From Thiolapillus brandeum (lineage in GTDB: Bacteria > Pseudomonadota > Gammaproteobacteria > Chromatiales > Chromatiaceae): DNA of 64,000 nt. Below, one piece after another: positions 1 through 64,000 of the stretch (positions are counted from its first letter, which is position 1; each line of letters begins with the position of its first letter). The notes under the pieces were generated by a model that saw only the letters and a program-made list of their open reading frames with translations, had not been told where the DNA came from and did no database searches. The translations under genes were made by a program, and so were the position numbers. The stretch is taken from the NCBI RefSeq assembly GCF_000828615.1, contig NZ_AP012273.1, forward strand, positions 2,604,001 through 2,668,000, in the 5' to 3' direction.

Positions 1-45
1 AATGATATAAGCACTGAAGACCGATTAAATATATCAAGCATTGTC

Positions 46-894
46 ATGCTGATGAGACCTTATCAATACATCAAGAATTTTTTTATCTTTCTTCCGCTTT
101 TTTTTGCTTCCAAAATCACAGATTTGCCCTTACTGTTTGACACTTTCATTGCTTTTCTCGCATTTTCCATCACAGCCAGCTCCATCTACATCCTAAACGA
201 TTATCATGACATCGAAGAGGACAAGTTACACCCCAGAAAGGCAAAGAGGCCGCTGTCTTCCGGGAAGATTAGCAAACCTCAGGCTCTTCTCATTATGCTG
301 ATGCTGCTCACTGCAGGCTCCATTCTAATGGCTTGGGTTTCATATAAGGCTTTAGCTATCCTTCTAGTCTATGTCCTATCGAATATAGTTTATACGGTTT
401 ACTTGAAACATGTAGCGATTCTGGATGTCACGATAATTGCCATAGGGTTTGTTCTACGTCTTTTTGTTGGCTCTGCTGCCACAGATATTCCGCTTTCAAT
501 GTGGATCGTCATCATGACCTTTTTATTGGCTCTATTTCTTGCACTGGCCAAGCGCAGGGATGATGTAATTATCTATCTCGATACCGGAAAGAAGATGCGT
601 AAGGCGGTTGATGGCTATAATCTTCAGTTCCTTGATGCAGCACTGGCAATCATGAGTTCGGTAACAATTGTGTCATACACCATCTACACAACTACGGAAG
701 AAGTTATAGAGCGCATACAGAATGACCATCTATATCTGACATCTCTTTTTGTCATCATAGGTATCATGCGTTATCTACAGATTACGTTCGTGGAGAAAGA
801 GAGCGGGTCTCCTACTCATATCGTAATGAACGATCGGTTTATACAGCTTACCCTGTTAGGCTGGCTCGCGACCTTTGCATGGATGCTCTATTGA
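46..894 (+). CDS. UbiA-family prenyl-phosphate phosphoribosyltransferase (DPPR synthase-like)
   Basis: Integral-membrane UbiA-superfamily transferase. The Asp-rich motif N-D-x-x-D-x-x-x-D is at residues 51-59 (NDYHDIEED) of the form starting at base 46, and a second charged segment (AKRRDDVI) follows near residue 165. The rest is about eight hydrophobic segments. By family and by its neighbours it should move 5-phosphoribose onto a polyprenyl phosphate, the first step towards polyprenyl-phospho-arabinose (Rv3806c type). The reading frame is open to base 1 with no stop, so the true start may lie left of the window; the ATG at 46 is the first in view. The stop overlaps the next gene as TGATG. 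A generic UbiA with another acceptor is possible, but the two following DprE-like genes make the ribose route likely. Confidence 0.8.
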   Translation: MLMRPYQYIKNFFIFLPLFFASKITDLPLLFDTFIAFLAFSITASSIYILNDYHDIEEDKLHPRKAKRPLSSGKISKPQALLIMLMLLTAGSILMAWVSYKALAILLVYVLSNIVYTVYLKHVAILDVTIIAIGFVLRLFVGSAATDIPLSMWIVIMTFLLALFLALAKRRDDVIIYLDTGKKMRKAVDGYNLQFLDAALAIMSSVTIVSYTIYTTTEEVIERIQNDHLYLTSLFVIIGIMRYLQITFVEKESGSPTHIVMNDRFIQLTLLGWLATFAWMLY

Positions 895-1301
895 TGCTCG
901 CCGTTAAATACAGCTTTTTTGCAGCCATTTCCACAATCTTTAACCTGCTTTTTCAGTATCTCACCTTGCTGAGCTATTCCGGATCGGACGCGATTTACAT
1001 AGCCATGTTCTTTGGAACACTCGCAGGATTAGTGTCCAAATACATTCTTGACAAGAAATATATATTTTATCACACATGCATCAACAAATCGGACAACGCC
1101 AAAAAGTTCGTTCTATACTCATTCATGGGCATCTTTACCACTGCTATTTTTTGGATCACTGAATTGGGATGTAATGCGATTGTTGCAAATCCCCATGCAA
1201 AATACCTGGGTGCGGTGGCGGGTTTGACCATCGGTTATACCATCAAATATTTTCTGGACAAGAAATATGTGTTCATTCATAAACAGGAAGTGATTCTATG
1301 A
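894..1301 (+). CDS. GtrA-family small membrane protein
   Basis: Small protein of about 135 residues with four hydrophobic helices in the GtrA pattern (two pairs, each followed by a basic DKKY segment, DKKYIFY and DKKYVFI). GtrA proteins are thought to help flip or anchor polyprenyl-phospho-sugars. The mycobacterial counterpart Rv3789 sits immediately before dprE1, as here. I chose the ATG at 894 because it forms TGATG with the stop of the upstream gene; an ATG at 879 would add five residues. The stop overlaps the next start as ATGA, so the four genes are translationally coupled. Confidence 0.8.
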   Translation: MLAVKYSFFAAISTIFNLLFQYLTLLSYSGSDAIYIAMFFGTLAGLVSKYILDKKYIFYHTCINKSDNAKKFVLYSFMGIFTTAIFWITELGCNAIVANPHAKYLGAVAGLTIGYTIKYFLDKKYVFIHKQEVIL

Positions 1302-2596
1302 GCCTTATGAGTTGGGGAATGTACCCCAGGATCAAAAGCTCCGCATTCAGGTTCGATACGAATGAATCGCTTAAAGAAATCATTTCAACACATAGTGAAC
1401 TGATTTCCTACGGAAACGGCAGGAGCTATGGCGATAGCGCACTAGGCACCAATATCCTTGAAGTCAGACCACACAACTACTTTTTGGATTTTGACGAAGA
1501 GAGCGGATTGCTGCATTTACAGGCGGGGGTGCTGCTATCAGAAATACTGGAATCATTCGTGCCACGGGGTTGGTTCCTGACCATCACTCCTGGCACAAAG
1601 CTCATTACTGTAGGAGGCGCTATCGCTTCTGATGTACATGGCAAAAATCACCATGTAAGGGGTTGCTTCAGCGAATGCGTTAAAGACTTTGAGATAATGC
1701 TTGCCAGTGGAGAAATTGTTACCTGCTCCAGAGAGAAGACTCCTGAGCTTTTTAGAGCCACCTGTGGTGGTCAGGGGTTGACGGGGGTTATTCTTACGGC
1801 AAGGATACGCCTAACCAGAATCCACTCAAGCTATATTGATCAAACCACCATTAAGTCCGGAAACCTGGAGGATACCTTCAAAGCCTTTGAGGAATATAGG
1901 GACTTTCCATATTCTGTTGCCTGGATTGATTGTCTTGCCAAGGGCGCTGATACCGGCAGAGGCCTTTTGATGGCCGGTGATTTCAGGAATGATGGAAAAT
2001 TTTCCTATGAAAAAAAACGGGAACATAGTGTCCCATTCAATTTCCCTGCTGTGGTGCTAAACAAGTGGAGCATAAAAGTATTCAACCGACTTTACTATAG
2101 TAAGGCAAAAAGTGGGGGCGCATCACAGGTAGTGGATATCGATGACTTTTTTTACCCACTCGACGCTCTTAGTCACTGGAACCGCATATACGGAAAGCGG
2201 GGTTTTATCCAATATCATTTCGTCCTGCCCAAAGAGCATGGTTATCAAGGCATAAAAGAAGTACTGAATATTGTGGCCGGAAAGGGAAAGGGGTCATTTC
2301 TGGCAGTGCTCAAGCTCTGCGGCATGGCAAACGACAACTACCTCTCTTTTCCAATGGAAGGTTACTCATTGGCGCTGGACTTCAGGATTGAAGCAGGTTT
2401 ATTCCAAATGCTGGACGAACTGGATCAGATTATTCTGAAATACAAGGGGCGTATCTATCTGGCTAAAGATGCACGTGTACGGAAAGAGGTTTTTGAAAAA
2501 GGCTATCCACATGTCGATACTTTCAGGCAATACAGAAAAAACAACAACATGATCGACACATTCGAATCCTCCCAATCAAAACGCCTGGAAATATAG
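1298..2596 (+). CDS. dprE1: FAD-dependent decaprenylphosphoryl-ribose 2'-oxidase-like (DprE1)
   Basis: A 432-residue VAO/FAD_binding_4 oxidase. The N-terminal FAD-binding region has YGNGRSYGDSALG near residue 40 and ITPGTKLITVGGAIASDVHG near residue 95. The C-terminal half aligns with Mycobacterium tuberculosis DprE1: LSFPMEGYSLALDF matches its LSFPIPGWNICVDF segment, and the catalytic-site Lys (Lys418 there) is in AKDAR at residue 390. The position of mycobacterial Cys387, the covalent benzothiazinone target, is Ala359 here. The enzyme would oxidise polyprenyl-phospho-ribose at C2' to the keto sugar, for reduction by the next gene product. Start ATG overlaps the GtrA stop as ATGA. Confidence 0.87.
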   Translation: MSLMSWGMYPRIKSSAFRFDTNESLKEIISTHSELISYGNGRSYGDSALGTNILEVRPHNYFLDFDEESGLLHLQAGVLLSEILESFVPRGWFLTITPGTKLITVGGAIASDVHGKNHHVRGCFSECVKDFEIMLASGEIVTCSREKTPELFRATCGGQGLTGVILTARIRLTRIHSSYIDQTTIKSGNLEDTFKAFEEYRDFPYSVAWIDCLAKGADTGRGLLMAGDFRNDGKFSYEKKREHSVPFNFPAVVLNKWSIKVFNRLYYSKAKSGGASQVVDIDDFFYPLDALSHWNRIYGKRGFIQYHFVLPKEHGYQGIKEVLNIVAGKGKGSFLAVLKLCGMANDNYLSFPMEGYSLALDFRIEAGLFQMLDELDQIILKYKGRIYLAKDARVRKEVFEKGYPHVDTFRQYRKNNNMIDTFESSQSKRLEI

Positions 2597-2607
2597 GTAA
2601 ATCAAAG

Positions 2608-3354
2608 ATGAGTCGTGTGCTAATAATAGGGGCAAAAAGTGATATCGCCCAGGCAGTGGCAAGGGAATATGCCAAACATGGCTACGGGCTCTATCTGGCA
2701 GCCAGAAAATCCAACGAGTTGGAGGGTTTTGCCAGGGACATCGCGGTCAGGACACAACAGCCTGTCAAGACAATGGAGATCGATATACTGGACTATGGAA
2801 GTCATCAATCTTTCTACGATCAACTGAAAGAGAAACCAATTGGCGTGGTATGCGCTGTGGGTTATCTTGGAACTCAGTCCATAGCACAGGACGATTTCAA
2901 AGAATCAAAGCTGATTGTGGATACCAATTTTACCGGAATAGTCAGTCTTCTGAATATTGTTGCCAACGACTTTGAAAAAAGAAGTACGGGCTTTATTGTC
3001 GGTATCAGTTCAGTAGCAGGAGACCGGGGGCGCAAGAGCAACTATGTATACGGATCTGCAAAAGCAGCCCTCACAACCTATCTATCAGGGCTGAGGAACA
3101 GGCTATATGATTACCAAGTGCATGTTATGACAGTAAAGCCAGGATTTGTCGCGACAAAAATGACGGAACATATGCCGTTGCCTGGGATACTTACCGCCCA
3201 GCCTGAACAGGTCGCAGCAGATATTTACAAGGCACAGCAAAAGAAAAGGGACGTACTTTACACAAAATGGTATTGGAAATGGATTATGTTGGTCATACGG
3301 CTGATTCCAGAATGGATATTTAAGAGAATGAATCTATTAAGGGCATCTCCATAA
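2608..3354 (+). CDS. dprE2: Short-chain reductase, DprE2-like
   Basis: A 248-residue SDR oxidoreductase. The nucleotide-binding motif is IIGAKSDIAQAVA (residues 6-18), the active-site Ser is in GISSVAG (134/135), and the catalytic pair is Tyr148/Lys152 in YGSAK. The GRKSNYVYGSAKA stretch resembles mycobacterial DprE2 (Rv3791), which reduces the DprE1 keto product with NAD(P)H to polyprenyl-phospho-arabinose. It starts 11 bases after dprE1 and ends the operon. No arabinosyltransferase is in the window, so the acceptor of the sugar is unknown. Confidence 0.85.
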   Translation: MSRVLIIGAKSDIAQAVAREYAKHGYGLYLAARKSNELEGFARDIAVRTQQPVKTMEIDILDYGSHQSFYDQLKEKPIGVVCAVGYLGTQSIAQDDFKESKLIVDTNFTGIVSLLNIVANDFEKRSTGFIVGISSVAGDRGRKSNYVYGSAKAALTTYLSGLRNRLYDYQVHVMTVKPGFVATKMTEHMPLPGILTAQPEQVAADIYKAQQKKRDVLYTKWYWKWIMLVIRLIPEWIFKRMNLLRASP

Positions 3355-3572
3355 ATTCTGTTTGACCAGATCTCTGTTTGAGGACCTCAAAAACAAGGCG
3401 AAGATCGCAGCGAATGCCCCAGGGCACCCTCTCTCGCGCAAGCGCGATTCACCTTGTAGCAGGCTATTTGCAAGATATTCAACGAAGTTATTGGGTTTCT
3501 CAAGCGCAGAAATGCCAGGGGCTTTCCTGCCCTTTTGTCGAACCTGAAGAGGTTCAAATCGCCCCCAGGCAT
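3355..3572. other. Non-coding stretch with decayed tRNA-like 3' end
   Basis: No convincing gene; the short open frames here have no family signature. From about 3548 to 3591 the plus strand reads like a degenerate, inverted copy of the 3' end of the tRNA-Arg that follows (AGAGGTTCaAATC..., GCCACATTAAAAAGCCCGC). The earlier part (3355-3540) may be remnant mobile DNA, but I could not identify it. Confidence 0.45.
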
Positions 3573-3615
3573 GCCACATTAAAAAGCCCGCTCAAGGCGG
3601 GCTTTTTAATGTGGC
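3573..3615 (-). terminator. Bidirectional rho-independent terminator of tRNA-Arg
   Basis: Perfect 19-bp inverted repeat (3573-3591 and 3597-3615) with a TCAAG loop and an A5/T5 run inside each arm, so it can end transcription from both sides. The arm nearest the tRNA includes its encoded CCA end (3612-3614). Confidence 0.85.
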
Positions 3616-3688
3616 CCGCCCGAGAGGATTCGAACCTCTGACCTCAGCCTCCGGAGGGCTGCGCTCTATCCAGCTGAGCTACGGGCGG
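3612..3688 (-). tRNA. tRNA-Arg (anticodon CCG)
   Basis: A 77-nt cloverleaf on the minus strand. Acceptor arms CCGCCCG and CGGGCGG pair fully, followed by G discriminator and an encoded CCA. The D arm reads GCTCAGCTGGATAGAGC, the anticodon loop CTCCGGA gives anticodon CCG (reads CGG), and the T arm is AGAGG-TTCGAAT-CCTCT. It closely resembles E. coli tRNA-Arg(CCG). Confidence 0.97.
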
Positions 3689-3753
3689 AAAGGTAAATTA
3701 TACCCGAATTGACCGGGGTGCGAAGCATATCAGATTGCGCTATCTTCACCAAC

Positions 3754-4104
3754 ATGAACCGCAGTTGTGTGTACCTGGGGCCGGAACTGGCTCGTTATGG
3801 CTTTGGCGACCCGCATCCTTTTGGCACGGATCGCATGGCCTGTTTTCAGCGGGCGTTTGAGAAACGGAATCTGGCACGGCACTGGACGGTTATGGCTCCG
3901 GTAACCGGCAGCCCCGAAGCCCTGACCCTGTTCCACAGCCGGGACTACCTGGATTTGTTGCAACAGAAATCCCGTACCGGTGAAGGCTTTCTCGATGAAG
4001 GGGATACTCCAGCTTTCAAGGGTGTACTGGAAGCTTCCCTTTCCGTGGCGGGCTCGGTTCTGGAATGGGATGTTGCAGACCCTGTCCGATTGAGTTGCGG
4101 ATGA
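3754..4104 (+). pseudogene. Truncated histone-deacetylase-like (AcuC/HDAC family) fragment
   Basis: The first ~100 residues match the N-terminus of class II HDAC/AcuC-type deacetylases: YGFGDPHPFGTDRM, the LFHSRDYLDLL segment and ASLSVAGSVLE. Full-length members are about 300-370 residues and carry the zinc-binding His and Asp residues further on; those are absent. After about residue 104 the frame diverges and stops at 4104. A convergent gene with an odd C-terminal extension begins just beyond, so a deletion has probably removed the rest. I chose the ATG at 3754 because similarity starts there. Confidence 0.7.
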
Positions 4105-4106
4105 AA

Positions 4107-4757
4107 TCATTCCCGCCACATCGTTGCGCCACCACTTTCCGATCGCAACGATCCTGATTGGTGGGGGCTTCTCTTGCGCCAGTACAAAATACGGTTGTTG
4201 GCAGGCATGGCTATATCTTCGATCAGAGTCATGCCCGCCTGTTGCGCCAGTTTGTTCAGGGCCTCGAAGTCTCTCACGCCACTGTGGGGGTCCCGAGCCC
4301 GGAGCCAGGCATCAAACTGGCGGTTGCTATCACTGCTGTACTGACCGTTGTAGTTGAACGGGCCATAAAGGAAGAACCTTCCCTGCTCCGGCAGCAGCCT
4401 GCCAACACCGGCAAACAGGGCCTGCACCTGAGGCCAGTGCATGATATGCACGGTATTGGCGGAGAATACCGCTTCAGCCTGCACCCCGGGCCAAGGAGTC
4501 TGCTCCACATCCAGCAACAGGGGTTGCCCCAGATTGGGAAGCCGGGCTTCTTGCAGCCACATGCGTATGCCCGGAAGATTCTCCTCGCGGTCACTGCACT
4601 GCCAATGCAGCTGGGGCATGGCGGCGGCAAAATACACCCCATGCTGACCGGTGCCACTGCCAATCTCCAGGACACGCTGACAGCCTTCCAAACGCGGCTT
4701 CAGGACTTCCAGTATGGGTGCGCGGTTCTGCTCACAGGATTCGGCATAGGGTTTCAT
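4107..4757 (-). CDS. DUF938 SAM-dependent methyltransferase-like protein
   Basis: A 216-residue class I methyltransferase fold. The SAM-binding glycine motif is VLEIGSGTGQHG (residues 29-40), followed by the acidic SDREEN and the family-typical FSANTVHIMHW and YGPFNYNGQYSSDSN segments. DUF938 members are widespread and lack a proven substrate. The last ~18 residues (from about SPHQSG on) lie beyond the usual family end and abut the truncated deacetylase, suggesting the stop was replaced during the same rearrangement. The start overlaps the stop of the upstream GNAT-like gene by 4 bases. Confidence 0.8.
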   Translation of the reverse strand: MKPYAESCEQNRAPILEVLKPRLEGCQRVLEIGSGTGQHGVYFAAAMPQLHWQCSDREENLPGIRMWLQEARLPNLGQPLLLDVEQTPWPGVQAEAVFSANTVHIMHWPQVQALFAGVGRLLPEQGRFFLYGPFNYNGQYSSDSNRQFDAWLRARDPHSGVRDFEALNKLAQQAGMTLIEDIAMPANNRILYWRKRSPHQSGSLRSESGGATMWRE

Positions 4758-5905
4758 GAGTTGTCCTTCCGATAGGCAGAGCGCCTGCTTAGGGATTCCA
4801 TGTAGGCGGCCACGCTGCGTTGTTCCAGGCGCGCAAAACGCCGGATGGGCTGGCGAAAGCCTTCCGGAGCAACCCAGTGGGCCGAGGTGGTGCGCACGGG
4901 CTCAAAGCCTCTGGGGATCTTGTGCTCGCCCTGGGCGCCGGGTTCAAAAACCTGCAGGCCTTTTTCGATGCAGTATTCGATACCCTGGTAATAGCAGGCT
5001 TCGAAGTGCAGGCTGTCAATTTCCACGGAACACCCCCAGTGACGTCCATACAACCGGGTGTCGCTGGCATACATGAGGGCGCCCGCAATACATTCACCCT
5101 CCCAATTCGCCAGTATCAGCAACACCTGATCCGGCAGTGCCCTGGCCACCGCCTGGAAGAAGCCTTCGTTGAAAGTGGCCATGCCCCATTTCTCCTGGAA
5201 CAGGCGATTATAGAAAACGCTGAAATGCCGCCAGTCCTGTTCTGTGGCCGTATGGCCGTTCAGGCGCCGCAGGCTGACACCCGCTTCCTTCACCTTGCGT
5301 CTTTCCCGGCGGATGTTCTTGCGCTTCCTCGCGGACAAACGGGAAAGAAAATCCTCGAAATCCAGGTAACCCGGGTTATGCCAGTGAAACTGGCAATCGT
5401 GGCGGGTGATGGTCTCCTGCTCCGAGAGAAAATCCCTTTCCACTTCTTCAGGAAACAGCCAATGCACACCACTGGCCTCCAGCTCCCGTGCCAGGGAAAG
5501 GGCACTGGCGTACAAAACGGGAAACAGCTCCTGCTCCCGGCCCCGCTCTACCAGCATGCGTGAGCCTGTGGCAGGCGTATAGGGAATGGCGCAAACCAGC
5601 TTGGGAAAATAATCCCGGCCCACCCGCCGCCAGGCTTCTTCCCAGGCATGATCAAAAACAAACTCACCATAGGAGTTGAGTTTGCGGTACAAAGGCATGG
5701 CGGCCACCAGATGGTCTTCCTCATAGACCGCCAGGTGGACGGGAATCCAGCCAAAGTGTTCACCCACACAGGCATGGCCTTCCATGGCGGCCAGAAATTC
5801 GTGGCGCAGAAAAGGCTGGCCATCAGTGACCAGGGCATTCCATGCTTCGGCTGGAATATCGTTCAGGCTTTGGCAAATGCGAACCTTGAGTTCAGGTTCA
5901 GTCAT
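4754..5905 (-). CDS. GNAT/FemAB-like N-acyltransferase (COG3146 type)
   Basis: About 383 residues, matching the family of long GNAT-like proteins (DUF482, 'peptidogalycan biosynthesis' type). Typical segments are PFLRHEFLAAME near the N-terminus, the SARKRKNIRRERR basic segment, HFSVFYNRLFQEKWG, and the C-terminal FEPGAQGEHKIPRGFEP. The substrate is not established for the family. The frame is open further upstream, but similarity begins at MTEPEL, so I use the ATG at 5905. That start overlaps the end of the lipoprotein gene, which supports a three-gene unit with the lipoprotein upstream and DUF938 downstream. Confidence 0.8.
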   Translation of the reverse strand: MTEPELKVRICQSLNDIPAEAWNALVTDGQPFLRHEFLAAMEGHACVGEHFGWIPVHLAVYEEDHLVAAMPLYRKLNSYGEFVFDHAWEEAWRRVGRDYFPKLVCAIPYTPATGSRMLVERGREQELFPVLYASALSLARELEASGVHWLFPEEVERDFLSEQETITRHDCQFHWHNPGYLDFEDFLSRLSARKRKNIRRERRKVKEAGVSLRRLNGHTATEQDWRHFSVFYNRLFQEKWGMATFNEGFFQAVARALPDQVLLILANWEGECIAGALMYASDTRLYGRHWGCSVEIDSLHFEACYYQGIEYCIEKGLQVFEPGAQGEHKIPRGFEPVRTTSAHWVAPEGFRQPIRRFARLEQRSVAAYMESLSRRSAYRKDNS

Positions 5906-6488
5906 GGCCCGCAGCAGCTGCAATGGCCTGTGCCAGGGATTGCGCCAACTGCGCCAGGGCTTTGCTCTGGGCAAGCACGACAGAGGCATGGCTGACATCA
6001 GCGCTCGGCACTTCATAATGGCTGCGATGCACTTCCAGAAGCTTTCCGTGCTGCTGATCGAACAGCTGCCACTGGGCATCCAGGATCACGGTGTTGTCCG
6101 CGTCCACGTCCAGGCGGTTGATATCCAGAATCACCTGGTAATCCAGGTCAACACCTGAACTCCAGGGGTAGGCCAATACCCCGTCCACGCCCAGCAGGCG
6201 GGAAACGTCTTCTGCCAGCACCTGGGTGGCATTCTTTCCCAGGCTGCCCGCCCAGCGATGGAATTCATCCAGCTCCAGGCTGACATCCCCGGAACGGCTC
6301 ACCAGCTGGTTCCGGTCCAGATAGTCGGCCAGGTTCAAAGGCCCCACGCCAATGAGCATGTCCGGTATGGTCTTGCCCCCGGGTTGCGACAGGGGCGTAA
6401 GCACGTAGAAATTCGCAGGCGGCGACTGGGTGGCGCAAGCGGCCAGAAGAAACGGCATCCACAGCAGGGAAAGTATCAGCTTTTTCAT
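5898..6488 (-). CDS. PqiC/YmbA-family outer-membrane lipoprotein
   Basis: The N-terminal signal peptide ends in a lipobox (LLAAC), so the mature protein should be a lipoprotein. The rest matches the ABC-type transport auxiliary lipoprotein family (DUF330/PqiC): FYVLTP after the lipobox, IGVGPLNLADYLDRNQLV, and a C-terminal helix of Ala/Leu repeats. PqiC normally works with the MCE protein PqiB in intermembrane lipid transport, but no MCE gene is adjacent, so the partner must be elsewhere. I use the ATG at 6488 (MKKLIL), which gives a normal signal peptide; a start at 6506 would add six residues. Confidence 0.82.
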   Translation of the reverse strand: MKKLILSLLWMPFLLAACATQSPPANFYVLTPLSQPGGKTIPDMLIGVGPLNLADYLDRNQLVSRSGDVSLELDEFHRWAGSLGKNATQVLAEDVSRLLGVDGVLAYPWSSGVDLDYQVILDINRLDVDADNTVILDAQWQLFDQQHGKLLEVHRSHYEVPSADVSHASVVLAQSKALAQLAQSLAQAIAAAAGHD

Positions 6489-6502
6489 GGGCAGATCATA
6501 GC

Positions 6503-9500
6503 TCATTCAGGTTGCAGCTTCACTTCCAGAGGCATGCGGACATCCAGGTGCACATCCTGTTGCGGGAAGGGAATCTCCATGCCCGCTTCGCGGAATTTGG
6601 CATCGATGGCGTGGTGCAGCTCGCTAAGGGTAGTAATACGGTAGTCCACATTGTCGATGACGCAGCGTAGCTCCAGCATAAGGGCGCTATCGCCAAAGCT
6701 TTCAAAATACACGAAGGGCCGGGGCTCCTGCTGCACCCGGGCATGCTCCTGGGCAGCCTCGGCCATGAGCTTCGACGCCAGCTTTACATCGGCGCCATAG
6801 GGAATGCCCACCACCAGTTTGAGACGGGTGGTGGAATCGGACAAGGACCAGTTCAGCAGCCGACCGGTGATGAACTCCTTGTTCGGCACCAGCAGTTCCT
6901 TGCGATCCCGGGTGAGGATAGTGGTGGCACGTATCTGGATGCGCGTGACCGTACCGTCGGTATCTCCCACGGTCACATAGTCCCCAACCCGTATCGGCCG
7001 CTCGAACAGAATGATCAGGCCGCTGATAAAGTTGGCCACGATCTCCTGCAGCCCAAAACCGATGCCCACACTCAGGGCCGCCACCAGCCACTGTATCTGC
7101 GCCCAGTCCCCGCCCATGGCCTGAAACACCAGCACCAGACCTACCGCCACGATGACATAGCCACTGAGCGTACGTGCCGCATAGCGGCTGCCCGCAGAAA
7201 TATTGAAATACTGCAGCAGAATGATTTCAAGCAGGGAGGGAAGATTGCGCGCCGCCACCAGGGTGGCGACTGCAATGGCGATCACCAGCATGACATCGCC
7301 CATGGTGACGGGCACCTTGGTCACCACTCCATCCACGGTGACGGAACGCTGCCAAAGGGGGACCGTATCCAGTATACCCAGGGCCGGCATGACCTGGGAC
7401 CAGATCAGCCAGATGCCCACGGCGCCGGCAATGAGCATGGAGGCATTGAGCAGCTTGCGGCTTTCCTTGCTCAAGGCCACCAGATCCACCTTGGGTTCCG
7501 GGACATCCCCATCCATGCTTTCGGGGCTTTCTTCACCGGCTTCTTTCCGCTCTTTCATGGCCTGGCGCCGTTCCAGGGCTGCCTGGTAGGCAATGCGCCG
7601 ACGGCTCAGGAGCAGCCAGTGCTCCATCAGCTGCTGCACCAGAATCAATCCCGCCAGCAGCCACAGGGTATTTATCAGGTAGTGCAACAAGGTTCCCGCT
7701 GTGTACACATACCCCAGGAAAGACAACAGCATCAGTCCCAGAGGCACACTCAGCAACAGGGAAAACCAGAGCCAGCGGAAACGGTACAGGAACCCCCGGG
7801 AATTGCGCTCCAGGAAACCCGCCACGGTGCCCCGGTGAGGCTGGAAAACCATATAGATAAAAACGCTAACGAATAAGACCGCTGCGGCAAACATCAGCTT
7901 GAGTGTCACTCCCGCCAGTCCTTCCTCGGCCAGATTCACTATCAGGATAATCAACACATTGGTTGGCACAAAAGTGACCAGGAGCCAGTTCACTGCCCGG
8001 CGAAGCTGGCTTACGCTGCTCCGGCGCCAGTGGAAATGCTGATCCAACAATCCTTGAGGCCGGATCATGGCTCGCATCACCAATAAAGAATAAAGAGGCA
8101 GGGTTATATTCCGCAACGCTCTTACCAGAGCATCCGCATATTCGGGAACATCAGTGGAAACCAGTGTCAGCTGCCAAGTGAGAAACACCAGCAGAAGAAT
8201 GGAAGATACGGGCAGCAGAAAACTGATGAGCATGGCTTTGAGGGTGGCGGTGAAGCTTCCCGAAGCCGGCTTTCCCGAACGGGGCCCGGCCATCACCAGG
8301 GCTTTCTTCAGCCAGCGCCGCCCTGCCACATGCACGATCACCAGAAGCAGCAGCAACAGCGCAGGCACCGGCTCTATCAGCTGCCGGGCCAGAGCCTTCC
8401 ACATATGTATCCATGCCTGCACATCCATGAGTTCATTCAATTCAGCCGGTATTTTCTTCAAATCACCAAGACTGATCACCGGGGTATTGCGTACCCACAA
8501 CAGATGACCGGCAAGAAAATCATCATAGTCACGCAGCCTGGTCAATGCCCGGCGCAACAACACACCATGTTCACTAAGCACCCTCAGATAGGCTTCGTCC
8601 GTAGCAATAATCCGCTGCAACAGGGCTTTCTTGCGCTCCATGAGTTCCTGGAAAGGCTTTTCCAGAGCCTTTTTTTCCTGATCACTGATGCCGGGATCGA
8701 GTTGCTCCAAGGAAGGCGGCTGGTTTTCCAGTTTGCGCAGTTTTTCCTTGTGGCGTATGAGGCGCAGACCGGTTTCCGTAATCTCCTTTCTGATCCGCGC
8801 TTCCTTCTTTTTGTAGCTGCGGGGATCGGGCAGGCTCTTGCGCCGCTCCAGCAGCACCTGACCCAAGGCTTCGCGCAGACCGGCAATCTCCACCTTGCGT
8901 TTGGTACTGAGATATTCAGCTTCCATCTGCTTGATCTTTTCCTGCAGACCATTGTCTTTCTTGCTGGCCTCCTCCAGGGTCTGAGTCATTTCCTTGAGTT
9001 CTTCCGCAAGTATGGCGTTATCCCGGGCCAGGGACTTGAGAGCAGGATATTCCTGCGCCACTTTCAGCTCCGCCGCATCTTCACTCCGGCTGACCTGTTC
9101 GGCCTCCTTCTTTCGTTGTTGATTGATAAAGTCTTTCAAGGCATCAATCTTCCGGAACAAGCCATCGGCCTCTGCACGGGCCAGATCAAGTTTGGCATGC
9201 AGCAACTTGAGCCGGGCAGGCTGGGAAAGTATCTCCTGCTCCAGCATGTCCGCCTTGGCTTTCAGGGCTTGCATGGTGGCCTTGTCGCGCCACCACTGAG
9301 CCTGTGCCTCGGCATTCGGTTTGGCTTCCTTTGGAAAACCCTGTTTCAGCTCATCCAGTTGCCGCGTGATGTCCGCCAGTTCCCTGCGGGCCATATCCGG
9401 CCGGCCGGTTTCATCAGCGACCGCCTGGGAAAGAGTCTCCACCCGGGTTTCCTTGGCCGTATAGGCCGCTTTTTCTGTCTCCAGAAGCTGCTCCAGCTCC

Positions 9501-9898
9501 TGGAGAGATTTCTTCTTGAACCCGGACACGTCCAGCACTTTTTCCTTCTGAGCCTTGAGCTGCTCCTGCAAGGCATCGGATTGTCGGGGGGCCTCTGTTC
9601 GGGAGGCCAGGTACTCCTGCGCCTTGTCCCGATACTTGTTATAGCGCGCCAGCCAGTCTTGTGCTTCCTTATAAATGGCGAGAATCTTTTTGCGTTTCTC
9701 ATCAGTAAGATCGCTACTGGATTCCACATCAGCCATCGCCGTATCCAGTTGCTCCCTGCTCACGGTCAGAGGGCTATTGGAGATGGTTTTTGCCGAAACC
9801 ATGGTGGCCATGGCGGCCAACAGCAGATACTGGATAAATCGCATAAAATTCAGGGGCATGTCATCGTCCGGGGAAACTAGCTGACTCAAGGTTACCAT
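6503..9898 (-). CDS. Large mechanosensitive ion channel, MscK/MscM type
   Basis: About 1130 residues. An N-terminal signal sequence is followed by roughly 450 residues of periplasmic coiled coil rich in Glu/Lys/Gln. About eleven membrane segments follow, with a charged cytoplasmic loop (EERKEAGEESPES). The C-terminal MscS pore and beta domain are recognisable by GIGFGLQEIVANFISG and RPIRVGDYVTVG. This is the architecture of MscK (KefA) and YbiO/YjeP-type channels, which release solutes on hypo-osmotic shock. The start is uncertain: ATG 9898 has a weak AAGG, while ATGs at 9859 or 9844 put the signal peptide directly at the N-terminus. Confidence 0.9.
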   Translation of the reverse strand: MVTLSQLVSPDDDMPLNFMRFIQYLLLAAMATMVSAKTISNSPLTVSREQLDTAMADVESSSDLTDEKRKKILAIYKEAQDWLARYNKYRDKAQEYLASRTEAPRQSDALQEQLKAQKEKVLDVSGFKKKSLQELEQLLETEKAAYTAKETRVETLSQAVADETGRPDMARRELADITRQLDELKQGFPKEAKPNAEAQAQWWRDKATMQALKAKADMLEQEILSQPARLKLLHAKLDLARAEADGLFRKIDALKDFINQQRKKEAEQVSRSEDAAELKVAQEYPALKSLARDNAILAEELKEMTQTLEEASKKDNGLQEKIKQMEAEYLSTKRKVEIAGLREALGQVLLERRKSLPDPRSYKKKEARIRKEITETGLRLIRHKEKLRKLENQPPSLEQLDPGISDQEKKALEKPFQELMERKKALLQRIIATDEAYLRVLSEHGVLLRRALTRLRDYDDFLAGHLLWVRNTPVISLGDLKKIPAELNELMDVQAWIHMWKALARQLIEPVPALLLLLLVIVHVAGRRWLKKALVMAGPRSGKPASGSFTATLKAMLISFLLPVSSILLLVFLTWQLTLVSTDVPEYADALVRALRNITLPLYSLLVMRAMIRPQGLLDQHFHWRRSSVSQLRRAVNWLLVTFVPTNVLIILIVNLAEEGLAGVTLKLMFAAAVLFVSVFIYMVFQPHRGTVAGFLERNSRGFLYRFRWLWFSLLLSVPLGLMLLSFLGYVYTAGTLLHYLINTLWLLAGLILVQQLMEHWLLLSRRRIAYQAALERRQAMKERKEAGEESPESMDGDVPEPKVDLVALSKESRKLLNASMLIAGAVGIWLIWSQVMPALGILDTVPLWQRSVTVDGVVTKVPVTMGDVMLVIAIAVATLVAARNLPSLLEIILLQYFNISAGSRYAARTLSGYVIVAVGLVLVFQAMGGDWAQIQWLVAALSVGIGFGLQEIVANFISGLIILFERPIRVGDYVTVGDTDGTVTRIQIRATTILTRDRKELLVPNKEFITGRLLNWSLSDSTTRLKLVVGIPYGADVKLASKLMAEAAQEHARVQQEPRPFVYFESFGDSALMLELRCVIDNVDYRITTLSELHHAIDAKFREAGMEIPFPQQDVHLDVRMPLEVKLQPE

Positions 9899-10013
9899 AG
9901 CCCGACCTTGAAAAAGACAGCAGTTTCATTGATCCAAGTCGTTTTTCATCCAGTAATTTTACTGGCATAGTTGAAGTTCAGTTTCTACAGCTACACACAT
10001 CAGAGGGGCAACC

Positions 10014-11141
10014 ATGACCAAGCATATCGGCATACTCACTGCAGGGGGGGACAGCCCGGGACTCAATGCGGCAATTCGTGGCGTGGGGAAGGCTGCCCAG
10101 GGCCACTACGGCATGCAGATGATCGGTTTTCTTGATGGTTTCCGGGGTCTGGTGGACAACCGGTTCCGGCGCATGGACGGTGACATACTCTCAGGCATTC
10201 TTACCCGTGGCGGCACCATTCTGGGTACCGGCAGGGACAAACCCCACCGCATGCTGTTTGGCGGAAAAACCCAGGATATGACGGATGTCATCGTGGAAAA
10301 CTACCACGCAAACCACCTGGACTGCCTGGTTTGCATCGGTGGCGGAGGTACACAGAAGAATGCCCTCCGGCTCATGGAAAAGGGCCTCAATATCATCACC
10401 CTGCCCAAGACCATCGACAATGATGTGGCCCGCACGGATGTCACCTTCGGCTTCGATACCGCTTTGGGCATCGCCACCGAAGCCATCGACCGCCTGCACA
10501 GCACCGCTCACAGCCATCACCGCATCATCGTGGTCGAGATTATGGGGCATCGCGCAGGCTGGCTGGCGCTGGGCTCCGGTATCGCCGGAGGGGCGGATGT
10601 CATTCTGCTGCCGGAGATTCCCTACAATCTCGACGTGGTATCCGAAGCCATCCGCCAGCGCCAGCGGGGCGGCAAGAATTTCAGCATCGTGGCTGTTTCA
10701 GAGGGCGCCCTTCCCGAAGACAAGGCCAGTCTGGTTCAGGAAGCTGAACAACGCAAACTCAATGCCGCCAACAAGAAGGAAAAGAAGGAGGCCAAGGAAA
10801 CCCTGGCCCGGCTGGCCCAGGACTACGCCAACAACACGGTGCTGCTATCCAGCCAGCTCGAGGAGCTGACCGGCCTGGAATCCCGGGTAACCATTCTGGG
10901 TCATTTGCAACGGGGCGGCACACCTTCCGCCGCGGACCGGCTGTTGGCCACCCGGCTGGGAACCGCCTGCGCAGACCTGATTGCCAGGGAACAGTATGGA
11001 GTGATGGTATCTTCCCAGGGTGATGCGGCTGTACCCGTGCCCCTGGAACAGGTCGCCGGCAACAAGAAACTCGTGCCTCCGGATCATCCCTGGGTGCAGA
11101 GCGCTCTGCATGTTGGCACCTGCCTGGGGATTTCGAAATAG
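10014..11141 (+). CDS. 6-phosphofructokinase, group III-like
   Basis: A 375-residue [17 protein letters not shown] opens the protein, PKTIDND is at 131-137, and [15 protein letters not shown] and the [12 protein letters not shown] substrate loop follow. The nucleotide/PPi discriminating positions are mixed. The segment equivalent to E. coli GGDGS is GGGGT (109-113), so position 104 is Gly as in ATP enzymes and the Mg-binding Asp103 is replaced by Gly. Lys132 in PKTIDND is the residue typical of PPi enzymes, although group III ATP enzymes also have it. The phosphoryl donor cannot be decided from sequence. A charged insert (KKEKKEAKE) lies near residue 255. Monocistronic, 115 bases from the divergent channel gene. 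Confidence 0.88.
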
Positions 11142-11225
11142 GGAATTCATCCAGCATCACCAGGGGATATTCCTGTTTCCATATCCCTATAATCGTGAGC
11201 TACCGCTTTTTCCGGGGAAACCAGC

Positions 11226-11840
11226 ATGAAGACATGCATCATCAGTGGCAGCCACCGCCTGAACTCTCAAAGCCGCAAGGTCGCCGACCATATTCAGCAG
11301 ACCCTGCTGGCAGAAAGCGTCTGTGAAGAGGCGGAAATCTTCAGCCTGGAGGGAAACCCCCTGCCCCTTTGGGATCAGGGTATCTGGGAAAACGAGGAAC
11401 AATGGGAAACCCTCCTCGCTCCCTTGCGCCGGATGCTCCAGGAAAGCGACGCCCTGGTGATCATCGCGCCGGAATGGCACGGCCAGGTGCCCGCCGGTCT
11501 GAAGAACTTCTTTCTCATCGTCGGCAAAAATGAAGTCGGCCACAAGCCTGCCCTCATCGTGACGGTCTCTTCCGCAGACGGGGGCGCCTATCCCGTGGCA
11601 GAACTGCGTATGAGCAGCTACAAGAACAACCGCATCTGTTATATCCCTGAGCAGGTCATCGTGCGCAATGTCGAGTCCGTGCTCAACGAGAATCCAGAGG
11701 ACAACAACCCGGACGCAGACCGCTATTTCCGGGAACGCATTCTCTGGTCTCTGAAAGTGCTGCGAGCCTATGCCGACGCTTTGAAGCCGGTACGGGAAAG
11801 TGGCATTACCAGCAACGATCAGTTTGGATTTGGTATGTAA
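11226..11840 (+). CDS. NADPH-dependent FMN reductase family protein
   Basis: A 204-residue flavodoxin-like fold. The N-terminal strand and phosphate-binding loop read CIISGSHRLNSQSRKVAD, and APEWHGQVPAGLKNF is the flavin-loop segment of this family (usually PEYNxSxPGxLKN). It probably reduces FMN or a quinone with NAD(P)H. It lies between the phosphofructokinase and the norE-like gene; no operon partner is obvious. Start ATG follows a weak purine-rich site. Confidence 0.8.
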   Translation: MKTCIISGSHRLNSQSRKVADHIQQTLLAESVCEEAEIFSLEGNPLPLWDQGIWENEEQWETLLAPLRRMLQESDALVIIAPEWHGQVPAGLKNFFLIVGKNEVGHKPALIVTVSSADGGAYPVAELRMSSYKNNRICYIPEQVIVRNVESVLNENPEDNNPDADRYFRERILWSLKVLRAYADALKPVRESGITSNDQFGFGM

Positions 11841-11933
11841 GCCCTGCCCGCCTCCTGACCTGAGTCAATCTCTCCGGGTTTGCAAGAGGATACTCTTGGG
11901 GCATGTACTTCTCCCGATCATGGCAAGGCGGAA

Positions 11934-12539
11934 ATGACGGATTCTGAAGCTGCCATCGAATGGCGGCACGGGTCCAGTGCTTCCTTGAACCGCATTCCCG
12001 GCAACCGGGCCATCTGGGTCGGCATTTTTGCCGAGCTCACAGAGTTCACCCTGATGTTCCTGGTGTACTTCATCGCCCGGGTCAATCATCCTGAGGTATT
12101 CCACCAGGGGCCTGAAAAACTGTCCCTGCTGGCAGGAACGGCCAATACCGTCATCATGCTCACCAGCAGCTATTTCATTGCCCGTGCGGTGCTGGCCATG
12201 CGCAGTGACCGTGTTTCCGTCAGCTTCCGCTGGCTGGTTGCGGCCTTTGTCAGCGCTGCGGGTTATCCCATCATCAAAGCCCTGGAAATTCACTGGAACC
12301 TGGACCACGGCGTGACCGGTGATGGGGATGTGTTCCAGATGACCTACTACTACCTGACCTTCAACCATCTGGTGCATGTGAGCTGGGGGCTGCTGGGCAT
12401 GGCATGGATCATGCTGCGCACCTGGTTTGGCGGATATGACGCCAGGGAACACCGCGGCCTGATCGCTTTCGCCAGCTACTGGCACGCCACGGATCTGATC
12501 TGGCTGATGATCTTTCCCCTGTTCTATGTGCTGCCCTGA
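11934..12539 (+). CDS. Heme-copper oxidase subunit III family protein, NorE-like
   Basis: About 201 residues with five or more membrane helices. The conserved GNRAIWVGIFAELTEFTLMFL opening and the FNHLVHVSWGLLG and SYWHATDLIWLMIFPLFY segments belong to the subunit III/NorE group, found with nitric oxide reductases and some oxidases. ATG 11934 is preferred because it follows AAGGCGG and similarity begins shortly after. The norF-like gene follows within 10 bases. No norCB or oxidase subunit I gene is in the window. Confidence 0.82.
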   Translation: MTDSEAAIEWRHGSSASLNRIPGNRAIWVGIFAELTEFTLMFLVYFIARVNHPEVFHQGPEKLSLLAGTANTVIMLTSSYFIARAVLAMRSDRVSVSFRWLVAAFVSAAGYPIIKALEIHWNLDHGVTGDGDVFQMTYYYLTFNHLVHVSWGLLGMAWIMLRTWFGGYDAREHRGLIAFASYWHATDLIWLMIFPLFYVLP

Positions 12540-12548
12540 GAACCGCTC

Positions 12549-12842
12549 ATGACCAACAGAAAACGACTCAACGCTTCCTGGCTTTTTCTCATGGGTCTCA
12601 CCCTGAGTGGTGCGCTCATGGGCGAGTACGCCCATCCAGGATTCTGGGTAACCGTCAGCGTAGCTTTCATCACCGCCATCAAGGGACGCCTGATCATCGA
12701 CGAGTTCATGGAGCTGGGCGATGCCAGCCCGGCCATCCGCCGCACGGTACGGCTGTTTGGCCTGCTGGTTCCTTCACTGATGATACTGACCTGGCTGTTT
12801 GGAAACCAGTTGGCCCGCTGGACCAGCCTGGCTACCTTCTGA
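12549..12842 (+). CDS. NorF / prokaryotic cytochrome oxidase subunit IV-like membrane protein
   Basis: A 97-residue protein with three hydrophobic helices and the IKGRLIIDEFMEL motif typical of the cytochrome C oxidase subunit IV/NorF family. It is thought to help assemble or stabilise a nitric oxide reductase or oxidase together with NorE. It begins nine bases after the norE-like stop, so the pair is one unit. Its stop abuts the convergent histone-like gene with no terminator in between. Confidence 0.78.
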   Translation: MTNRKRLNASWLFLMGLTLSGALMGEYAHPGFWVTVSVAFITAIKGRLIIDEFMELGDASPAIRRTVRLFGLLVPSLMILTWLFGNQLARWTSLATF

Positions 12843-13172
12843 TCAGGCTTTGGCCAGAATCTCATCCACAAAACGCTCAGCCTCCAGCCAGTCATCATGT
12901 TCATGCCCCGGCTGGAAATTGCGGGCTTCTGCGAGAAAATAGGCATGACGCTGGATCATTTCATAACGTTCCTGGTCACTGACCACAGGCTTTCCCGACA
13001 CGGCCTTCTTCCTGCCCGCCTTCTTCTTGGCCGTCTTCCTGGCCGCCACTTTTCTGACAGCGGTTTTTTTCCCGGTGACTTTCTTTTTCGCGGTTTTCTT
13101 TTTCGCCACTTTCTTCTTGCTCACCTTCTTTTTTGCGGCGGGCTTTTTCTTTTCCTCTTCGTTCCGTACCAT
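12843..13172 (-). CDS. Lysine-rich histone H1-like protein with DUF2934 domain
   Basis: About 109 residues. Residues ~5-65 are Lys/Ala repeats of the type KKKVAKKKTAKKKV, resembling the histone H1-like tails of AlgP and other bacterial nucleoid proteins. The C-terminal ~45 residues (SDQERYEMIQRHAYFLAEA, then HDDWLEAER) form a DUF2934 domain. It likely binds DNA or RNA through the basic tail; the DUF2934 role is unknown. The ATG at 13172 has a GGAG site upstream; an upstream ATG at 13211 would add 13 residues unlike the family. Confidence 0.75.
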   Translation of the reverse strand: MVRNEEEKKKPAAKKKVSKKKVAKKKTAKKKVTGKKTAVRKVAARKTAKKKAGRKKAVSGKPVVSDQERYEMIQRHAYFLAEARNFQPGHEHDDWLEAERFVDEILAKA

Positions 13173-13238
13173 CCTACTGCTCCTGTTACTACTTGAAATA
13201 TCAGCCGGCACCGGGCATGTCCCGGCATCGACAGGGAA

Positions 13239-14621
13239 TCAAATCACTTTTGAGAACCGCTGGCCTTTGCTGTCCTTAAGGTAGGCATCGAACACCATGC
13301 AGATATTGCGTATCAGCATGCGCCCCACGGGCAAAACCTGTATGCCCTGGTCAGTAATCTCCAGCAGGCCATCGCCAACCATACCGGACAGCCTTTCCAG
13401 CTCGGCACTGAAATACTCCCTGAAATCGATGCTCCACTGTTTCTCCACTGCACTGAAGTCCAAGGCGAAGTTGCAAATCAGCCGGGTGATCACATCACGG
13501 CGAAGCTCATCATCCCTGCTCAGGCGTACACCGCGGAAAACAGGCAGCTTGCCGGCATCGATCACCGGGTAATAGTCGTCCAGGCCCTTGAGATTTTGCG
13601 CATAGCAATTACCCACAGAGCCAATAGAGGTAATGCCCATGCCCACCAGGTCGCAGTTGGAGTGCGTGGAATAGCCCTGGAAGTTGCGATACAGGGTGCC
13701 TTCTCGCTGGGCCACGGCCAGCTCGTCATCAGGCTTGGCAAAATGATCCATGCCGATATAGACATAACCCGCCTGAGCCAGTTTGGCAGCGGTCATATGC
13801 AGGATTTCCAGCTTGACCTCCGGCGGCGGAAGTTCATCAACTTCAATCCGCCGCTGGGGTTTGAAGATCTGCGGCAGGTGCGCGTAATTGAACACGGACA
13901 GGCGATCCGGACCCACGTCTATGATCCGCTCCAGGGTGGTTTCAAAGCTCTCCCGGGTCTGGTGCGGCAAGCCATAGATGAGATCGATACTCACGGAGCG
14001 GAAGCCTTCAGCGCGGGCGGCATTGAGCACCGCCAGGGTCTCTTCCTCGCTCTGGATGCGGTTTACCGCCTTCTGCACCCGGGGATCGAAGTCCTGCACC
14101 CCCAGGCTCATGCGGTTGAAGCCAATCTCGCGCAACACGCCCACGGTTTCCGCAGTGGCCTCCCGGGGATCGATCTCTATGGAATACTCGCCCTGGTCAT
14201 CCGGCAGCAGCTGAAAATGCTCGCCAGTGACACGCATCAGTTCACGCATTTCCCCGTGGCTGATAAAGGTGGGAGTGCCACCCCCCCAGTGCAGTTGCTC
14301 CACAGGACGGCTCCGGTCGAACAGTTCACCCTGCAGGGCAATCTCCCGGTAGAGGCGCTGCAGATATTCATCACCCTTGCTCCGGTCCTTGGTGGCCACC
14401 TTGTTGCAGGCACAGTAGAAACAGATGGTGTCGCAGAAAGGAATATGAAAATACAGGGACAATGGGCGTCCGCTGGCGTTGGTTTCCCGGGCGATGGCCG
14501 CATAATCGTCTGCGGTGAAGTCTTCATGAAACTGCACTGCTGTGGGATAGGAAGTATAGCGGGGACCACTCTGATCGTATTTGGCGATCAGAGCGTCATC
14601 CAGTATCAGTTGCTGTTCCAT
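13239..14621 (-). CDS. hemN: Oxygen-independent coproporphyrinogen III dehydrogenase HemN
   Basis: A 460-residue radical-SAM enzyme close to the E. coli length (457). The cluster motif is in FCDTICFYCACN (C-x3-C-x2-C followed by C), GPRYTSYPTA is at the N-terminus, WGGGTPTF follows, and the HemN C-terminal domain is present. It decarboxylates coproporphyrinogen III to protoporphyrinogen without oxygen, supplying heme under low oxygen. It lies 21 bases downstream of a small hypothetical gene that is coupled to prmB, so the three genes probably form one transcript. Confidence 0.95.
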   Translation of the reverse strand: MEQQLILDDALIAKYDQSGPRYTSYPTAVQFHEDFTADDYAAIARETNASGRPLSLYFHIPFCDTICFYCACNKVATKDRSKGDEYLQRLYREIALQGELFDRSRPVEQLHWGGGTPTFISHGEMRELMRVTGEHFQLLPDDQGEYSIEIDPREATAETVGVLREIGFNRMSLGVQDFDPRVQKAVNRIQSEEETLAVLNAARAEGFRSVSIDLIYGLPHQTRESFETTLERIIDVGPDRLSVFNYAHLPQIFKPQRRIEVDELPPPEVKLEILHMTAAKLAQAGYVYIGMDHFAKPDDELAVAQREGTLYRNFQGYSTHSNCDLVGMGITSIGSVGNCYAQNLKGLDDYYPVIDAGKLPVFRGVRLSRDDELRRDVITRLICNFALDFSAVEKQWSIDFREYFSAELERLSGMVGDGLLEITDQGIQVLPVGRMLIRNICMVFDAYLKDSKGQRFSKVI

Positions 14622-14642
14622 GAAAGGCTCCGGTAGTGGGCG

Positions 14643-14966
14643 TCAGTCGTCATCTTCTTCGACTTCCAGCCCCTTGCGATGAGTTTCGTTGATCTGCTTG
14701 AGCAGGGTGTGGAAGGGAATCTGGTCACCGTAGCGATACAGAATATCCATGAATGGCAGATCTTCCCGGCCAAAATGATAGGTGCCATCCACCATGGACT
14801 GGTGCACGTCACTAACCATTTTTTCCAGGGGTTCCACCCAGCTGGGAAAGCGGGTCATGTCCTCGATCTCAAACATGAAACATTCACGAAGATCCTTGGC
14901 CTCGAAAACGGCATTCTTGATCCAATCGACATATTCGTCAGCAGTCTTGGCGCGACGCAGGGTCAT
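14643..14966 (-). CDS. Conserved hypothetical protein, 107 aa
   Basis: Not recognised. Acidic and soluble with no membrane segment, and it ends in an EEDDD tail. The start ATG overlaps the prmB stop by 4 bases (ATGA), and hemN follows 21 bases later, so it is very probably expressed. Aromatic- and Met-rich helices (FEIEDMTRFPSWVEPLEKM) suggest a small helical domain. No function is assigned. Confidence 0.75.
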   Translation of the reverse strand: MTLRRAKTADEYVDWIKNAVFEAKDLRECFMFEIEDMTRFPSWVEPLEKMVSDVHQSMVDGTYHFGREDLPFMDILYRYGDQIPFHTLLKQINETHRKGLEVEEDDD

Positions 14967-15895
14967 GATTCACATTCCTCCAGAAAAGTATCCTGGTATT
15001 CCATCAGTTGTTCGGCGGTAAGCAGGAAGACGCCATGGCCTCCCCGCTCGAAGTCCAGCCACAGAAAGGGCACTTCAGGGTAGCGTTCCATGAGGTACCC
15101 CATGCTGTCGCCCACTTCGACAATCATGATACCACCGGGTTTCAGAAAATGGCTTCCCTGGCACAGGATGCGGGCCACGATATCCATACCATCCTGTCCG
15201 GCCTCCAGCCCCAGGGCAGGCTCATGGCGGAATTCTTCGGGCAGGCCCTGCATTTCCTCCACACTCACATAGGGCGGATTGCTGACAATGAGGTCATATT
15301 CCCTCGAGGGAAGATCATCGAAAACATCCGAGCGGTACAGGTTGACCCGATCTTCCACCTCATGGCGCTCCATATTCACCCGGGCCACGTCCAGGGCCAG
15401 GGGTGAGATGTCCGAGGCATCCACCCGCGCCTGGGGCAGGTACAGGGAGCAGGCAATGGCAATACAACCGGAGCCGGTGCACAGATCCAGAATATCCAGC
15501 TCATCGGCATCCGGCAGCCACGGCGAGAATCCCGCCTCGATGAGTTCGGCAATGGGTGAGCGTGGCACCAGCACGTTTTCATTCACGTAGAAACTCAGGC
15601 CGGCAAAATGCGCCTCATGGGTGATATAGGCAGCGGGCACATGGCCTTCGATACGCTGGCGCAGATAATCCAGAACCTGCTCTCCCTCACTGGCCGTGAT
15701 GCGTGTATCGAGAAAATCTCCGGGCAGGCTGTGATCCAGATGCAGGGCATGCAGCACCAGGGCCAGGGATTCATCGAAGGCATTGTCCGTGCCATGGCCA
15801 AAAAACAGGCCCGCTTCGGTAAAGCGGCTCGCACCCCAGCGCACCCAGTCACGGATGGTGGACAATTCTGCAGTATCTGAAAGATTCAGGGCCAT
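14963..15895 (-). CDS. prmB: Ribosomal protein uL3 glutamine methyltransferase PrmB
   Basis: A 310-residue protein of the PrmB/PrmC family. An N-terminal helical domain is followed by the SAM-binding motif DLCTGSGCIAIACS (near residue 140) and the glutamine-binding NPPYVSVEEM motif. The following LPEEFRHEPALGLEAGQDGMD segment is PrmB-like rather than PrmC-like. It methylates the glutamine side chain of ribosomal protein L3. First gene of the prmB-hypothetical-hemN unit. Confidence 0.93.
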   Translation of the reverse strand: MALNLSDTAELSTIRDWVRWGASRFTEAGLFFGHGTDNAFDESLALVLHALHLDHSLPGDFLDTRITASEGEQVLDYLRQRIEGHVPAAYITHEAHFAGLSFYVNENVLVPRSPIAELIEAGFSPWLPDADELDILDLCTGSGCIAIACSLYLPQARVDASDISPLALDVARVNMERHEVEDRVNLYRSDVFDDLPSREYDLIVSNPPYVSVEEMQGLPEEFRHEPALGLEAGQDGMDIVARILCQGSHFLKPGGIMIVEVGDSMGYLMERYPEVPFLWLDFERGGHGVFLLTAEQLMEYQDTFLEECES

Positions 15896-16004
15896 TGACG
15901 GGGTCTGTATAGGTCTCGGTCGCGGGTATTGTTTCCCCGCCGGGCAAAAAGGAATGTTATTTTACTGGCTTGGCACCTGGCGTGCATGAAAACCGGAGTT
16001 TTTT

Positions 16005-17933
16005 TTGAAATTTACCCATACCCTCAAGTTTCAGATTGGCGTGGCCCTGCTGGGGCTCATCGCCCTGTTCAGTTTTTTCAGCCTGCACACCCTGCGAATT
16101 CTTGACGAACAGCGGACTCAGGGAGCCCTGCTGCGCCTGGCCGGTGAGCTGCAGGCTACCGCCCAGCACATGGCCATGCAGGCCATGAACTACGAGAAGA
16201 ACACGCCCCAGAACACTGCCGCCTACACCCGGGATCTGCGCCTGTACTACCAGGACCTGATGAACAACACCTCCCAGTTCAATGATATCTGCAAGGCATT
16301 TTCCAGTGGCGATTTTCAGCGCCAGCTGGAGATGCACGAACCCATGAACCCGGTGCTCAGTGAAAACACCCTTGACGCCGCCTACGAGCTGGAACAGTAC
16401 TGGAAGAAGTTCCTCGTGGATCTGAACAAGGCCATGGGACCCGATGACATGCCCCACCTGGCCAAGGCCGCGAACCTGATCGTTGACCGCAATCCGGAGC
16501 TGCTGGAAAAGACCCGTGATCTCCTCAAAGCCCTGGATACCGATATTCAGCAACGCACCCGGGAGACGAATATCATTATCCGCGCCTCCTTTGCCGTGGC
16601 CCTGATTATCGCCATCGGCATCATGTTCTGGTTTTACCTGAGGGTGCTGCGTCCCCTGGACTCAGCGGTGGAGGGCTTCCATCAGGTATCCGCAGGCAAC
16701 TTCAGCTACCGCCTGCCACTCAAGGCGGACAATGAAATCGGCTACATTGCCCGCTCATTCAACCAGCTGGCATCCCGTCTGGACACGCTGTTCAAGCTGA
16801 CCACCCGCCTGCAGGAAGGCAGTGATCTGGATGAGACCCTGGAATTCGTTTCAAAAAGCCTCCCCGAATTGCTGCCGCTGGACTGGGTGGGGGTACTGTT
16901 CGTATCCACGGACGGCAACATCCAGCTGGAACGGGCCTATGCCGATGGCGAACCCGAGGAGTTGGGCATGCTGCGTTTTGCTCTGAAGAACACCCTGCTG
17001 GAAGACTGCCTGAGCAGTGGCCAGCCCCTGCATATCCCGGATATTCGTGAAACCTCCCTGCAAAGCTCCTCCTACCGTTTTCTACAGGTATTGAGCGAGC
17101 GGGGTCGCAGGGACGCCATCTTCCTGCCGGTCACGTCCCGCAGCCCCATCCCCGGGGTACTGGTGTTTGCCACCCGTCAGGCTCACGCCTACCAGACCGA
17201 GCACATGGAACTGCTGACCAACCTGGCCACGGTCATCACCCTGAGTTTCAGCCGCACCCTGAAACTGGCAGAGCATGCCCGCCTGGCGGCTATCGGCCAG
17301 TTCGTGTCGGATATTGCCCATGAGATCCGCACCCCCCTGGCCACCGTAAGCATGGCCCTGGACTACTTCGAGGACACGGAACTGCCCGGCCCCGCACGAA
17401 AACGCCTGGATCTGGCAGAACAGGAAATGGCGCGTATCAATCGCCTGCTGGCAGATATTCTGCTGTATGCCCGCCCTTTCACCCTCAACCCCATGAAAAC
17501 CGATATCTGTCCCATCCTGCAGAACGTTATCAACAGCCAGGTTCCCCGGGCACAGGAAAAGCAGGTATCGGTAAACCTGACCTGTCCCCGGCCATCCCTG
17601 CCCCTGGTCGCCGATGCGGATCGGTTGCAGCAGATATTTATCAATCTGATCAACAATGCACTGGATGCCGCAGCAGAGCGCAGCACGGTTACTGTCAATG
17701 TTGACGCCACCGGGGAAGTGCTTCAGGTAAGCGTTCACAACCAGGGAGAGGTCATCCCCGAAACGAATATAGAGCGCCTGTTCGAGCCGTTCTTCACCAC
17801 CAAATCCAACGGCACCGGATTGGGTTTGGCCATTACCCGGCGTCTGGCTCAGGCCCATGGCGGCTCCATCAGTGTTCAATCGGATGACAAAGATGGCACC
17901 TGCTTCACCCTGCGCATTCCGCGCATGTTATGA
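16005..17933 (+). CDS. HAMP-GAF sensor histidine kinase
   Basis: A 642-residue membrane kinase. The first membrane segment is at residues ~9-25, followed by a helical periplasmic region of about 165 residues. The second membrane segment is near 190-212, then HAMP (~213-265) and GAF (~270-415). The HisKA box HEIRTP has phospho-acceptor His439. The C-terminal ATPase has NNALDAA and FEPFFTTKSNGTGLGLA. No receiver gene is adjacent, so it is an orphan kinase with an unknown partner. The start is TTG at 16005, preceded by CGGAG seven bases upstream; no in-frame ATG gives a complete first helix. The end overlaps the convergent permease by 6 bases. Confidence 0.92.
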   Translation: MKFTHTLKFQIGVALLGLIALFSFFSLHTLRILDEQRTQGALLRLAGELQATAQHMAMQAMNYEKNTPQNTAAYTRDLRLYYQDLMNNTSQFNDICKAFSSGDFQRQLEMHEPMNPVLSENTLDAAYELEQYWKKFLVDLNKAMGPDDMPHLAKAANLIVDRNPELLEKTRDLLKALDTDIQQRTRETNIIIRASFAVALIIAIGIMFWFYLRVLRPLDSAVEGFHQVSAGNFSYRLPLKADNEIGYIARSFNQLASRLDTLFKLTTRLQEGSDLDETLEFVSKSLPELLPLDWVGVLFVSTDGNIQLERAYADGEPEELGMLRFALKNTLLEDCLSSGQPLHIPDIRETSLQSSSYRFLQVLSERGRRDAIFLPVTSRSPIPGVLVFATRQAHAYQTEHMELLTNLATVITLSFSRTLKLAEHARLAAIGQFVSDIAHEIRTPLATVSMALDYFEDTELPGPARKRLDLAEQEMARINRLLADILLYARPFTLNPMKTDICPILQNVINSQVPRAQEKQVSVNLTCPRPSLPLVADADRLQQIFINLINNALDAAAERSTVTVNVDATGEVLQVSVHNQGEVIPETNIERLFEPFFTTKSNGTGLGLAITRRLAQAHGGSISVQSDDKDGTCFTLRIPRML

Positions 17934-19016
17934 AGAAACGGCCTCCTGCTCCGCCAGCTTGGCGTCCAGCTCCCTGCGTGTGGGCCATGCCTGGATGACC
18001 GCATTCACCAGGGTCGCCAGAGGAATGGCAAAGAACACCCCCCAGAAACCCCAGAAACCGCCAAACACGAGAATCGCCACGATAATGGCAATGGGATGCA
18101 GGCTCACCACCTCGGAGAACAGCAGGGGCACCAGCACATTTCCGTCCAGTGTCTGGATAATGAAGTAGGCCAGGGCCAGCCATCCGAAATCCGCCGTCCA
18201 ACCCCACTGGAACCAGGCAACCACCAGCACCGGAAAGGTCACCACCGTAGCGCCGATATAGGGGATGATGACCGACAGCCCCACCAATACGGACAACAGC
18301 ATGGCATATTGGAGCCCCATAAGGGTGAAGGTGACGAAACTCGCCGACCAGACAATGATGATCTCCCAGAACTTGCCGCGCACATAGTTGGAGATCTGAC
18401 CATCCACTTCCCGCCACACATGCAGGGCAATCTTGCGGTCCCGGGGCAACATGCCGGCAAACCAGCCCAGAATCAGGTGCTTGTCCTTGAGAAAGAAAAA
18501 CACCAGCAGCGGCATCAGCACCAGGTACACCAGAATGGTAATTACCCCCACTACCGAGGACAGGGACCAGGACAACACCCGCTGCCCCATATTGCCGATT
18601 TCACTGCCGATGGTTCCGATGACTTCCTGCACCTGCTCTGCGGTGATCAGCTCAGGATACTTCTCCGGGAGCATCATCAGCGTATTCTGGCCTTCCGCCA
18701 GCATGTTGGGCAACTGCTGCACCAGCTGGGTGACTTGGCGGGACAACAGGGGCATGAGGCCAAAGATGATCAAGCCCAGGAATATGAGGAACAGGATAAA
18801 TACGATGACCACGGCCAGCATGCGCGGCAAGCCCAGCTTTTGCAGCGGCGCTACCAGGCCTTCGAGCAGATAGGCGATAACGATGCTGGCCAGTACGGGC
18901 GCCAGCATATCGCCCATGGTGATGACGATCGCAAACCCCACCAGCAGCAGAGACAGAAGCACCACCAGCTGCGGATCGGAAAAGGTACGTTTGACCCATT
19001 GCACGATGAGCTGCAT
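17928..19016 (-). CDS. AI-2E family transporter (PerM/YdiK-like permease)
   Basis: A 362-residue polytopic membrane protein with about eight helices. Typical family segments are GDMLAPVLASIVIAYLLEG near the N-terminus, the PYIGATVVTFPV loop and LDGNVLVPLLFSEVVSLHP near residue 310. Members export small solutes or ions and some export AI-2; the substrate is not predictable here. The gene overlaps the convergent kinase stop and lies nine bases after the small upstream gene. Confidence 0.9.
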   Translation of the reverse strand: MQLIVQWVKRTFSDPQLVVLLSLLLVGFAIVITMGDMLAPVLASIVIAYLLEGLVAPLQKLGLPRMLAVVIVFILFLIFLGLIIFGLMPLLSRQVTQLVQQLPNMLAEGQNTLMMLPEKYPELITAEQVQEVIGTIGSEIGNMGQRVLSWSLSSVVGVITILVYLVLMPLLVFFFLKDKHLILGWFAGMLPRDRKIALHVWREVDGQISNYVRGKFWEIIIVWSASFVTFTLMGLQYAMLLSVLVGLSVIIPYIGATVVTFPVLVVAWFQWGWTADFGWLALAYFIIQTLDGNVLVPLLFSEVVSLHPIAIIVAILVFGGFWGFWGVFFAIPLATLVNAVIQAWPTRRELDAKLAEQEAVSS

Positions 19017-19025
19017 GGAAGCCCC

Positions 19026-19424
19026 TTACGCGGAAAATTTCTGTAGATAGACCTGGTAGTGCTGACTGAACAACGCTTCCAGTTCATCGATGACTTCCAC
19101 TGCCGGCTGTCCCTGAAGCATATGTGCCATCATCAAAGAAGTAGCTCGATCCAGCAGGGCATCCCGTTCGATCATGGGATAGGTTTCCGTGAGACGGCGC
19201 ATGGCGGCTACCACGGTTTCCTCTTCAGGACGCGGGATATCCCCGGGTGGCTGCGCTTGTTCCGGTTCGGAAACCCCAGGCATTGCAGCATCTTCTTCCT
19301 GCTGTTGCGCGAGAAACTCGGCAAAGGCCAGCAAAGTGCTCTTGCGCCCATCATCCAGTCCTGAATACAGGCGCAACAGGCGCCTCTGTGGTTTGGGCAG
19401 ATTGAGAGGTGTGGGCACAAACAA
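19026..19424 (-). CDS. Conserved hypothetical protein, about 132 aa
   Basis: Not recognised. The protein has a basic N-terminal helix (PKPQRRLLRLYSGL), a Pro/Glu-rich linker and a C-terminal helical part (ALLDRATSLMMAHML). I chose TTG at 19424, two bases after the LysR stop and 11 bases after GAGGAA; a TTG at 19445 would overlap the LysR gene. It lies between a LysR regulator and a permease in the same direction. Confidence 0.6.
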   Translation of the reverse strand: MFVPTPLNLPKPQRRLLRLYSGLDDGRKSTLLAFAEFLAQQQEEDAAMPGVSEPEQAQPPGDIPRPEEETVVAAMRRLTETYPMIERDALLDRATSLMMAHMLQGQPAVEVIDELEALFSQHYQVYLQKFSA

Positions 19425-19426
19425 GG

Positions 19427-20326
19427 TCAGCTTTCTTCCTCGCAATACCCGCGGGCGAACTGCAACAATTCATCCATCACGCGCACGCGGAATTTCTGTT
19501 TCTGGTGGACAAAGGAAAAAGGCCGTTCCATGGGGGGATCCAACTCCACCGCCACCAGAGTACCAAGCTTGAGTTCCTTGGCTATAGTAGCCTCGGAAAC
19601 AATGGAGATACCCATACTGGCTTCCACCGCGCCTTTCACGGCTTCCGGGCTACCCAGTTCCATGGCGACGTTCAAACCGTCCTTGCAGCCCTCGGCATGG
19701 CAGATGTACTCCTCGATGACCTCGCGGGTGCCCGAACCTTCTTCACGACAGATAAAGGGATACTCCAGCAACTCATCCAGATGGACCACGTCATGACTGG
19801 CCAGCTCATGGCCATTGGGTACAATGGCCACCAGGCGGTCATTCCGGCATTCTTCCACCACCAGATTCTTGTTGCCCACAGGCGCTTCCACTACGCCCAG
19901 GTCGATGACATTGTTCTCCACCATGGAGACAATGCCTTCTGTATTGGACACCTTCAGGTGAATCACTACATCCTGGTACTGCTTGCGGAAATCTCCGAGC
20001 AGGGAAGGCAGCATGTACTCGGCGATAGTGGTGCTGGCGCCAATGGTCAGGGAGCCGCTGATCTCTCCCGTCATATCCTTGATCATGTTCTCCATTTCAT
20101 TATAGAGCTCAAAGATCTTGTCTGCGTAACCATAGACCAGGGTGCCCGCCTCCGTGAGGCTGATACGGTTATGGGTACGGTCGAACAAACGGGTATTGAA
20201 ATATTCTTCAAGCTGGCGAACCTGGAAAGTTACTGCTGGCTGGGTCATGTGTAGCGTTTCAGCCGCCTTGGTAAAACTAAGCAGGCGGGCAACGGTGAAG
20301 AAAACCTGTAATCTTCTGTCTGCCAT
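19427..20326 (-). CDS. LysR-family transcriptional regulator
   Basis: About 299 residues. The N-terminal winged helix-turn-helix reads FFTVARLLSFTKAAETLHMTQPAVTFQVRQLEE in two parts, followed by the LysR substrate-binding domain with SGSLTIGASTTIAEYMLP. The effector domain resembles the CysL/CbbR-type group more than CysB, but the ligand is not predictable. The ATG at 20326 gives the standard LysR N-terminus. It is divergent from the FadL gene, separated by 458 bases. Confidence 0.9.
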   Translation of the reverse strand: MADRRLQVFFTVARLLSFTKAAETLHMTQPAVTFQVRQLEEYFNTRLFDRTHNRISLTEAGTLVYGYADKIFELYNEMENMIKDMTGEISGSLTIGASTTIAEYMLPSLLGDFRKQYQDVVIHLKVSNTEGIVSMVENNVIDLGVVEAPVGNKNLVVEECRNDRLVAIVPNGHELASHDVVHLDELLEYPFICREEGSGTREVIEEYICHAEGCKDGLNVAMELGSPEAVKGAVEASMGISIVSEATIAKELKLGTLVAVELDPPMERPFSFVHQKQKFRVRVMDELLQFARGYCEEES

Positions 20327-20784
20327 GTTACTGATTGCTCCCGATTTCCAATGCTTGGGCTGGACAGGCGCATGCTGACACATCCAGGCTCAAGCCAGAC
20401 ATGCCAAAATGCCACAAATACCAGCAATAAATACTGCTTATATTATAAACTGCTAAAGCATCAGCTTGCCACAAAAATGCCAACAAACATTTGCGTTTGA
20501 TCAAGGGCCGCTTTGGAATCCATGCTGAACGCAGCAAACACCGGGATTGATACATGAATAGCGGCCGGTATTGCCACAGAGCCGGAGCACAAATTGCCAC
20601 CACAAAACTCCCATGGTGCTTCGAATACAGATCCAATAAAACTGGCTTTTTTACGGCAGTTGGCATAGCCTTTAGGGCAATATGCCAGAAACTGCATGCA
20701 TCTCGCATATGCTTGCTCCTGAACCTACGGATTCAGGTTACCGGCATTGACCATAACAAGTTCCAATAAGGGAGACGAAATAAC
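20327..20784. promoter_or_regulatory. 458-base intergenic region between LysR gene and FadL-like gene
   Basis: AT-rich, with no gene I can support. It should hold both divergent promoters. A good ribosome site (AAGGGAGA) lies just before the plus-strand ATG at 20785. I see no clear operator or riboswitch. Confidence 0.4.
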
Positions 20785-22176
20785 ATGATCAAGACAACCA
20801 TTCGCAAGCCACTGGGCCTGCTGATCGGTGGCCTGGTTGCCGCTTCATCCTTTAGCGCCCATTCCGCCGGATTCGCCATTATTGAAAACAGTGCCAGCGG
20901 CATGGGTAATGCCTTTGCCGGTGCCTCCGCAGTTGCCGAGGATGCTTCCACCATTTTCTTCAATCCGGCCGGCATGACCCAGCTTGAGGGTAGCCAGGCA
21001 GTAATGGCTGGTCATGTGATTGTTCCCTCTGCTGACTTCAGCAACCGTGGTTCCTATATCAACCCCGCCCTGACCGGTGGCGCTCCTGTAGCAGGCACGC
21101 TTTCCGGCAGCGATGATGACGGTGGCGAAACCGCCCTGGTTCCCAACTTCTATTTCTCCACCCAGCTCAGCGATCAGCTGTTCGCCGGCGTAGGGGTGAA
21201 TGCCCCCTTCGGGCTGGCAACCGACTATGATAAGGATTGGGTGGGCCGCTACCATGCCATCCGTTCCGAGATCCGCACCATCAACATCAATCCCAGCATT
21301 GCCTACAAGGTCAACGACAGGATTTCCCTCGGCGGCGGCATCAGCGCCCAGTACATCGACGCCACCCTGTCCAACAATGTCGATTTCGGCACCATCTGCT
21401 ACGGACTGGAAGCCCAGATCCCGCAAATTCCCACCGGCAGCTGCGCGGCGGCAGGCATGGTCCCCACGGGTTCCGACGGTTATGCCAAGGTCAAGGGCTC
21501 CGACTGGGGCTTTGGCTTCAATATCGGCGCCCTGATTCAGGTCGCTGACCATACCCGTGTGGGCCTGGCATACCGTTCCCATGTCAAACAGAACCTGGAA
21601 GGCGATGCCGACTTCCGTGTGCCCACAGGCTTTCAGGCTATCCTGAACATGGGCATCCCCTTGTTCAGCGACACCCCCGCCACCGCAGACGTCGATCTGC
21701 CGGAATCGGCCTCAGTCAGCCTTGTCCATGCGTTCAATGACCAGTGGGCCATCCTCGCCGATGCCACCTGGACACGCTGGAGCCGCTTTGATGAGTTGGT
21801 TATCGACTATGACAACCCCGCACAGCCGAATACCGTACAGCCCGAGAACTGGGACAACAATATGCGCTATTCCCTGGGTGCCACCTATCGCCCCAACAAC
21901 AAGTGGGTGTTTCGCGCAGGCTGGGCCTATGATGAAACCCCCATCAGCAAAACCAATGAGCGTACACCGCGCATTCCCGGCAATGACCGTACCTGGGTAG
22001 CAGTTGGCCTGGGTTATCAGATGTCCGACAAACTGGGCTTCGACATGGGCTATTCCCACCTGTTTATCGACGATACCGATCTGAACGCACTGGATCACAG
22101 CACCGGCCACCAGGCGGTGGGCGTGTACGAATCTGATGTAAACATCTTCAGTGCCCAGTTGAACTATAAATTCTGA
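20785..22176 (+). CDS. OmpP1/FadL/TodX-family outer-membrane transporter
   Basis: A 463-residue beta-barrel. The signal peptide ends near AHSAGFAI. The family motif NSASGMGNAFAGASAVAEDASTIFFNPAGM opens the mature protein as the plug, and the C-terminus ends in aromatic F (NIFSAQLNYKF) as needed for Bam-dependent insertion. FadL-type proteins carry hydrophobic substrates such as long-chain fatty acids or aromatics. It is monocistronic, followed by a terminator. Confidence 0.93.
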   Translation: MIKTTIRKPLGLLIGGLVAASSFSAHSAGFAIIENSASGMGNAFAGASAVAEDASTIFFNPAGMTQLEGSQAVMAGHVIVPSADFSNRGSYINPALTGGAPVAGTLSGSDDDGGETALVPNFYFSTQLSDQLFAGVGVNAPFGLATDYDKDWVGRYHAIRSEIRTININPSIAYKVNDRISLGGGISAQYIDATLSNNVDFGTICYGLEAQIPQIPTGSCAAAGMVPTGSDGYAKVKGSDWGFGFNIGALIQVADHTRVGLAYRSHVKQNLEGDADFRVPTGFQAILNMGIPLFSDTPATADVDLPESASVSLVHAFNDQWAILADATWTRWSRFDELVIDYDNPAQPNTVQPENWDNNMRYSLGATYRPNNKWVFRAGWAYDETPISKTNERTPRIPGNDRTWVAVGLGYQMSDKLGFDMGYSHLFIDDTDLNALDHSTGHQAVGVYESDVNIFSAQLNYKF

Positions 22177-22196
22177 TCCTTCAGCATTGGGTCAAG

Positions 22197-22232
22197 AGCC
22201 AGGCTTCCGGACTGCCGGAGCCTGGCTTTTTT
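22197..22232 (+). terminator. Rho-independent terminator after FadL-like gene
   Basis: AGCCAGGCTTCCGG pairs with CCGGAGCCTGGCT around ACTG with a one-base bulge, followed by T6 at 22227-22232. Confidence 0.85.
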
Positions 22233-22286
22233 GATTCAGCACTCCGCCACGGACGGATTTGATGCCTGCCGTCAATCACCCTACAC

Positions 22287-22397
22287 TTAACAGAATGGTG
22301 AAAAAGCCCTTCCGTGGTCTTTTTCATCTCGGAAAGACAAACACGATTTTGTCTTCCCCCCATTTCCAATGACTTATGGCCATTGAAAATGGCCGCA
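22287..22397. repeat. Partial copy of hairpin-rich miniature element
   Basis: About 110 bases that align at roughly 85-90% with 34270-34381: TTAACAG terminus, the GAAAAAGCCC hairpin, the AAGACAAA/TTTTGTCTT hairpin and the CCATTT/AAATGG hairpin. The right terminal repeat present in the other copy is missing or decayed here. The remainder of the 22177-22510 gap holds a terminator and the upstream region of the next gene. Confidence 0.8.
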
Positions 22398-22510
22398 GTT
22401 GTCGGGCCTGCCAGGTGCAGGATCCGGGTTCATGAATTATTCAGAGGTTTCTCGAGTATTGGCTGGGACAACCATCCTGTGCCGGTTGCTCGATTGCAGG
22501 GAGAATTGTC

Positions 22511-23590
22511 ATGTCAGTTAAATTGTTCGAACCATTTCAGCTGGGTGACCTGACCCTTGCCAACCGAATGGTCATGGCGCCCCTGACACGCAATCGTGCC
22601 GACAGGAATGGTCTGGCCACTCCCATGATGGCAACCTTCTACGCGCAGCGCGCCAGTGCCGGTCTCATCATTGCGGAGGCGGCCCCGGTCTCCCCCGGGG
22701 GAATCGGCGCCTGCTTTACGCCCGGTATTTTCTCAGAGGATCAGGCCAACAGCTGGCGCAAGGTAACAGATGCCGTTCACTCCGCCGGAGGACACATCTT
22801 CGCCCAATTGCAGTATTGCGGAAGAATCTCCCATCCCAGCCTGTTGCCAGGCAATGCCACGCCCGTGGCGCCTTCGGCAATTCGGCCACCGGGACAGGCA
22901 TTCACCTGCGAAGGGCTGCAGGACTTCGTGCAACCTCGGGCGCTGGAGATCCGGGAGATCACGGACATCGTTTCACAATTCCGGCAAGGCGCTGAAATGG
23001 CCAGACGCGCCGGCTTCGATGGCGTGGAAGTTCTCGCAGCCAATGGCTTTCTCATCGACCAGTTTCTGCGCGATAGCACCAATCACAGGACTGACGCCTA
23101 TGGCGGCGATATGCAAAAGCGCATGCGATTATTGCACGAAGTTATCGACTCGGTATGCACCTGCTGGCCCGTGGAACGGGTCGGCGTGCGCCTGTCTCCA
23201 GAGAACCGCTACAACGCCATGTCGGACTCCGACCCGGGAAAGCATTTCCACTACTTTGTCGGGCAGTTGAACGCTCGGCGCCTGGCCTATCTGCATGTCC
23301 TTGAAGGCGATATGAGCACCAGGATCCGCGAGTTGGATTACCACGCCCTGCGCGCCTTGTTTCCTGGAACTTACCTGGCCAACAATGGATACGACTTTGA
23401 GCAAGCTCAGGCTGCCCTGAATAGGGGAACCGCTGACCTGGTGGCCTTCGGCATACCGTTTCTCGCCAACCCGGACCTGGTGCGCCGATACCAGGAGGGC
23501 CTGCCTCTGAACCAGGCTGATCCCTCCTCATATTTTGGCGGCGACGAATCCGGGTATATCGACTATCCCTTTTATGCGGAAGAGATGTAG
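22511..23590 (+). CDS. Old Yellow Enzyme family NADH:flavin oxidoreductase (NemA-like), active-site variant
   Basis: A 359-residue TIM-barrel flavoenzyme. FMN-binding MAPLTRNRA is near residue 22, QFLRDSTNHRTDAYGG at 184-199, and GRISHPSL near 104. In classical OYEs the carbonyl of the substrate is held by His-x-x-Asn or His-x-x-His; here the segment reads EVLAANG, so the first residue is Leu175 while Asn178 is kept. The usual QLWHVGR is QLQYCGR. The protein may have altered substrate range or poor enoate reduction. It is monocistronic, preceded by GCAGGGAGAA and followed by a terminator. Confidence 0.9.
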   Translation: MSVKLFEPFQLGDLTLANRMVMAPLTRNRADRNGLATPMMATFYAQRASAGLIIAEAAPVSPGGIGACFTPGIFSEDQANSWRKVTDAVHSAGGHIFAQLQYCGRISHPSLLPGNATPVAPSAIRPPGQAFTCEGLQDFVQPRALEIREITDIVSQFRQGAEMARRAGFDGVEVLAANGFLIDQFLRDSTNHRTDAYGGDMQKRMRLLHEVIDSVCTCWPVERVGVRLSPENRYNAMSDSDPGKHFHYFVGQLNARRLAYLHVLEGDMSTRIRELDYHALRALFPGTYLANNGYDFEQAQAALNRGTADLVAFGIPFLANPDLVRRYQEGLPLNQADPSSYFGGDESGYIDYPFYAEEM

Positions 23591-23623
23591 CAATGCATTC
23601 ACAGAAACAGGAGCACGAAGCAG

Positions 23624-23659
23624 AAACAAAAAAGCCGCCTGACGGCGGCTTTTTTGTTT
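23624..23659. terminator. Bidirectional terminator between OYE gene and dsrE2
   Basis: Perfect 16-bp arms (23624-23639 and 23644-23659) with a TGAC loop and A6/T6 runs; it can end both the plus-strand OYE gene and the minus-strand rhd-tusA-dsrE2 unit. Confidence 0.9.
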
Positions 23660-23671
23660 ACTATCAATGAG

Positions 23672-24154
23672 TTACATATACATACAGATATCTGCATCTC
23701 CAGCAAACTCAAAGAAACGCGCGGCACCGGCCAATTCAATACCATCGATGAAATCTGATGGTTGCATATCGAACAATTCAACGGTCATGTTGCAGGCGAT
23801 GAAGCGTACTTCTGCTTCCTGGCTGAGTTCCCGCAGTTCTTCCAGACTTGCTACGCCCTTGGCTTTCATCTGCTTCTTCATCATGGAAGTCATCATGGAT
23901 TCCATGCCAGGCAGTGCGGTAACCAGCACGGGCATCCATTTTTCCATGCCACCGGGCATGGGCATACCCGGGTTACCCAGAGGCGTAACACGGAGATGAT
24001 CGAGATCCTTTTTCAGCAGCTGCAGGCCATAGAAGGTAAAGAAGATCTCTACGTCATAACCCAGTGCAGCAGCAGTAGAGCCAAGAATAAAGGGAGGATA
24101 ACCCCAATCCAGGCTACCCTTGGTGGCGATAATCGCCAGCTTTTTCTGTTCCAT
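23672..24154 (-). CDS. dsrE2: DsrE2-type sulfur carrier/transfer protein
   Basis: A 160-residue DsrE/DsrF-superfamily protein of the DsrE2A type. IIATKGSLDWGYPPFILG lies at the N-terminus and a hydrophobic Met-rich middle (GMESMMTSMM) follows. Two cysteines lie at 121 (FIACNM) and 157 (ADICMYM), matching the conserved pair of A. vinosum DsrE2A. It is the last gene of the rhodanese-tusA-dsrE2 arrangement found in many sulfur oxidisers, where it acts in cytoplasmic persulfide transfer together with TusA. Confidence 0.93.
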   Translation of the reverse strand: MEQKKLAIIATKGSLDWGYPPFILGSTAAALGYDVEIFFTFYGLQLLKKDLDHLRVTPLGNPGMPMPGGMEKWMPVLVTALPGMESMMTSMMKKQMKAKGVASLEELRELSQEAEVRFIACNMTVELFDMQPSDFIDGIELAGAARFFEFAGDADICMYM

Positions 24155-24204
24155 TCGTCTTCTCCCCTGCGCCTGAACGCAGTATCAGATACTTAGACAG
24201 CCGA

Positions 24205-24435
24205 TCAGGCTTTTTTGATCAGGAAATGGAACTTGCCACCTTCTTCCTTGGATTCCATCAGCTCATTGCCGGTCTGCTTGGAAAAGGCTTCAAAGTCTTT
24301 AACGGAACCAGGATCGGTAGCAATAATATGCAGTACCTTACCGGCATCCAGTCCTGCGAGTGCTTTTTTGGCACGCAGAATGGGCAGAGGGCAGTTCAGG
24401 CCACTTGCGTCGAGTTCTTCATCAAAATCAGCCAT
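24205..24435 (-). CDS. tusA: Sulfur carrier protein TusA
   Basis: A 76-residue SirA/TusA-fold protein. The persulfide-carrying Cys15 is in the family motif LNCPLPILRAKKAL, and ATDPGSVKDFEAF follows as usual. In sulfur oxidisers TusA moves sulfane sulfur from rhodanese towards DsrEFH and DsrC. It is flanked by rhodanese upstream and dsrE2 downstream, all on the minus strand. Confidence 0.96.
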   Translation of the reverse strand: MADFDEELDASGLNCPLPILRAKKALAGLDAGKVLHIIATDPGSVKDFEAFSKQTGNELMESKEEGGKFHFLIKKA

Positions 24436-24521
24436 GGGATTTCTCCAGTGTTTGTGGGTTAAATAACAGTGCTTTCTTATATTCTAACTCTTCGAGAAAG
24501 GCAAGCACCAGATGATAATTT

Positions 24522-24845
24522 TCACGCGGGCGCGGCTATTTCATAGCCATGACGCACCCAGTCGAGTATGCCGCCACGCAGGTTGAGGGCATTACTCAGG
24601 CCCTGCTGTTCCAGAAAGGCACAGGCATGATAGGAACGGGCACCACTACGGCAGTACAGGATTACATCCTTGTCTCTGGGCAGGTCCTGCAGCTTGAGGG
24701 GAATAAGATGCATGGGCAGATGCTCAGAACCGGGCAAAATACCCTGGCGAACTTCCGCATCACTGCGGATATCCAGCAAAACAATGTCCTCGCCCGTATC
24801 CAAACGCTTTTTCAGCTCGGATACGTCGATCTCTTTGACTTGCAT
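24522..24845 (-). CDS. Single-domain rhodanese sulfurtransferase
   Basis: A 107-residue cytoplasmic rhodanese with no signal peptide. The active-site loop has Cys65 in YCRSGARS, and LLDIRSDAE lies near residue 24. In A. vinosum the equivalent gene (rhd) loads sulfur onto TusA. First gene of the rhd-tusA-dsrE2 unit, divergent from cysG across a 178-base AT-rich region that should hold both promoters. Confidence 0.92.
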   Translation of the reverse strand: MQVKEIDVSELKKRLDTGEDIVLLDIRSDAEVRQGILPGSEHLPMHLIPLKLQDLPRDKDVILYCRSGARSYHACAFLEQQGLSNALNLRGGILDWVRHGYEIAAPA

Positions 24846-25023
24846 TCAAACCTCAATATTCGGGTCAATGGCAAACTGAATCGATGTAGTATATTATAAT
24901 ATCCTCATATAATCAATGTATGCACAGCATAAATACTGATAATATTGTGGTTTTTATGATGCAAAAACAACCGCTTATGCTATGCTCATCGACCATTCGA
25001 CACTTGTAACGGTTACTTAAACA

Positions 25024-26466
25024 ATGGATTTTCTTCCTGTTTTCCTGAACGTCAAATCCCGGCCCTGCGCCATCATTGGCGGTGGCGATGTAGCCGCCCG
25101 CAAGTGTCGGCTGTTGCGCGAAGCAGGCGCCCAAGTACAGGTCATTGCCCCAAAGCTGTGCCAGGAACTTCAGGGATTGGCCGAAAGCGGCGATATTCTT
25201 CATCAGGATCGGGAATATGAAGATTCTCTGCTCCAGGAATATGCTCTGGTGATCGCCGCCACAGATGACCCGGCAACCAATCGTCGTATTGCAGAAGCTG
25301 CCAACCGGCAGAATATTCCCGTCAACGTGGTGGACGCCCCGGATGCGGGTAATTTCATCATGCCATCGGTCATCGACCGCTCTCCCGTGGTTGCAGCCGT
25401 ATCAACAGGCGGTGCATCCCCGGTGCTGGCCCGCCTGATCCGGGCTCGCCTGGAATCCCTGATTCCCGCCGGTTATGGACGCCTGGGCGAGCTTACCGCC
25501 CGTTACCGGGACAAGGTCAAAAACGCTTTGTCCAACCCGGATGACCGGCGCCGTTTCTGGGACCGCATCCTCCAGGGCAGCGTGGCGGAGCGCGTATTTT
25601 CCGGTCATATGGACGAGGCTGAAGCCGTACTGGAAAAAGAGCTGGAAAGTTTTTCACCCAGCCGCGGCATGGGAGAAGTCTACCTGGTAGGCGGTGGCCC
25701 CGGCGACCCGGACTTGCTCACCTTTCGCGCCCTGCGTCTGATGCAGCAGGCCGATGTGGTGGTGTATGACCGCCTGGTGGCAAAACCGGTTCTGGAAATG
25801 GTGCGCCGGGAAGCGGAACGTATTTACGTGGGCAAGGAACGGGATCGCCACGCCATGCGCCAGGAGGAAATCAACGAACTTCTGGCCAAATTGGCCAAGG
25901 AAGGCAAACGCGTGGTACGCCTCAAGGGCGGCGATCCTTTCATTTTTGGCCGCGGCGGCGAGGAGATCGACACCTTGGCGGAACAAGGAGTGCCTTTCCA
26001 GGTGATTCCCGGCATTACCGCAGCATCAGGCTGCGCCACCTACTCCGGCATTCCCCTCACCCATCGGGACTATGCGCAGTCCGTGACTTTCGTCACCGGA
26101 CACCTGAAGGACGGCAGCATGAACCTGAACTGGCATCAGTTGGCCCAGCCCCACCAGACCATTGTCTTCTACATGGGCCTCATGGGTTTGCCGGTGATCG
26201 CCGAGAAACTGGTGGAGCACGGTGTGTCGCCACAGATGCCTATCGCCCTAGTCCAGCAGGGCACAACCCACCTTCAGCGGGTATTCACCGGCACTCTGGA
26301 GAACATCCTGGACGTAGTGGAACGTGAAAAGCCCAAGCCACCTACCCTGATCATCGTCGGCGAAGTCGTGCAGCTACATGAAAAACTGTCGTGGTACAAG
26401 GGTGAGCGCCAGCCGCGGCAGGGCGCCACTTCACCGGTGGAGCCAGGAACAGAGCTGAATTCGTAA
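25024..26466 (+). CDS. cysG: Siroheme synthase CysG (trifunctional)
   Basis: A 480-residue fusion close to E. coli CysG throughout. The N-terminal precorrin-2 dehydrogenase/ferrochelatase domain has the NAD site IGGGDVAARKCRLL and the catalytic Asp in NVVDAPD (residue ~104), followed by STGGASPVLAR. The C-terminal SAM-dependent uroporphyrinogen III methyltransferase has VGGGPGDPDLLT, VRLKGGDPFIFGRGGEE and GITAASGC. It makes siroheme, the DsrAB cofactor. Its location beside rhd-tusA-dsrE2 fits demand for reverse Dsr. Confidence 0.96.
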   Translation: MDFLPVFLNVKSRPCAIIGGGDVAARKCRLLREAGAQVQVIAPKLCQELQGLAESGDILHQDREYEDSLLQEYALVIAATDDPATNRRIAEAANRQNIPVNVVDAPDAGNFIMPSVIDRSPVVAAVSTGGASPVLARLIRARLESLIPAGYGRLGELTARYRDKVKNALSNPDDRRRFWDRILQGSVAERVFSGHMDEAEAVLEKELESFSPSRGMGEVYLVGGGPGDPDLLTFRALRLMQQADVVVYDRLVAKPVLEMVRREAERIYVGKERDRHAMRQEEINELLAKLAKEGKRVVRLKGGDPFIFGRGGEEIDTLAEQGVPFQVIPGITAASGCATYSGIPLTHRDYAQSVTFVTGHLKDGSMNLNWHQLAQPHQTIVFYMGLMGLPVIAEKLVEHGVSPQMPIALVQQGTTHLQRVFTGTLENILDVVEREKPKPPTLIIVGEVVQLHEKLSWYKGERQPRQGATSPVEPGTELNS

Positions 26467-26560
26467 ACAAAGCGTGGGGTTTTCCCTGTTTGGTGTTCCC
26501 CAGGAAAAACCACAATCCTGTATTGTGATTCTTAAATTTTCAATTGAGGAGCATAAATCT

Positions 26561-26641
26561 ATGTATTTTTTTGTTTTTTTCCTGATTGTCGTCATTGTTG
26601 TTGCGAGATTCATTTGGCCAATAACTAAAAACTCACGATGA
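26561..26641 (+). CDS. Small membrane peptide, 26 aa
   Basis: A short open frame with one hydrophobic helix (MYFFVFFLIVVIVVARF, then a polar tail). It is preceded by GAGGAG ten bases upstream and followed by an inverted repeat. It has a good ribosome site and an ideal single-pass membrane profile, but no family assignment, and AT-rich sequence gives such frames by chance. Confidence 0.4.
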   Translation: MYFFVFFLIVVIVVARFIWPITKNSR

Positions 26642-26654
26642 TAGAAAGGCAATT

Positions 26655-26680
26655 GCAGGTCGGGCACAAGCCCGACCTGC
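26655..26680. terminator. Inverted repeat between convergent genes (possible terminator)
   Basis: Perfect 11-bp arms GCAGGTCGGGC / GCCCGACCTGC around ACAA, lying between the plus-strand cysG/small peptide and the minus-strand rhodanese. There is no T run, so termination efficiency is uncertain. Confidence 0.5.
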
Positions 26681-26687
26681 GTCACAC

Positions 26688-27170
26688 TCAGACCGGATCG
26701 ACCCAGTCCTTTGGACGCAACTGGTCTTCACGGACATGGGCAGTAAAGTATTCATCGGCGTCGTCCAGATCCACATCATTACCCTCGCCGTCGACCAGGG
26801 GAAGGTCATAGTCTTTCCAGCCGCGGATACCGGTTTCCAGTGAGGCGACGTTCTTGAAACCCAGCACCTGCAATGAATTGGCCGCCAGGACGCTGCGCTG
26901 GCCAGAGCGGCATACCACCACTACTTCCCTGTTTCTCGCCATGACCAGTTCGGGTTCGGTTTCCTCATAGTTCCATTCACAGGCGGATTCGAGTATCCCT
27001 CTGGGAACGAGCAGGGAATCCCTGATGTGCATGGCCTCATATTCGTAGGGTTCCCGGACATCTACCAGAAGAATATCCGGGTTTGCCTGCAGGCGTTCTT
27101 CCAGATCCCAGGGCATAAGCTCCTTGACCGTATGCATGCAATCCTTGATCAGTTCCAGAAAACGTTTCAT
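26688..27170 (-). CDS. Rhodanese-domain protein
   Basis: A 160-residue protein with one rhodanese domain. LLVDVREPYEYEAMHI is near residue 34, active-site Cys87 is in VCRSGQRS, and LETGIRGWKDYDLPL closes the fold. About 35 acidic extra residues follow (GNDVDLDDADEYF). It has no signal peptide. The role is probably sulfur transfer, but it may be regulatory. It stands alone, downstream of an NarL-type operon boundary. Confidence 0.85.
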   Translation of the reverse strand: MKRFLELIKDCMHTVKELMPWDLEERLQANPDILLVDVREPYEYEAMHIRDSLLVPRGILESACEWNYEETEPELVMARNREVVVVCRSGQRSVLAANSLQVLGFKNVASLETGIRGWKDYDLPLVDGEGNDVDLDDADEYFTAHVREDQLRPKDWVDPV

Positions 27171-27227
27171 TCAATGCTCACTCTGTTGTTGGCTGTAACG
27201 CTCTCCCATAAAGAGGCTGACGGGGCC

Positions 27228-27890
27228 TTATCCCTGATCACTACCTGAACCATCTCCCTTGCAGAAGCGTTGTTCCACGGCAATCACAGCAGCTTCTACC
27301 CGGGAATGCACATCCAGCTTGCGCAGGATGGCTTTCACATGCAGCTTTACCGTGCCGTCGCTGATTCCCAGGTTGCGGGCGATGACCTTGTTGCTCTGGC
27401 CTTCCGCCAGCAGGCAGAGAATTTCCTTTTCCCTGGGAGTGAGCTGATCCATGGCCGATTCGGCCTTGACCTGCTCTCTGCCACTCACAGCCTTGGCCAG
27501 GACCATGGTCAGTTCGCTGGCTACCACGGTCTGTCCGGCTACGATTTCGTTCAGGGAACGAATCAGTTCATCCGGCTCCATGTCTTTTAACAGATATCCC
27601 TGGGCGCCGCATTGCAAAGACGCAATCACATCATTTTCCACACGGCTGGTGGTAAGAATCACTATGGGCATTTGTTGCCCCTGTTCCCGCAGGGTCTGGA
27701 GCACCTCCAATCCTGTCATCTGCGGCATGCGCATATCCAGCAGCACCACATCAGGCTGTTTTTCCAATACCAGGCGAATGCCTTCCTCGCAATCGCCCAC
27801 GGCGTCCAAAACATCCAGGCCGCGCCTTTCCAGCAGTTCGCGCAGGCCGATTCGGAACAGGGCATGGTCGTCGATCAACAGTATTCGCAT
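27228..27890 (-). CDS. NarL/FixJ-family response regulator
   Basis: About 220 residues. The receiver domain has acidic pocket IDDH at the N-terminus, phospho-acceptor Asp in LLDMRMPQM and Lys in LLKDMEPDE. The C-terminal LuxR-type helix-turn-helix reads LTPREKEILCLLAEGQSNKVIA. The ATG at 27890 shares a base with the stop of the kinase gene (TGATG) and gives the standard MRILLIDDH start. Partner of the upstream NarX-like kinase. Confidence 0.93.
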   Translation of the reverse strand: MRILLIDDHALFRIGLRELLERRGLDVLDAVGDCEEGIRLVLEKQPDVVLLDMRMPQMTGLEVLQTLREQGQQMPIVILTTSRVENDVIASLQCGAQGYLLKDMEPDELIRSLNEIVAGQTVVASELTMVLAKAVSGREQVKAESAMDQLTPREKEILCLLAEGQSNKVIARNLGISDGTVKLHVKAILRKLDVHSRVEAAVIAVEQRFCKGDGSGSDQG

Positions 27891-29512
27891 CAGCCTGGAG
27901 GCTCCTTTATCCATTTGTCATCAATATCACGCCGCGGCGCCTGGGGGTGATAGAGCAGCTCCACCCGGGTGCCTTCACCCACTTCACTCTCGATACGCAG
28001 CTCTCCTCCCAGGCGCCGCGCCCGCTCTTCCATGATGGACAGGCCGATATGTTCACCCGGATGCCCTTCCCGGGCAGCACCCTCGAAGCCCACGCCATCA
28101 TCCTCCACCAACAGAGTGTAAAGACCTCCACGGCAGGTAAGCAATACACGTACCGTGTGCGCATCTGCATGTTTTCGGGTGTTGGCCAGAGCTTCCTGCA
28201 CGATGCGCAGCATTTGCATTTCCTCCGTAGAGGAAAGCTTCATCTGCGTACATTCCTGCTGATAGTAGGTAGCAATACCCGTTTCCGAGGAAAAACGCTG
28301 CACAAGTTTTCCCAGGGCGGAGCTCAGATCCCGTCCGTCGATAGAGGCACGGAAACTGTTGAGCAGCTCGCGCAGTTCCGTGTGGGCCTCGTCAACGCCA
28401 TTGCGAATGCGTTCAAGATCCCCGGCCACCACCTGACAGACCCTGTCCTGCTGCTGCAAACTGTCCTCCATCATGCGCACCTGGTAGCGCAGACTGGCCA
28501 GGGTTTGGGCGAGAGAATCATGTAATTCGTGAGCCAGGGCATTGCGTTCTTCATAGATGGAAAGGCGCCGGGCATTTTCATCCGAAAGCTGCTTGGCCAC
28601 CGCCACGCCCAAATGACTGCCCACGGTTTCCAGGAGTTCCAGGATGTCCTCCCGGTCTGAAACACCGGGACGTTCCACGTAGATGTCATACTGGCCCAAT
28701 ACATCACCATGGTACTCCAGGGGAACAGAAATCAACTCCACTTCTTCAGGGGTAAACATTGTTCTGCCCAGCTGTTCCCGACACCAGCGTCCCTCATGTT
28801 CACAGCAAATGTCCCCGGGAGACAGGGGCATGCCGCACTGGCATATTTCCAGCGGCAACAATTCTGCTTCGCGCTGCAACCGGTCATTCAGGCCGATGGC
28901 TCCCACCAGGCGCATACGCCCTCCCAACTGCACTACCCGGGCACTGATGGCCAGGCCATTGACCATTTCCTTGAGGACCCGGAGAAAGCGCACCAACAGT
29001 TCATCCAGATCCTCGACCTGGTTGACTGTGGCGGCTACGTCATAGAGGATTTTCAGGGAAGCTGTCTTCTGCGCCATTCGCGTAGTATGGCGGGCTACCC
29101 GGCTGTCCATATCTTCGTACAGATCCATGAGTTCTTCGCTGATACTGTCGATGTCCTGCACCATGGTGGTGAATACTCCGGTATCCGCATTGGGCAGACT
29201 GGCGCCAGGTTCTCCCTGGGAAAGACGCGCCACGGAGTTTTCCAGGGCCACAAGGGGCCCCAATACCTGCCGGTTGAGCTGCCACAAAGTGGCCGCAAGA
29301 CCAGCCAGGATCAGCATCACTGCGGCTCCCAGCAACCATAAGCCGGCACCCTGCAACTGCTGATCCAGCAACCCTTTCAGGGTAACCACGGCCAGGAGCA
29401 GTGCCGCAGCACATAGCAGGCACAGGGGCAGCAACAGGTGACCGGTGCGCAGCAGTTGCCGGATCGACGGTGGCACCGGTTCTTCCCTGGCGGCGTTGTA
29501 TTTCAAGGCCAT
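27890..29512 (-). CDS. NarX-like sensor histidine kinase with cysteine-bearing GAF domain
   Basis: 540 residues. Two membrane helices (about 25-45 and 57-77) lie only about a dozen residues apart, so the periplasmic nitrate-sensing domain of true NarX is absent. HAMP and a coiled coil follow, then a GAF domain (~165-310) with Cys at 224, 226, 236, 237 and 244. The HisKA_3 box AHELHDSLAQTLASL has phospho-acceptor His328 and the HATPase has DDGVGF. The Cys group could bind a metal or Fe-S cluster or sense redox. The start forms TAATG with the stop of cca. Confidence 0.92.
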   Translation of the reverse strand: MALKYNAAREEPVPPSIRQLLRTGHLLLPLCLLCAAALLLAVVTLKGLLDQQLQGAGLWLLGAAVMLILAGLAATLWQLNRQVLGPLVALENSVARLSQGEPGASLPNADTGVFTTMVQDIDSISEELMDLYEDMDSRVARHTTRMAQKTASLKILYDVAATVNQVEDLDELLVRFLRVLKEMVNGLAISARVVQLGGRMRLVGAIGLNDRLQREAELLPLEICQCGMPLSPGDICCEHEGRWCREQLGRTMFTPEEVELISVPLEYHGDVLGQYDIYVERPGVSDREDILELLETVGSHLGVAVAKQLSDENARRLSIYEERNALAHELHDSLAQTLASLRYQVRMMEDSLQQQDRVCQVVAGDLERIRNGVDEAHTELRELLNSFRASIDGRDLSSALGKLVQRFSSETGIATYYQQECTQMKLSSTEEMQMLRIVQEALANTRKHADAHTVRVLLTCRGGLYTLLVEDDGVGFEGAAREGHPGEHIGLSIMEERARRLGGELRIESEVGEGTRVELLYHPQAPRRDIDDKWIKEPPG

Positions 29513-30681
29513 TACACTATCTCCTCCAGAGCGGCGGCAATGGCCGCCCTGCGACGACGCCGCAACTCTTCTCCCAGAGCCCGGCCTTCCCAGCCCTCAC
29601 GCCGCAGTTCATCACCGCGAATCTGTTCCACTATCGGATCGAGCAGTGCCAGGCGGCGCAGTACTTCATGGGCTGTCTGAGGCTGATTAACCTTCAGGAG
29701 TTGTTCCAATTCCGTTCCCCGGGCCCTGAATCTTTCCAGCAGCCACAACCAGGTTTCGGCATCGTCCGGAACATGGGGCTGCAACTGCTCCCGCAATGCC
29801 AGCCATTCCCGCAACAGGCTGGTGGTGGAACGCTCCAACCCCAGCCAACCGGCCAGGGATTGCAGATCCTGTTCGGTCTCCAATGCAAACTGCAGCACGC
29901 ATACCAGACGCAGGGCCGGGGAGAGATCAGCAGCCACTGCCCGTGACAGCACCCGCCAGGGCTCTGCCTCCATATCCCGGCCATGCCCACCGCCGGGCAG
30001 ACGCCGGGCCAGGCCGGGCAACAACGGTTCAAGGGCGCCACAGGCATGCAATACCTGGAAAAAACGCCAGGGCCGCTCCGTCACCAGGGCTTTTTCCATT
30101 TCCTGCCTGACCCGGATTCCCTGCAGACTCTCCAGTTCCCCGGAGGCCACCATCTGCTTCATCAATTTATGGGTGCCATGAGCCACGTGGAAACCCCAGA
30201 CATCGAAACGCGCCGCAAACCGGGCGATACGCAGCATGCGTACAGGGTCTTCCACCCAGGCGGGAGTCACGTGGCGCAACAATCCCTGGTCCAGGTCTTC
30301 ACGGCCATTGAAGGGGTCGATGATAATGCCTCGTTCATCCTCGGCCATGGCATTGATGGTCAGATCCCGGCGGGACAGATCCTCTTCAAGGGTTACATCC
30401 GGGCCGGTTTCCACGGAAAACCCATGGTATCCCCTGCCGGTCTTGGTCTCCCGCCGGGCCAGAGCATATTCCTCGCCGGTATCCGGATGGCGGAACACGG
30501 GAAAATCTCCTGGCAGAGGCTGGAAACCCTGCGCCAGCATATCTGCCGGGGTAGCACCCACAACCACCCAGTCCCGATCCACAACAGGCAAACCCAGCAG
30601 TTGATCACGCACTGCGCCCCCCACCAGGTAGATCTGCGGTTTCACTGCACTTGTCCCGGATTGCGGATTATCAATGCCCAT
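29512..30681 (-). CDS. cca: CCA-adding tRNA nucleotidyltransferase
   Basis: A 389-residue class II nucleotidyltransferase. [20 protein letters not shown] near the N-terminus gives the G-G-x-x-R-D and D-x-D catalytic signatures, [10 protein letters not shown] follows, and then [15 protein letters not shown]. It is slightly shorter than E. coli Cca (412) and probably lacks a full C-terminal HD domain. It adds or repairs the 3' CCA of tRNAs. A GTG start about 13 codons downstream (VKPQIYL) is also possible. It is coupled to the NarX-like gene by TAATG. Confidence 0.93.
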
Positions 30682-30794
30682 ACATTAGAAAAGATTAATA
30701 TGTTGATGAATGTCTTGTCGGAGGACAAAAACCTGATCCAGTTGCGCAACTATTGCCGGCAATGACCTGAACCCTTCTCCGGGTTCCACTTTTT

Positions 30795-32618
30795 TCATCG
30801 AAGCTCCTGCTTGTTTCGGGCCAGGTCATTCTCGGCCCGTTTTTTTTGCTGCAGTTCCCACATCTCCGCATAGTTTCCCCCAAGGGCGAGCAATTCGCCA
30901 TGGGTGCCCCGTTCCACGATACATCCCTTGTCCATAACCAGAATCTCATCAGCATCCACGACTGTGGACAAACGATGGGCAATAACCAGAGTGGTGTGGT
31001 GTTGCGCCACCTGGGCCAGGGTTTCCTGTATCGCCTGCTCTGTGCGGCTATCCAGGGATGAGGTGGCTTCATCGAACACCAGGATGCGGGGCCGTTTGAG
31101 TATTGCCCGGGCAATGGCCACGCGCTGCTTCTCACCACCGGAAAGTTTCAAGCCACGCTCTCCCACCCGGGTTTCCCAACCATCGGGAAGGGATTCAATG
31201 AATTCCAGGATATGGGCCTGCCTGGCCACCGCTTCCACTTCCTTACGGCTGGCATCGGCACGGCCATAGGCAATATTGTAGTAAATGGTATCGTTGAACA
31301 GCACCGTGTCCTGGGGCACGATGCCAATAGCGGCTCTCAGGCTGTCCTGAGTCACCTGGCGAATATCCTGGCCATCGATACGGATACTGCCTCCGGTAAC
31401 ATCATAGAAGCGGTACAGCAAACGGGCGATGGTGGATTTCCCGGCCCCGCTATGACCTACGATGGCGACCTTATGCCCCCCCGGAACCTGAAAATCCACG
31501 CCGCGCAAAATGGGCCGCTCAGGCTGATAGGAAAATTCCACCTGCCGAAAAACGATACTACCTTCCGTCACTATGAGCGGCTGAGCATTCAGAGCATCCT
31601 GGATTTCCGGCTCCCTTTCCAATAATTTGAAGATCAGATCCATATCCGCCAGGGCATATTTGATCTGGCGGTAAACAATACCCAGGAACCCCAGGGGAAT
31701 GAACAACTGCAGGAGAAAGGCGTTGACCAACACCAGGTCACCGATACTCATCTCGCCACGAGTCACGCCCCGGGCCGCAAATATCATGATAAAGGTCACA
31801 CCCACTGCAATGACTGCACCCTGGGCAAAGTTCAGCAGGGACATGGAGGTCTGACTTTTCACGGCCCAGTGCTCCCATTCACCCAACTTGCGGTCGAAGC
31901 GATCCACTTCCAGCTTTTCATTGCCGAAATACTTTACGGTCTCATAGTTGATCAGGCTGTCCATGGCCCGGCTGTTGGCCTCGGAATCCAGCTGATTCAT
32001 GTGATGACGGAAATCCATGCGCCACTCGGTAATGGCAAAGGTCACCAGGGCATAGACCAGTACAGTGCCAAAGGTAATCAGGGTGAACACCAGATCATAC
32101 TGGGTCACCAGGATGCCCCCCACCAACATGAACTCCACCAGGATTGGCAGGATGCTGAAAGCCATATAGTTGAGGATTTGCGCTACAGAACGGGTGCCCC
32201 GCTCCAGGTCCCGGCTGATGCCTCCCGTCTGGCGTTCCAGATGAAAACGCAGGGATAAACGATGCAGATGCTCCAGCACCCGGGTCGAGAGACGGCGCAT
32301 GGCCCGGTAGCGCACCTTGGCAAAAACGATATCCCGCAACTCATTGAACAGGCTGGAGGAGAGTTTCAGGGCGCCATAGGCGATCAACAATCCGAAAGGA
32401 AGCACCAACACCTGTTCCGGTTTGTTCTCCAGAGCATCGACAATCTGCTTCAATAGCAGAGGCACGCCCACATTGGCCACCTTGGACAATATCAGGCATA
32501 ACAGGGCAAAAGCTGCCCGGCTGCGGAACTCCCACAGGAAAGGCAGCATGTTGCGCAGGTTGTGCCAGTCCCGCCGATTCTTGTGTACCTGGGGAGAAGC
32601 TCCCCGATCATGAACCAT
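30795..32618 (-). CDS. Atm1/ABCB7-type ABC exporter (fused permease and ATPase)
   Basis: About 607 residues. Six membrane helices are followed by an ATPase with Walker A VGHSGAGKST, signature LSGGEKQR, Walker B ILVFDEATS and H-loop IAHRLSTV. The permease segments (DLERGTRSVAQILNYMAFSILP and SLINYETVKYFGNEK) are typical of the Atm1/HMT1 half-transporter group, which exports glutathione-derived persulfide or metal conjugates. The ATG at 32618 is preferred; an upstream frame to 32732 has no similarity. Divergent from the S24-like gene. Confidence 0.92.
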   Translation of the reverse strand: MVHDRGASPQVHKNRRDWHNLRNMLPFLWEFRSRAAFALLCLILSKVANVGVPLLLKQIVDALENKPEQVLVLPFGLLIAYGALKLSSSLFNELRDIVFAKVRYRAMRRLSTRVLEHLHRLSLRFHLERQTGGISRDLERGTRSVAQILNYMAFSILPILVEFMLVGGILVTQYDLVFTLITFGTVLVYALVTFAITEWRMDFRHHMNQLDSEANSRAMDSLINYETVKYFGNEKLEVDRFDRKLGEWEHWAVKSQTSMSLLNFAQGAVIAVGVTFIMIFAARGVTRGEMSIGDLVLVNAFLLQLFIPLGFLGIVYRQIKYALADMDLIFKLLEREPEIQDALNAQPLIVTEGSIVFRQVEFSYQPERPILRGVDFQVPGGHKVAIVGHSGAGKSTIARLLYRFYDVTGGSIRIDGQDIRQVTQDSLRAAIGIVPQDTVLFNDTIYYNIAYGRADASRKEVEAVARQAHILEFIESLPDGWETRVGERGLKLSGGEKQRVAIARAILKRPRILVFDEATSSLDSRTEQAIQETLAQVAQHHTTLVIAHRLSTVVDADEILVMDKGCIVERGTHGELLALGGNYAEMWELQQKKRAENDLARNKQELR

Positions 32619-32682
32619 GCTATACTTAAGCCTTTGAATTAACCTTTGAAAATCAGGGATTTCTGCCCCTGACACGAAGAAA

Positions 32683-33042
32683 ATGAATGATAGCAAACAG
32701 GAGCGTCTGGCGGTTGAAGAATCACTGGACAACAGCGGTTGCAGTTACAATGAGCCTTTCGCCCTGCAGGTTCTGGGCGACAGCATGGAACCGGAGTTTC
32801 CCGATAGCTGCATCATCGTCCTGGAACGCACCGACCGGGTCGCCCATGGCATGTACATTATGACCCTGGTGGAAGGTGTGCGTTGGTTCCGCCAGTATCT
32901 CAACGATGAACAGGGTGAGCGCCTGGTTGCCTTGAACGACCTGTACCCGGAAATCCCCCTTGAAGGGCTGGACTGGAAACCGGAAGCCGTGGTTTTACAA
33001 CGAAACATCAAGCGCAAGGTCAAACACTATGAGTACCGATAG
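32683..33042 (+). CDS. S24/LexA-like peptidase-fold protein lacking the catalytic Lys
   Basis: 119 residues corresponding to the LexA/UmuD C-terminal fold without a DNA-binding domain. The Ser motif is VLGDSMEPEFPD (Ser34). Where the catalytic Lys normally stands (VKRL-type motif) the protein reads GVRWFRQYL, with no Lys. It ends in a basic tail (KRKVKHYEYR). It may be a non-proteolytic fold member or self-inactive. Divergent from the Atm1-like gene, with the RND adaptor gene 68 bases downstream. Confidence 0.75.
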   Translation: MNDSKQERLAVEESLDNSGCSYNEPFALQVLGDSMEPEFPDSCIIVLERTDRVAHGMYIMTLVEGVRWFRQYLNDEQGERLVALNDLYPEIPLEGLDWKPEAVVLQRNIKRKVKHYEYR

Positions 33043-33110
33043 AAGTTCCGGGTAAAAAGGCGGAACGCAGATGGGAATACATCGTGCAGGATAGTGATTT
33101 GGATGGCGTC

Positions 33111-34175
33111 ATGAAAAATCCGGCCAAACCTCTGGGCCTGTTCGGCGCCTCCCTGATCCTGATAGCGTTGTTACTCACATCATGCGATATCGGCCCCTCC
33201 GCCACAGACAAACCCGCTTCCATTCGAAAACCCCCATCCGTGCTCGTGGAAGCGGTCAGGGTACAGAAAAAGCCCGTCTCAAGAACCTGGCAGCGGTTCG
33301 GGACACTGGTGCATCGGCATATCCTGCGCGTCTATAATCAGGAAGAAGGACGCATCACCCGCATTCCCTGGTATGAGGGAGATCACGTCAAAAAGGGTGA
33401 AATACTGCTCACCCTGGATGATCGGCTTCTCCAGGCAGAGTTGAAAAAGGCCCGGGCCACCCGATCAATGGCGGTACGCAAACTGGCGCGGCTGGAGCGC
33501 CTGCGCAAGACCAATGCCGCATCGGAAGAAGCCCTCACTGCTGCCCAGACCGACCTGGAACTTGCTCAGGCAGAGGAGGAAATCCTCGAGACCCGTCTGA
33601 GCTACACGGTTGTCAGGGCTCCTTTTGACGGGGTTGTCACCCAACGCCTGGCTGAACCCGGTGATGTCAAGTCACGCAACAGCCACCTTCTGACCCTCGC
33701 GGACCCGGCATCTTTGCTGTTGCGAGTTCAGGCATCAGCACAACTCATCGCTGATATCGCTCCTGGCAGCCCGGCCAGCATATTCATGGATCTCCCATAC
33801 ATTCCGACTCTGCAGGGCAGGGTACAGCGTATCTACCCGACTCTGGACTCTGTCACCCGGCAGGGCGAAGTGGAAATCCGCCTGCTGGAACTTCCCCATC
33901 AGATTCATGCCGGCCAATATGCCAGGGTTGAGCTCACCGGCCAGGTGAAACAACGCCTGCTTATTCCCTTCACCGCATTACGCCGGGACAGGCAGGGAGA
34001 ATATGTTTATGTCATCAAAGGCAATCATGCCTTCCGCCGCGAGGTGCACAGTGGTGGCCGATTTGGTGAACGGATTGAGATTCTGCATGGCCTCAAAGGC
34101 ACGGAGAATATCGTCAATCGCGGCTTCATGAACCTTAAAAACGATACCGCCATCACAGTTTCAAGGCAAATATAG
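33111..34175 (+). CDS. RND efflux periplasmic adaptor (HlyD/MFP family) lipoprotein
   Basis: About 354 residues. A signal peptide with lipobox LLLTSC anchors it to the inner membrane. A lipoyl/barrel-sandwich half (HILRVYNQEEGRI, then PWYEGDHVKKGEILLTLDDRL) is followed by a coiled-coil hairpin (AELKKARATRSMAVRKLARL), the second lipoyl half (VVRAPFDGVVTQRLAEPGDV) and the beta-barrel. It should connect the RND pump to an outer-membrane channel. The pump gene lies 1.4 kb downstream, beyond a repeat element and an unrelated gene. ATG 33111 is preferred; an upstream ATG at 33084 adds nine polar residues. Confidence 0.88.
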   Translation: MKNPAKPLGLFGASLILIALLLTSCDIGPSATDKPASIRKPPSVLVEAVRVQKKPVSRTWQRFGTLVHRHILRVYNQEEGRITRIPWYEGDHVKKGEILLTLDDRLLQAELKKARATRSMAVRKLARLERLRKTNAASEEALTAAQTDLELAQAEEEILETRLSYTVVRAPFDGVVTQRLAEPGDVKSRNSHLLTLADPASLLLRVQASAQLIADIAPGSPASIFMDLPYIPTLQGRVQRIYPTLDSVTRQGEVEIRLLELPHQIHAGQYARVELTGQVKQRLLIPFTALRRDRQGEYVYVIKGNHAFRREVHSGGRFGERIEILHGLKGTENIVNRGFMNLKNDTAITVSRQI

Positions 34176-34647
34176 TGCTAGGTGACCTATATCAAGTTTT
34201 TTCCTGACTCCTGTGTCACCATGCTACGCAACCTTGTCATTGAATCAGGAATATCAGCATCTGTGTTGCTTAACAGGATGTTGAAAAAGCCCTTCCCTGG
34301 GCTTTTTCAACTCGGAAAGACAAAAATGCGATTTTGTCTTTCCTCCATTTTCAATGACTTATCGCCATTGAAAATGGCCGCACATCCTTGTGCGGCAATC
34401 AGGCTGCCGAAAAACGGTGTTTTTCAACAGCCTGTTAATAATTCTGGACGAAGTGGATTGCGCCCGACACACAATCTGTTCCACACAGAATAACTTTTTC
34501 ACTACAAATCCCATCTCTAACACAAAATATTTTCCCGTTTTTTATATCCAGGTTTATACTTGAAAGAAATCATGGATCGTAAATCGTAAAACTCAGGCAT
34601 ATATAAGCTATTAATTATATACAACATTTACTTGTGGACTATATATC
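34176..34647. other. Intergenic region holding a miniature element
   Basis: 472 bases without a gene. The left part is the 169-base hairpin-rich element at 34270-34438. The right part is AT-rich with runs such as TATATAAGCTATTAATTATAT and probably carries the promoter of the PilJ-domain gene. Confidence 0.6.
34270..34438. mobile_element. MITE-like element with terminal inverted repeats
   Basis: 169 bases bounded by near-perfect inverted repeats: TTAACAGGaTGTTGAAAAAg on the left and, read in reverse, TTAACAGGcTGTTGAAAAAc on the right. Inside are four stem-loops in series: TTGAAAAAGCCC/GGGCTTTTTCAA, AAGACAAAA/TTTTGTCTT, CCATTTTCAATG/CATTGAAAATGG and GCCGCACA/TGTGCGGC. It has no coding capacity. 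A second, partial copy is at 22287-22397. This is consistent with a non-autonomous transposable element or a structured repeat family. Confidence 0.8.
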
Positions 34648-35433
34648 ATGAATATCAGCATGCGTTTTTTCTCTGCAGCTTGTCTTTTCCTGTTCCTGGC
34701 TGTTGGAAGCACGGAAACCATGGCGGCAGGCAACCTTACCATGGGCGACGCCATCAATAAGGCAGGGCGTCAGCGCATGCTTTCACAACGCATCGTCAAG
34801 GCCTATGCATTGGTTGGACAAAAAGTCATGCTCAGCGCAGCCAGACAACTCAACGATTCCATCAATTTGTTTGACAAACAACTGGCTGAACTCACGGAAT
34901 TCGCCGCCACCAAGGAAGAGAAAAAAACCATTGCCGAAGTAACTTCCCTATGGAAGAAATACAAGGCAATGGCCACCAGGAAGCCCAGCAGGGAGAATGC
35001 TGAAAAATTGGCTGCCATGTCGGACGAAGTTTTAAAAAAGGCCCATAAATTTGTTCTTCTCCTGCAGGATCGCTCGGGCACCAACGCCGGAAAACTGGTC
35101 AACATATCCGGTCGGCAACGCATGCTCTCCCAACGCATCGGAAAATTCTACGTCCTGAAGAGCTGGGGCCTGGAGAATCCGGAATATGATATCGGCATGC
35201 AAAAAGCGGTAGTCCAGTTTACGGACGCACTACGCCTGCTGCAGAATGCTCCAGAGAACACTTCTGAAATCAACGATGCCCTGGCCAAGGTGGAAAAAGA
35301 CTGGAACACCTTCAAGATCAGCAAACAACTCAAGGGTAACAACTATATTCCTTCACTGGTGGTACGTTCCCTGGACAAAATCCTGGCCCAGATGAACTAC
35401 ATCACCGCCCTGTATGCCGGCATCACGAAATAG
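34648..35433 (+). CDS. Secreted protein with two PilJ/NarX-type sensor domains
   Basis: 261 residues. The cleavable signal peptide ends near ETMAAG. The mature protein contains two copies of the type IV pilus transducer N-terminal domain, each with the conserved motif: NKAGRQRMLSQRIVK (~37-51) and VNISGRQRMLSQRIGK (~151-166). This motif resembles the P-box of the NarX/NarQ periplasmic sensors. The protein has no membrane anchor or output domain, so it should be a free periplasmic binding or sensing module. It separates the RND adaptor gene from its pump. Confidence 0.85.
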   Translation: MNISMRFFSAACLFLFLAVGSTETMAAGNLTMGDAINKAGRQRMLSQRIVKAYALVGQKVMLSAARQLNDSINLFDKQLAELTEFAATKEEKKTIAEVTSLWKKYKAMATRKPSRENAEKLAAMSDEVLKKAHKFVLLLQDRSGTNAGKLVNISGRQRMLSQRIGKFYVLKSWGLENPEYDIGMQKAVVQFTDALRLLQNAPENTSEINDALAKVEKDWNTFKISKQLKGNNYIPSLVVRSLDKILAQMNYITALYAGITK

Positions 35434-35597
35434 TTCTACCGGGTTTTATGCAAGGCTGCTGAAAAAGGCCAAAGATGTAGCCTACTGATTTGCAGTATGT
35501 CATCAGTAGCTTCTGTCAGCTGCCCGGACATGCCCAGTGGATCCGGGTCTTATACGTTGCAATTGCCAAACTCCGACACTTGGGCTAACTTGGAAAA

Positions 35598-38500
35598 ATG
35601 AAAAGCCCCCCCCAAGTGCCGGGCGGCGGTGTCGCACGCTGGTCCATTCATCATCCGGTAGCGGTGATCATGCTCACCCTGGCGGCTGTAATGCTCGGCC
35701 TGTTCTCCCTGCGGGCGCTCAAGATCGATCTGCTGCCTCATATCATCTATCCCTCCATAGGTGTGCGCATCAATGATCCCGGCGTACCAGCCACCATTAT
35801 GGAAGACCGGATCACCCGCCAGTTGGAAGAACAGCTGGCGATTACCGAGGACGCCATACATATACGTTCAGCCACCCGGGAAGGCCGTGCAGCGGTAGAT
35901 CTGGACTTTGCCTATGGCACGGATATCGATATCGCCCTACGTGATGCCTCCATGCGCCTCGACCGGGCCAAGCGTTTTCTACCGGACACCATAGAATCCC
36001 CCATCATCTACAAACGCGATCCCTCCCAGCTGCCTGCCGCCGAGTATGCCATCAGTTCCCGGTCCATGGATCCCGTACAACTCCGGGAATGGGTGGATTA
36101 CACTCTGGGCAAGTGGCTGATAAATGTCCCCGGCGTGGCGGCAGCCGAAGTGGCGGGTGGCCTGCGCCGGGAAATCCAGATCATTGCGGATCCCGACAGG
36201 CTTTTCGCCCATGGTCTGGACATACTCGACCTGGAAGACAGTATCGAGAAACAAAACCGGGACGTCGCCAGCGGCCGCTTGCGAAACACTACCACGGAGA
36301 TCCCGGTGCAAACCAAGGGGCGTTTCCTGCAGGTTCAGGACATCGAGCAGATTCCCCTGAAACTGAGCACCAGTGCTCCCGGCCTGCACGATATGCGCCT
36401 GGGGGAACTGACCCAGGTCATCGACGGCCATGAAGAACCGCGCATGGACATCCGTCTCAATCGCCAGTCAGCCATCAAGCTGTCTGTTCAGAAGCAGCCT
36501 CAGGCCAACACCGTGGCTACCGTGGACAGGGTCAACCGGCAGCTCGATGCTCTCGAAGACCGGGGCATGCTGCCCCGGGACATTCAGATTACCGCCGTCA
36601 GCGATGAAGCGCACCACATCAGGCGCTCCCTGAGGAACGCGGTCAATGCCGCCCTGAGCGGGGCCTTGCTGGCCATGCTGGTTGTGTACCTGTTTCTTGG
36701 CAGTGTACGCCGCACCCTGATCATTGGCAGCGCCATACCCATCGCCATCCTGGTGACCATCACTCTCATGTCCGCAGTGGATCTCACCTTGAACATCATG
36801 ACTCTGGGAGGACTGGCTCTGGGCATCGGCATGCTGGTGGACAGCACCATCGTCATGCTGGAGAACATATACCGCCATCAGCGGCGGGGCGAAGCCAGTC
36901 TGGATCATGCCAGCCAGGCCGCGGGTGAAGTGACTTCCGCCATCGTTGCATCCACCTCCACCAACCTCGCAGCGGTATTACCCTTTCTGTTCATTGGCGG
37001 TCTCATTGGCCTGTTGTTTCAGGAGCTGATCATCACCATTTCCGCCGCCATACTGGCGTCCATGGTGGTCTCTCTGACCCTGGTGCCTGCCCTGGCTGCC
37101 CGCATTCCCGCCCGGCGCGAAGGCTGGCTGCGCCGGCATATCAACCGGCTCATGGAAAACCTGCAAAACGCCTATGCCTGGATCCTCGCACGTCTTCTCA
37201 GGATCGGCTGGCTGGTGATACTGGTATTCCTGATAATGCTGGCCACTACCACAAAATCCCTGCTGCAACCCATCTCCACCTTTCTTCCCCGCATCGATGA
37301 TGGCCGGGTGGGCATCTACCTTACTGCCGACCGGGGCATCGATGTACGCGAAATGGATGTGATCACGTCCAAAGTGGAAACCCTGGTATTGAACCAGCCG
37401 GAAACCGAATCGGTACTGACCACCGTTGGTGGTTTTACCTTTGGCCGCTCCCGCTATGAAAGCGCCAACCGGGCCAACCTTCAGATCCAGCTCCGCACTC
37501 ACAACCGCAAAATGAACACCGGCCAGTGGGTGAAGAAGATGCGCCGGAAAGTTCAGGCACTCAAGCTGGCAGGCGTCAAGATACGCATTCGCCCCCGGGG
37601 CATCCGTGGGCTGCGTGTCGGACGGGGTGATGATGACGTGAACTTCCAGGCCCGGGGGCCGGATCTTGACATCCTGACTGAGATAGGCAAAAAAATGGCC
37701 GAACGCCTGGCAGAGGTACCGGGCCTGAGAAACATCAAGCAATCCAACGAAAGCGTTACCATGGAGCTGGCCATTCATCCTGACCGGCAGAAGATGTTGC
37801 AGTATGGCCTGGATATGAGCGCCATCGGAAAGGCGGTTCGCTATGCCCTTGAAGGGCGCACGGTGAGCAGCATGACCGACGGCGACCGAAGCATCGATAT
37901 CATACTCATGCTGGACCCCAGGGATGCCGCCACCCCTGGCGACCTGGAAAACATCATTGTGATGACGAACAGTCGTCCCCGCACGGCGGTGCGTCTGGGA
38001 GACATGGCGAGTATCGAACTCAAACCGGCGCCAGCCACCATTATCCGTGAACAACAACAGCGTATCGTCGAGGTGAATGCCACCCTGGACGAAGGTTTCA
38101 ATATGGAGCAGGTGCTCCACCAGGCACAGGGCGTCCTGGATGGTATCGATCTGCCGGATGGTTACAGCATCTACGAAGGCGGCAGCCTGAAAACCCTGCA
38201 GCAAAGCAAGGAAACCGGCTATCAGCTACTCGGCCTGGCTCTGTTCCTGGTGCTGGTGGTCATGGCTGTACAGTATGAATCCCTGCGCAATCCCCTGATC
38301 ATTCTGTTCAGCATCGTATTCTCCCTGATCGGCGTGGCCCTGGGGCTGACAGTGACCCACACTCCCATCTCCATGCCTGTGTGGCTGGGCCTGATCATGC
38401 TCGCGGGTATCGTGGTCAACAACGCCATCATCCTGGTGGAATACATCGAGCTGAAACGGCAGGAAGGAATGAGGAAGCAACAGGCCATCATCACCGCAGC

Positions 38501-38741
38501 GCGCCTGCGCCTGCGCCCCATACTCATGACGACCCTGACCACGGTGGCCGGCATGATACCTTTGGCCATGGCCTGGGGCCAGGGTTCAGAAATGCTTCAG
38601 CCCCTGGCCATCACCATCGTCTCCGGACTGTCGTTCTCCCTGCTGGTGAGCCTGTTGCTGGTACCTGCCACCTATCAATATCTGGGCGCTGGCAACCACG
38701 CACAGGACAGCACCCCGGCCATGAGGACACAGGGCATCTGA
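35598..38741 (+). CDS. RND-family efflux permease
   Basis: 1047 residues with the twelve-helix, two-large-loop RND layout. The first helix is HHPVAVIMLTLAAVML, the proton-relay region reads GGLALGIGMLVDSTIVMLEN near residue 405, and the repeat-unit GLIMLAGIVVNNAIILVEYI is near residue 930. GxxxGxxE-type and porter-domain segments are present. It belongs to the HAE1/hydrophobe group rather than the metal CusA group, judging by the lack of a Met cluster, but the substrate is unknown. It presumably pairs with the adaptor at 33111-34175. Start ATG 35598 gives a short basic N-tail. Confidence 0.92.
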   Translation: MKSPPQVPGGGVARWSIHHPVAVIMLTLAAVMLGLFSLRALKIDLLPHIIYPSIGVRINDPGVPATIMEDRITRQLEEQLAITEDAIHIRSATREGRAAVDLDFAYGTDIDIALRDASMRLDRAKRFLPDTIESPIIYKRDPSQLPAAEYAISSRSMDPVQLREWVDYTLGKWLINVPGVAAAEVAGGLRREIQIIADPDRLFAHGLDILDLEDSIEKQNRDVASGRLRNTTTEIPVQTKGRFLQVQDIEQIPLKLSTSAPGLHDMRLGELTQVIDGHEEPRMDIRLNRQSAIKLSVQKQPQANTVATVDRVNRQLDALEDRGMLPRDIQITAVSDEAHHIRRSLRNAVNAALSGALLAMLVVYLFLGSVRRTLIIGSAIPIAILVTITLMSAVDLTLNIMTLGGLALGIGMLVDSTIVMLENIYRHQRRGEASLDHASQAAGEVTSAIVASTSTNLAAVLPFLFIGGLIGLLFQELIITISAAILASMVVSLTLVPALAARIPARREGWLRRHINRLMENLQNAYAWILARLLRIGWLVILVFLIMLATTTKSLLQPISTFLPRIDDGRVGIYLTADRGIDVREMDVITSKVETLVLNQPETESVLTTVGGFTFGRSRYESANRANLQIQLRTHNRKMNTGQWVKKMRRKVQALKLAGVKIRIRPRGIRGLRVGRGDDDVNFQARGPDLDILTEIGKKMAERLAEVPGLRNIKQSNESVTMELAIHPDRQKMLQYGLDMSAIGKAVRYALEGRTVSSMTDGDRSIDIILMLDPRDAATPGDLENIIVMTNSRPRTAVRLGDMASIELKPAPATIIREQQQRIVEVNATLDEGFNMEQVLHQAQGVLDGIDLPDGYSIYEGGSLKTLQQSKETGYQLLGLALFLVLVVMAVQYESLRNPLIILFSIVFSLIGVALGLTVTHTPISMPVWLGLIMLAGIVVNNAIILVEYIELKRQEGMRKQQAIITAARLRLRPILMTTLTTVAGMIPLAMAWGQGSEMLQPLAITIVSGLSFSLLVSLLLVPATYQYLGAGNHAQDSTPAMRTQGI

Positions 38742-38761
38742 AAAATCCTGGTGGGATAGTT

Positions 38762-39019
38762 TTACGCCGCTGACGAGGACTGAAACACCGGGCAATAAGC
38801 GTTCAGGTGGCAGCCTTTCCAGTAATAGCCATTGAGCTTGTCAGTGACATAATTGGCGACTTCCCGATCCGCATCGCCCAATTCCACGCGCCACTCCACG
38901 CACTTTCCCTGATACTCGGCGCAGGGCGCCACCTGCCTGACCGGGTGATATTGTTCCACCAGTTCCTTCAGTTCCTTTTTTTCTACCTTGTCTGGAAGAT
39001 CACTTAGCAGAATCACCAT
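38762..39019 (-). CDS. Small RRM-like RNA-binding protein
   Basis: 85 residues with the start of an RRM-type beta-alpha-beta fold: VILLSDLPDKVEKKELKEL at the N-terminus and a later helix-strand ADREVANYVTDKLNGYYWKG resembling the RNP2/helix 2 region. The aromatic RNP1 is not obvious, so RNA binding is tentative. It starts within the last 20 bases of the cbiX-like gene in another frame, with AGGTAAGA before the ATG, so it is coupled to it. Confidence 0.65.
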   Translation of the reverse strand: MVILLSDLPDKVEKKELKELVEQYHPVRQVAPCAEYQGKCVEWRVELGDADREVANYVTDKLNGYYWKGCHLNAYCPVFQSSSAA

Positions 39020-39392
39020 TTTTCTTACCTCCTACAGCGAGTTCGACCAGGAGCCTGGAGACTCCCGGTGCAGACCCCAGATAGGGCGCAAGAACAATGG
39101 ATGCCTTGGGATGGAGGCGTCTCGCCTCTTCCACTTCTGCAGGAATGTCTTCACTGACATGCCGTCCCGCTGAAAGGAAGTATGGCAAAACCACCACCCG
39201 ATCTGCGCCAGCCTCGACGCATTGGCCGATACCTTCAGGAATAGAAGGCTCGGCCAGTTCGAGAAAACCGGCTCTAACCAGGAAAAACTCCTCCCCGGCA
39301 GCTTCTTGTTCGATACGGCGACAGAGCTTCCTCACTTCTTCATTGGAAGTCTCGCGCCGGCTGCCGTGTGCAACCACCAGCAGGGCGTTCAT
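39000..39392 (-). CDS. cbiX: Small CbiX/SirB-type sirohydrochlorin chelatase
   Basis: 130 residues, the length of the homodimeric CbiX(S) class. LLVVAHGSRR carries the N-terminal metal-binding His and VVVLPYFLSAGRHVSEDIP carries the second His. These enzymes insert Fe or Co into sirohydrochlorin. It overlaps the pepN stop by 4 bases. Because CysG in the same window already has ferrochelatase activity, this is a second chelatase for siroheme or a cobalt route. Confidence 0.85.
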   Translation of the reverse strand: MNALLVVAHGSRRETSNEEVRKLCRRIEQEAAGEEFFLVRAGFLELAEPSIPEGIGQCVEAGADRVVVLPYFLSAGRHVSEDIPAEVEEARRLHPKASIVLAPYLGSAPGVSRLLVELAVGGKKNGDSAK

Positions 39393-42025
39393 CCCTGCAG
39401 GCTCTTGCTGGCCACTTCATAGACATCACGGGAAATACCGTTCTGCCCAGCTACCCGTTCGAGCTGACCCCTGGCCAGCTCCCGTCGGGCTTTATCGTAG
39501 TGGCGCCAGCGCGCCATGCTTCTGAGCAGGCGCGCTGCTATCTGGGGATTGATGCCATCCAATTGCAGCACCTTGTCCACCAGGAAAGTATAGCCCTTTC
39601 CGTCGGCAGAATGAAAACAAAACGGATTTCCCATGGCAAAACTGCCAATCAGAGCACGCACCTTGTTCGGATTGGTGATGGAAAAAGCCGGATGCTCCTG
39701 CAGCGCCATCACCCGCTCCAGGGTGTCCTTGCGGCTGGAGCGGGCCTGCACACTGAACCACTTGTCCATTACCAGGGGATCCGCGTGCCAACGGGCGGCA
39801 AAATCATCCAGCAGTTCCTGACGGGCGGGATGGTCTCCATCGGCCACCAGGGTCAGGGCATGGATCACGTCAGTCATATTGTGCCCGGCCTGATATTGCT
39901 GCACACAAAGATCCACCGCTTCCCTGCTGCCCGAGGCTGTCAGGTAAGTGAGCAGCAGATTTTTTAGACGCCGCCTCCCTATGGTCTCGGGGGTGACCTG
40001 ATACTCCCCCTCCTCTCCCAAATCCCGGTAGTGAGACAACAAGTCATCATGCAGCCTCTTGCCAATATGCGCCTTCACCTGCTCCCGGGCAGCGTGGATC
40101 CCCTCCACGTCCACGACTTCCATGCGTTCTCCCAGAAGAGACTCCGAAGGCAGGGACAGCACCTCGGAAAGCAGGGCCGGGTCGCTGTGCGCGGCATCCA
40201 GAGCCCGATGGAAAGCATGGGTGAATTCCGCCAGCATATCCGCCCCTTCCGGCGCCTGCTCCACCAGCTTGAGCAACACCCGCTGGGCCAACTCCTGCCC
40301 CGCATCCCAGCGGTTAAAACCATCGCTGTCGTGGGCCATGAGGAATACCAACTCCGCGTCACTGTATGGGTAATTCAGCTTCACCGGAGCGGAGAACCCC
40401 CGCAACAGGGACGGCACGGGGGCTTCGGGCAGATTGCGGAATTCAAAGGTCTGCTCTTTTTCCATCACCTCCAGGAGTTCCGGGCGGGCGCTGCCGTCTG
40501 AGCGATCCAGGGGCATATCCCGGCCATGGCTGTCCAGCAGGCCCACGACCAGGGGAATATGAAAGGGGGGCTTGTTCTTTTGTCCCGGAGTATCCGGCAC
40601 CGATTGCCGCACCTGCAGGCGGTAAACCTGCTCATCAGGATGATATTCTCCCTGCACGGTAAGTTCCGGAGTACCCGCATAGTCGTACCAATGACGGAAC
40701 TGGGTCAGGTCCCGCCCCGAGGCATCCTCCATGCAGCGGACGAAATCATCCGTGGTCACCGCCTGGCCGTCAAAACGGTCGAAGTATATGTCCGTAGCCT
40801 TGCGGAACAGTTCCGGACCGAGGAGGTTGGCCTGCATGCGCACCACTTCCGCGCCCTTTTCATACACGGTCACGGTATAGAAATTGTTGATCTCCATGTA
40901 GGAAGCCGGACGTACGGGATGCGCCATGGGACTGTCATCTTCCGCAAACTGGTGGGCGCGCAGCATACGCACATCGTCGATGCGTTTTATGCCCCGGGCT
41001 CCCATATCCGAGGAGAATTCCTGGTCACGGTACACGGTAAAGCCTTCCTTCAGGGACAATTGGAACCAGTCCCGGCAAGTGATGCGGTTACCGGTCCAGT
41101 TATGAAAATACTCATGGGCAATGACCGCTTCTATCCCAAGGTAGTCATCGTCCGTCGCCGTATCCGGCCGGGCCAGGACATACTTGGAGTTGAAGATATT
41201 CAGCCCCTTGTTCTCCATGGCCCCCATATTGAAGTCATTCACCGCCACGATATTGAACACGTCCAGGTCATACTCCCGGCCATATTTCTCCTCGTCCCAG
41301 CGCATGGACCGGATGAGCGACTGCATGGCATGATCACACTTGTCGATGTTCTCAGGCTCCACGTAGATACGCAGCCGCACCGGGCGTCCGGAGGCCGTCT
41401 CGAAACTGTCCTCGATGTATTTCAATTTCCCGGCCACCAGGGCAAACAGATAACTGGGCTTGGGATGAGGATCTTCCCATTCCGCATAGTGACGGTTGTC
41501 CGGAAGTTCTCCCCGTTCCAGGGGATTGCCGTTGGACAAGAGTACCGGGTACTTGTCCCGGTCTGCCTCCAGGCGCACCTTGAACCGGGCCATGACATCC
41601 GGACGATCCAGGTACCAGGTAATATGCCGGAAGCCTTCTGCCTCACACTGGGTACAGAACATGGAGCCACTACGGTACAGACCTTGCAAAGTGGTGTTCT
41701 TTTCCGGCGCCAGTTCGACTTCTGATTCCAGCACAAACTGCTCCGGCGGGTTGAACAGAACCAATCCCTGATCATCGATACCATAAGCATCCCCATGCAG
41801 CTCACTGCCATCCAGGCGCAACCACACGGGTTTCAGCCCCTCCCCATCCAGGCGCAGTTCCGCCGCCTGCCCGGTAAAAGCCGGATTGCGCTCCAGGGTC
41901 AGGCGGGAAATGACCCGGGTGCCCTTTTCATGCAGGCGAAAATCCAGATCCACAGTCCGAATGACCCAGGGCACCGGCTGATAATCTTTTAGGTAGATGG
42001 TTCTTGGACTGGCTTCTTTCCACAT
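39389..42025 (-). CDS. pepN: Aminopeptidase N (M1 family)
   Basis: About 878 residues, close to E. coli PepN (870). The substrate-binding exopeptidase motif GAMEN and the zinc motif HEYFHNWTGNR, with the downstream Glu in LKEGFTVYRDQEF, are intact. The N-terminus at ATG 42025 (MWKEASPRTI) matches the family start; a further upstream frame to 42109 has no similarity. It trims N-terminal residues from peptides. First gene of the pepN-cbiX-RRM unit, divergent from grxC. Confidence 0.95.
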   Translation of the reverse strand: MWKEASPRTIYLKDYQPVPWVIRTVDLDFRLHEKGTRVISRLTLERNPAFTGQAAELRLDGEGLKPVWLRLDGSELHGDAYGIDDQGLVLFNPPEQFVLESEVELAPEKNTTLQGLYRSGSMFCTQCEAEGFRHITWYLDRPDVMARFKVRLEADRDKYPVLLSNGNPLERGELPDNRHYAEWEDPHPKPSYLFALVAGKLKYIEDSFETASGRPVRLRIYVEPENIDKCDHAMQSLIRSMRWDEEKYGREYDLDVFNIVAVNDFNMGAMENKGLNIFNSKYVLARPDTATDDDYLGIEAVIAHEYFHNWTGNRITCRDWFQLSLKEGFTVYRDQEFSSDMGARGIKRIDDVRMLRAHQFAEDDSPMAHPVRPASYMEINNFYTVTVYEKGAEVVRMQANLLGPELFRKATDIYFDRFDGQAVTTDDFVRCMEDASGRDLTQFRHWYDYAGTPELTVQGEYHPDEQVYRLQVRQSVPDTPGQKNKPPFHIPLVVGLLDSHGRDMPLDRSDGSARPELLEVMEKEQTFEFRNLPEAPVPSLLRGFSAPVKLNYPYSDAELVFLMAHDSDGFNRWDAGQELAQRVLLKLVEQAPEGADMLAEFTHAFHRALDAAHSDPALLSEVLSLPSESLLGERMEVVDVEGIHAAREQVKAHIGKRLHDDLLSHYRDLGEEGEYQVTPETIGRRRLKNLLLTYLTASGSREAVDLCVQQYQAGHNMTDVIHALTLVADGDHPARQELLDDFAARWHADPLVMDKWFSVQARSSRKDTLERVMALQEHPAFSITNPNKVRALIGSFAMGNPFCFHSADGKGYTFLVDKVLQLDGINPQIAARLLRSMARWRHYDKARRELARGQLERVAGQNGISRDVYEVASKSLQG

Positions 42026-42168
42026 GGCGGCAGGCTTCCTGCTGATTGAAAAGACACAGTTTACCCTGTTTTCCAGGTCGATAAAGATGCTAGGATAGGG
42101 GAAAAGCATTCACAGCAGCCGGCAATTGGCGGTTGTGTACAACCAGAACATCCCCGAGGAGTATTGCA

Positions 42169-42492
42169 GTGTCTTCACCCCGTGTCGTCGTCTATTCAAC
42201 CGCCATGTGTCCCTATTGCGTCCGCGCCAAATCCCTGTTGCAGGGAAAGGGCGTCGAGTATGAGGAAATTCGCGTGGATCTGGACCGGGACCTGATGGTG
42301 GAAATGATGCAGCGCAGCAACCGCCGCACAGTACCCCAGATTTTTATCGATGACCTTCACGTAGGAGGCTTCGATGACATGGCCCAACTGGATGCCTATG
42401 GCAAGCTCGATCCCCTGCTGGGCCTGGCCCCCCATGGTGAAGAACCCGCCTTCGCTCACAGCCCTGACGCCTCTGAGGATGGCCCTACCTGA
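42169..42492 (+). CDS. grxC: Glutaredoxin 3 (GrxC)
   Basis: About 107 residues. A dithiol glutaredoxin with CPYC at residues ~13-16 (YSTAMCPYCVRAKSLL), the cis-Pro segment RRTVPQIFIDDLHVGG and GFDDMAQLD. It reduces disulfides and glutathionylated proteins with glutathione. The start is GTG at 42169 with GAGGAG eight bases upstream; the longer ATG frame at 42133 has no family support. The last ~20 residues are an extra acidic tail. First gene of grxC-hslR-hypothetical. Confidence 0.9.
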   Translation: MSSPRVVVYSTAMCPYCVRAKSLLQGKGVEYEEIRVDLDRDLMVEMMQRSNRRTVPQIFIDDLHVGGFDDMAQLDAYGKLDPLLGLAPHGEEPAFAHSPDASEDGPT

Positions 42493-42494
42493 TC

Positions 42495-42884
42495 ATGTCT
42501 GATGCAGACCGAATGCGCCTGGACAAATGGCTCTGGGCCGCACGTTTCTACAAGACCCGCAAGCTGGCTGCCGAAGCGGTCTCCGGGGGCAAGGTGCATC
42601 TGAACGGTCAACGCAGCAAGCCGGGCAAGGAAGTCAGTCCCGGCAGCCGCCTGCATATCACCAAAAACGGGCTGGAATGGGATATCGAGGTTCTGGTGCT
42701 GCCCAAACAGCGCCGGCCCGCTTCCGAAGCCGCTGGTTTCTGGTCTGAATCACAACGAAGCCTTGAACACCGGGAAAAGCAGCTGGCCCTGTTGCGCGCC
42801 GCCCGTGCTGCCGCCCCCGTACACACCGAAGGCCGTCCCAGCAAAAAGGACAGGCGCCTGATTCATCGTTTCAAACAACAATGA
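42495..42884 (+). CDS. hslR: Ribosome-associated heat-shock protein Hsp15 (HslR)
   Basis: 129 residues. The N-terminal S4 RNA-binding domain reads MRLDKWLWAARFYKTRKLA and AVSGGKVHLNGQRSKPGKEV, and the tail is basic with KKDRRLIHRFKQQ. Hsp15 binds 50S subunits carrying a nascent chain and helps recycle stalled ribosomes. It starts two bases after grxC and overlaps the next gene by 4 bases. Confidence 0.92.
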   Translation: MSDADRMRLDKWLWAARFYKTRKLAAEAVSGGKVHLNGQRSKPGKEVSPGSRLHITKNGLEWDIEVLVLPKQRRPASEAAGFWSESQRSLEHREKQLALLRAARAAAPVHTEGRPSKKDRRLIHRFKQQ

Positions 42885-43345
42885 TCGACGAAGACTTTTA
42901 CCGCCAGACCTACCAGGAGGTCAATCCGGATCACTGTATATTCGAAAAAGGCATGCTCACCAACCAATGCCTCTGCAGCCGCAACCAAAAGCTGCTCATC
43001 GCCGAACGCGAAGCTGCCAGCTGCACAGACAAGGACGCCCAGGCCCGCTGCCGGGAGTTTCTGAATACCCTTCAGCAGCAGGCGCGTTTTGCTCTGAAAC
43101 TGCGGGATGCCGGACAAAAGCTCGGGCATGTGAAGGCTGTGAAGGTACAGATTGGCGGCCTGCGGGGCTTATACCAGGCTTTGCACCCTGATCAGACAAT
43201 ACCGACTCCCCTGCCGGAGGTAGCAGGCCTGCTGGAAGAGGCGTTGCGAGCCTGGAAGAGTTTTGACCAGCTCCCTTTTCAGGACATCATTCCGGAAATC
43301 GGCCGTTGGGAACCCCGCCGACGCAGGCCCCGGCGAAAACGATAA
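42881..43345 (+). CDS. Conserved hypothetical protein with N-terminal cysteines, 154 aa
   Basis: Not recognised. The first 60 residues carry His/Cys residues spaced as HCIFEKGMLTNQCLC and then ASC...ARC, which could bind a metal or form disulfides. The middle is helical and the last 12 residues are almost all Arg (EPRRRRPRRKR), suggesting nucleic-acid or ribosome contact. The start overlaps hslR as ATGA, so it is co-translated. Confidence 0.72.
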   Translation: MIDEDFYRQTYQEVNPDHCIFEKGMLTNQCLCSRNQKLLIAEREAASCTDKDAQARCREFLNTLQQQARFALKLRDAGQKLGHVKAVKVQIGGLRGLYQALHPDQTIPTPLPEVAGLLEEALRAWKSFDQLPFQDIIPEIGRWEPRRRRPRRKR

Positions 43346-43347
43346 CA

Positions 43348-43459
43348 CCTGGGAGTCTGTCGGATTTAACGCTGTTTGGCTGCAAATCCCTGGATGGCGG
43401 AAATGCCGATTGTGCAGGAGCAATAATTGGTCAAACGGTCAAACCCGAAAGACTCCTAG
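43348..43459. repeat. Short element with imperfect terminal inverted repeats, overlapping dsrS end
   Basis: The left end CCTGGGAGTCTGTCGGATTTAAC and the right end read in reverse, CCTAGGAGTCTTTCGGGTTTGAC, match at 18 of 23 positions over a 112-base span. It lies between convergent genes, and the right repeat contains the TAG stop codon of dsrS. It resembles a small non-autonomous mobile element, but I see no second copy in the window. Confidence 0.5.
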
Positions 43460-44571
43460 GGAACCTGGCGCAAACGGTTTATGTGGTTCCGGTAGGGCTC
43501 GAGGATAGGCTGCAACTTGCGCCTCATGAGTGTACCAATGGCATCTGAGCGACCGAACACCGGCCGAACCATGCCATATCCCGACCCCGCAAGCACCCGC
43601 ATGGCCGCCAGCTCAGGGGCCAGTCCGGCGTCCAGATCCAGGATCTGTTGCACCAGGGCATTGCCCTTGTCAGAAACCCAGGTTTCCGCTTCCTTCTCCA
43701 GGTCTTCGATAGTGGCATCCGCCCGGCCTTCCGGCCTCACTGTAGAGAAGTAGTCGGCAGCAGCATCCAGCACCCGATTGACCACATCCTGGGTGCCGGG
43801 CTTTTCCAGCACCTTGTCCAGGGTCGCCAGCCAGGCCTGCCCTGACGGGGAAAGCACGCGGTAGAGCTGCTCTGCCAGGGGATTTCCCCTATGGATCATG
43901 GCCTGCAATTCGTCCTGAAGCCTTTCCCAGGCAGGTGCTGAAACCCCTTGTTCCGGCAGATCATCCGGCAGGGCCGTGAGAAATCCCACATAAAAGGCAT
44001 TTTTGCGCCGCGCCCGTTTCCACAGATCCTCTTTTATCCCCTGGCCAAGCAAACCCGGCTGCAGCACCAGCTGCACCGTATCCATGATCTTTTCTGCTTC
44101 AGTTTCGAAGGGGAGGAATTCGACCAAGTAGGCTGCCAGCACTGGACCCATTTCACCGTTCACCACTTCTGCTGTGCGCAGCATCTGGCGGGCGTTCTCG
44201 GCGTCCTCCAGGGCCCACCAGGCTTTGCGCGCCAAGTCGTCTGTAAGCTCTTCGGAATAGGCAATGGCAACCACGGCTTCCGGTTCCCCCAGCAACAGCA
44301 GAGCTTCCAGGTTGTCACTGCTGAGGTGCCCCATACGCGACCACACATGACGGGGATAGCCCGATGGGGTTCCCAGGGCGTGCATGGAGAGCATCTCCCG
44401 AATCTGTTTCAAATACGGTTCGTCACGGCCGGTGGGATTCAGGGGGATTTCCATCTCACCCTTGTCGGAAAGCGCATACAGGATCATGCGCGATTCATCG
44501 ATGCGAATGGCCTGGGGCCGGTTGGCCAGCATTACATTCAGACGCAGGGAATCTTCTGGCGCCAGTTCCAT
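43456..44571 (-). CDS. dsrS: DsrS, conserved dsr-operon protein
   Basis: A 371-residue soluble protein with no recognised domain. It is assigned by position as the last gene of the dsr operon and by size (A. vinosum DsrS is about 41 kDa). The sequence is helical and acidic in the first half, with a WSRMGHLSSDNLEALLLLGEPEAV segment. The family role is unproven; DsrS has been suggested to affect regulation of the operon. It starts 12 bases after dsrR. Confidence 0.8.
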   Translation of the reverse strand: MELAPEDSLRLNVMLANRPQAIRIDESRMILYALSDKGEMEIPLNPTGRDEPYLKQIREMLSMHALGTPSGYPRHVWSRMGHLSSDNLEALLLLGEPEAVVAIAYSEELTDDLARKAWWALEDAENARQMLRTAEVVNGEMGPVLAAYLVEFLPFETEAEKIMDTVQLVLQPGLLGQGIKEDLWKRARRKNAFYVGFLTALPDDLPEQGVSAPAWERLQDELQAMIHRGNPLAEQLYRVLSPSGQAWLATLDKVLEKPGTQDVVNRVLDAAADYFSTVRPEGRADATIEDLEKEAETWVSDKGNALVQQILDLDAGLAPELAAMRVLAGSGYGMVRPVFGRSDAIGTLMRRKLQPILEPYRNHINRLRQVP

Positions 44572-44583
44572 CGTCAGGACTGA

Positions 44584-44898
44584 TCAGTTGACCTTGGGTG
44601 GCACATAGTGGGGGTCGGCGGGATTGAGAAAAACAAACTGCCAGCTACCATCATCCAGCTCGACAAAATCCAATACGCACTCATCCAGGTATTTGTCGAA
44701 GCTGGGATCCATGATGACTTCCACGCCTTCGGTCTGAATACGCTTGTCCGTGTCTGCCGGTTCATCGAATCCCATATGGTAGGAAAAGGAACCATCCTTG
44801 TTTTCCCGAACAGCCATGCGCAACGCCATTCCTTCGGTGCCACCCTGTTCGGCGGCGATTTTTATCTGCTTTGCTGCAGCGGGAGTAATTGTGAACAT
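44584..44898 (-). CDS. dsrR: DsrR, A-type scaffold-like protein without cluster cysteines
   Basis: About 104 residues with the IscA/HesB fold (MFTITPAAAKQIKIAA, then GMALRMAVRENKDGSFSYHMGF). Three Cys bind Fe-S in true IscA, two of them in a C-terminal CGC. Here the C-terminus ends HYVPPKVN and only one Cys (DECVLDF) remains, as expected for DsrR. In A. vinosum DsrR does not carry a cluster and acts after transcription on dsr proteins. The ATG at 44898 matches the family start. It lies 17 bases after dsrN. Confidence 0.9.
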   Translation of the reverse strand: MFTITPAAAKQIKIAAEQGGTEGMALRMAVRENKDGSFSYHMGFDEPADTDKRIQTEGVEVIMDPSFDKYLDECVLDFVELDDGSWQFVFLNPADPHYVPPKVN

Positions 44899-44915
44899 AT
44901 TCTGGTTATACCTCT

Positions 44916-46304
44916 TCAACTCTTTCTGCGATTCACGCAACTTCGCACATGCGCGACGAACCGTTCCGCCCAGTGACTGGAACCTACATTACGCATATGT
45001 GAATAGTTCGCGAGCAGGTTCTTGTACACCAGGCCATCATGAAAACCATCGACACCATAGCCCCGTTCCACCTTATAGGCAAATCGCAGGCTTTCGTCCA
45101 GATGTTCCAACCCGGAATAATGAAATTCGTGGGCATTCACCCGGCGCGCCTGCGGTTTGCTATCCGGCCAAGGATGGCAGGAAGTTTCGCACAAACGCAC
45201 ATAACCTCTACCCTGAGGTTTCTGGTGCATTTTGACATCGGCCCGGATAACTCCAACCATTTCCCCTCGCCGCCCTTCCCATTCCAGACTGCGGCATAGA
45301 TACATGAGTCCGCCGCATTCAGCATAGGCCGGGCCTCCCTGTTCAATGAAATCCCGCAGGGAACGGCGCATTCCAGCATTGGCGCTCAGCGCTTCCATGG
45401 CAGTTTCCGGAAATCCGCCGCCGATGAACAGGCCATCCGCCTCAGGCATAGCCTCGTCCTTCAGGGTATCAAAGGGCAGAAGGCGGGCACCGGAATTTTC
45501 CAGTGTATCCAGGTCATCCGGATAATAAAAACCAAAAGCGGCATCCCGAGCATAGGCGATACTGACAGGATCCGCATGGGCGTCTGAAGTTTTCCTCGTC
45601 TCCCTGGTTTTCACGGCAGATGGCGCCAAGTTGGCAATATCCATAACCGTGTTCAGATCCACATTGCAGCCTACATGCCTGGCAATGGTATCGATACGTT
45701 CCTGAGCAGCTTCCGCCTCATTGCTGGGCATCAGTCCCAGATGACGCTCATCGATTTGCACACTGTCATTGCGTGGCACCGCGCCAATGACTTTTGCATC
45801 CGTATAATGTTCTATAACGTTGCGCAGTTTGGTTTCGTGGCGCGAACCCCCGACACTATTGAGAACCACGCCGGCAATACGAATATTTTCATCGAACGCC
45901 TGGTAACCCAAAATGAGAGGGGCAACCCCCCGGGTCATACCCCTGGTATCGAGAACCAGCACCACAGGTGCCTGCAGCAGTGCCGCAAGGGCTGCATTGC
46001 TGTTGCTGCCATCCAGATCCAGGCCATCATACAATCCCTTGTTGCCTTCTATGACACCAATATCCGCACCAGCCATATGTTTTTGGAACAAACGGGGTAT
46101 CTCGTTCCTGCCCATGGTAAAAAAATCCAGGTTGTAGCAGGACCGTCCTGCGGCCTGTCCGAGCCACAGCGGATCGATATAATCCGGACCTTTCTTGAAT
46201 GGCTGCACCACATGCCCCTGCTGACGCAGGGCCGCACACAGGCCAATACTTATGGTAGTCTTGCCCGATGACTTGTGGGCGGCAGAAATAATCAGATGAG
46301 CCAT
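44916..46304 (-). CDS. dsrN: DsrN, siroheme amidase-like (cobyrinate a,c-diamide synthase family)
   Basis: About 462 residues. The N-terminal P-loop SAAHKSSGKTTISIG (residues ~6-20) is followed by the ATP-binding domain, and the C-terminal glutamine-amidotransferase domain has the nucleophile in AECGGLMYL. DsrN is thought to amidate siroheme to siro(heme)amide for DsrAB, using glutamine and ATP. The ATG at 46304 gives the family start. A strong terminator-like hairpin stands between dsrP and this gene, so dsrNRS expression may be lower than dsrAB-P. Confidence 0.92.
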   Translation of the reverse strand: MAHLIISAAHKSSGKTTISIGLCAALRQQGHVVQPFKKGPDYIDPLWLGQAAGRSCYNLDFFTMGRNEIPRLFQKHMAGADIGVIEGNKGLYDGLDLDGSNSNAALAALLQAPVVLVLDTRGMTRGVAPLILGYQAFDENIRIAGVVLNSVGGSRHETKLRNVIEHYTDAKVIGAVPRNDSVQIDERHLGLMPSNEAEAAQERIDTIARHVGCNVDLNTVMDIANLAPSAVKTRETRKTSDAHADPVSIAYARDAAFGFYYPDDLDTLENSGARLLPFDTLKDEAMPEADGLFIGGGFPETAMEALSANAGMRRSLRDFIEQGGPAYAECGGLMYLCRSLEWEGRRGEMVGVIRADVKMHQKPQGRGYVRLCETSCHPWPDSKPQARRVNAHEFHYSGLEHLDESLRFAYKVERGYGVDGFHDGLVYKNLLANYSHMRNVGSSHWAERFVAHVRSCVNRRKS

Positions 46305-46326
46305 GGCGTTTATTTCAAAACACAAA

Positions 46327-46348
46327 AGGCGGTCTCGAAAGACCGCCT
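46327..46348 (-). terminator. Hairpin with T-rich tail between dsrP and dsrN
   Basis: On the minus strand the RNA reads AGGCGGUCU-UUCG-AGACCGCCU followed by U-rich sequence (UUUGUGUUUUG). The nine-base stem is perfect with a UUCG tetraloop. It can be a partial terminator or a processing/stability signal. It shares the AGGCGG 5' arm with two other intercistronic hairpins. Confidence 0.8.
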
Positions 46349-46375
46349 GGACAAGTGCTTCAAGTTGCTAACGGA

Positions 46376-47599
46376 TCAGGACTTGGCATAGTGTGGATCA
46401 GCGACTTCATCTGCCAGACTCGCGGGCAGGAAGCGCAGCACCCTGATAGCAACGAATGTCAGCATCAAGGTCAGTGCGAACCCTCCAATACCCAGCAGGG
46501 TTTCAGCCAGGGTGGGAGAATAGAGGAAGGGCTGACCGTTTACGCCATCGAAGAAACCACTGGCAACGATCGTCTTGCCGGGAAAAATGGCCATGGGAAA
46601 TGCCTGGCCGCCAATGACGATGACATACACGGTAGCCAAACCACCAAGAATGACCGAAGTCGCAGCGGCTATGATGCCTCCACGGGTCTTGCCCAATGAT
46701 GGATGGTAGACGATACCAATGGGCAACAGGCACCCTACGAACACCCAACCGCCCCAGAACAACAGTGTATAAATGCCACCATCGCGCAGAATGAACGCTT
46801 CGTAGGCATGGTTTTCGGTGCCGTACAAATTGGTCAGATGGTAAACCAGGGTGAAATAGAACACAGCTGCGGCGAAAACACCCAACAGGTTTTTCAGGCG
46901 CCGTAGCACCACATCGCCCACTTCACGACCATCTACCTTGAAAGTAAACATCAGAACAAGAATATAGACCGCCAGACCATAGGCAAAGGACATGATGACA
47001 AACATCGGCGCCATAATAGCGGCGTCATAACCCTGACGAGCGACCAGGAAGCCGAAAATTGAGCCGGTACCTGTAGTAAGGATGATGCGCCACAGAAAAG
47101 CCAGAATACCAACCGGCTTATAGTACTTGTTCATGCGCCAATCCATCATAAACCATATATACAAGGCAACGACGGCCATAAAGCCCATGTACAAGTAGAT
47201 GTTCCAGGCAAAAATGGATTTGAAATTATAGTGGGTCATGGCAATGAGCAACCGACCAGGCTGGCCAAGATCCAATACCAGCACCGCAAGGCCACCAGCA
47301 AGCAATGTAATCGCCAACAATGCGGAAAGGCGACCCAATGGCTTGTACACCTTTTTGTCAAAGGCCGTGCCGATGGAAGCCACATTCAGGGCGCCAGAAG
47401 CCGCAACAATGAGGAATATGGCGAATACATGCGGCATACCCCAGACAATCTGGTTGGTCATACCGGTAACCCAATGCCCGTTGTGCTCCATGTAAAGCAC
47501 GGAAAGCCCGGCCACAGCAATAAATGCACCCAGTAGCGCAAGCATGCCCCAGTAACGAGGACTGTCTATGCCCCATTCGCTGAAGTGAATCTTTTTCAT
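46376..47599 (-). CDS. dsrP: DsrP, NrfD-family membrane subunit of the DsrMKJOP complex
   Basis: About 407 residues, almost entirely hydrophobic, with around ten helices in the NrfD/PsrC pattern (first helix YWGMLALLGAFIAVAGLSVL). It would exchange electrons between the quinone pool and the periplasmic DsrJ/DsrO. The preferred start is ATG 47599, preceded by AGGTGGG; a GTG at 47611 lies four codons upstream. Confidence 0.93.
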   Translation of the reverse strand: MKKIHFSEWGIDSPRYWGMLALLGAFIAVAGLSVLYMEHNGHWVTGMTNQIVWGMPHVFAIFLIVAASGALNVASIGTAFDKKVYKPLGRLSALLAITLLAGGLAVLVLDLGQPGRLLIAMTHYNFKSIFAWNIYLYMGFMAVVALYIWFMMDWRMNKYYKPVGILAFLWRIILTTGTGSIFGFLVARQGYDAAIMAPMFVIMSFAYGLAVYILVLMFTFKVDGREVGDVVLRRLKNLLGVFAAAVFYFTLVYHLTNLYGTENHAYEAFILRDGGIYTLLFWGGWVFVGCLLPIGIVYHPSLGKTRGGIIAAATSVILGGLATVYVIVIGGQAFPMAIFPGKTIVASGFFDGVNGQPFLYSPTLAETLLGIGGFALTLMLTFVAIRVLRFLPASLADEVADPHYAKS

Positions 47600-47619
47600 T
47601 ACTTCACCCACCTATCAAA

Positions 47620-48387
47620 TCAGATATTGCTGTAACGTACGCCGGGATTGAGTTTCAGGTCATCTCGTATCGCCACGCTGGGATATTTCTTCAAAGCCTG
47701 GGATACCGCGCTTTGGGGATCATTGAGATCACCGAATACGATAGCCTGGTGCTTGCAGGCGTCCTGACAAGCGGTCGTGGTCTGCCCATTGTCCAGCCGA
47801 TGTACGCAGAAATTGCAGCTTTCCACACAACCCTTACCCCTCGGGGTATGAGTCAATTTCTCGGCGACCTCGGCATGAATGAATGAGCGTGCCTTGTAAG
47901 GGCAAGCCATCATGCAATAACGGCATCCGATGCAGATATGACGATCGACCATGACGATACCGTCGGCACGACGAAAAGACGCCCCCGTAGGACACACATC
48001 CGCACAGGGCGGCTCTTCACAGTGTTGGCACATCATGGGCAGATGGGTGAGCCTGCCGGTCAGATTGTCCTTGAGAGTAATCTGGCGAATCCAACGGGGA
48101 CGTTGACGCTCCCACTGGCTTTCATCGGCCCCTTCAGGCATATCAACCAGATCCAGGCCATTTTCCTTGTCACAGGCGGCAACACAGTCATTACAGCCAT
48201 CGGCGCACTTGTTGGCATCAACAAGCATACCCCAGCGTACTTTCCCCGTAACAGGTTCCGTGCGTGGCGCGGCCTCAGCTGACAAGGAATGCAGCATGAC
48301 ACCCGGCGCGATGGTCACCGCGGAGCCAATAGCCGCCTTTTTCAGAAATTCGCGACGCCCTTGTTGCTCAATCTTGGACATACTCAT
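47620..48387 (-). CDS. dsrO: DsrO, periplasmic iron-sulfur protein
   Basis: About 255 residues. A twin-arginine signal (GRREFLKKAAIGSAV) directs export by Tat. The mature protein has four ferredoxin-like Cys groups: CADGCNDCVAACDKENG, CQHCEEPPCADVCPTGA, CIGCRYCMMACPY and CVESCNFCVHRL with CQDAC. Together these are typical of DsrO/HybA/NrfC electron-transfer subunits. The start ATG overlaps the dsrJ stop by 4 bases. Confidence 0.95.
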   Translation of the reverse strand: MSMSKIEQQGRREFLKKAAIGSAVTIAPGVMLHSLSAEAAPRTEPVTGKVRWGMLVDANKCADGCNDCVAACDKENGLDLVDMPEGADESQWERQRPRWIRQITLKDNLTGRLTHLPMMCQHCEEPPCADVCPTGASFRRADGIVMVDRHICIGCRYCMMACPYKARSFIHAEVAEKLTHTPRGKGCVESCNFCVHRLDNGQTTTACQDACKHQAIVFGDLNDPQSAVSQALKKYPSVAIRDDLKLNPGVRYSNI

Positions 48388-48767
48388 TTCTCCCGGGGTA
48401 CAGTGGCGTGGCACTCGAAACATTTCAGATCGACCGCTACATAGTCATGACATTCGTCGCAGAACTGGCCTTCCTCATTCACCGGCACGAACTTACCCGA
48501 AGAATCCTTTTTGGCATGGCAGTCCACACAACCTGCAAGACTGTATTTGCTGCCGCGAATACCCTCATGCACCGTCAGATCGCGTTGATGCTTGATAAAT
48601 TCAAAGTGATTGCGGCGCATCACAGACGTGGGTTCCACGCACTGTTCAAGCTTGTCGGATTTCGCAGAACCCTCTACGGCTTCTGCGGCGCTGACACCGG
48701 CGCTGCCCAGGCCCAACAGCCCGGACAATGCCATTGTCAGAAATATCATGCTGCTAGTGCGAGTCAT
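48384..48767 (-). CDS. dsrJ: DsrJ, triheme c-type cytochrome
   Basis: 127 residues with an N-terminal signal anchor (SSMIFLTMALSGLLGLGSAG) and exactly three heme-binding C-x-x-C-H motifs: CVDCH, CDECH and CFECH, all in the C-terminal half. DsrJ faces the periplasm as the cytochrome of the DsrMKJOP complex; one heme is known to have unusual His/Met/Cys ligation in A. vinosum. Confidence 0.95.
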   Translation of the reverse strand: MTRTSSMIFLTMALSGLLGLGSAGVSAAEAVEGSAKSDKLEQCVEPTSVMRRNHFEFIKHQRDLTVHEGIRGSKYSLAGCVDCHAKKDSSGKFVPVNEEGQFCDECHDYVAVDLKCFECHATVPREK

Positions 48768-48788
48768 GGAATATGCCTCTGATCCTGT

Positions 48789-50738
48789 TTACTCACCAAG
48801 GCCCATTTGAATATAGCCAGTCGGGCATACATCGTGGCAGATATGACAGCCGACACAACGGGCATAGTCCGTTGCCACATACCGCCCGGTGGTCGCTTCG
48901 GCTTTGGGCACCCGGTAAACCGCATCCTGAGGACAGTAGATGACGCAGTTGTCGCATTCGAAGCACAGGCCGCAGCTCATGCAGCGATCGGCTTCCTGTT
49001 GTGCGGTCTCGTCATCCAGTCCCTGCATGCGCTCTTTGAAGTGACCCAGCACTTCATCGGCACTCGGTACGTCTTCGGGACGCTTGTGGCGGGGCGTAAC
49101 CTCGAAGTGGCCCAGGAACAATTCGTCCGGCCCGATAATTTCTGCAAAAGAACGGTCTTCGTAGTTATGCACGGCGTAATTGGCTGAGGAGGTACCACGC
49201 TGATCACCGGCATTGGGATCAAACTCGGCAGGATCCAGGCCGGCTTCGTGCAGTTTTTCCAGCAGGTCGAAATGATGCACATCCACTTTGGGACGCTTCT
49301 TGATTTCCTCACCCTTGAGGAATTCGTCAACAGATTCAGCGGCCACCCAAGCCTGACCGATAGCGGTGGTCAGGAGATGAGGACGGACGATATCGCCAAT
49401 AGCAAAATGATTGGGCTTGTCCTTGAGCTGGTAATTGTTGGTGGTATCCATCAGACCACGACCGTTGTCGAAATCTTCCAGACCGTTGAGATCACCGCCC
49501 TGACCGATGGCTGCGACAATAATGTCCGCTTCGAGCACACGTTCGGTGCCCTCCACAGGAACGGGGGTCATGCCATCCATGGTGCAGTCACATACTTTCA
49601 ATCCTGTAGCGCGGCCATCGTCACCTTTGATGACTTCGAGGGGCATTACGCCATCGAGGATGGTAACGCCTTCATGAATCGCATCATGAATCTCATGTTC
49701 GGCCGCCATCATGTTTTCCTTGGTGAACAAGGACGTCAGCGTGGCATCCACAGGCTCACGGCCACCTACGAGGGCTTCATCCTGATCCATACCATTGTCA
49801 TTGACCACGTCTTCCGGGTTGCCGGGCATGGCGGGATTGGTGCCGATACGGCGCGCCACGGAAACCACGTCAATGGAAGTATCACCACCACCGACGCACA
49901 CGACCTTCTTGCCGGTGACCTTCATGCGACCTTCATTGAAAGCCTTGAGGTAGGCAACACCAGTCACGCAATTGGGGGTGCCTTCCCAGCCATCTACGGG
50001 CAGCGCACGACCGGTCCAGCAGCCAACGGCCCAGATAATGGCATCAAAATCATTTTCCAGCTGTTCGACACTGACATCCTTGCCGACACGAGTGTTCAAC
50101 TTGACATCAACGCCCATGTCCACAATCCGTTGGTTCTCGGCCGAAAGCTTGTCACGGGGTACGCGATAATTCGGGATACCGTAGCGCATCATGCCGCCCA
50201 GTTCCGGCTGGGCTTCGAATACGGTAACGCCATGGCCCATGCGGCGCAGCTGGTAGGCAGCCGCCATACCGCCGGGGCCACCGCCGATTACGGCAATCTT
50301 CTTGCCAGTATCCTTGCCGGCCTCGAACCCGAAACCATTCTCCAGGCCCTTGTCGCCAATGTATTGTTCGATGGAGTTGATGCCTACGAAATCCTCGACC
50401 GCATTCCGGTTACAACCATCCTGGCAAGGTGCCGGACAAACCCGCCCCATCATGGAAGGGAAAGGATTGGATTCCGTCGCACGGTAGAAAGCATACTCTT
50501 CCTTGCTCATCTCGCCGGTGGGCTTTTCTATGCCACGAACGATAGACAACCATCCCCGCACGTCATGTCCGGAAGGGCAGCTACCCTGGCAAGGAGGTGT
50601 TTCATGCACATAAGTCGGACACTTGTGTGAAGTATCATAGTTAAAGATATCATCAGTCCAATCGTCCCACTTGTTCTGACCATCTTCAAAACGACGCCAG
50701 GTAATGTTCTTAGTCATTTCATCACTAGGAGTTGCCAT
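48789..50738 (-). CDS. dsrL: DsrL, NAD(P)H:acceptor oxidoreductase with iron-sulfur centres
   Basis: About 649 residues with GltD-like architecture. The N-terminal Cys group is CPTYVHETPPCQGSCPSGHD. The FAD site IGGGPGGMAAAYQL is near residue 150 and the NAD(P) site CVGGGDTSIDVVSVARR near 287. The C-terminal two [4Fe-4S] ferredoxin motifs are CMSCGLCFECDNC and CVGCHICHDVCPTGY. It couples DsrAB sulfur oxidation to NAD(P)+ reduction. The ATG at 50738 follows GGAGAG. Confidence 0.95.
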   Translation of the reverse strand: MATPSDEMTKNITWRRFEDGQNKWDDWTDDIFNYDTSHKCPTYVHETPPCQGSCPSGHDVRGWLSIVRGIEKPTGEMSKEEYAFYRATESNPFPSMMGRVCPAPCQDGCNRNAVEDFVGINSIEQYIGDKGLENGFGFEAGKDTGKKIAVIGGGPGGMAAAYQLRRMGHGVTVFEAQPELGGMMRYGIPNYRVPRDKLSAENQRIVDMGVDVKLNTRVGKDVSVEQLENDFDAIIWAVGCWTGRALPVDGWEGTPNCVTGVAYLKAFNEGRMKVTGKKVVCVGGGDTSIDVVSVARRIGTNPAMPGNPEDVVNDNGMDQDEALVGGREPVDATLTSLFTKENMMAAEHEIHDAIHEGVTILDGVMPLEVIKGDDGRATGLKVCDCTMDGMTPVPVEGTERVLEADIIVAAIGQGGDLNGLEDFDNGRGLMDTTNNYQLKDKPNHFAIGDIVRPHLLTTAIGQAWVAAESVDEFLKGEEIKKRPKVDVHHFDLLEKLHEAGLDPAEFDPNAGDQRGTSSANYAVHNYEDRSFAEIIGPDELFLGHFEVTPRHKRPEDVPSADEVLGHFKERMQGLDDETAQQEADRCMSCGLCFECDNCVIYCPQDAVYRVPKAEATTGRYVATDYARCVGCHICHDVCPTGYIQMGLGE

Positions 50739-50809
50739 TGTCACTCTCCAAACCAGTTAAAACCGTTGCCCTTTACGGGAGGATTATCTTGTTGTGGAAG
50801 ACCGCTGCC

Positions 50810-52345
50810 TCAGGCTGCGTCTTCCTCGGATTCGTCATCTTCGTCTTCGCTGTTCTGTCCTTTAAGAATCAAGGCGTTTGATACCAGCTGATGCACACTG
50901 ACAATCTGATCCATATCGAAGCCGTAATAAGGAATTACCTTGGTGAATTGCGACTTGCAGATAGCACAGATAGCAGCCATATGGGTAACCCCATATTCTT
51001 CCGTGACGCTTTTCAACGCTTTCATGCGTGGCATGGCACCCTTGACCCGCAGCTCCATGAGATCGTCCGTAAGCAGACCACCGCCTCCACCACAACAGAA
51101 AGTTGCTTCACGGATGGTATCTTCGGGCATGTCCACATAATTGTTGCAAACAGCCTTGATCACAGCACGGGGGATCTCGAATTGACCACCCGGCTTGTCA
51201 CCCATGCGGGTCGCTCTGGCCACGTTGCATGAATCGTGGAAGGTCAGGACCATGTCGTCATTCTGAGACTTGTCAATATTCAAAGTCCCCTTCTCGATCT
51301 CACCCAGCGTGAACTCAAGAATGTGTTGCGGCACAGGGTAATCCGGATCAAGGAAATCCCAGGGGCCCGCGAGGGTATTGAGGAATGCATAGGCCACCCG
51401 CCAGGCATGCCCGCATTCGCCAAAAATAATACGTTTGACGCCAAGATCCAGCGCTGCCTTGCGAACCCGCTGGGAGATCTTGCGCATGTTTTCATAGGAA
51501 CCGATAAACATGCCGAAGTTGGCAGCTTCCGAAGCATGAGAACTCATGGTCCAGGAAACACCGGCTTCGTGAAAAACCTTTCCGTAGCCGATGAGACCAT
51601 CGACATGAGGCTCCGCGAAAAAGTCGGCAGAAGGCGTCACCAGCAGAATATCGGCTCCCTTGACATCCAGCGGGTATTTGACTTCAACGCCGGTCTCATC
51701 AAAGACGTCTTCTTCCAGGCCCTCCAGGGTGTCCTCCAGCGCAGGACCGGGCAGACCCAGGTTGTTGCCGATACGAAAGACTTTGCCAATGATCTCATTG
51801 GAGTACTTGTCGCCCAGCCCGATACGATCCATGATTTCACGGGCCGCCATGGAAATTTCAGCAGTATCGATACCGTAGGGACAAAATACGGAACAACGAC
51901 GGCATTGGGAGCACTGATGATAGTAGTTGTACCAGTCATCCAGGACTTCCTGGGTAAAATCAGTAGCGCCCACCAGTTTTGGGAAAAACTTGCCCCCAAA
52001 GGTGAAGTAGCGGCGATAGACCTTGCGCATGAGATCCTGGCGCGCTACCGGCATATTCTTGGGATCCTTGGTTCCCAGGTAGTAATGGCACTTGTCTGTG
52101 CAGGCACCACACTTCACACAGGAGTCCATGTAAACCTGCAGGGAACGGTATTTCTTGAGCATATCGCCCATGGCGTCAATCGCCTGTTCCTGCCAGTTTT
52201 CCGACAGTTCCCCGGGGAAGCCCAGAGCCTCGTTGAATTCCGGTTTTGCCTTGAAGGTTTCCAGATGCGCCATTGCACCCGGCTCGATCTTCGGAACCTC
52301 GAGATGCTCTTTGAGTTCGGGAACTTCAAAATTCGCTTTTGCCAT
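50810..52345 (-). CDS. dsrK: DsrK, HdrD-like iron-sulfur catalytic subunit
   Basis: 511 residues. Two ferredoxin-type [4Fe-4S] motifs, CVKCGACTDKCHYYLG and CSQCRRCSVFCPYGID, are followed by two CCG-type domains, HDSCNVARA and ATFCCGGGGGLL, the latter with FGECGHAW upstream. This is the heterodisulfide-reductase catalytic set; DsrK is thought to act on DsrC trisulfide. It ends in an acidic tail (EDEDDESEEDAA). Confidence 0.95.
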   Translation of the reverse strand: MAKANFEVPELKEHLEVPKIEPGAMAHLETFKAKPEFNEALGFPGELSENWQEQAIDAMGDMLKKYRSLQVYMDSCVKCGACTDKCHYYLGTKDPKNMPVARQDLMRKVYRRYFTFGGKFFPKLVGATDFTQEVLDDWYNYYHQCSQCRRCSVFCPYGIDTAEISMAAREIMDRIGLGDKYSNEIIGKVFRIGNNLGLPGPALEDTLEGLEEDVFDETGVEVKYPLDVKGADILLVTPSADFFAEPHVDGLIGYGKVFHEAGVSWTMSSHASEAANFGMFIGSYENMRKISQRVRKAALDLGVKRIIFGECGHAWRVAYAFLNTLAGPWDFLDPDYPVPQHILEFTLGEIEKGTLNIDKSQNDDMVLTFHDSCNVARATRMGDKPGGQFEIPRAVIKAVCNNYVDMPEDTIREATFCCGGGGGLLTDDLMELRVKGAMPRMKALKSVTEEYGVTHMAAICAICKSQFTKVIPYYGFDMDQIVSVHQLVSNALILKGQNSEDEDDESEEDAA

Positions 52346-52385
52346 GAGCTGGACCTATCGCCTCTTTAACAATGCCGTACTGTTA

Positions 52386-53111
52386 TCAGGAATTCTCTTC
52401 GAACTTGCGTGCCCAGTCCGCCAGATGGCGTTTTTCCCTGGGATTATCCACCTGGTTACGGGTAGGACTGAAGAACACCCCAACACCATGCAACAGCTTG
52501 CTGTAAGGGAAAATGATCATCAGTACAGAAACCAGGAACAGGTGAATTGCCAACAGGGGATCAGAAGGCAAGGGCTTCGGATCAAAAGTCAGCAATCCCA
52601 TTGTGAAATTCTTTAAGCCAACGATATCCGTATGAGACACGAAGGTCATGGATGCACCACTGATACCAATCAACACCAGCAAGGCCAGAATCAGGTGATC
52701 GGAAGGAGCAGTAATGTAGCGCACGCGATCTATGATAAAGCGGCGCGCCCACAGACCCAGCAGACCGATGATCATGGCAAATGCTGCGTACTTCCCGAAT
52801 GGCTGGATCAATTCGATCACGGTGGGAACCGGATTGATGAAGTAACGCAGGTGACGCAACAGCACCAGGAGCAGACCAAAATGGAACAACACTCCCAACA
52901 GCCACAACAACTTGTTGCTTTTGAAAAGGCTTTCGAAAAATGCCACTTCACGGAACATTCGCAGAACCACACCACCCTTGGTCACGGGCGCTGGGGTCGT
53001 GGCAATCTTGAGGGGCGCAGGCACCTTGGCATAGACCCAGATACGATACGCCAGTCCGGCAATCAGAATTACCGTGGCCAGATAGAAAAGCACTGTGATA
53101 GCGAGCGACAT
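52386..53111 (-). CDS. dsrM: DsrM, membrane cytochrome b subunit
   Basis: 241 residues with about five helices in the NarI/DsrM pattern. His residues lie in helices at FHFGLLLVLLRHLRY and near the C-terminal SKLLHGVGVFFSP, consistent with b-type heme ligation. It anchors DsrK and links it to quinone. It starts 76 bases after dsrC, with a stem-loop in between. Confidence 0.94.
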   Translation of the reverse strand: MSLAITVLFYLATVILIAGLAYRIWVYAKVPAPLKIATTPAPVTKGGVVLRMFREVAFFESLFKSNKLLWLLGVLFHFGLLLVLLRHLRYFINPVPTVIELIQPFGKYAAFAMIIGLLGLWARRFIIDRVRYITAPSDHLILALLVLIGISGASMTFVSHTDIVGLKNFTMGLLTFDPKPLPSDPLLAIHLFLVSVLMIIFPYSKLLHGVGVFFSPTRNQVDNPREKRHLADWARKFEENS

Positions 53112-53140
53112 GTTTCGAAAACTCTTTCAGATTTCGGGGA

Positions 53141-53177
53141 AACCGGGAAGGCAGCCAGAGCCGCCTTCCCGCCGGTT
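53141..53177 (-). promoter_or_regulatory. Stem-loop between dsrC and dsrM
   Basis: GGGAAGGC (53145-53152) pairs with GCCTTCCC (53163-53170), with further AACC/GGTT pairing outside a 3-base bulge. On the transcript the 5' arm reads AGGCGGCUC in the loop region, shared with the hairpin after dsrA. There is no T run, so it is more likely a stability or processing signal than a terminator. Confidence 0.6.
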
Positions 53178-53187
53178 CAATCTGCGA

Positions 53188-53520
53188 TCAAACGCAGCCG
53201 GTCGGCTTGGGCAGGCCGGCGTAACGGCATGCCTGCTTGCCAGGACCGTAAGGGAACAGGCCATACAGGTACTTGCTGTTACCTTTTTCCTTGCCCAGGC
53301 GCTTGCCTACGGCTTTGGTCAGTACACGAACCGCAGGGGCGATCTGGTATTCCTCGTAATACTCACGCAGGAAGTTGATAATGTCCCAGTGATCCTGAGT
53401 CAGTTCCAGATCATCTTCCTTGGCCATAACTTCAGCTACACCAGGAACCCAATCGTTCAGGTTTACCAGGTAACCCTCTTCGTCAGTCTCTAAAGTCTTA
53501 CCATCTACTTCGATAGGCAT
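53188..53520 (-). CDS. dsrC: DsrC, sulfur-carrier substrate of the Dsr pathway
   Basis: 110 residues. The two functional Cys of the C-terminal arm are both present, Cys98 (KQACRYAGLPKP) and Cys109 (PTGCV), separated by ten residues as in true DsrC. The rest matches the DsrC/TusE fold, with LTQDHWDIINFLREYY near the middle. It accepts persulfide from DsrEFH and presents sulfur to DsrAB. Confidence 0.97.
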   Translation of the reverse strand: MPIEVDGKTLETDEEGYLVNLNDWVPGVAEVMAKEDDLELTQDHWDIINFLREYYEEYQIAPAVRVLTKAVGKRLGKEKGNSKYLYGLFPYGPGKQACRYAGLPKPTGCV

Positions 53521-53567
53521 GTTTGTATCTCCTAATAATCAATCAAAAATTCTATTCAGGAACGGGA

Positions 53568-53876
53568 TCAAACCCAGGCCTGAACCTTGTCGTTAGCTTC
53601 AACCAGGTCCACGAAACCTGCGTAGTCCACTACTTCCACACCGTCGATCATGCGATCTTCAGCCAATCCACGAGCCTTGTAATCAGGCCCCAGAACATAG
53701 ACTTTCTTATCGCCGACCGCTGAGGCGATCATGTTTTCGACAGCAGTGCCTTTGAGTGCGCCGTATACACCATCTTCATAAAGGAGAATGGCAGAATCCG
53801 CTTTGGACAACCTGAGGCAGGTTTCCAAAGAGTTCTTCTCGAACGGCGACTTGTTTACAGTATGCAGATCGCTCAT
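53568..53876 (-). CDS. dsrH: DsrH, sulfurtransferase subunit
   Basis: About 102 residues of the DsrH/TusB fold, with Cys20 in SLETCLRLSK matching the conserved Cys20 of A. vinosum. It forms the DsrE2F2H2 hexamer that passes sulfur to DsrC. The ATG at 53876 follows dsrF after eleven bases with GGGAGAAAG before it; a longer upstream frame is spurious. Confidence 0.94.
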   Translation of the reverse strand: MSDLHTVNKSPFEKNSLETCLRLSKADSAILLYEDGVYGALKGTAVENMIASAVGDKKVYVLGPDYKARGLAEDRMIDGVEVVDYAGFVDLVEANDKVQAWV

Positions 53877-53887
53877 TACTTTCTCCC

Positions 53888-54295
53888 TTAGAAACTGAAT
53901 ACAACGTCGGATTCTGCGAGCAGCTCGGCTACCCGTTCGGAATCGACCACTTCCACGATATTGTCCACGGACTCTTCCGTCTCCCAGTCTTCCCACTCGA
54001 CCTGAACCAGGTCATCCGCAGTCAGGCCACGAGCCTCCAGAGAGGCCTTGTCCACATACATGTGGCGGACTTCGTAGTCGCCCAAGGTACGGTAGGTGGG
54101 TGAAAAGTTCTTCATCCCGATTTCTGCCGTATCCTGCCCTTTGGTCAACTCGAACACGCCGTCATCAGCAAACATCAGGCTGACATTCTGCTCAAAAGCG
54201 GCGGCGATGAGTACGACTTCCAAAGACTCCCAGGCGTAGATGGTGCCATAAGGCGCACGACGATTGAGGAACATGAAATTCTTGGTATCAGACAT
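53888..54295 (-). CDS. dsrF: DsrF, sulfurtransferase subunit
   Basis: 135 residues of the DsrE/DsrF superfamily (NRRAPYGTIYAWESLEVVL, then LMFADDGVFELTKGQD). It is TusC-like and the middle subunit of DsrEFH; no active-site Cys is expected. Between dsrE and dsrH, same strand. Confidence 0.94.
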   Translation of the reverse strand: MSDTKNFMFLNRRAPYGTIYAWESLEVVLIAAAFEQNVSLMFADDGVFELTKGQDTAEIGMKNFSPTYRTLGDYEVRHMYVDKASLEARGLTADDLVQVEWEDWETEESVDNIVEVVDSERVAELLAESDVVFSF

Positions 54296-54309
54296 ATTGT
54301 GATCCTCCG

Positions 54310-54702
54310 TCAGTCGCCAAACACGACCAGACGGTCGCTCTGGATGGCTGCTTCAACCAATTGGCCGAGACCGGAGATCCGGAACCGGGGTGCAATGTTG
54401 GTAGCATCCTTACCGTTGCGCTCGGCCTCGCCTTCATCGACGATACCACGGCGCTGCGCGGCTGCCACACATACCACCAGATCAAGATCGTGCTTCTCTG
54501 CCAGCTCTACCCAGTTGTTGACGATATTGCGATCATCCTGGGGAGGGGTGGTCAAACGGGTGCCATTGAGCACACCATCGTGATAGAAGAACACCCGAAA
54601 ACACTCGTGGCCTTTCTCCAAAGCCGCCTTGGTGAACTGATAGGCGGAATCGGAGGCCTGGTGCTGGTAGGGGCCTTCATTTACTTGAATGGAAAATTTC
54701 AT
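54310..54702 (-). CDS. dsrE: DsrE, active sulfur-transfer subunit
   Basis: 130 residues, TusD-like. The active-site Cys is Cys78 in LVVCVAAAQRRG, at the same position as in A. vinosum DsrE. It carries the persulfide that is transferred to DsrC Cys109. It follows dsrB by 18 bases. Confidence 0.95.
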   Translation of the reverse strand: MKFSIQVNEGPYQHQASDSAYQFTKAALEKGHECFRVFFYHDGVLNGTRLTTPPQDDRNIVNNWVELAEKHDLDLVVCVAAAQRRGIVDEGEAERNGKDATNIAPRFRISGLGQLVEAAIQSDRLVVFGD

Positions 54703-54720
54703 AACCTGTTCAACCCCCGA

Positions 54721-55794
54721 TCAGAAGCGGATGTGCGCAGACTGATTCAGGCTGTTGCGGCTACCACGCCAGTTGTCGATGTGGTACTTGGTGAACGGCA
54801 AACCGGTCAGCTCGAAGAAACGCTGCCAGCCGATGCGCTCAACCCACTCACCCATACGCTCGTAGTCGTTGGCGTTTTCCTTGTACGCGGACAGAATCTG
54901 CTTGACCACTTTGGCCACTTCCGGCCAGCGAGGCGCGTTATTGGGCAGGCCTGCCGCAACCAGCTTGTGGAACATGGGCTTGGAACGGGCATTGGAGTGC
55001 TTACCACCCACCCACACTGCCAGCTTGGAGTGCTCAGGATCATTGATCTGCATGGGAGGACAGGGAGGGAAGCAGGCGCCGCAGCAGACGCACTTCTTCT
55101 CGTCGACTTCCAGAGTGGGCTTGCCATTGACCATGGCGGGACGAATCGCCGCTACCGGGCAACGGGCCACAACGGAAGGACGCTCACAGGCATTACCAAC
55201 CAGATCATGGTTGATCTTGGGCGGCTTGGTGTGCTGAATATTGATGGCGATATCACCCTGGCCACCACAGTTGATCTGGCAGCAGGAAGTGGTGATATGC
55301 ACGCGGTTGGGCATTTCCTCGGCCACGTACTCATCGATCAGTTCGTCCATCAGGGACTTTACGACACCGGACGCATCAGTACCGGGGATGTCGCAGTGCA
55401 ACCAGCCCTGGGTATGGGAAATCATGGTGACCGAGTTACCGGTACCACCAATGGGATAGCCCGCATCGTTCAGAGTCTTGATCAAAGGCTCGAGCTGAGA
55501 CTCATCGGTCACCATATACTCGATGTTGCCACGCATGGTGAACCGCAAATAACCTTTACAATACTTGTCTGCAATATCACAGATCTCACGCAGAGTCAGG
55601 ATATCGAGCTGACGGGGAGAAGCGGCCTTTACAGTCCATATCTCATCACCAAAATTGGACACATGATGCAGAACACCAGGACGGGGACGGTCGTGATAGG
55701 CCCACTGACCATAATTCTTACGCAGTGTGGGGTGCATATACTGGAAACTGTCGGGCGTTCCAGATTCTATGGGCATAACAGGTGCATCTGACAT
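54721..55794 (-). CDS. dsrB: DsrB, reverse dissimilatory sulfite reductase beta subunit
   Basis: 357 residues. Siroheme/[4Fe-4S] ligands are in ITTSCCQINCGG (Cys171/172 and 176) with the second pair in NACERPSVVARCPVAA. A ferredoxin-like [4Fe-4S] insert reads CVCCGACFPPCPPM. Forms the alpha2beta2 enzyme with DsrA, oxidising DsrC-bound sulfur to sulfite in sulfur oxidisers. Confidence 0.97.
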   Translation of the reverse strand: MSDAPVMPIESGTPDSFQYMHPTLRKNYGQWAYHDRPRPGVLHHVSNFGDEIWTVKAASPRQLDILTLREICDIADKYCKGYLRFTMRGNIEYMVTDESQLEPLIKTLNDAGYPIGGTGNSVTMISHTQGWLHCDIPGTDASGVVKSLMDELIDEYVAEEMPNRVHITTSCCQINCGGQGDIAINIQHTKPPKINHDLVGNACERPSVVARCPVAAIRPAMVNGKPTLEVDEKKCVCCGACFPPCPPMQINDPEHSKLAVWVGGKHSNARSKPMFHKLVAAGLPNNAPRWPEVAKVVKQILSAYKENANDYERMGEWVERIGWQRFFELTGLPFTKYHIDNWRGSRNSLNQSAHIRF

Positions 55795-55829
55795 GCGAAC
55801 CTCCTAAATAAAAATCGAATTACTTCCGC

Positions 55830-55861
55830 GCAGGCGGCGACCAGAGCCTGGAGCCGCCTGC
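55830..55861 (-). promoter_or_regulatory. Stem-loop between dsrA and dsrB
   Basis: Perfect nine-base arms GCAGGCGGC (55830-55838) and GCCGCCTGC (55853-55861). The transcript reads GCAGGCGGCUCCAGG..., sharing AGGCGGCUC with the dsrC-dsrM hairpin and AGGCGG with the dsrP-dsrN hairpin. No T run follows. Confidence 0.65.
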
Positions 55862-55889
55862 AGATCTGTTACTTGACGTTCTGTAGAAA

Positions 55890-57152
55890 TCAGCCGGCAG
55901 CCTTGTGCTCTTCCCACTTGGCGGCTTCTTCGTCCCAGCCGTCCATGCGAACGTAGCTGCTGGTACGAGGATGATTGATCATGTTCGGATCGATATCCAC
56001 GCCAATACCTTCGAGGAAATTGGCCAAGCCAATACGCTCGATCATCTCACCGGTACGCTCATGCTCCAGAGCATTCTCGGCGAAGAAGTCGATGCATTCC
56101 TCAGCCAGCTCCACCAGCTTTTCGTAATCTTCATCGGTATCCAGCTTCATGAACGGAATCAGGACGGTACCGAACAGATCGCCGATCTTCAGGGTACGCT
56201 TACCACCGATAAGAATGGTGACACCTTTGTCATCGCCCGCAGACAATGCCTTGGTCATGACGTTGATGCAGTGCATGCAACGAACGCAGTCCTTGTTGTT
56301 GACCTCAAGGGTATCGTCATCATTCAACGACAGAGAAGCAGTAGGACAGCGGCTGACAACATTGTCGACAACGTACTTGCGGCCCTTCTTCTCAACGAAT
56401 GCCTTGACTTCATCCTGGTTGACTTTCATGTCATCGCGCCAGGTGCCGATGATGGACATATCCGCACGCTGGATGGAGTTGGTGCAATCATTGGCGCAAC
56501 CGGATACCTTGAACTTGAACTTGTAAGGCAGTGCCGGGCGGTGCATGTCGTCCTGGAAGTTGTTCAGCAACACACGGTTGATCTTCATCTCGTCAGCGCA
56601 GGAATGCTCGCAACGCGCTGCACCCACACAGGACATACCGGTACGTACGCAGGGACCGGCGCCGCCGAGATCCCAGCCGATGGCGTTCATTTCATCGAAG
56701 AAAGGCTGAATCGCGTCGGAATCCATACCGACCAGCATCAGGTTACCGGTTTGTCCGTGCAGGCAGATCATGCCGGAACCGTATTTCTCATCCAGATCCA
56801 TGATCTGACGCAACATATCAGTGGTGTAATGGAAACCACCTGGAGGCTGAATGCGCATGGTGTGGAATTCCTGCGCTTCAGGGAACCTGGAACTTCCGTC
56901 TTCGTTCTTCAGCTCGGTGAAACGGGGGATAATGCCGCCGCCATAGCCGAATACGGAGATGGTGCCGCCCTTCCAGTAGCCTTTACGGGTTTCATAAGAA
57001 GTTTCCAGCTGACCCAACAGGTCGTTCGCCATGCCGTTGATTCGCTCACTGGGGTGCTCGTCACGCAGACGCTGAATGCCCTTGATAAAACTGGGCCATG
57101 GGCCGTCTACGAGCTGGTCAATCATGGGTGTTTCATGCTTGTCGATCGCCAT
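55890..57152 (-). CDS. dsrA: DsrA, reverse dissimilatory sulfite reductase alpha subunit
   Basis: About 420 residues (A. vinosum DsrA is 417). Siroheme/[4Fe-4S] ligands are Cys175 and 181 (SCVGAARCEHSC) and Cys219 and 223 (GCANDCTN). The ferredoxin insert has CPTAS and CVRCMHCINVM. The ATG at 57152 has AGGAGA upstream and matches the family start; the frame is open further upstream but without similarity. First gene of the dsrABEFHCMKLJOPNRS operon. Confidence 0.97.
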   Translation of the reverse strand: MAIDKHETPMIDQLVDGPWPSFIKGIQRLRDEHPSERINGMANDLLGQLETSYETRKGYWKGGTISVFGYGGGIIPRFTELKNEDGSSRFPEAQEFHTMRIQPPGGFHYTTDMLRQIMDLDEKYGSGMICLHGQTGNLMLVGMDSDAIQPFFDEMNAIGWDLGGAGPCVRTGMSCVGAARCEHSCADEMKINRVLLNNFQDDMHRPALPYKFKFKVSGCANDCTNSIQRADMSIIGTWRDDMKVNQDEVKAFVEKKGRKYVVDNVVSRCPTASLSLNDDDTLEVNNKDCVRCMHCINVMTKALSAGDDKGVTILIGGKRTLKIGDLFGTVLIPFMKLDTDEDYEKLVELAEECIDFFAENALEHERTGEMIERIGLANFLEGIGVDIDPNMINHPRTSSYVRMDGWDEEAAKWEEHKAAG

Positions 57153-57474
57153 TTTGGGTTTCTCCTGACTAGATCGTGAATTGCTTGCGGTTTTTTTTGC
57201 GAACCACCGAAACCCGTGTTTCAGTGCTTCAGTAACTCTTTCGTCGTCACTCCTGGTGTTGACAACCACGCACCCATCAGGGAACTGATTTATCAACGAG
57301 CGTCAATATAGCCGAGGAGCAACAGACTGGAAACTCCACCTTCGGGGTGGCACACCGACCGGCTTATATCCCATTGGGGATAGATCGGATCCCTGCCTCC
57401 CTAACGCATCATACACAGATCATTGTTTTCAATGACAAAACCGGTTTTCTGAAGATGCCCAAACAACAACCAAC

Positions 57475-57493
57475 ACCATTCACACTGAATGGT
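57475..57493. promoter_or_regulatory. Palindrome, possible operator
   Basis: ACCATTCA-CAC-TGAATGGT, a perfect 8-base dyad with a 3-base spacer, about 320 bases upstream of dsrA and 185 upstream of the plus-strand operon. The size suits a dimeric regulator. No named regulator has this consensus that I can identify. Confidence 0.4.
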
Positions 57494-57603
57494 TTTGAGA
57501 TGCGATTTCCAATAATTTAGTATGTTAGAGTATACGCAACTACCGGACTGTTGGAGCATATTAGGGATCACTAATTGTTTCGTCAAGTGCCCCTCCAGAA
57601 CAG

Positions 57604-57617
57604 TTGATCTGCATCAA
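57604..57617. promoter_or_regulatory. FNR/ANR-type binding site
   Basis: TTGAT-CTGC-ATCAA is an exact match to the FNR consensus TTGAT-N4-ATCAA. Its centre is about 66 bases upstream of the first start codon of the four-gene operon. This suggests control by an oxygen-sensing FNR-family regulator; a CRP-family relative could also use it. Confidence 0.7.
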
Positions 57618-57676
57618 ACAAAACTGATATTTGGCCCGGTTCAGACCCCGCATACACATATAGAGATGACACAGCA

Positions 57677-57877
57677 ATGAGCAACGATGTCCTTACCCTG
57701 AGCAATATACTCATATCGAATCACGACCTGGAGAACTTCGAGGAGCTGTTGCAGCTGGTCAAGGTTTTCGCCCAAAGAGGCGAGCGCTTCCTCCAGTTCG
57801 ATGTCAAACCCGAGTTTCCGGATACGCCGGAGGATTGGGAAGACCGCCTGGAAGCCGCTTTCAGCAGCCGCTACTGA
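57677..57877 (+). CDS. Conserved hypothetical protein, 66 aa
   Basis: Not recognised. Short, acidic and soluble, with one helical segment (DLENFEELLQLVKVFAQRG). It has no Cys. Its stop forms TGATG with the next start, and a perfect FNR-type box lies upstream, so it is the first gene of a four-gene operon facing dsrA. Confidence 0.72.
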   Translation: MSNDVLTLSNILISNHDLENFEELLQLVKVFAQRGERFLQFDVKPEFPDTPEDWEDRLEAAFSSRY

Positions 57878-58587
57878 TGGTCATGGATTTTCACAACCCG
57901 GACAAGCTCGAAGACACTGTGGCCGATTCCGCCAACATGGATGCGGTGGAAAAGGCCCGCCTGGAAGGCGAACTGGTGGAGCTGCAATCCCGTCTGCCGG
58001 AAATTTCGGATGTCGGAGAAAAGGCCCGGCTGCAACGGGACATGGGGCGCATTCTGGCGGATCTGAAAAGAGGTGATGAGGCCTGGCCCTTGTGCCGCGA
58101 GGCTTTCGAGCATTTTCTCACCACGAAAAACTGGGAAGCTGCCGCTGACTGCTGCAACCTGATGTACCTCAGCGACCAATCCGACTCCCTGGTTGCCCTG
58201 GGCCAGGGCGTCTGGCTGGGGGTCACCTACCCCATCAACCCCGAGATATCCGTAGAGCTTCTGCACCATATCATCGACGACACACCGGATGACTCCGATG
58301 GTGCTGCCGTGGCTGCAGCAACCGCTGCTTTCATCGTGGATGTGCGCACCCGGGATCATCCCCTGCGGGAAGACCTGCTGTTTTTCACCCAGCAGATGCT
58401 GGGCAAGGTGGCCAATCGCCATAGCGGCGTCAGTGATCAGGCCCAGTTCAGTTACTGGATAGAGAAACTCGAGCTGGATCAACCCGACAAATTCCTGGTG
58501 CGTCTGCGTAATATCGTAGACGTGCTGGTTCAGGACGACTGGTGGTTCGACCGTGAGGCCTTGCAGGCCGGGATTCCCGAGGATTGA
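57877..58587 (+). CDS. Conserved hypothetical helical protein, 236 aa
   Basis: Not recognised. The product is acidic and mostly helical. An N-terminal coiled coil (EKARLEGELVELQSRL, ARLQRDMGRILADLKR) leads to TPR-like helical pairs (WPLCREAFEHFLTTKNWEAAADCCNLMYL). The TPR resemblance is by appearance only and would fit a scaffold. The start ATG shares a base with the previous stop, and the stop is followed at once by the Cas6-like gene. Confidence 0.72.
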   Translation: MVMDFHNPDKLEDTVADSANMDAVEKARLEGELVELQSRLPEISDVGEKARLQRDMGRILADLKRGDEAWPLCREAFEHFLTTKNWEAAADCCNLMYLSDQSDSLVALGQGVWLGVTYPINPEISVELLHHIIDDTPDDSDGAAVAAATAAFIVDVRTRDHPLREDLLFFTQQMLGKVANRHSGVSDQAQFSYWIEKLELDQPDKFLVRLRNIVDVLVQDDWWFDREALQAGIPED

Positions 58588-58589
58588 GC

Positions 58590-59282
58590 ATGTTGTGGGA
58601 AGACGACAAGGTTGAGAAGCCACAGACCAGCAGTGAAACCGTTGACCTGGCTTTTTCCATGCAATGCCGGCAGCTGCCCGTGGATCACTTGCACCCTCTG
58701 AGCCAGGCCCTGGCACAGGTTCTACCACAGATGCGCGACAACCGCATTGCGGTTCACGAGATCCATATCGCCGGCTCACAGAACGGCTGGGAGCGTCCGG
58801 ATCCGTCCCAGGGCCAGCATCTCATGCCATCCCGCCGTACACGTATGACCCTGCGCGTTCCCGCAGACCACGCAGTAGAGGTCGCCAACAAGTTACAGGG
58901 CATCACTCTGGACATCGATGGTTGCGAGTTGACCCTGGGCAAAGCCAAGGCAAAACCCCTGTCCAGCCACGATACCCTCTACGCACGCCATGTAGTGATG
59001 CTCGACGACGAATGGGACGATGAGAATCTGTTTCTGCAGCGCATGGCAGAGGAACTTGACCGGCAGGACATCCAGATACGCAAAGCCCTGTGCGGCAAGG
59101 GCAGCCATATTGCAACACCAAACGGACCTTTGCATACCCGCAGCCTGATGATCGCTGATCTCAGTCCTTCCGATTCCCTCAGATTGCAACAACAGGGTCT
59201 GGGAGAACACCAGCACCTGGGCTGCGGTATCTTTCTCCCCATGAAGGGCATTCAGGCAGTGCCATCTCCCGGGGATGACTAG
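58590..59282 (+). CDS. Cas6/Cmx6-like (type I-MYXAN) RNA endonuclease-family protein, orphan
   Basis: About 230 residues resembling the Cas6 family of subtype I-MYXAN along its length: VDLAFSM and LPVDHLHPLSQAL at the N-terminus, VHEIHIAG, TRMTLRVPADHA then LQGITLDIDGCELTLG, LYARHVVM, and the C-terminal Gly-rich SLRLQQQGLGEHQHLGCGIF. Cas6 proteins bind and cut CRISPR RNA stem-loops. No CRISPR array or other cas gene is in the window; instead it lies between a hypothetical gene and a DsrC-like gene. Candidate catalytic His residues (DH, EIH) are present, but activity is unproven. The ATG at 58590 follows GAGG; a TTG at 58584 is an alternative. Confidence 0.78.
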   Translation: MLWEDDKVEKPQTSSETVDLAFSMQCRQLPVDHLHPLSQALAQVLPQMRDNRIAVHEIHIAGSQNGWERPDPSQGQHLMPSRRTRMTLRVPADHAVEVANKLQGITLDIDGCELTLGKAKAKPLSSHDTLYARHVVMLDDEWDDENLFLQRMAEELDRQDIQIRKALCGKGSHIATPNGPLHTRSLMIADLSPSDSLRLQQQGLGEHQHLGCGIFLPMKGIQAVPSPGDD

Positions 59283-59373
59283 TCAACCAGAATTTAATAG
59301 AATTCTAATCTTGCAAAGAAAATCATCGCCTGCTCATGGGCAGGTAACGGCAATTCGACCAGGAGGTATCAGC

Positions 59374-59718
59374 ATGTCCTATGAAATCAATGGCAAGACC
59401 GTGGAAACCGACGCCAATGGCTATCTCGTCGACATCGGCGACTGGAATGAAGACGTTGGCAAGGCTATCGCGGAAACTGAAGGTGTTGAACTGACTGACG
59501 AACATTGGGACGTCATCAACTACCTGCGTGATGCCTACATCAATGAGAACGGTCATCAGCCCAACAACCGGGAAATGATCAAGGCCATGAGCAAGAAATG
59601 GGGCCGCAAGATTGGCTCAAAAGATCTGTTCGTACTCTTCCCGGGCGGCGGCGGTCCCTCCAAGCAGGCAGCCAAGATCGGCGGTCTGCCCGAAAGCCGA
59701 CGCAAAGGCGGTTATTGA
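59374..59718 (+). CDS. DsrC/TusE-family protein lacking both cysteines (RspA type)
   Basis: 114 residues with the full DsrC/TusE fold: NGKTVETDANGYLVDIGDW at the N-terminus and LTDEHWDVINYLRDAY in the middle. The C-terminal arm reads KQAAKIGGLPESRRKGGY, so the Cys of DsrC/TusE is Ala100 and the final Cys is absent; it cannot carry persulfide by the usual chemistry. Such no-Cys homologues have been called RspA and proposed to be regulatory. The ATG at 59374 is set by AGGAGG six bases upstream; an ATG at 59275 would overlap the Cas6-like gene. It ends the operon at a strong terminator. Confidence 0.88.
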   Translation: MSYEINGKTVETDANGYLVDIGDWNEDVGKAIAETEGVELTDEHWDVINYLRDAYINENGHQPNNREMIKAMSKKWGRKIGSKDLFVLFPGGGGPSKQAAKIGGLPESRRKGGY

Positions 59719-59732
59719 GAAGCGCTCCCTGA

Positions 59733-59768
59733 CACAAAAAAGGCAGCTTCAACGCTGCCTTTTTTGTG
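59733..59768. terminator. Bidirectional terminator after the RspA-type gene
   Basis: Perfect 15-bp arms CACAAAAAAGGCAGC / GCTGCCTTTTTTGTG around TTCAAC, with A6/T6 runs on both sides. It ends the plus-strand operon and the minus-strand ydbL-like gene. Confidence 0.92.
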
Positions 59769-59787
59769 GCCCGGAATATACAGCAGG

Positions 59788-60405
59788 CTATTTTTTCTTC
59801 CAGCTTCCACCCTTTCTGTACCAATATCCCCTGGGAGCCTCTTCAATCCAGATACGGGAGAAGGTCTTGCGGATATCCGCCTCCCATTCAGGATGGTTGT
59901 TGGCGCGGGCAATCTCCCGGTACAGGGCATTGCGGTCCCGATCCTCATCCGCCACCAGTTTCTTGACCCGGTTGCGATCCTTCAACGCTACGGCTTTCAG
60001 ATCCCTTATGGCCACCAGGCCGTTCTCATCGAAACCTATGGCGCCGGAACGATAGAAAGGCGCCAAAGCCTGCTGCCGTTTATGCATGGAAGCACGCAGG
60101 CGGGATATGGCAGGGGTATCGATGTTGATATCCGCTCCAGCCGCATGCGCAGCAGGCACGGATACCTCGATCAGGTGCCCCAGCAGCAGCAACAGTCTGG
60201 TGGATGATTCCTGCCGGGTCTGGTCATTTTTGGTTTCACTGTCTCTGGATTCCGTATCCTGTGGCTGCTTGTCTCCAGCATCCAGCACATCCCTCACGAT
60301 CTCACGGGCAGCCTCTTCCGCAGCAGCAGCAGGGAAATAGATATTGATGGTCACACAGGCGCCCAGCAACAAACTCATTACCGGCCAGCTCAACTTTTTC
60401 CACAT
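59788..60405 (-). CDS. YdbL-like DUF1318 lipoprotein
   Basis: 205 residues. The signal peptide ends in a lipobox (LLLGAC), followed by VTINIYFPAAAAEEAARE, the usual start of DUF1318 lipoproteins. Then comes a charged linker, and the DUF1318 domain has DTPAISRLRASMHKR and a C-terminal basic end. It follows the YdbH-like gene by three bases. In E. coli YdbH-YnbE-YdbL act together in outer-membrane phospholipid transport; a separate ynbE gene is not seen here. Confidence 0.8.
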   Translation of the reverse strand: MWKKLSWPVMSLLLGACVTINIYFPAAAAEEAAREIVRDVLDAGDKQPQDTESRDSETKNDQTRQESSTRLLLLLGHLIEVSVPAAHAAGADINIDTPAISRLRASMHKRQQALAPFYRSGAIGFDENGLVAIRDLKAVALKDRNRVKKLVADEDRDRNALYREIARANNHPEWEADIRKTFSRIWIEEAPRGYWYRKGGSWKKK

Positions 60406-60408
60406 AGT

Positions 60409-62559
60409 TCACTCCACTATCATGTCGTCAAAACGAATATCCCTGATACGGGACAGCAGCTCCTTCCAGGCGATGCGATGATTGCGGCCAATCACGTCAA
60501 TTCGCGGCAACCTGGCTCCCTTGACAATATAATACCCGCCCTGGGAACGGGGCACACCATCGAGTTCCGCCATGGCGCCATGCAGCTTCACCCGTAACGC
60601 CAGGCTGTCATACGCAAAATCCTCGAAGAAACGCAGCATGGTGGCAGACAATTGCACACTGGCACCATTTCCCAGTTCCGTCAGATTGTCGATGGCCCGC
60701 TGGCTGATGCGGTGAGGGCGCTTGTCCCCCGGGGGGGAATGCAGATTGGCATCGAACCCGGCCACTTCCCAACCGACCAGTTGCAGGTTGCGCACATAAC
60801 CTTCCAGGCTGCCTTCTATCCTGCCAAAGGAAAACACCTGGGTGATCTGTTCCAGGTCCAGGTTGGCCAGGCTGAGGCTGGTCCGCAATACCGGAGCCAC
60901 CCCCAGGGGATCCTGAAGTTCCATGCCATGGAACACTACTTCGCCATCGAATACATCCAGCTTCAAGGCTCCTTGCATGCGCAGGATGGAATCCCTGTAA
61001 TAAACCCGGGGAATACTTGCCTGCAGACTTCCCTGCATCTCGGGCCAGCCCATGCTGTGGCTCAGCTCCAGGAGCTGGATTCCATCCAGATCCGCCCGGG
61101 TTTCCCAACGAAGTACGCCTTCCAGCAACCCATTCACTTCCAGATCATGCAGCATCAGGCTGCCCCCCAGAAGCGGAATCGACAGGGGTTGCAGGCGCAG
61201 GCTGCCTGCATTCATTTGCAGGAGTACATCAGCGCCACCCAGAGCAATCTTGTAAAGATGCGCAGCCTTCCACCCCAGGTGCGAAAACTCCCTGTTCCCC
61301 TCACGCTGCCAGTGGAGGTTCGCCTCAACACCGGAAATACCAAACAGGCCGCCGTTGTGCTCCAGGCTGATGCCGAGAAGATCCGCCTGCACGCTGCCCA
61401 GGACGCCTTCGGTCATATCAATTCTGCCCCTGACCCGTCCATGAACAGCCACATCATCCAGGGGGGTACCTATGGCAATCGGCTGCAGCAGCACCTGGTA
61501 AGCCTGTTGCAAGTCATCCACAATGACATCGAGACCAAGATACTGCACCTGGCCGGTGGGTACATCCACATCCATACTGCCGTGAACATCCAGGACTTTG
61601 GCATATCCGAAGTGCAATTTCCGGGCCTTTAACCGTCGTCCGCCCGCCGCCAGTTCATAGTCTCCCGACAACACCAATGGATGACCCGCATCGATCTGCA
61701 CGAAAACCGGATCGGAATACAGCTGTCCGGCAAGCCCCTTCAGTTCCAGGTTCCCCCGCCAGGTGTTGGCCTGATTCCCGGCCGTCAATGAGAAACCCAG
61801 CGTTGTATCTTCCCCTACCTGCAAATCATCCGCACTGGACCAGGAGAGATGTTTCAGCTTCCCGTCAAATTTCAGCGACAGCAATCCGGAGGCCCGGATC
61901 TGCAAATTTCCCTTGCCATAGAGCTTGCCCGCCAGCGTCCAGCCGTCCGGCAACCAGGACTTCAATTCCCCCAGGGAGATGGCCGTTGCCTGAAAATCCA
62001 GCGTCAGCTCACCGGGCTTCTGCCTGGCCCGGATATCCAGTTTCCCATCCAGGATCTGCATCGGACCCAGTGACAAGCGCCAATCATCCGCAACACCGTA
62101 GTCAAAAGACAAAGGTGACCTGAGGCTTCCCAGGGGCGATTGCCGGACCATGAGGGAGCCCTTCACGCAGGAGAGTGTCCCGGCCTTGCCGGCAAGCACA
62201 TCCGGGCAGCCCAATTCGATACCCTTGATATGAACCGGCTCCGCCAGCAGCTCTTCAAGATGCGCCCCCGCCGAAAAGCGGGTATTCCCGGCGTGGACAA
62301 GATCCAGTTTCAGCCCCTGCCCCTGCCATCCTTCTCCCTGGATGCTGTCCATACTGAGATGCGCTTCATCGAGGGCAGCGGCCAGTGGAGAAAAGACCAG
62401 CGCACCCAGCAACAATACAAGAGTCACACCATGCCGGCACGGCAGGAAAACCGACGCTGCATACCCGTCAGCAATCCCCCGGGCACGGGCCAGGCGACCC
62501 ACAAGCGCCTGCCCCGGGAACCCTGAACATGAAATACTCTGTTGCCAATTGAATAACAT
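60409..62559 (-). CDS. YdbH-like AsmA-superfamily envelope protein
   Basis: 716 residues. An N-terminal membrane anchor (GVTLVLLLGALVFSPLAAAL) precedes a long beta-rich periplasmic region. The C-terminal part has the conserved VARHTVSVL-like Gly and aromatic repeats of the DUF748/DUF3971-type bridge proteins, with GRIEGSLEGYVRNLQLVG and GAMAELDGVPRSQGGYYIVKG near the end as in YdbH. It should form a hydrophobic groove between the inner and outer membranes for phospholipids. The start (ATG 62559) lies about 70 bases from the divergent plus-strand gene. Confidence 0.75.
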   Translation of the reverse strand: MLFNWQQSISCSGFPGQALVGRLARARGIADGYAASVFLPCRHGVTLVLLLGALVFSPLAAALDEAHLSMDSIQGEGWQGQGLKLDLVHAGNTRFSAGAHLEELLAEPVHIKGIELGCPDVLAGKAGTLSCVKGSLMVRQSPLGSLRSPLSFDYGVADDWRLSLGPMQILDGKLDIRARQKPGELTLDFQATAISLGELKSWLPDGWTLAGKLYGKGNLQIRASGLLSLKFDGKLKHLSWSSADDLQVGEDTTLGFSLTAGNQANTWRGNLELKGLAGQLYSDPVFVQIDAGHPLVLSGDYELAAGGRRLKARKLHFGYAKVLDVHGSMDVDVPTGQVQYLGLDVIVDDLQQAYQVLLQPIAIGTPLDDVAVHGRVRGRIDMTEGVLGSVQADLLGISLEHNGGLFGISGVEANLHWQREGNREFSHLGWKAAHLYKIALGGADVLLQMNAGSLRLQPLSIPLLGGSLMLHDLEVNGLLEGVLRWETRADLDGIQLLELSHSMGWPEMQGSLQASIPRVYYRDSILRMQGALKLDVFDGEVVFHGMELQDPLGVAPVLRTSLSLANLDLEQITQVFSFGRIEGSLEGYVRNLQLVGWEVAGFDANLHSPPGDKRPHRISQRAIDNLTELGNGASVQLSATMLRFFEDFAYDSLALRVKLHGAMAELDGVPRSQGGYYIVKGARLPRIDVIGRNHRIAWKELLSRIRDIRFDDMIVE

Positions 62560-62627
62560 TGCTAGGATTAATAAAACCTTGTAATGAAGAGCGGAACGTA
62601 CTCAGTCTGTCAGTCAGTCGAATCAGT

Positions 62628-62999
62628 ATGGCACAAATCGATACCGTCACAGCGCCCCTGGTCATACGCTTCTCACAGGAAGAGGAGAAAGTCGTGGCAC
62701 GCGCCTTCTCCCACCCTCTGGGGCTGGTCTATCTGGATTTGTTCTGGCATGAATCGACACCTGATCAAGCCGCACATCTGATTCGCGGAAAAATCCGGGG
62801 CGAAGGACCCTGGCGCATCGGAGACGCACGCATCCGCATACTCGGTTGCGGAGCCACGGATCCGCATCTTCAGGAACAATATCTTCCATGGCGGGATTTT
62901 CTCAATCAGCACCCGGACAGGTACCCGCCGGAAGCACAGATCATGGAAATTGCCCGCCGCCTGGGCTGCAACATCAGCGACCAGGAAAATACGCTGTGA
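62628..62999 (+). CDS. Conserved hypothetical protein, about 123 aa
   Basis: Not recognised. A small soluble protein with one clear beta-helix-rich body (APLVIRFSQEEEKVVARAF, IGDARIRILGCGATD) and a Cys-bearing C-terminal helix. The ATG at 62628 (MAQIDTV) starts the conserved-looking part; an upstream ATG at 62559 would overlap the divergent start region. The stop overlaps the next GTG start by 3 bases. Confidence 0.65.
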   Translation: MAQIDTVTAPLVIRFSQEEEKVVARAFSHPLGLVYLDLFWHESTPDQAAHLIRGKIRGEGPWRIGDARIRILGCGATDPHLQEQYLPWRDFLNQHPDRYPPEAQIMEIARRLGCNISDQENTL

Positions 63000-64000
63000 A
63001 CCGGCAACGCACAAGGGTACCGATTCTCATCCGGGCATTCTGTGTCTTGTTGCTGGGCTTGTTCTGCTTTCAGGCGATATCAGAATATTTGTCTTCCAGC
63101 ATCACTCTGGGGGTCGTCATCCAGGAGGATGGATCAAAGGTCAGGATCATCGCCATTCGTGATAATTCTCCAGCACAAAAAGCCGGTGTTCCGGCACACA
63201 ACACACTGAAAGCCATCAATGGACATGCCATCCAATCCGTCCTTGACGTCACTCCCCTGTTGAAAGAAACCCGCGGCCATTCCGTAACCCTCACTCTTGA
63301 CCAGAATCAGATTTCCCGGGATATCCTGGTCACACCCGGCGTCCCTGCCAACTACCGATCACTGGTATTGAACTTCCTGATCCTGGTGATTTACATCAGC
63401 ATAGGAATAGCTGCCATCAAGGCCAGCGGTATCGACTCCCGCACCCGGCAACTGGCCTGGTTTTCTTTTGCCGTAGCCCTGGATATCACGACTTATATCA
63501 ACATCAGCTACTGGCCCGGCTCTCAAATCCTGTACATTGGCTTCAAGCAAATGCTGGCTGTCCTGCAGTTTGCACTCCTTTTTCATTTGCTTTCCATGAT
63601 CCCCAAGCCAGCTCCCTGGATGAAGCTGCCCTATATGCCTGCGGCCATCTACATCCTGAGCTTGAGCTTTCATTTCCTGTGGTTCCTGTTGGGGTTCAAC
63701 ATCATATTTCCGGGAAGCCGGATTGCGAACCTGTCCCGGTTTGTCATCGATAACAACGTTTCCTTCATCAGCTGGGGGCTGATCGTTTTCTGCGTCCTGG
63801 TTTACCAGTATTTTACAGCCCGTGAACCCAAGGGACGACAGCAGGTGAAATGGATCCTGCTCTCCATCATTCCCTGGATCATTTTGCAGCTCTCGGATCT
63901 CTTCGTGCCCAACACTTCCTGGGTGTACTCGGACTGGTATGCACTGGCGGACAAGTTCACGCATATGCTGTTACCCGTTGGGATACTGGCCACTATTTTC
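62996..64000 (+). CDS. PDZ-domain multi-pass membrane sensor (5' part, cut by window end)
   Basis: 335 codons in frame to the window edge. Start GTG at 62996 overlaps the previous stop. One membrane helix (~8-28) leads into a periplasmic PDZ domain (GVVIQEDGSKVRIIAIRDNS, then PAQKAGVPAHNTLKAINGH). About six or seven membrane helices follow from residue ~122 on. This architecture precedes histidine-kinase or SpoIIE-phosphatase output domains in related proteins; the output lies outside the window. It is missed by ATG-only gene finding because of the GTG start. Confidence 0.75.
   Translation, partial: MNRQRTRVPILIRAFCVLLLGLFCFQAISEYLSSSITLGVVIQEDGSKVRIIAIRDNSPAQKAGVPAHNTLKAINGHAIQSVLDVTPLLKETRGHSVTLTLDQNQISRDILVTPGVPANYRSLVLNFLILVIYISIGIAAIKASGIDSRTRQLAWFSFAVALDITTYINISYWPGSQILYIGFKQMLAVLQFALLFHLLSMIPKPAPWMKLPYMPAAIYILSLSFHFLWFLLGFNIIFPGSRIANLSRFVIDNNVSFISWGLIVFCVLVYQYFTAREPKGRQQVKWILLSIIPWIILQLSDLFVPNTSWVYSDWYALADKFTHMLLPVGILATIF

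Follow-up and report, generated by a model that had tools for sequence, protein, structure and literature searches.

A Cas6-family protein that accompanies the dsr genes of sulfur oxidisers instead of CRISPR, and its DsrC-like partner

The 64-kb window (the whole stretch of DNA that was analysed) contains a Cas6-family gene which, according to the ORF calls, lies with three further coupled genes on the + strand, divergent from dsrA on the - strand (55890..57152, start codon at 57152; TIGR02064 E-value 8.5e-171). The first of the four genes, g1 (57677..57877, + strand), encodes an acidic protein of 66 aa with the consensus MLxLSEIL...RMDVKPPFPDTPEDWEDRLEAAFS, in which 10 columns are invariant across 37 sequences; its stop is overlapped by 1 nt by the start of g2 (57877..58587, + strand), which encodes an all-helical protein of 236 aa with a TPR-like helical repeat in the predicted model. 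These are followed by the Cas6-family gene itself (58590..59282, + strand; 230 aa), assigned from profiles, conservation, fold and tree, and by a gene for a DsrC-like protein (59374..59718, + strand; 114 aa). On the other side, dsrA is followed by genes that similarity and order identify as dsrB, E, F, H, C, M, K and L, and the genuine dsrC (53188-53520) has both DsrC cysteines. An earlier note on this DNA described two of the four coupled genes as unrecognised, and indeed neither g1 nor g2 has a significant match in Pfam or NCBIfam, and PDB and Pfam searches with g1 returned no convincing relative. We also considered g2 as a relative of Cas11/Cse2 and set this candidate aside as improbable: PF09485 touches 4 of 53 members (best E-value 0.013), the best structural matches of the g2 model are mostly TPR proteins, and Cas11 is not among the 50 listed. 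Rfam searches of the window at gathering scores detected nothing beyond one tRNA, and a permissive search added three hits, all weak and unconvincing.

The 58590..59282 protein scores 203.1 bits against PF09559 (E-value 5.3e-60; cut-off 26.7) and 104.2 bits against TIGR02807 cas6_cmx6 (cut-off 98.85), and PADLOC Cas6 models match it as well. Thus, where the earlier note had proposed a Cas6 of the I-MYXAN type, the HMM search that it called for supports the family by both profiles, but the type by a narrow excess over the TIGR02807 cut-off. The structure model likewise agrees with its expectation of a ferredoxin-like fold, since a double ferredoxin-like Cas6 fold is predicted for the entire chain. 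H33 directly precedes helix 1 (residues 34-44) in the model; a His at helix 1 is the catalytic residue in other Cas6 proteins. It is present in 154 of 155 main-lineage sequences (the main-lineage sets of 155 and 134 sequences used here comprise everything except L146-L150 and L208-L211, including a minority without dsr in view), and is replaced by N in L165 and by Y in L211; N is also found in the aligned solved CAST Cas6. An NGWxRP motif occupies residues 65-70, and a Gly-rich loop, GLGEHQHLGCG, is located near the C terminus, with G203, G205, G211 and G213 invariant in 50 sequences.

A second PF09559 copy is present in some of the genomes of this order; five such copies (L146-L150) were fetched. 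The neighbours of L146 and L148 were scanned and are Cas3, Cas8b and Cas5 (for L146 also Cas7 and Cas4/Cas1), while L147, L149 and L150 were assigned to CRISPR from sequence similarity and tree position. Comparison with these five copies reveals that W3, N65, W67, R69, P70, R83, R133 and R184, which are invariant in the dsr-linked Cas6, are rare or absent in them, and that their basic RGKRRVxRxK stretch is missing from the dsr-linked proteins. The 134 main-lineage proteins have a median pI of 5.97 and a median whole-chain net charge of -4.7, with a net positive charge in 22 of them, and the pI of the four deep-lineage copies introduced below is 5.87-7.41; the corresponding values for the five CRISPR I-B copies are 9.69-10.65 and +7.2 to +17.6. 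As calculated from the sequences, the weak positive charge of the dsr-linked Cas6 would argue against RNA binding of the ordinary crRNA style.

The product of the last gene scores 115.1 bits against PF04358 (cut-off 24.9) and 102.3 bits against TIGR03342 (cut-off 53.5), and lacks both functional cysteines, exactly as claimed earlier for a protein of the DsrC/TusE fold without the two sulfur-carrying Cys. Among 123 DsrC-like proteins (distinct sequences above 100 bits from the first 206 loci) the penultimate Cys is found in none, vs 70 of 71 real DsrC; 113 of them contain no Cys whatsoever, and 121 retain a KGGY-type tail, which reads (R)RKGGY in our protein and GKGGY at the C terminus of all four deep-lineage partners. 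By its sequence, the protein is a member of the DsrC/TusE fold family and not a functional DsrC or TusE. Since the tail is strictly kept while the cysteine chemistry is lost, its conservation suggests a role as a sensor, competitor or adaptor.

The phylogenetic distribution ties the Cas6 gene to dsr. Among 55 relatives (our genome included) it is present in 36: it co-occurs with dsrA in 34, stands without dsrA in 2 (both of which carry dsrB), and is missing from 1 genome with dsrA and from 18 with neither (phi 0.88), the dsrA tally comprising 34 genomes above the cut-off plus G027 with a split match; at an E-value of 0.001 as many as 42 of the 55 match dsrA, the extra ones being distant sulfite reductases. 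For cas1 the same genomes give 20 with both, 16 with Cas6 only, 4 with cas1 only and 15 with neither (phi 0.33), so the suggestion that the genes track dsr and not cas is borne out. Within the order, 188 of the 210 genomes contain PF09559, and all 14 named control genomes lack it. In a draw of 369 Gammaproteobacteria it occurs in 118 genomes and dsrA in 117 (both 110, Cas6 only 8, dsrA only 7, neither 244; Fisher P-value 1.5e-74, kinship ignored). Of the eight Cas6-only genomes, G427 has dsrB, G276 a dsrB fragment and six have neither, whereas in G332, one of the dsrA-only genomes, the absence of Cas6 looks like an assembly gap because g1 lies at a contig edge. A more substantial exception is the family f167, where two genera (g245 and g524) have dsrA in 11 of 17 genomes, including the one-contig G953, and PF09559 in none, while a third genus (G969) has both; hence, not every rDsr pathway requires Cas6.

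In a draw of 398 genomes across the phylum PF09559 was found in five, our own genome and four others, and in these four deep-lineage loci dsrABEFHC faces Cas6, which is followed by the DsrC-like gene, with g1 and g2 absent. Synteny was counted in 46 family representatives, after the removal of 10 of the 56 family loci for want of flanking sequence. The distance between Cas6 and dsrA is at most 7.5 kb in 39 of the 46, and the genes near Cas6 include g1 in 37, the DsrC-like gene in 36 and g2 in 18. The four-gene arrangement of the earlier note is therefore true of the local form, with g1 widespread in the main lineage and g2 less so, but only Cas6 and the DsrC-like gene recur as a pair in the deep lineage. 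Cas6 is not linked to dsrA in the remaining 7 representatives, three of which have no partner save for g1 (listed for L085, L165 and L203) or the DsrC-like gene (L165). In the PF09559 tree, which is unrooted and in which the bootstrap has not settled, the main gammaproteobacterial clade (134 rows) is split from the rest with support 96/84. The deep dsr-linked copies (L208-L211) fall outside this clade, so that either a single recruitment or several are possible. Taken together, profile, fold, synteny and co-occurrence strongly support the earlier proposal that a Cas6 family was co-opted into sulfur metabolism.

As the earlier note had stated from the letters, a repeat scan of the 64-kb window detects no CRISPR array; the sole cas1 match of the genome lies outside the window, and the cas-family scan covered part of the window proteins. 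The same chromosome does possess a type I-E locus with cas1e, cas6e, cas5e, cas7e, cas11e and a repeat array (about 37 units) near C1:1.63 Mb, at a distance of some 1.03 Mb from the Cas6-DsrC-like locus. No array was found in the flanks of the dsr-linked loci (206 loci scanned) or of the four deep-lineage loci, and one scan of viral contigs confirmed no phage copies of Cas6. Three observations had been named in advance as fatal to the proposal, namely sub-threshold profile scores without a Cas6 fold, random placement, and a nearby array that explains the gene, and none of them was made. The Cas6 of this locus is not a CRISPR gene, and we regard it as virtually certain that here a Cas6 fold exists outside CRISPR and is tied to dsr.

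Between dsrC and dsrM the - strand could form a hairpin with a 12-bp stem and a 4-nt loop (53144..53171), which is a candidate RNA site for Cas6. Hairpins of this type (stem 7-15 bp, loop 3-8) with a stem at or below -12 kcal/mol occur in 33 of 43 Cas6-positive loci (two of them from family f1, and L080 skipped) and in 2 of 12 Cas6-negative loci. With the deep-lineage loci added, 2 of 4 of which have the hairpin, the counts become 35 of 47 vs 2 of 12 (P-value 0.0004, uncorrected for kinship). Pairing itself is obtained by selection, since the best stem was taken per locus, and the controls are the Cas6-negative loci and shuffled sequences, the latter reaching -8 kcal/mol in 19% of cases vs 79% of the real spacers (71 loci). 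The association is not phylogenetically independent, because the two f167 genera contribute 10 of the 12 Cas6-negative loci. The remaining two, one of them with the hairpin, belong to G279 and G288; the completeness of these genomes is no more than 78% and 81%, which makes the two negatives unsure. The hairpin is also missing in 12 of the 47 Cas6-positive loci, and operon hairpins of this kind require no Cas6. The arm sequences vary between families and are not conserved, and G exceeds C in the 5' arm in 31 of 33; 6 of 33 carry a U-rich, attenuator-like tail, so for some of them attenuation is possible.

Other spacers were treated in the same way. Hairpins at or below -8 kcal/mol are in modest excess between Cas6 and the DsrC-like gene (35% vs 17% shuffled) and in the 200 nt before dsrA (42% vs 20%), and those 3' of the DsrC-like gene (77% vs 32%) are probably terminators. 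A stem-loop at the dsrA ribosome-binding site was rejected as a general site, being limited to certain clades: the column-shuffle z is -3.3 in 12 Sedimenticola, -9.2 in 13 Chromatiales leaders and -1.0 in 5 others. Its mean z is -0.13 over 39 Cas6-positive families (with GTCAGGAG in 4 of the 39) vs -0.87 in 8 Cas6-negative loci, a trend that is, if anything, opposite to the one expected.

Upstream of dsrA lies a palindrome, TATCCC-N4-GGGATA (57367..57382), which is positioned upstream of the presumed dsrA promoter, the latter recognised by a consensus match of its -10-like hexamer TATATT (57305..57310, - strand). The exact palindrome is found in 25 of the 55 relatives, at 28 sites of which 23 are just upstream of dsrA, and the reversed control pattern occurs in none of the same genomes. 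The TATCCC/GGGATA stem is almost fixed around an A/T-rich centre, and a second, imperfect site is located about three helical turns closer to the promoter, 33 bp being the commonest spacing (19 of 33 scored). A looser pattern is present in 66 of 88 upstream regions and absent from most of a further set that was fetched. We rejected, as the main reading, the interpretation of this element as a CRISPR-repeat-like RNA hairpin and Cas6 substrate, because of the near-fixed stem, the A/T-rich centre, the second site at 33 bp and the location upstream of the promoter; to judge from these sequence features, the palindrome is probably a DNA operator.

What, then, does the locus do? The Cas6 protein could still be in CRISPR service, acting in trans on arrays at other loci of the genome, as its profile matches and fold would allow. 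However, the type I-E locus already supplies a Cas6e of its own, cas1 is undetected in 16 of the 36 Cas6-positive relatives while four relatives with cas1 lack this Cas6, and both second copies whose neighbours were scanned sit in type I-B cas operons, so that we consider service in trans to be close to refuted and to have hardly any probability left. The palindrome invites a different explanation, namely that the DsrC-like protein, alone or together with Cas6, is a dedicated transcription regulator of dsr that binds this element as DNA. We take the fold of the DsrC-like protein to be HTH-like. The recurrence of the exact palindrome in the relatives, with no counterpart for the control pattern, and its operator-like stem, centre and spacing fit such a regulator, as does the DNA binding upstream of dsr by A. 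vinosum DsrC mentioned in a passage of PMC5944118 (citing Grimm 2010). Yet G042 has the palindrome by dsrA with Cas6 on a different contig, and G961 (L268) has it with no Cas6 at all, which implies that Cas6 is not required for the palindrome; moreover, the palindrome is missing from several Cas6-positive families. We therefore find a DNA regulator of this kind improbable.

The remaining choice is between RNA and protein as the main ligand of Cas6. The fold may survive purely as a scaffold, with no RNA involved. Together with the DsrC-like decoy, Cas6 would then bind the proteins with which DsrC normally interacts (DsrAB, DsrEFH or DsrK), helping in their assembly or storage or inhibiting them. 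A protein-binding role, alone or in addition to another, is favoured by the missing positive charge, by the lineage-specific invariant residues and by the DsrC mimic, which is the usual partner (in 36 of the 46 families and all four deep-lineage loci); in addition, g2, where present, resembles in its predicted model a protein-binding repeat of the TPR type. Against a mere scaffold, H33 and the Gly-rich loop, both features of RNA-processing Cas6 proteins, are almost invariant, and Arg and His are frequent among the invariant residues, which is what a site for nucleic acid or an anion should show. On balance the scaffold appears to us possible but rather unlikely. A role on dsr transcripts is favoured by the fold, by H33 and the Gly-rich loop, and by the association with the hairpin, while the replacement of H33 in L165 and L211 speaks against it. 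Our preferred reading is thus a Cas6 dedicated to dsr that works on RNA and serves the rDsr pathway instead of CRISPR, to which we assign a probability of roughly 50%. As to whether Cas6 acts on some RNA at all, we see the chances as even, and that the dsrC-dsrM hairpin is its target is doubtful. As the earlier note proposed, Cas6 may bind or cut a tRNA or hairpins of the dsr mRNA, and the DsrC-like protein may act as its regulator.

In the most likely version of the RNA reading, Cas6 would bind the dsrC-dsrM hairpin and perhaps cut at its base. The dsrABEFHC part of the message would then end in a protecting stem, and the dsrMK... part could be made or decay separately, while the DsrC-like partner, incapable of sulfur carriage, would probably report the state of the DsrC system to Cas6. 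In its complete form, where a Cas6 recruited early on in proteobacterial sulfur oxidation cuts behind dsrC and thereby adjusts how much soluble Dsr protein is made relative to the membrane complex, gated by a sulfur-dead DsrC mimic according to the sulfur load of DsrC, this scheme is speculative and we regard it as unlikely. Were it true, a CRISPR RNA endonuclease family would carry out natural operon processing within energy metabolism, under the control of a sulfur sensor; any action on RNA would already make a CRISPR RNA-processing family a regulator of metabolic genes. The old question of how dsr expression is tuned becomes directly testable.

In the open-licence PMC literature we found no paper that links Cas6 to dsr. 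The portions consulted of PMC5944118, PMC4287430 and PMC3397948 mention no Cas6 at the rDsr cluster, and the words "cas6" and "crispr" do not occur in that of PMC4287430. The partner can be recognised in two of them: a section of PMC5944118 places a DsrC-like gene, THSYN_22565, close to a dsr cluster (THSYN_22480, 22490-22545) and names no Cas6, and a section of PMC4287430 on the Solemya velum symbiont describes DsrC homologues outside the dsr operon that lack the two cysteines, again with Cas6 not named. Our analysis detects the dsr-linked Cas6 in animal symbionts too, e.g. in that of Solemya velum (L059), and the purple sulfur bacterium Thiocapsa imhoffii (L066) also has the locus. It is a nearly constant and apparently unstudied addition to a main bacterial sulfur-oxidising pathway. 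In the sampled Pseudomonadota the "Cas6 Crispr" family PF09559 is a far better marker of sulfur oxidisers than of CRISPR; consequently, many proteins of this family are mislabelled by automatic annotation and may enter the tallies of CRISPR surveys.

Several known systems provide points of comparison. The CRISPR I-B second copies (L146-L150) share with the dsr-linked Cas6 the Pfam family, H33 and the Gly-rich loop and coexist with it in one genome, but are strongly basic and form a separate long-branch group. The type I-B Cas6 of a CRISPR-associated transposon (PDB 8fcj, chain B), which according to the entry title acts in Cascade with crRNA, differs in the lack of the NGWxRP insertion and in the N at the position of H33. 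The DsrC-like partner passes both curated cut-offs of the DsrC/TusE/DsvC family (PF04358, TIGR03342) and departs from that family in lacking the penultimate and the second Cys, with the (R)RKGGY tail in place. Finally, the rDsr cluster dsrABEFHCMKLJOPN of sulfur oxidisers is the usual divergent neighbour of this Cas6.

Upstream of dsrA lies a palindrome, TATCCC-N4-GGGATA (window 57367-57382), which is mostly present as a single copy in each genome that carries one. It is accompanied by an imperfect second site, most commonly spaced 33 bp further on, and by a -10-like hexamer; the palindrome looks like an operator, putatively for a dedicated regulator. Several genomes that encode Cas6 also possess a second dsrA (L244, L246-L249 and L251-L253), together with dsrB where found. 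Near these second copies no dsrE, dsrH or dsrC was detected, and the palindrome is absent from the 700 nt examined upstream of them.

At the start of dsrA itself, on the minus strand (window about 57140-57185), we found a stem-loop of the form CGAUY-N-GUCA...UGGC-RAUCG, which places the ribosome-binding site inside the loop. It is kept across the examined Sedimenticola and Chromatiales sets, with no general conservation.

The surroundings of Cas6 vary among relatives. In two families (loci L085 and L203) Cas6 is unlinked to dsr and the pair formed by g1, the small gene that begins the Cas6 gene group, and Cas6 is kept; the gene preceding this pair, read by eye, is presumably a TauD/TfdA-like dioxygenase. 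At L083, where Cas6 is dsr-linked, g1, g2 and the DsrC-like gene are replaced by two other genes: a different one of 72 aa precedes Cas6 and one of 188 aa follows it. Another copy (L165) adjoins g1 and a DsrC-like gene, yet not dsr, and carries Asn instead of His33, the residue at the start of helix 1. Finally, two genera (g245 and g524) of family f167 possess dsrABEFHC and lack Cas6 (L262-L271), and thereby provide a natural control for Cas6 function.
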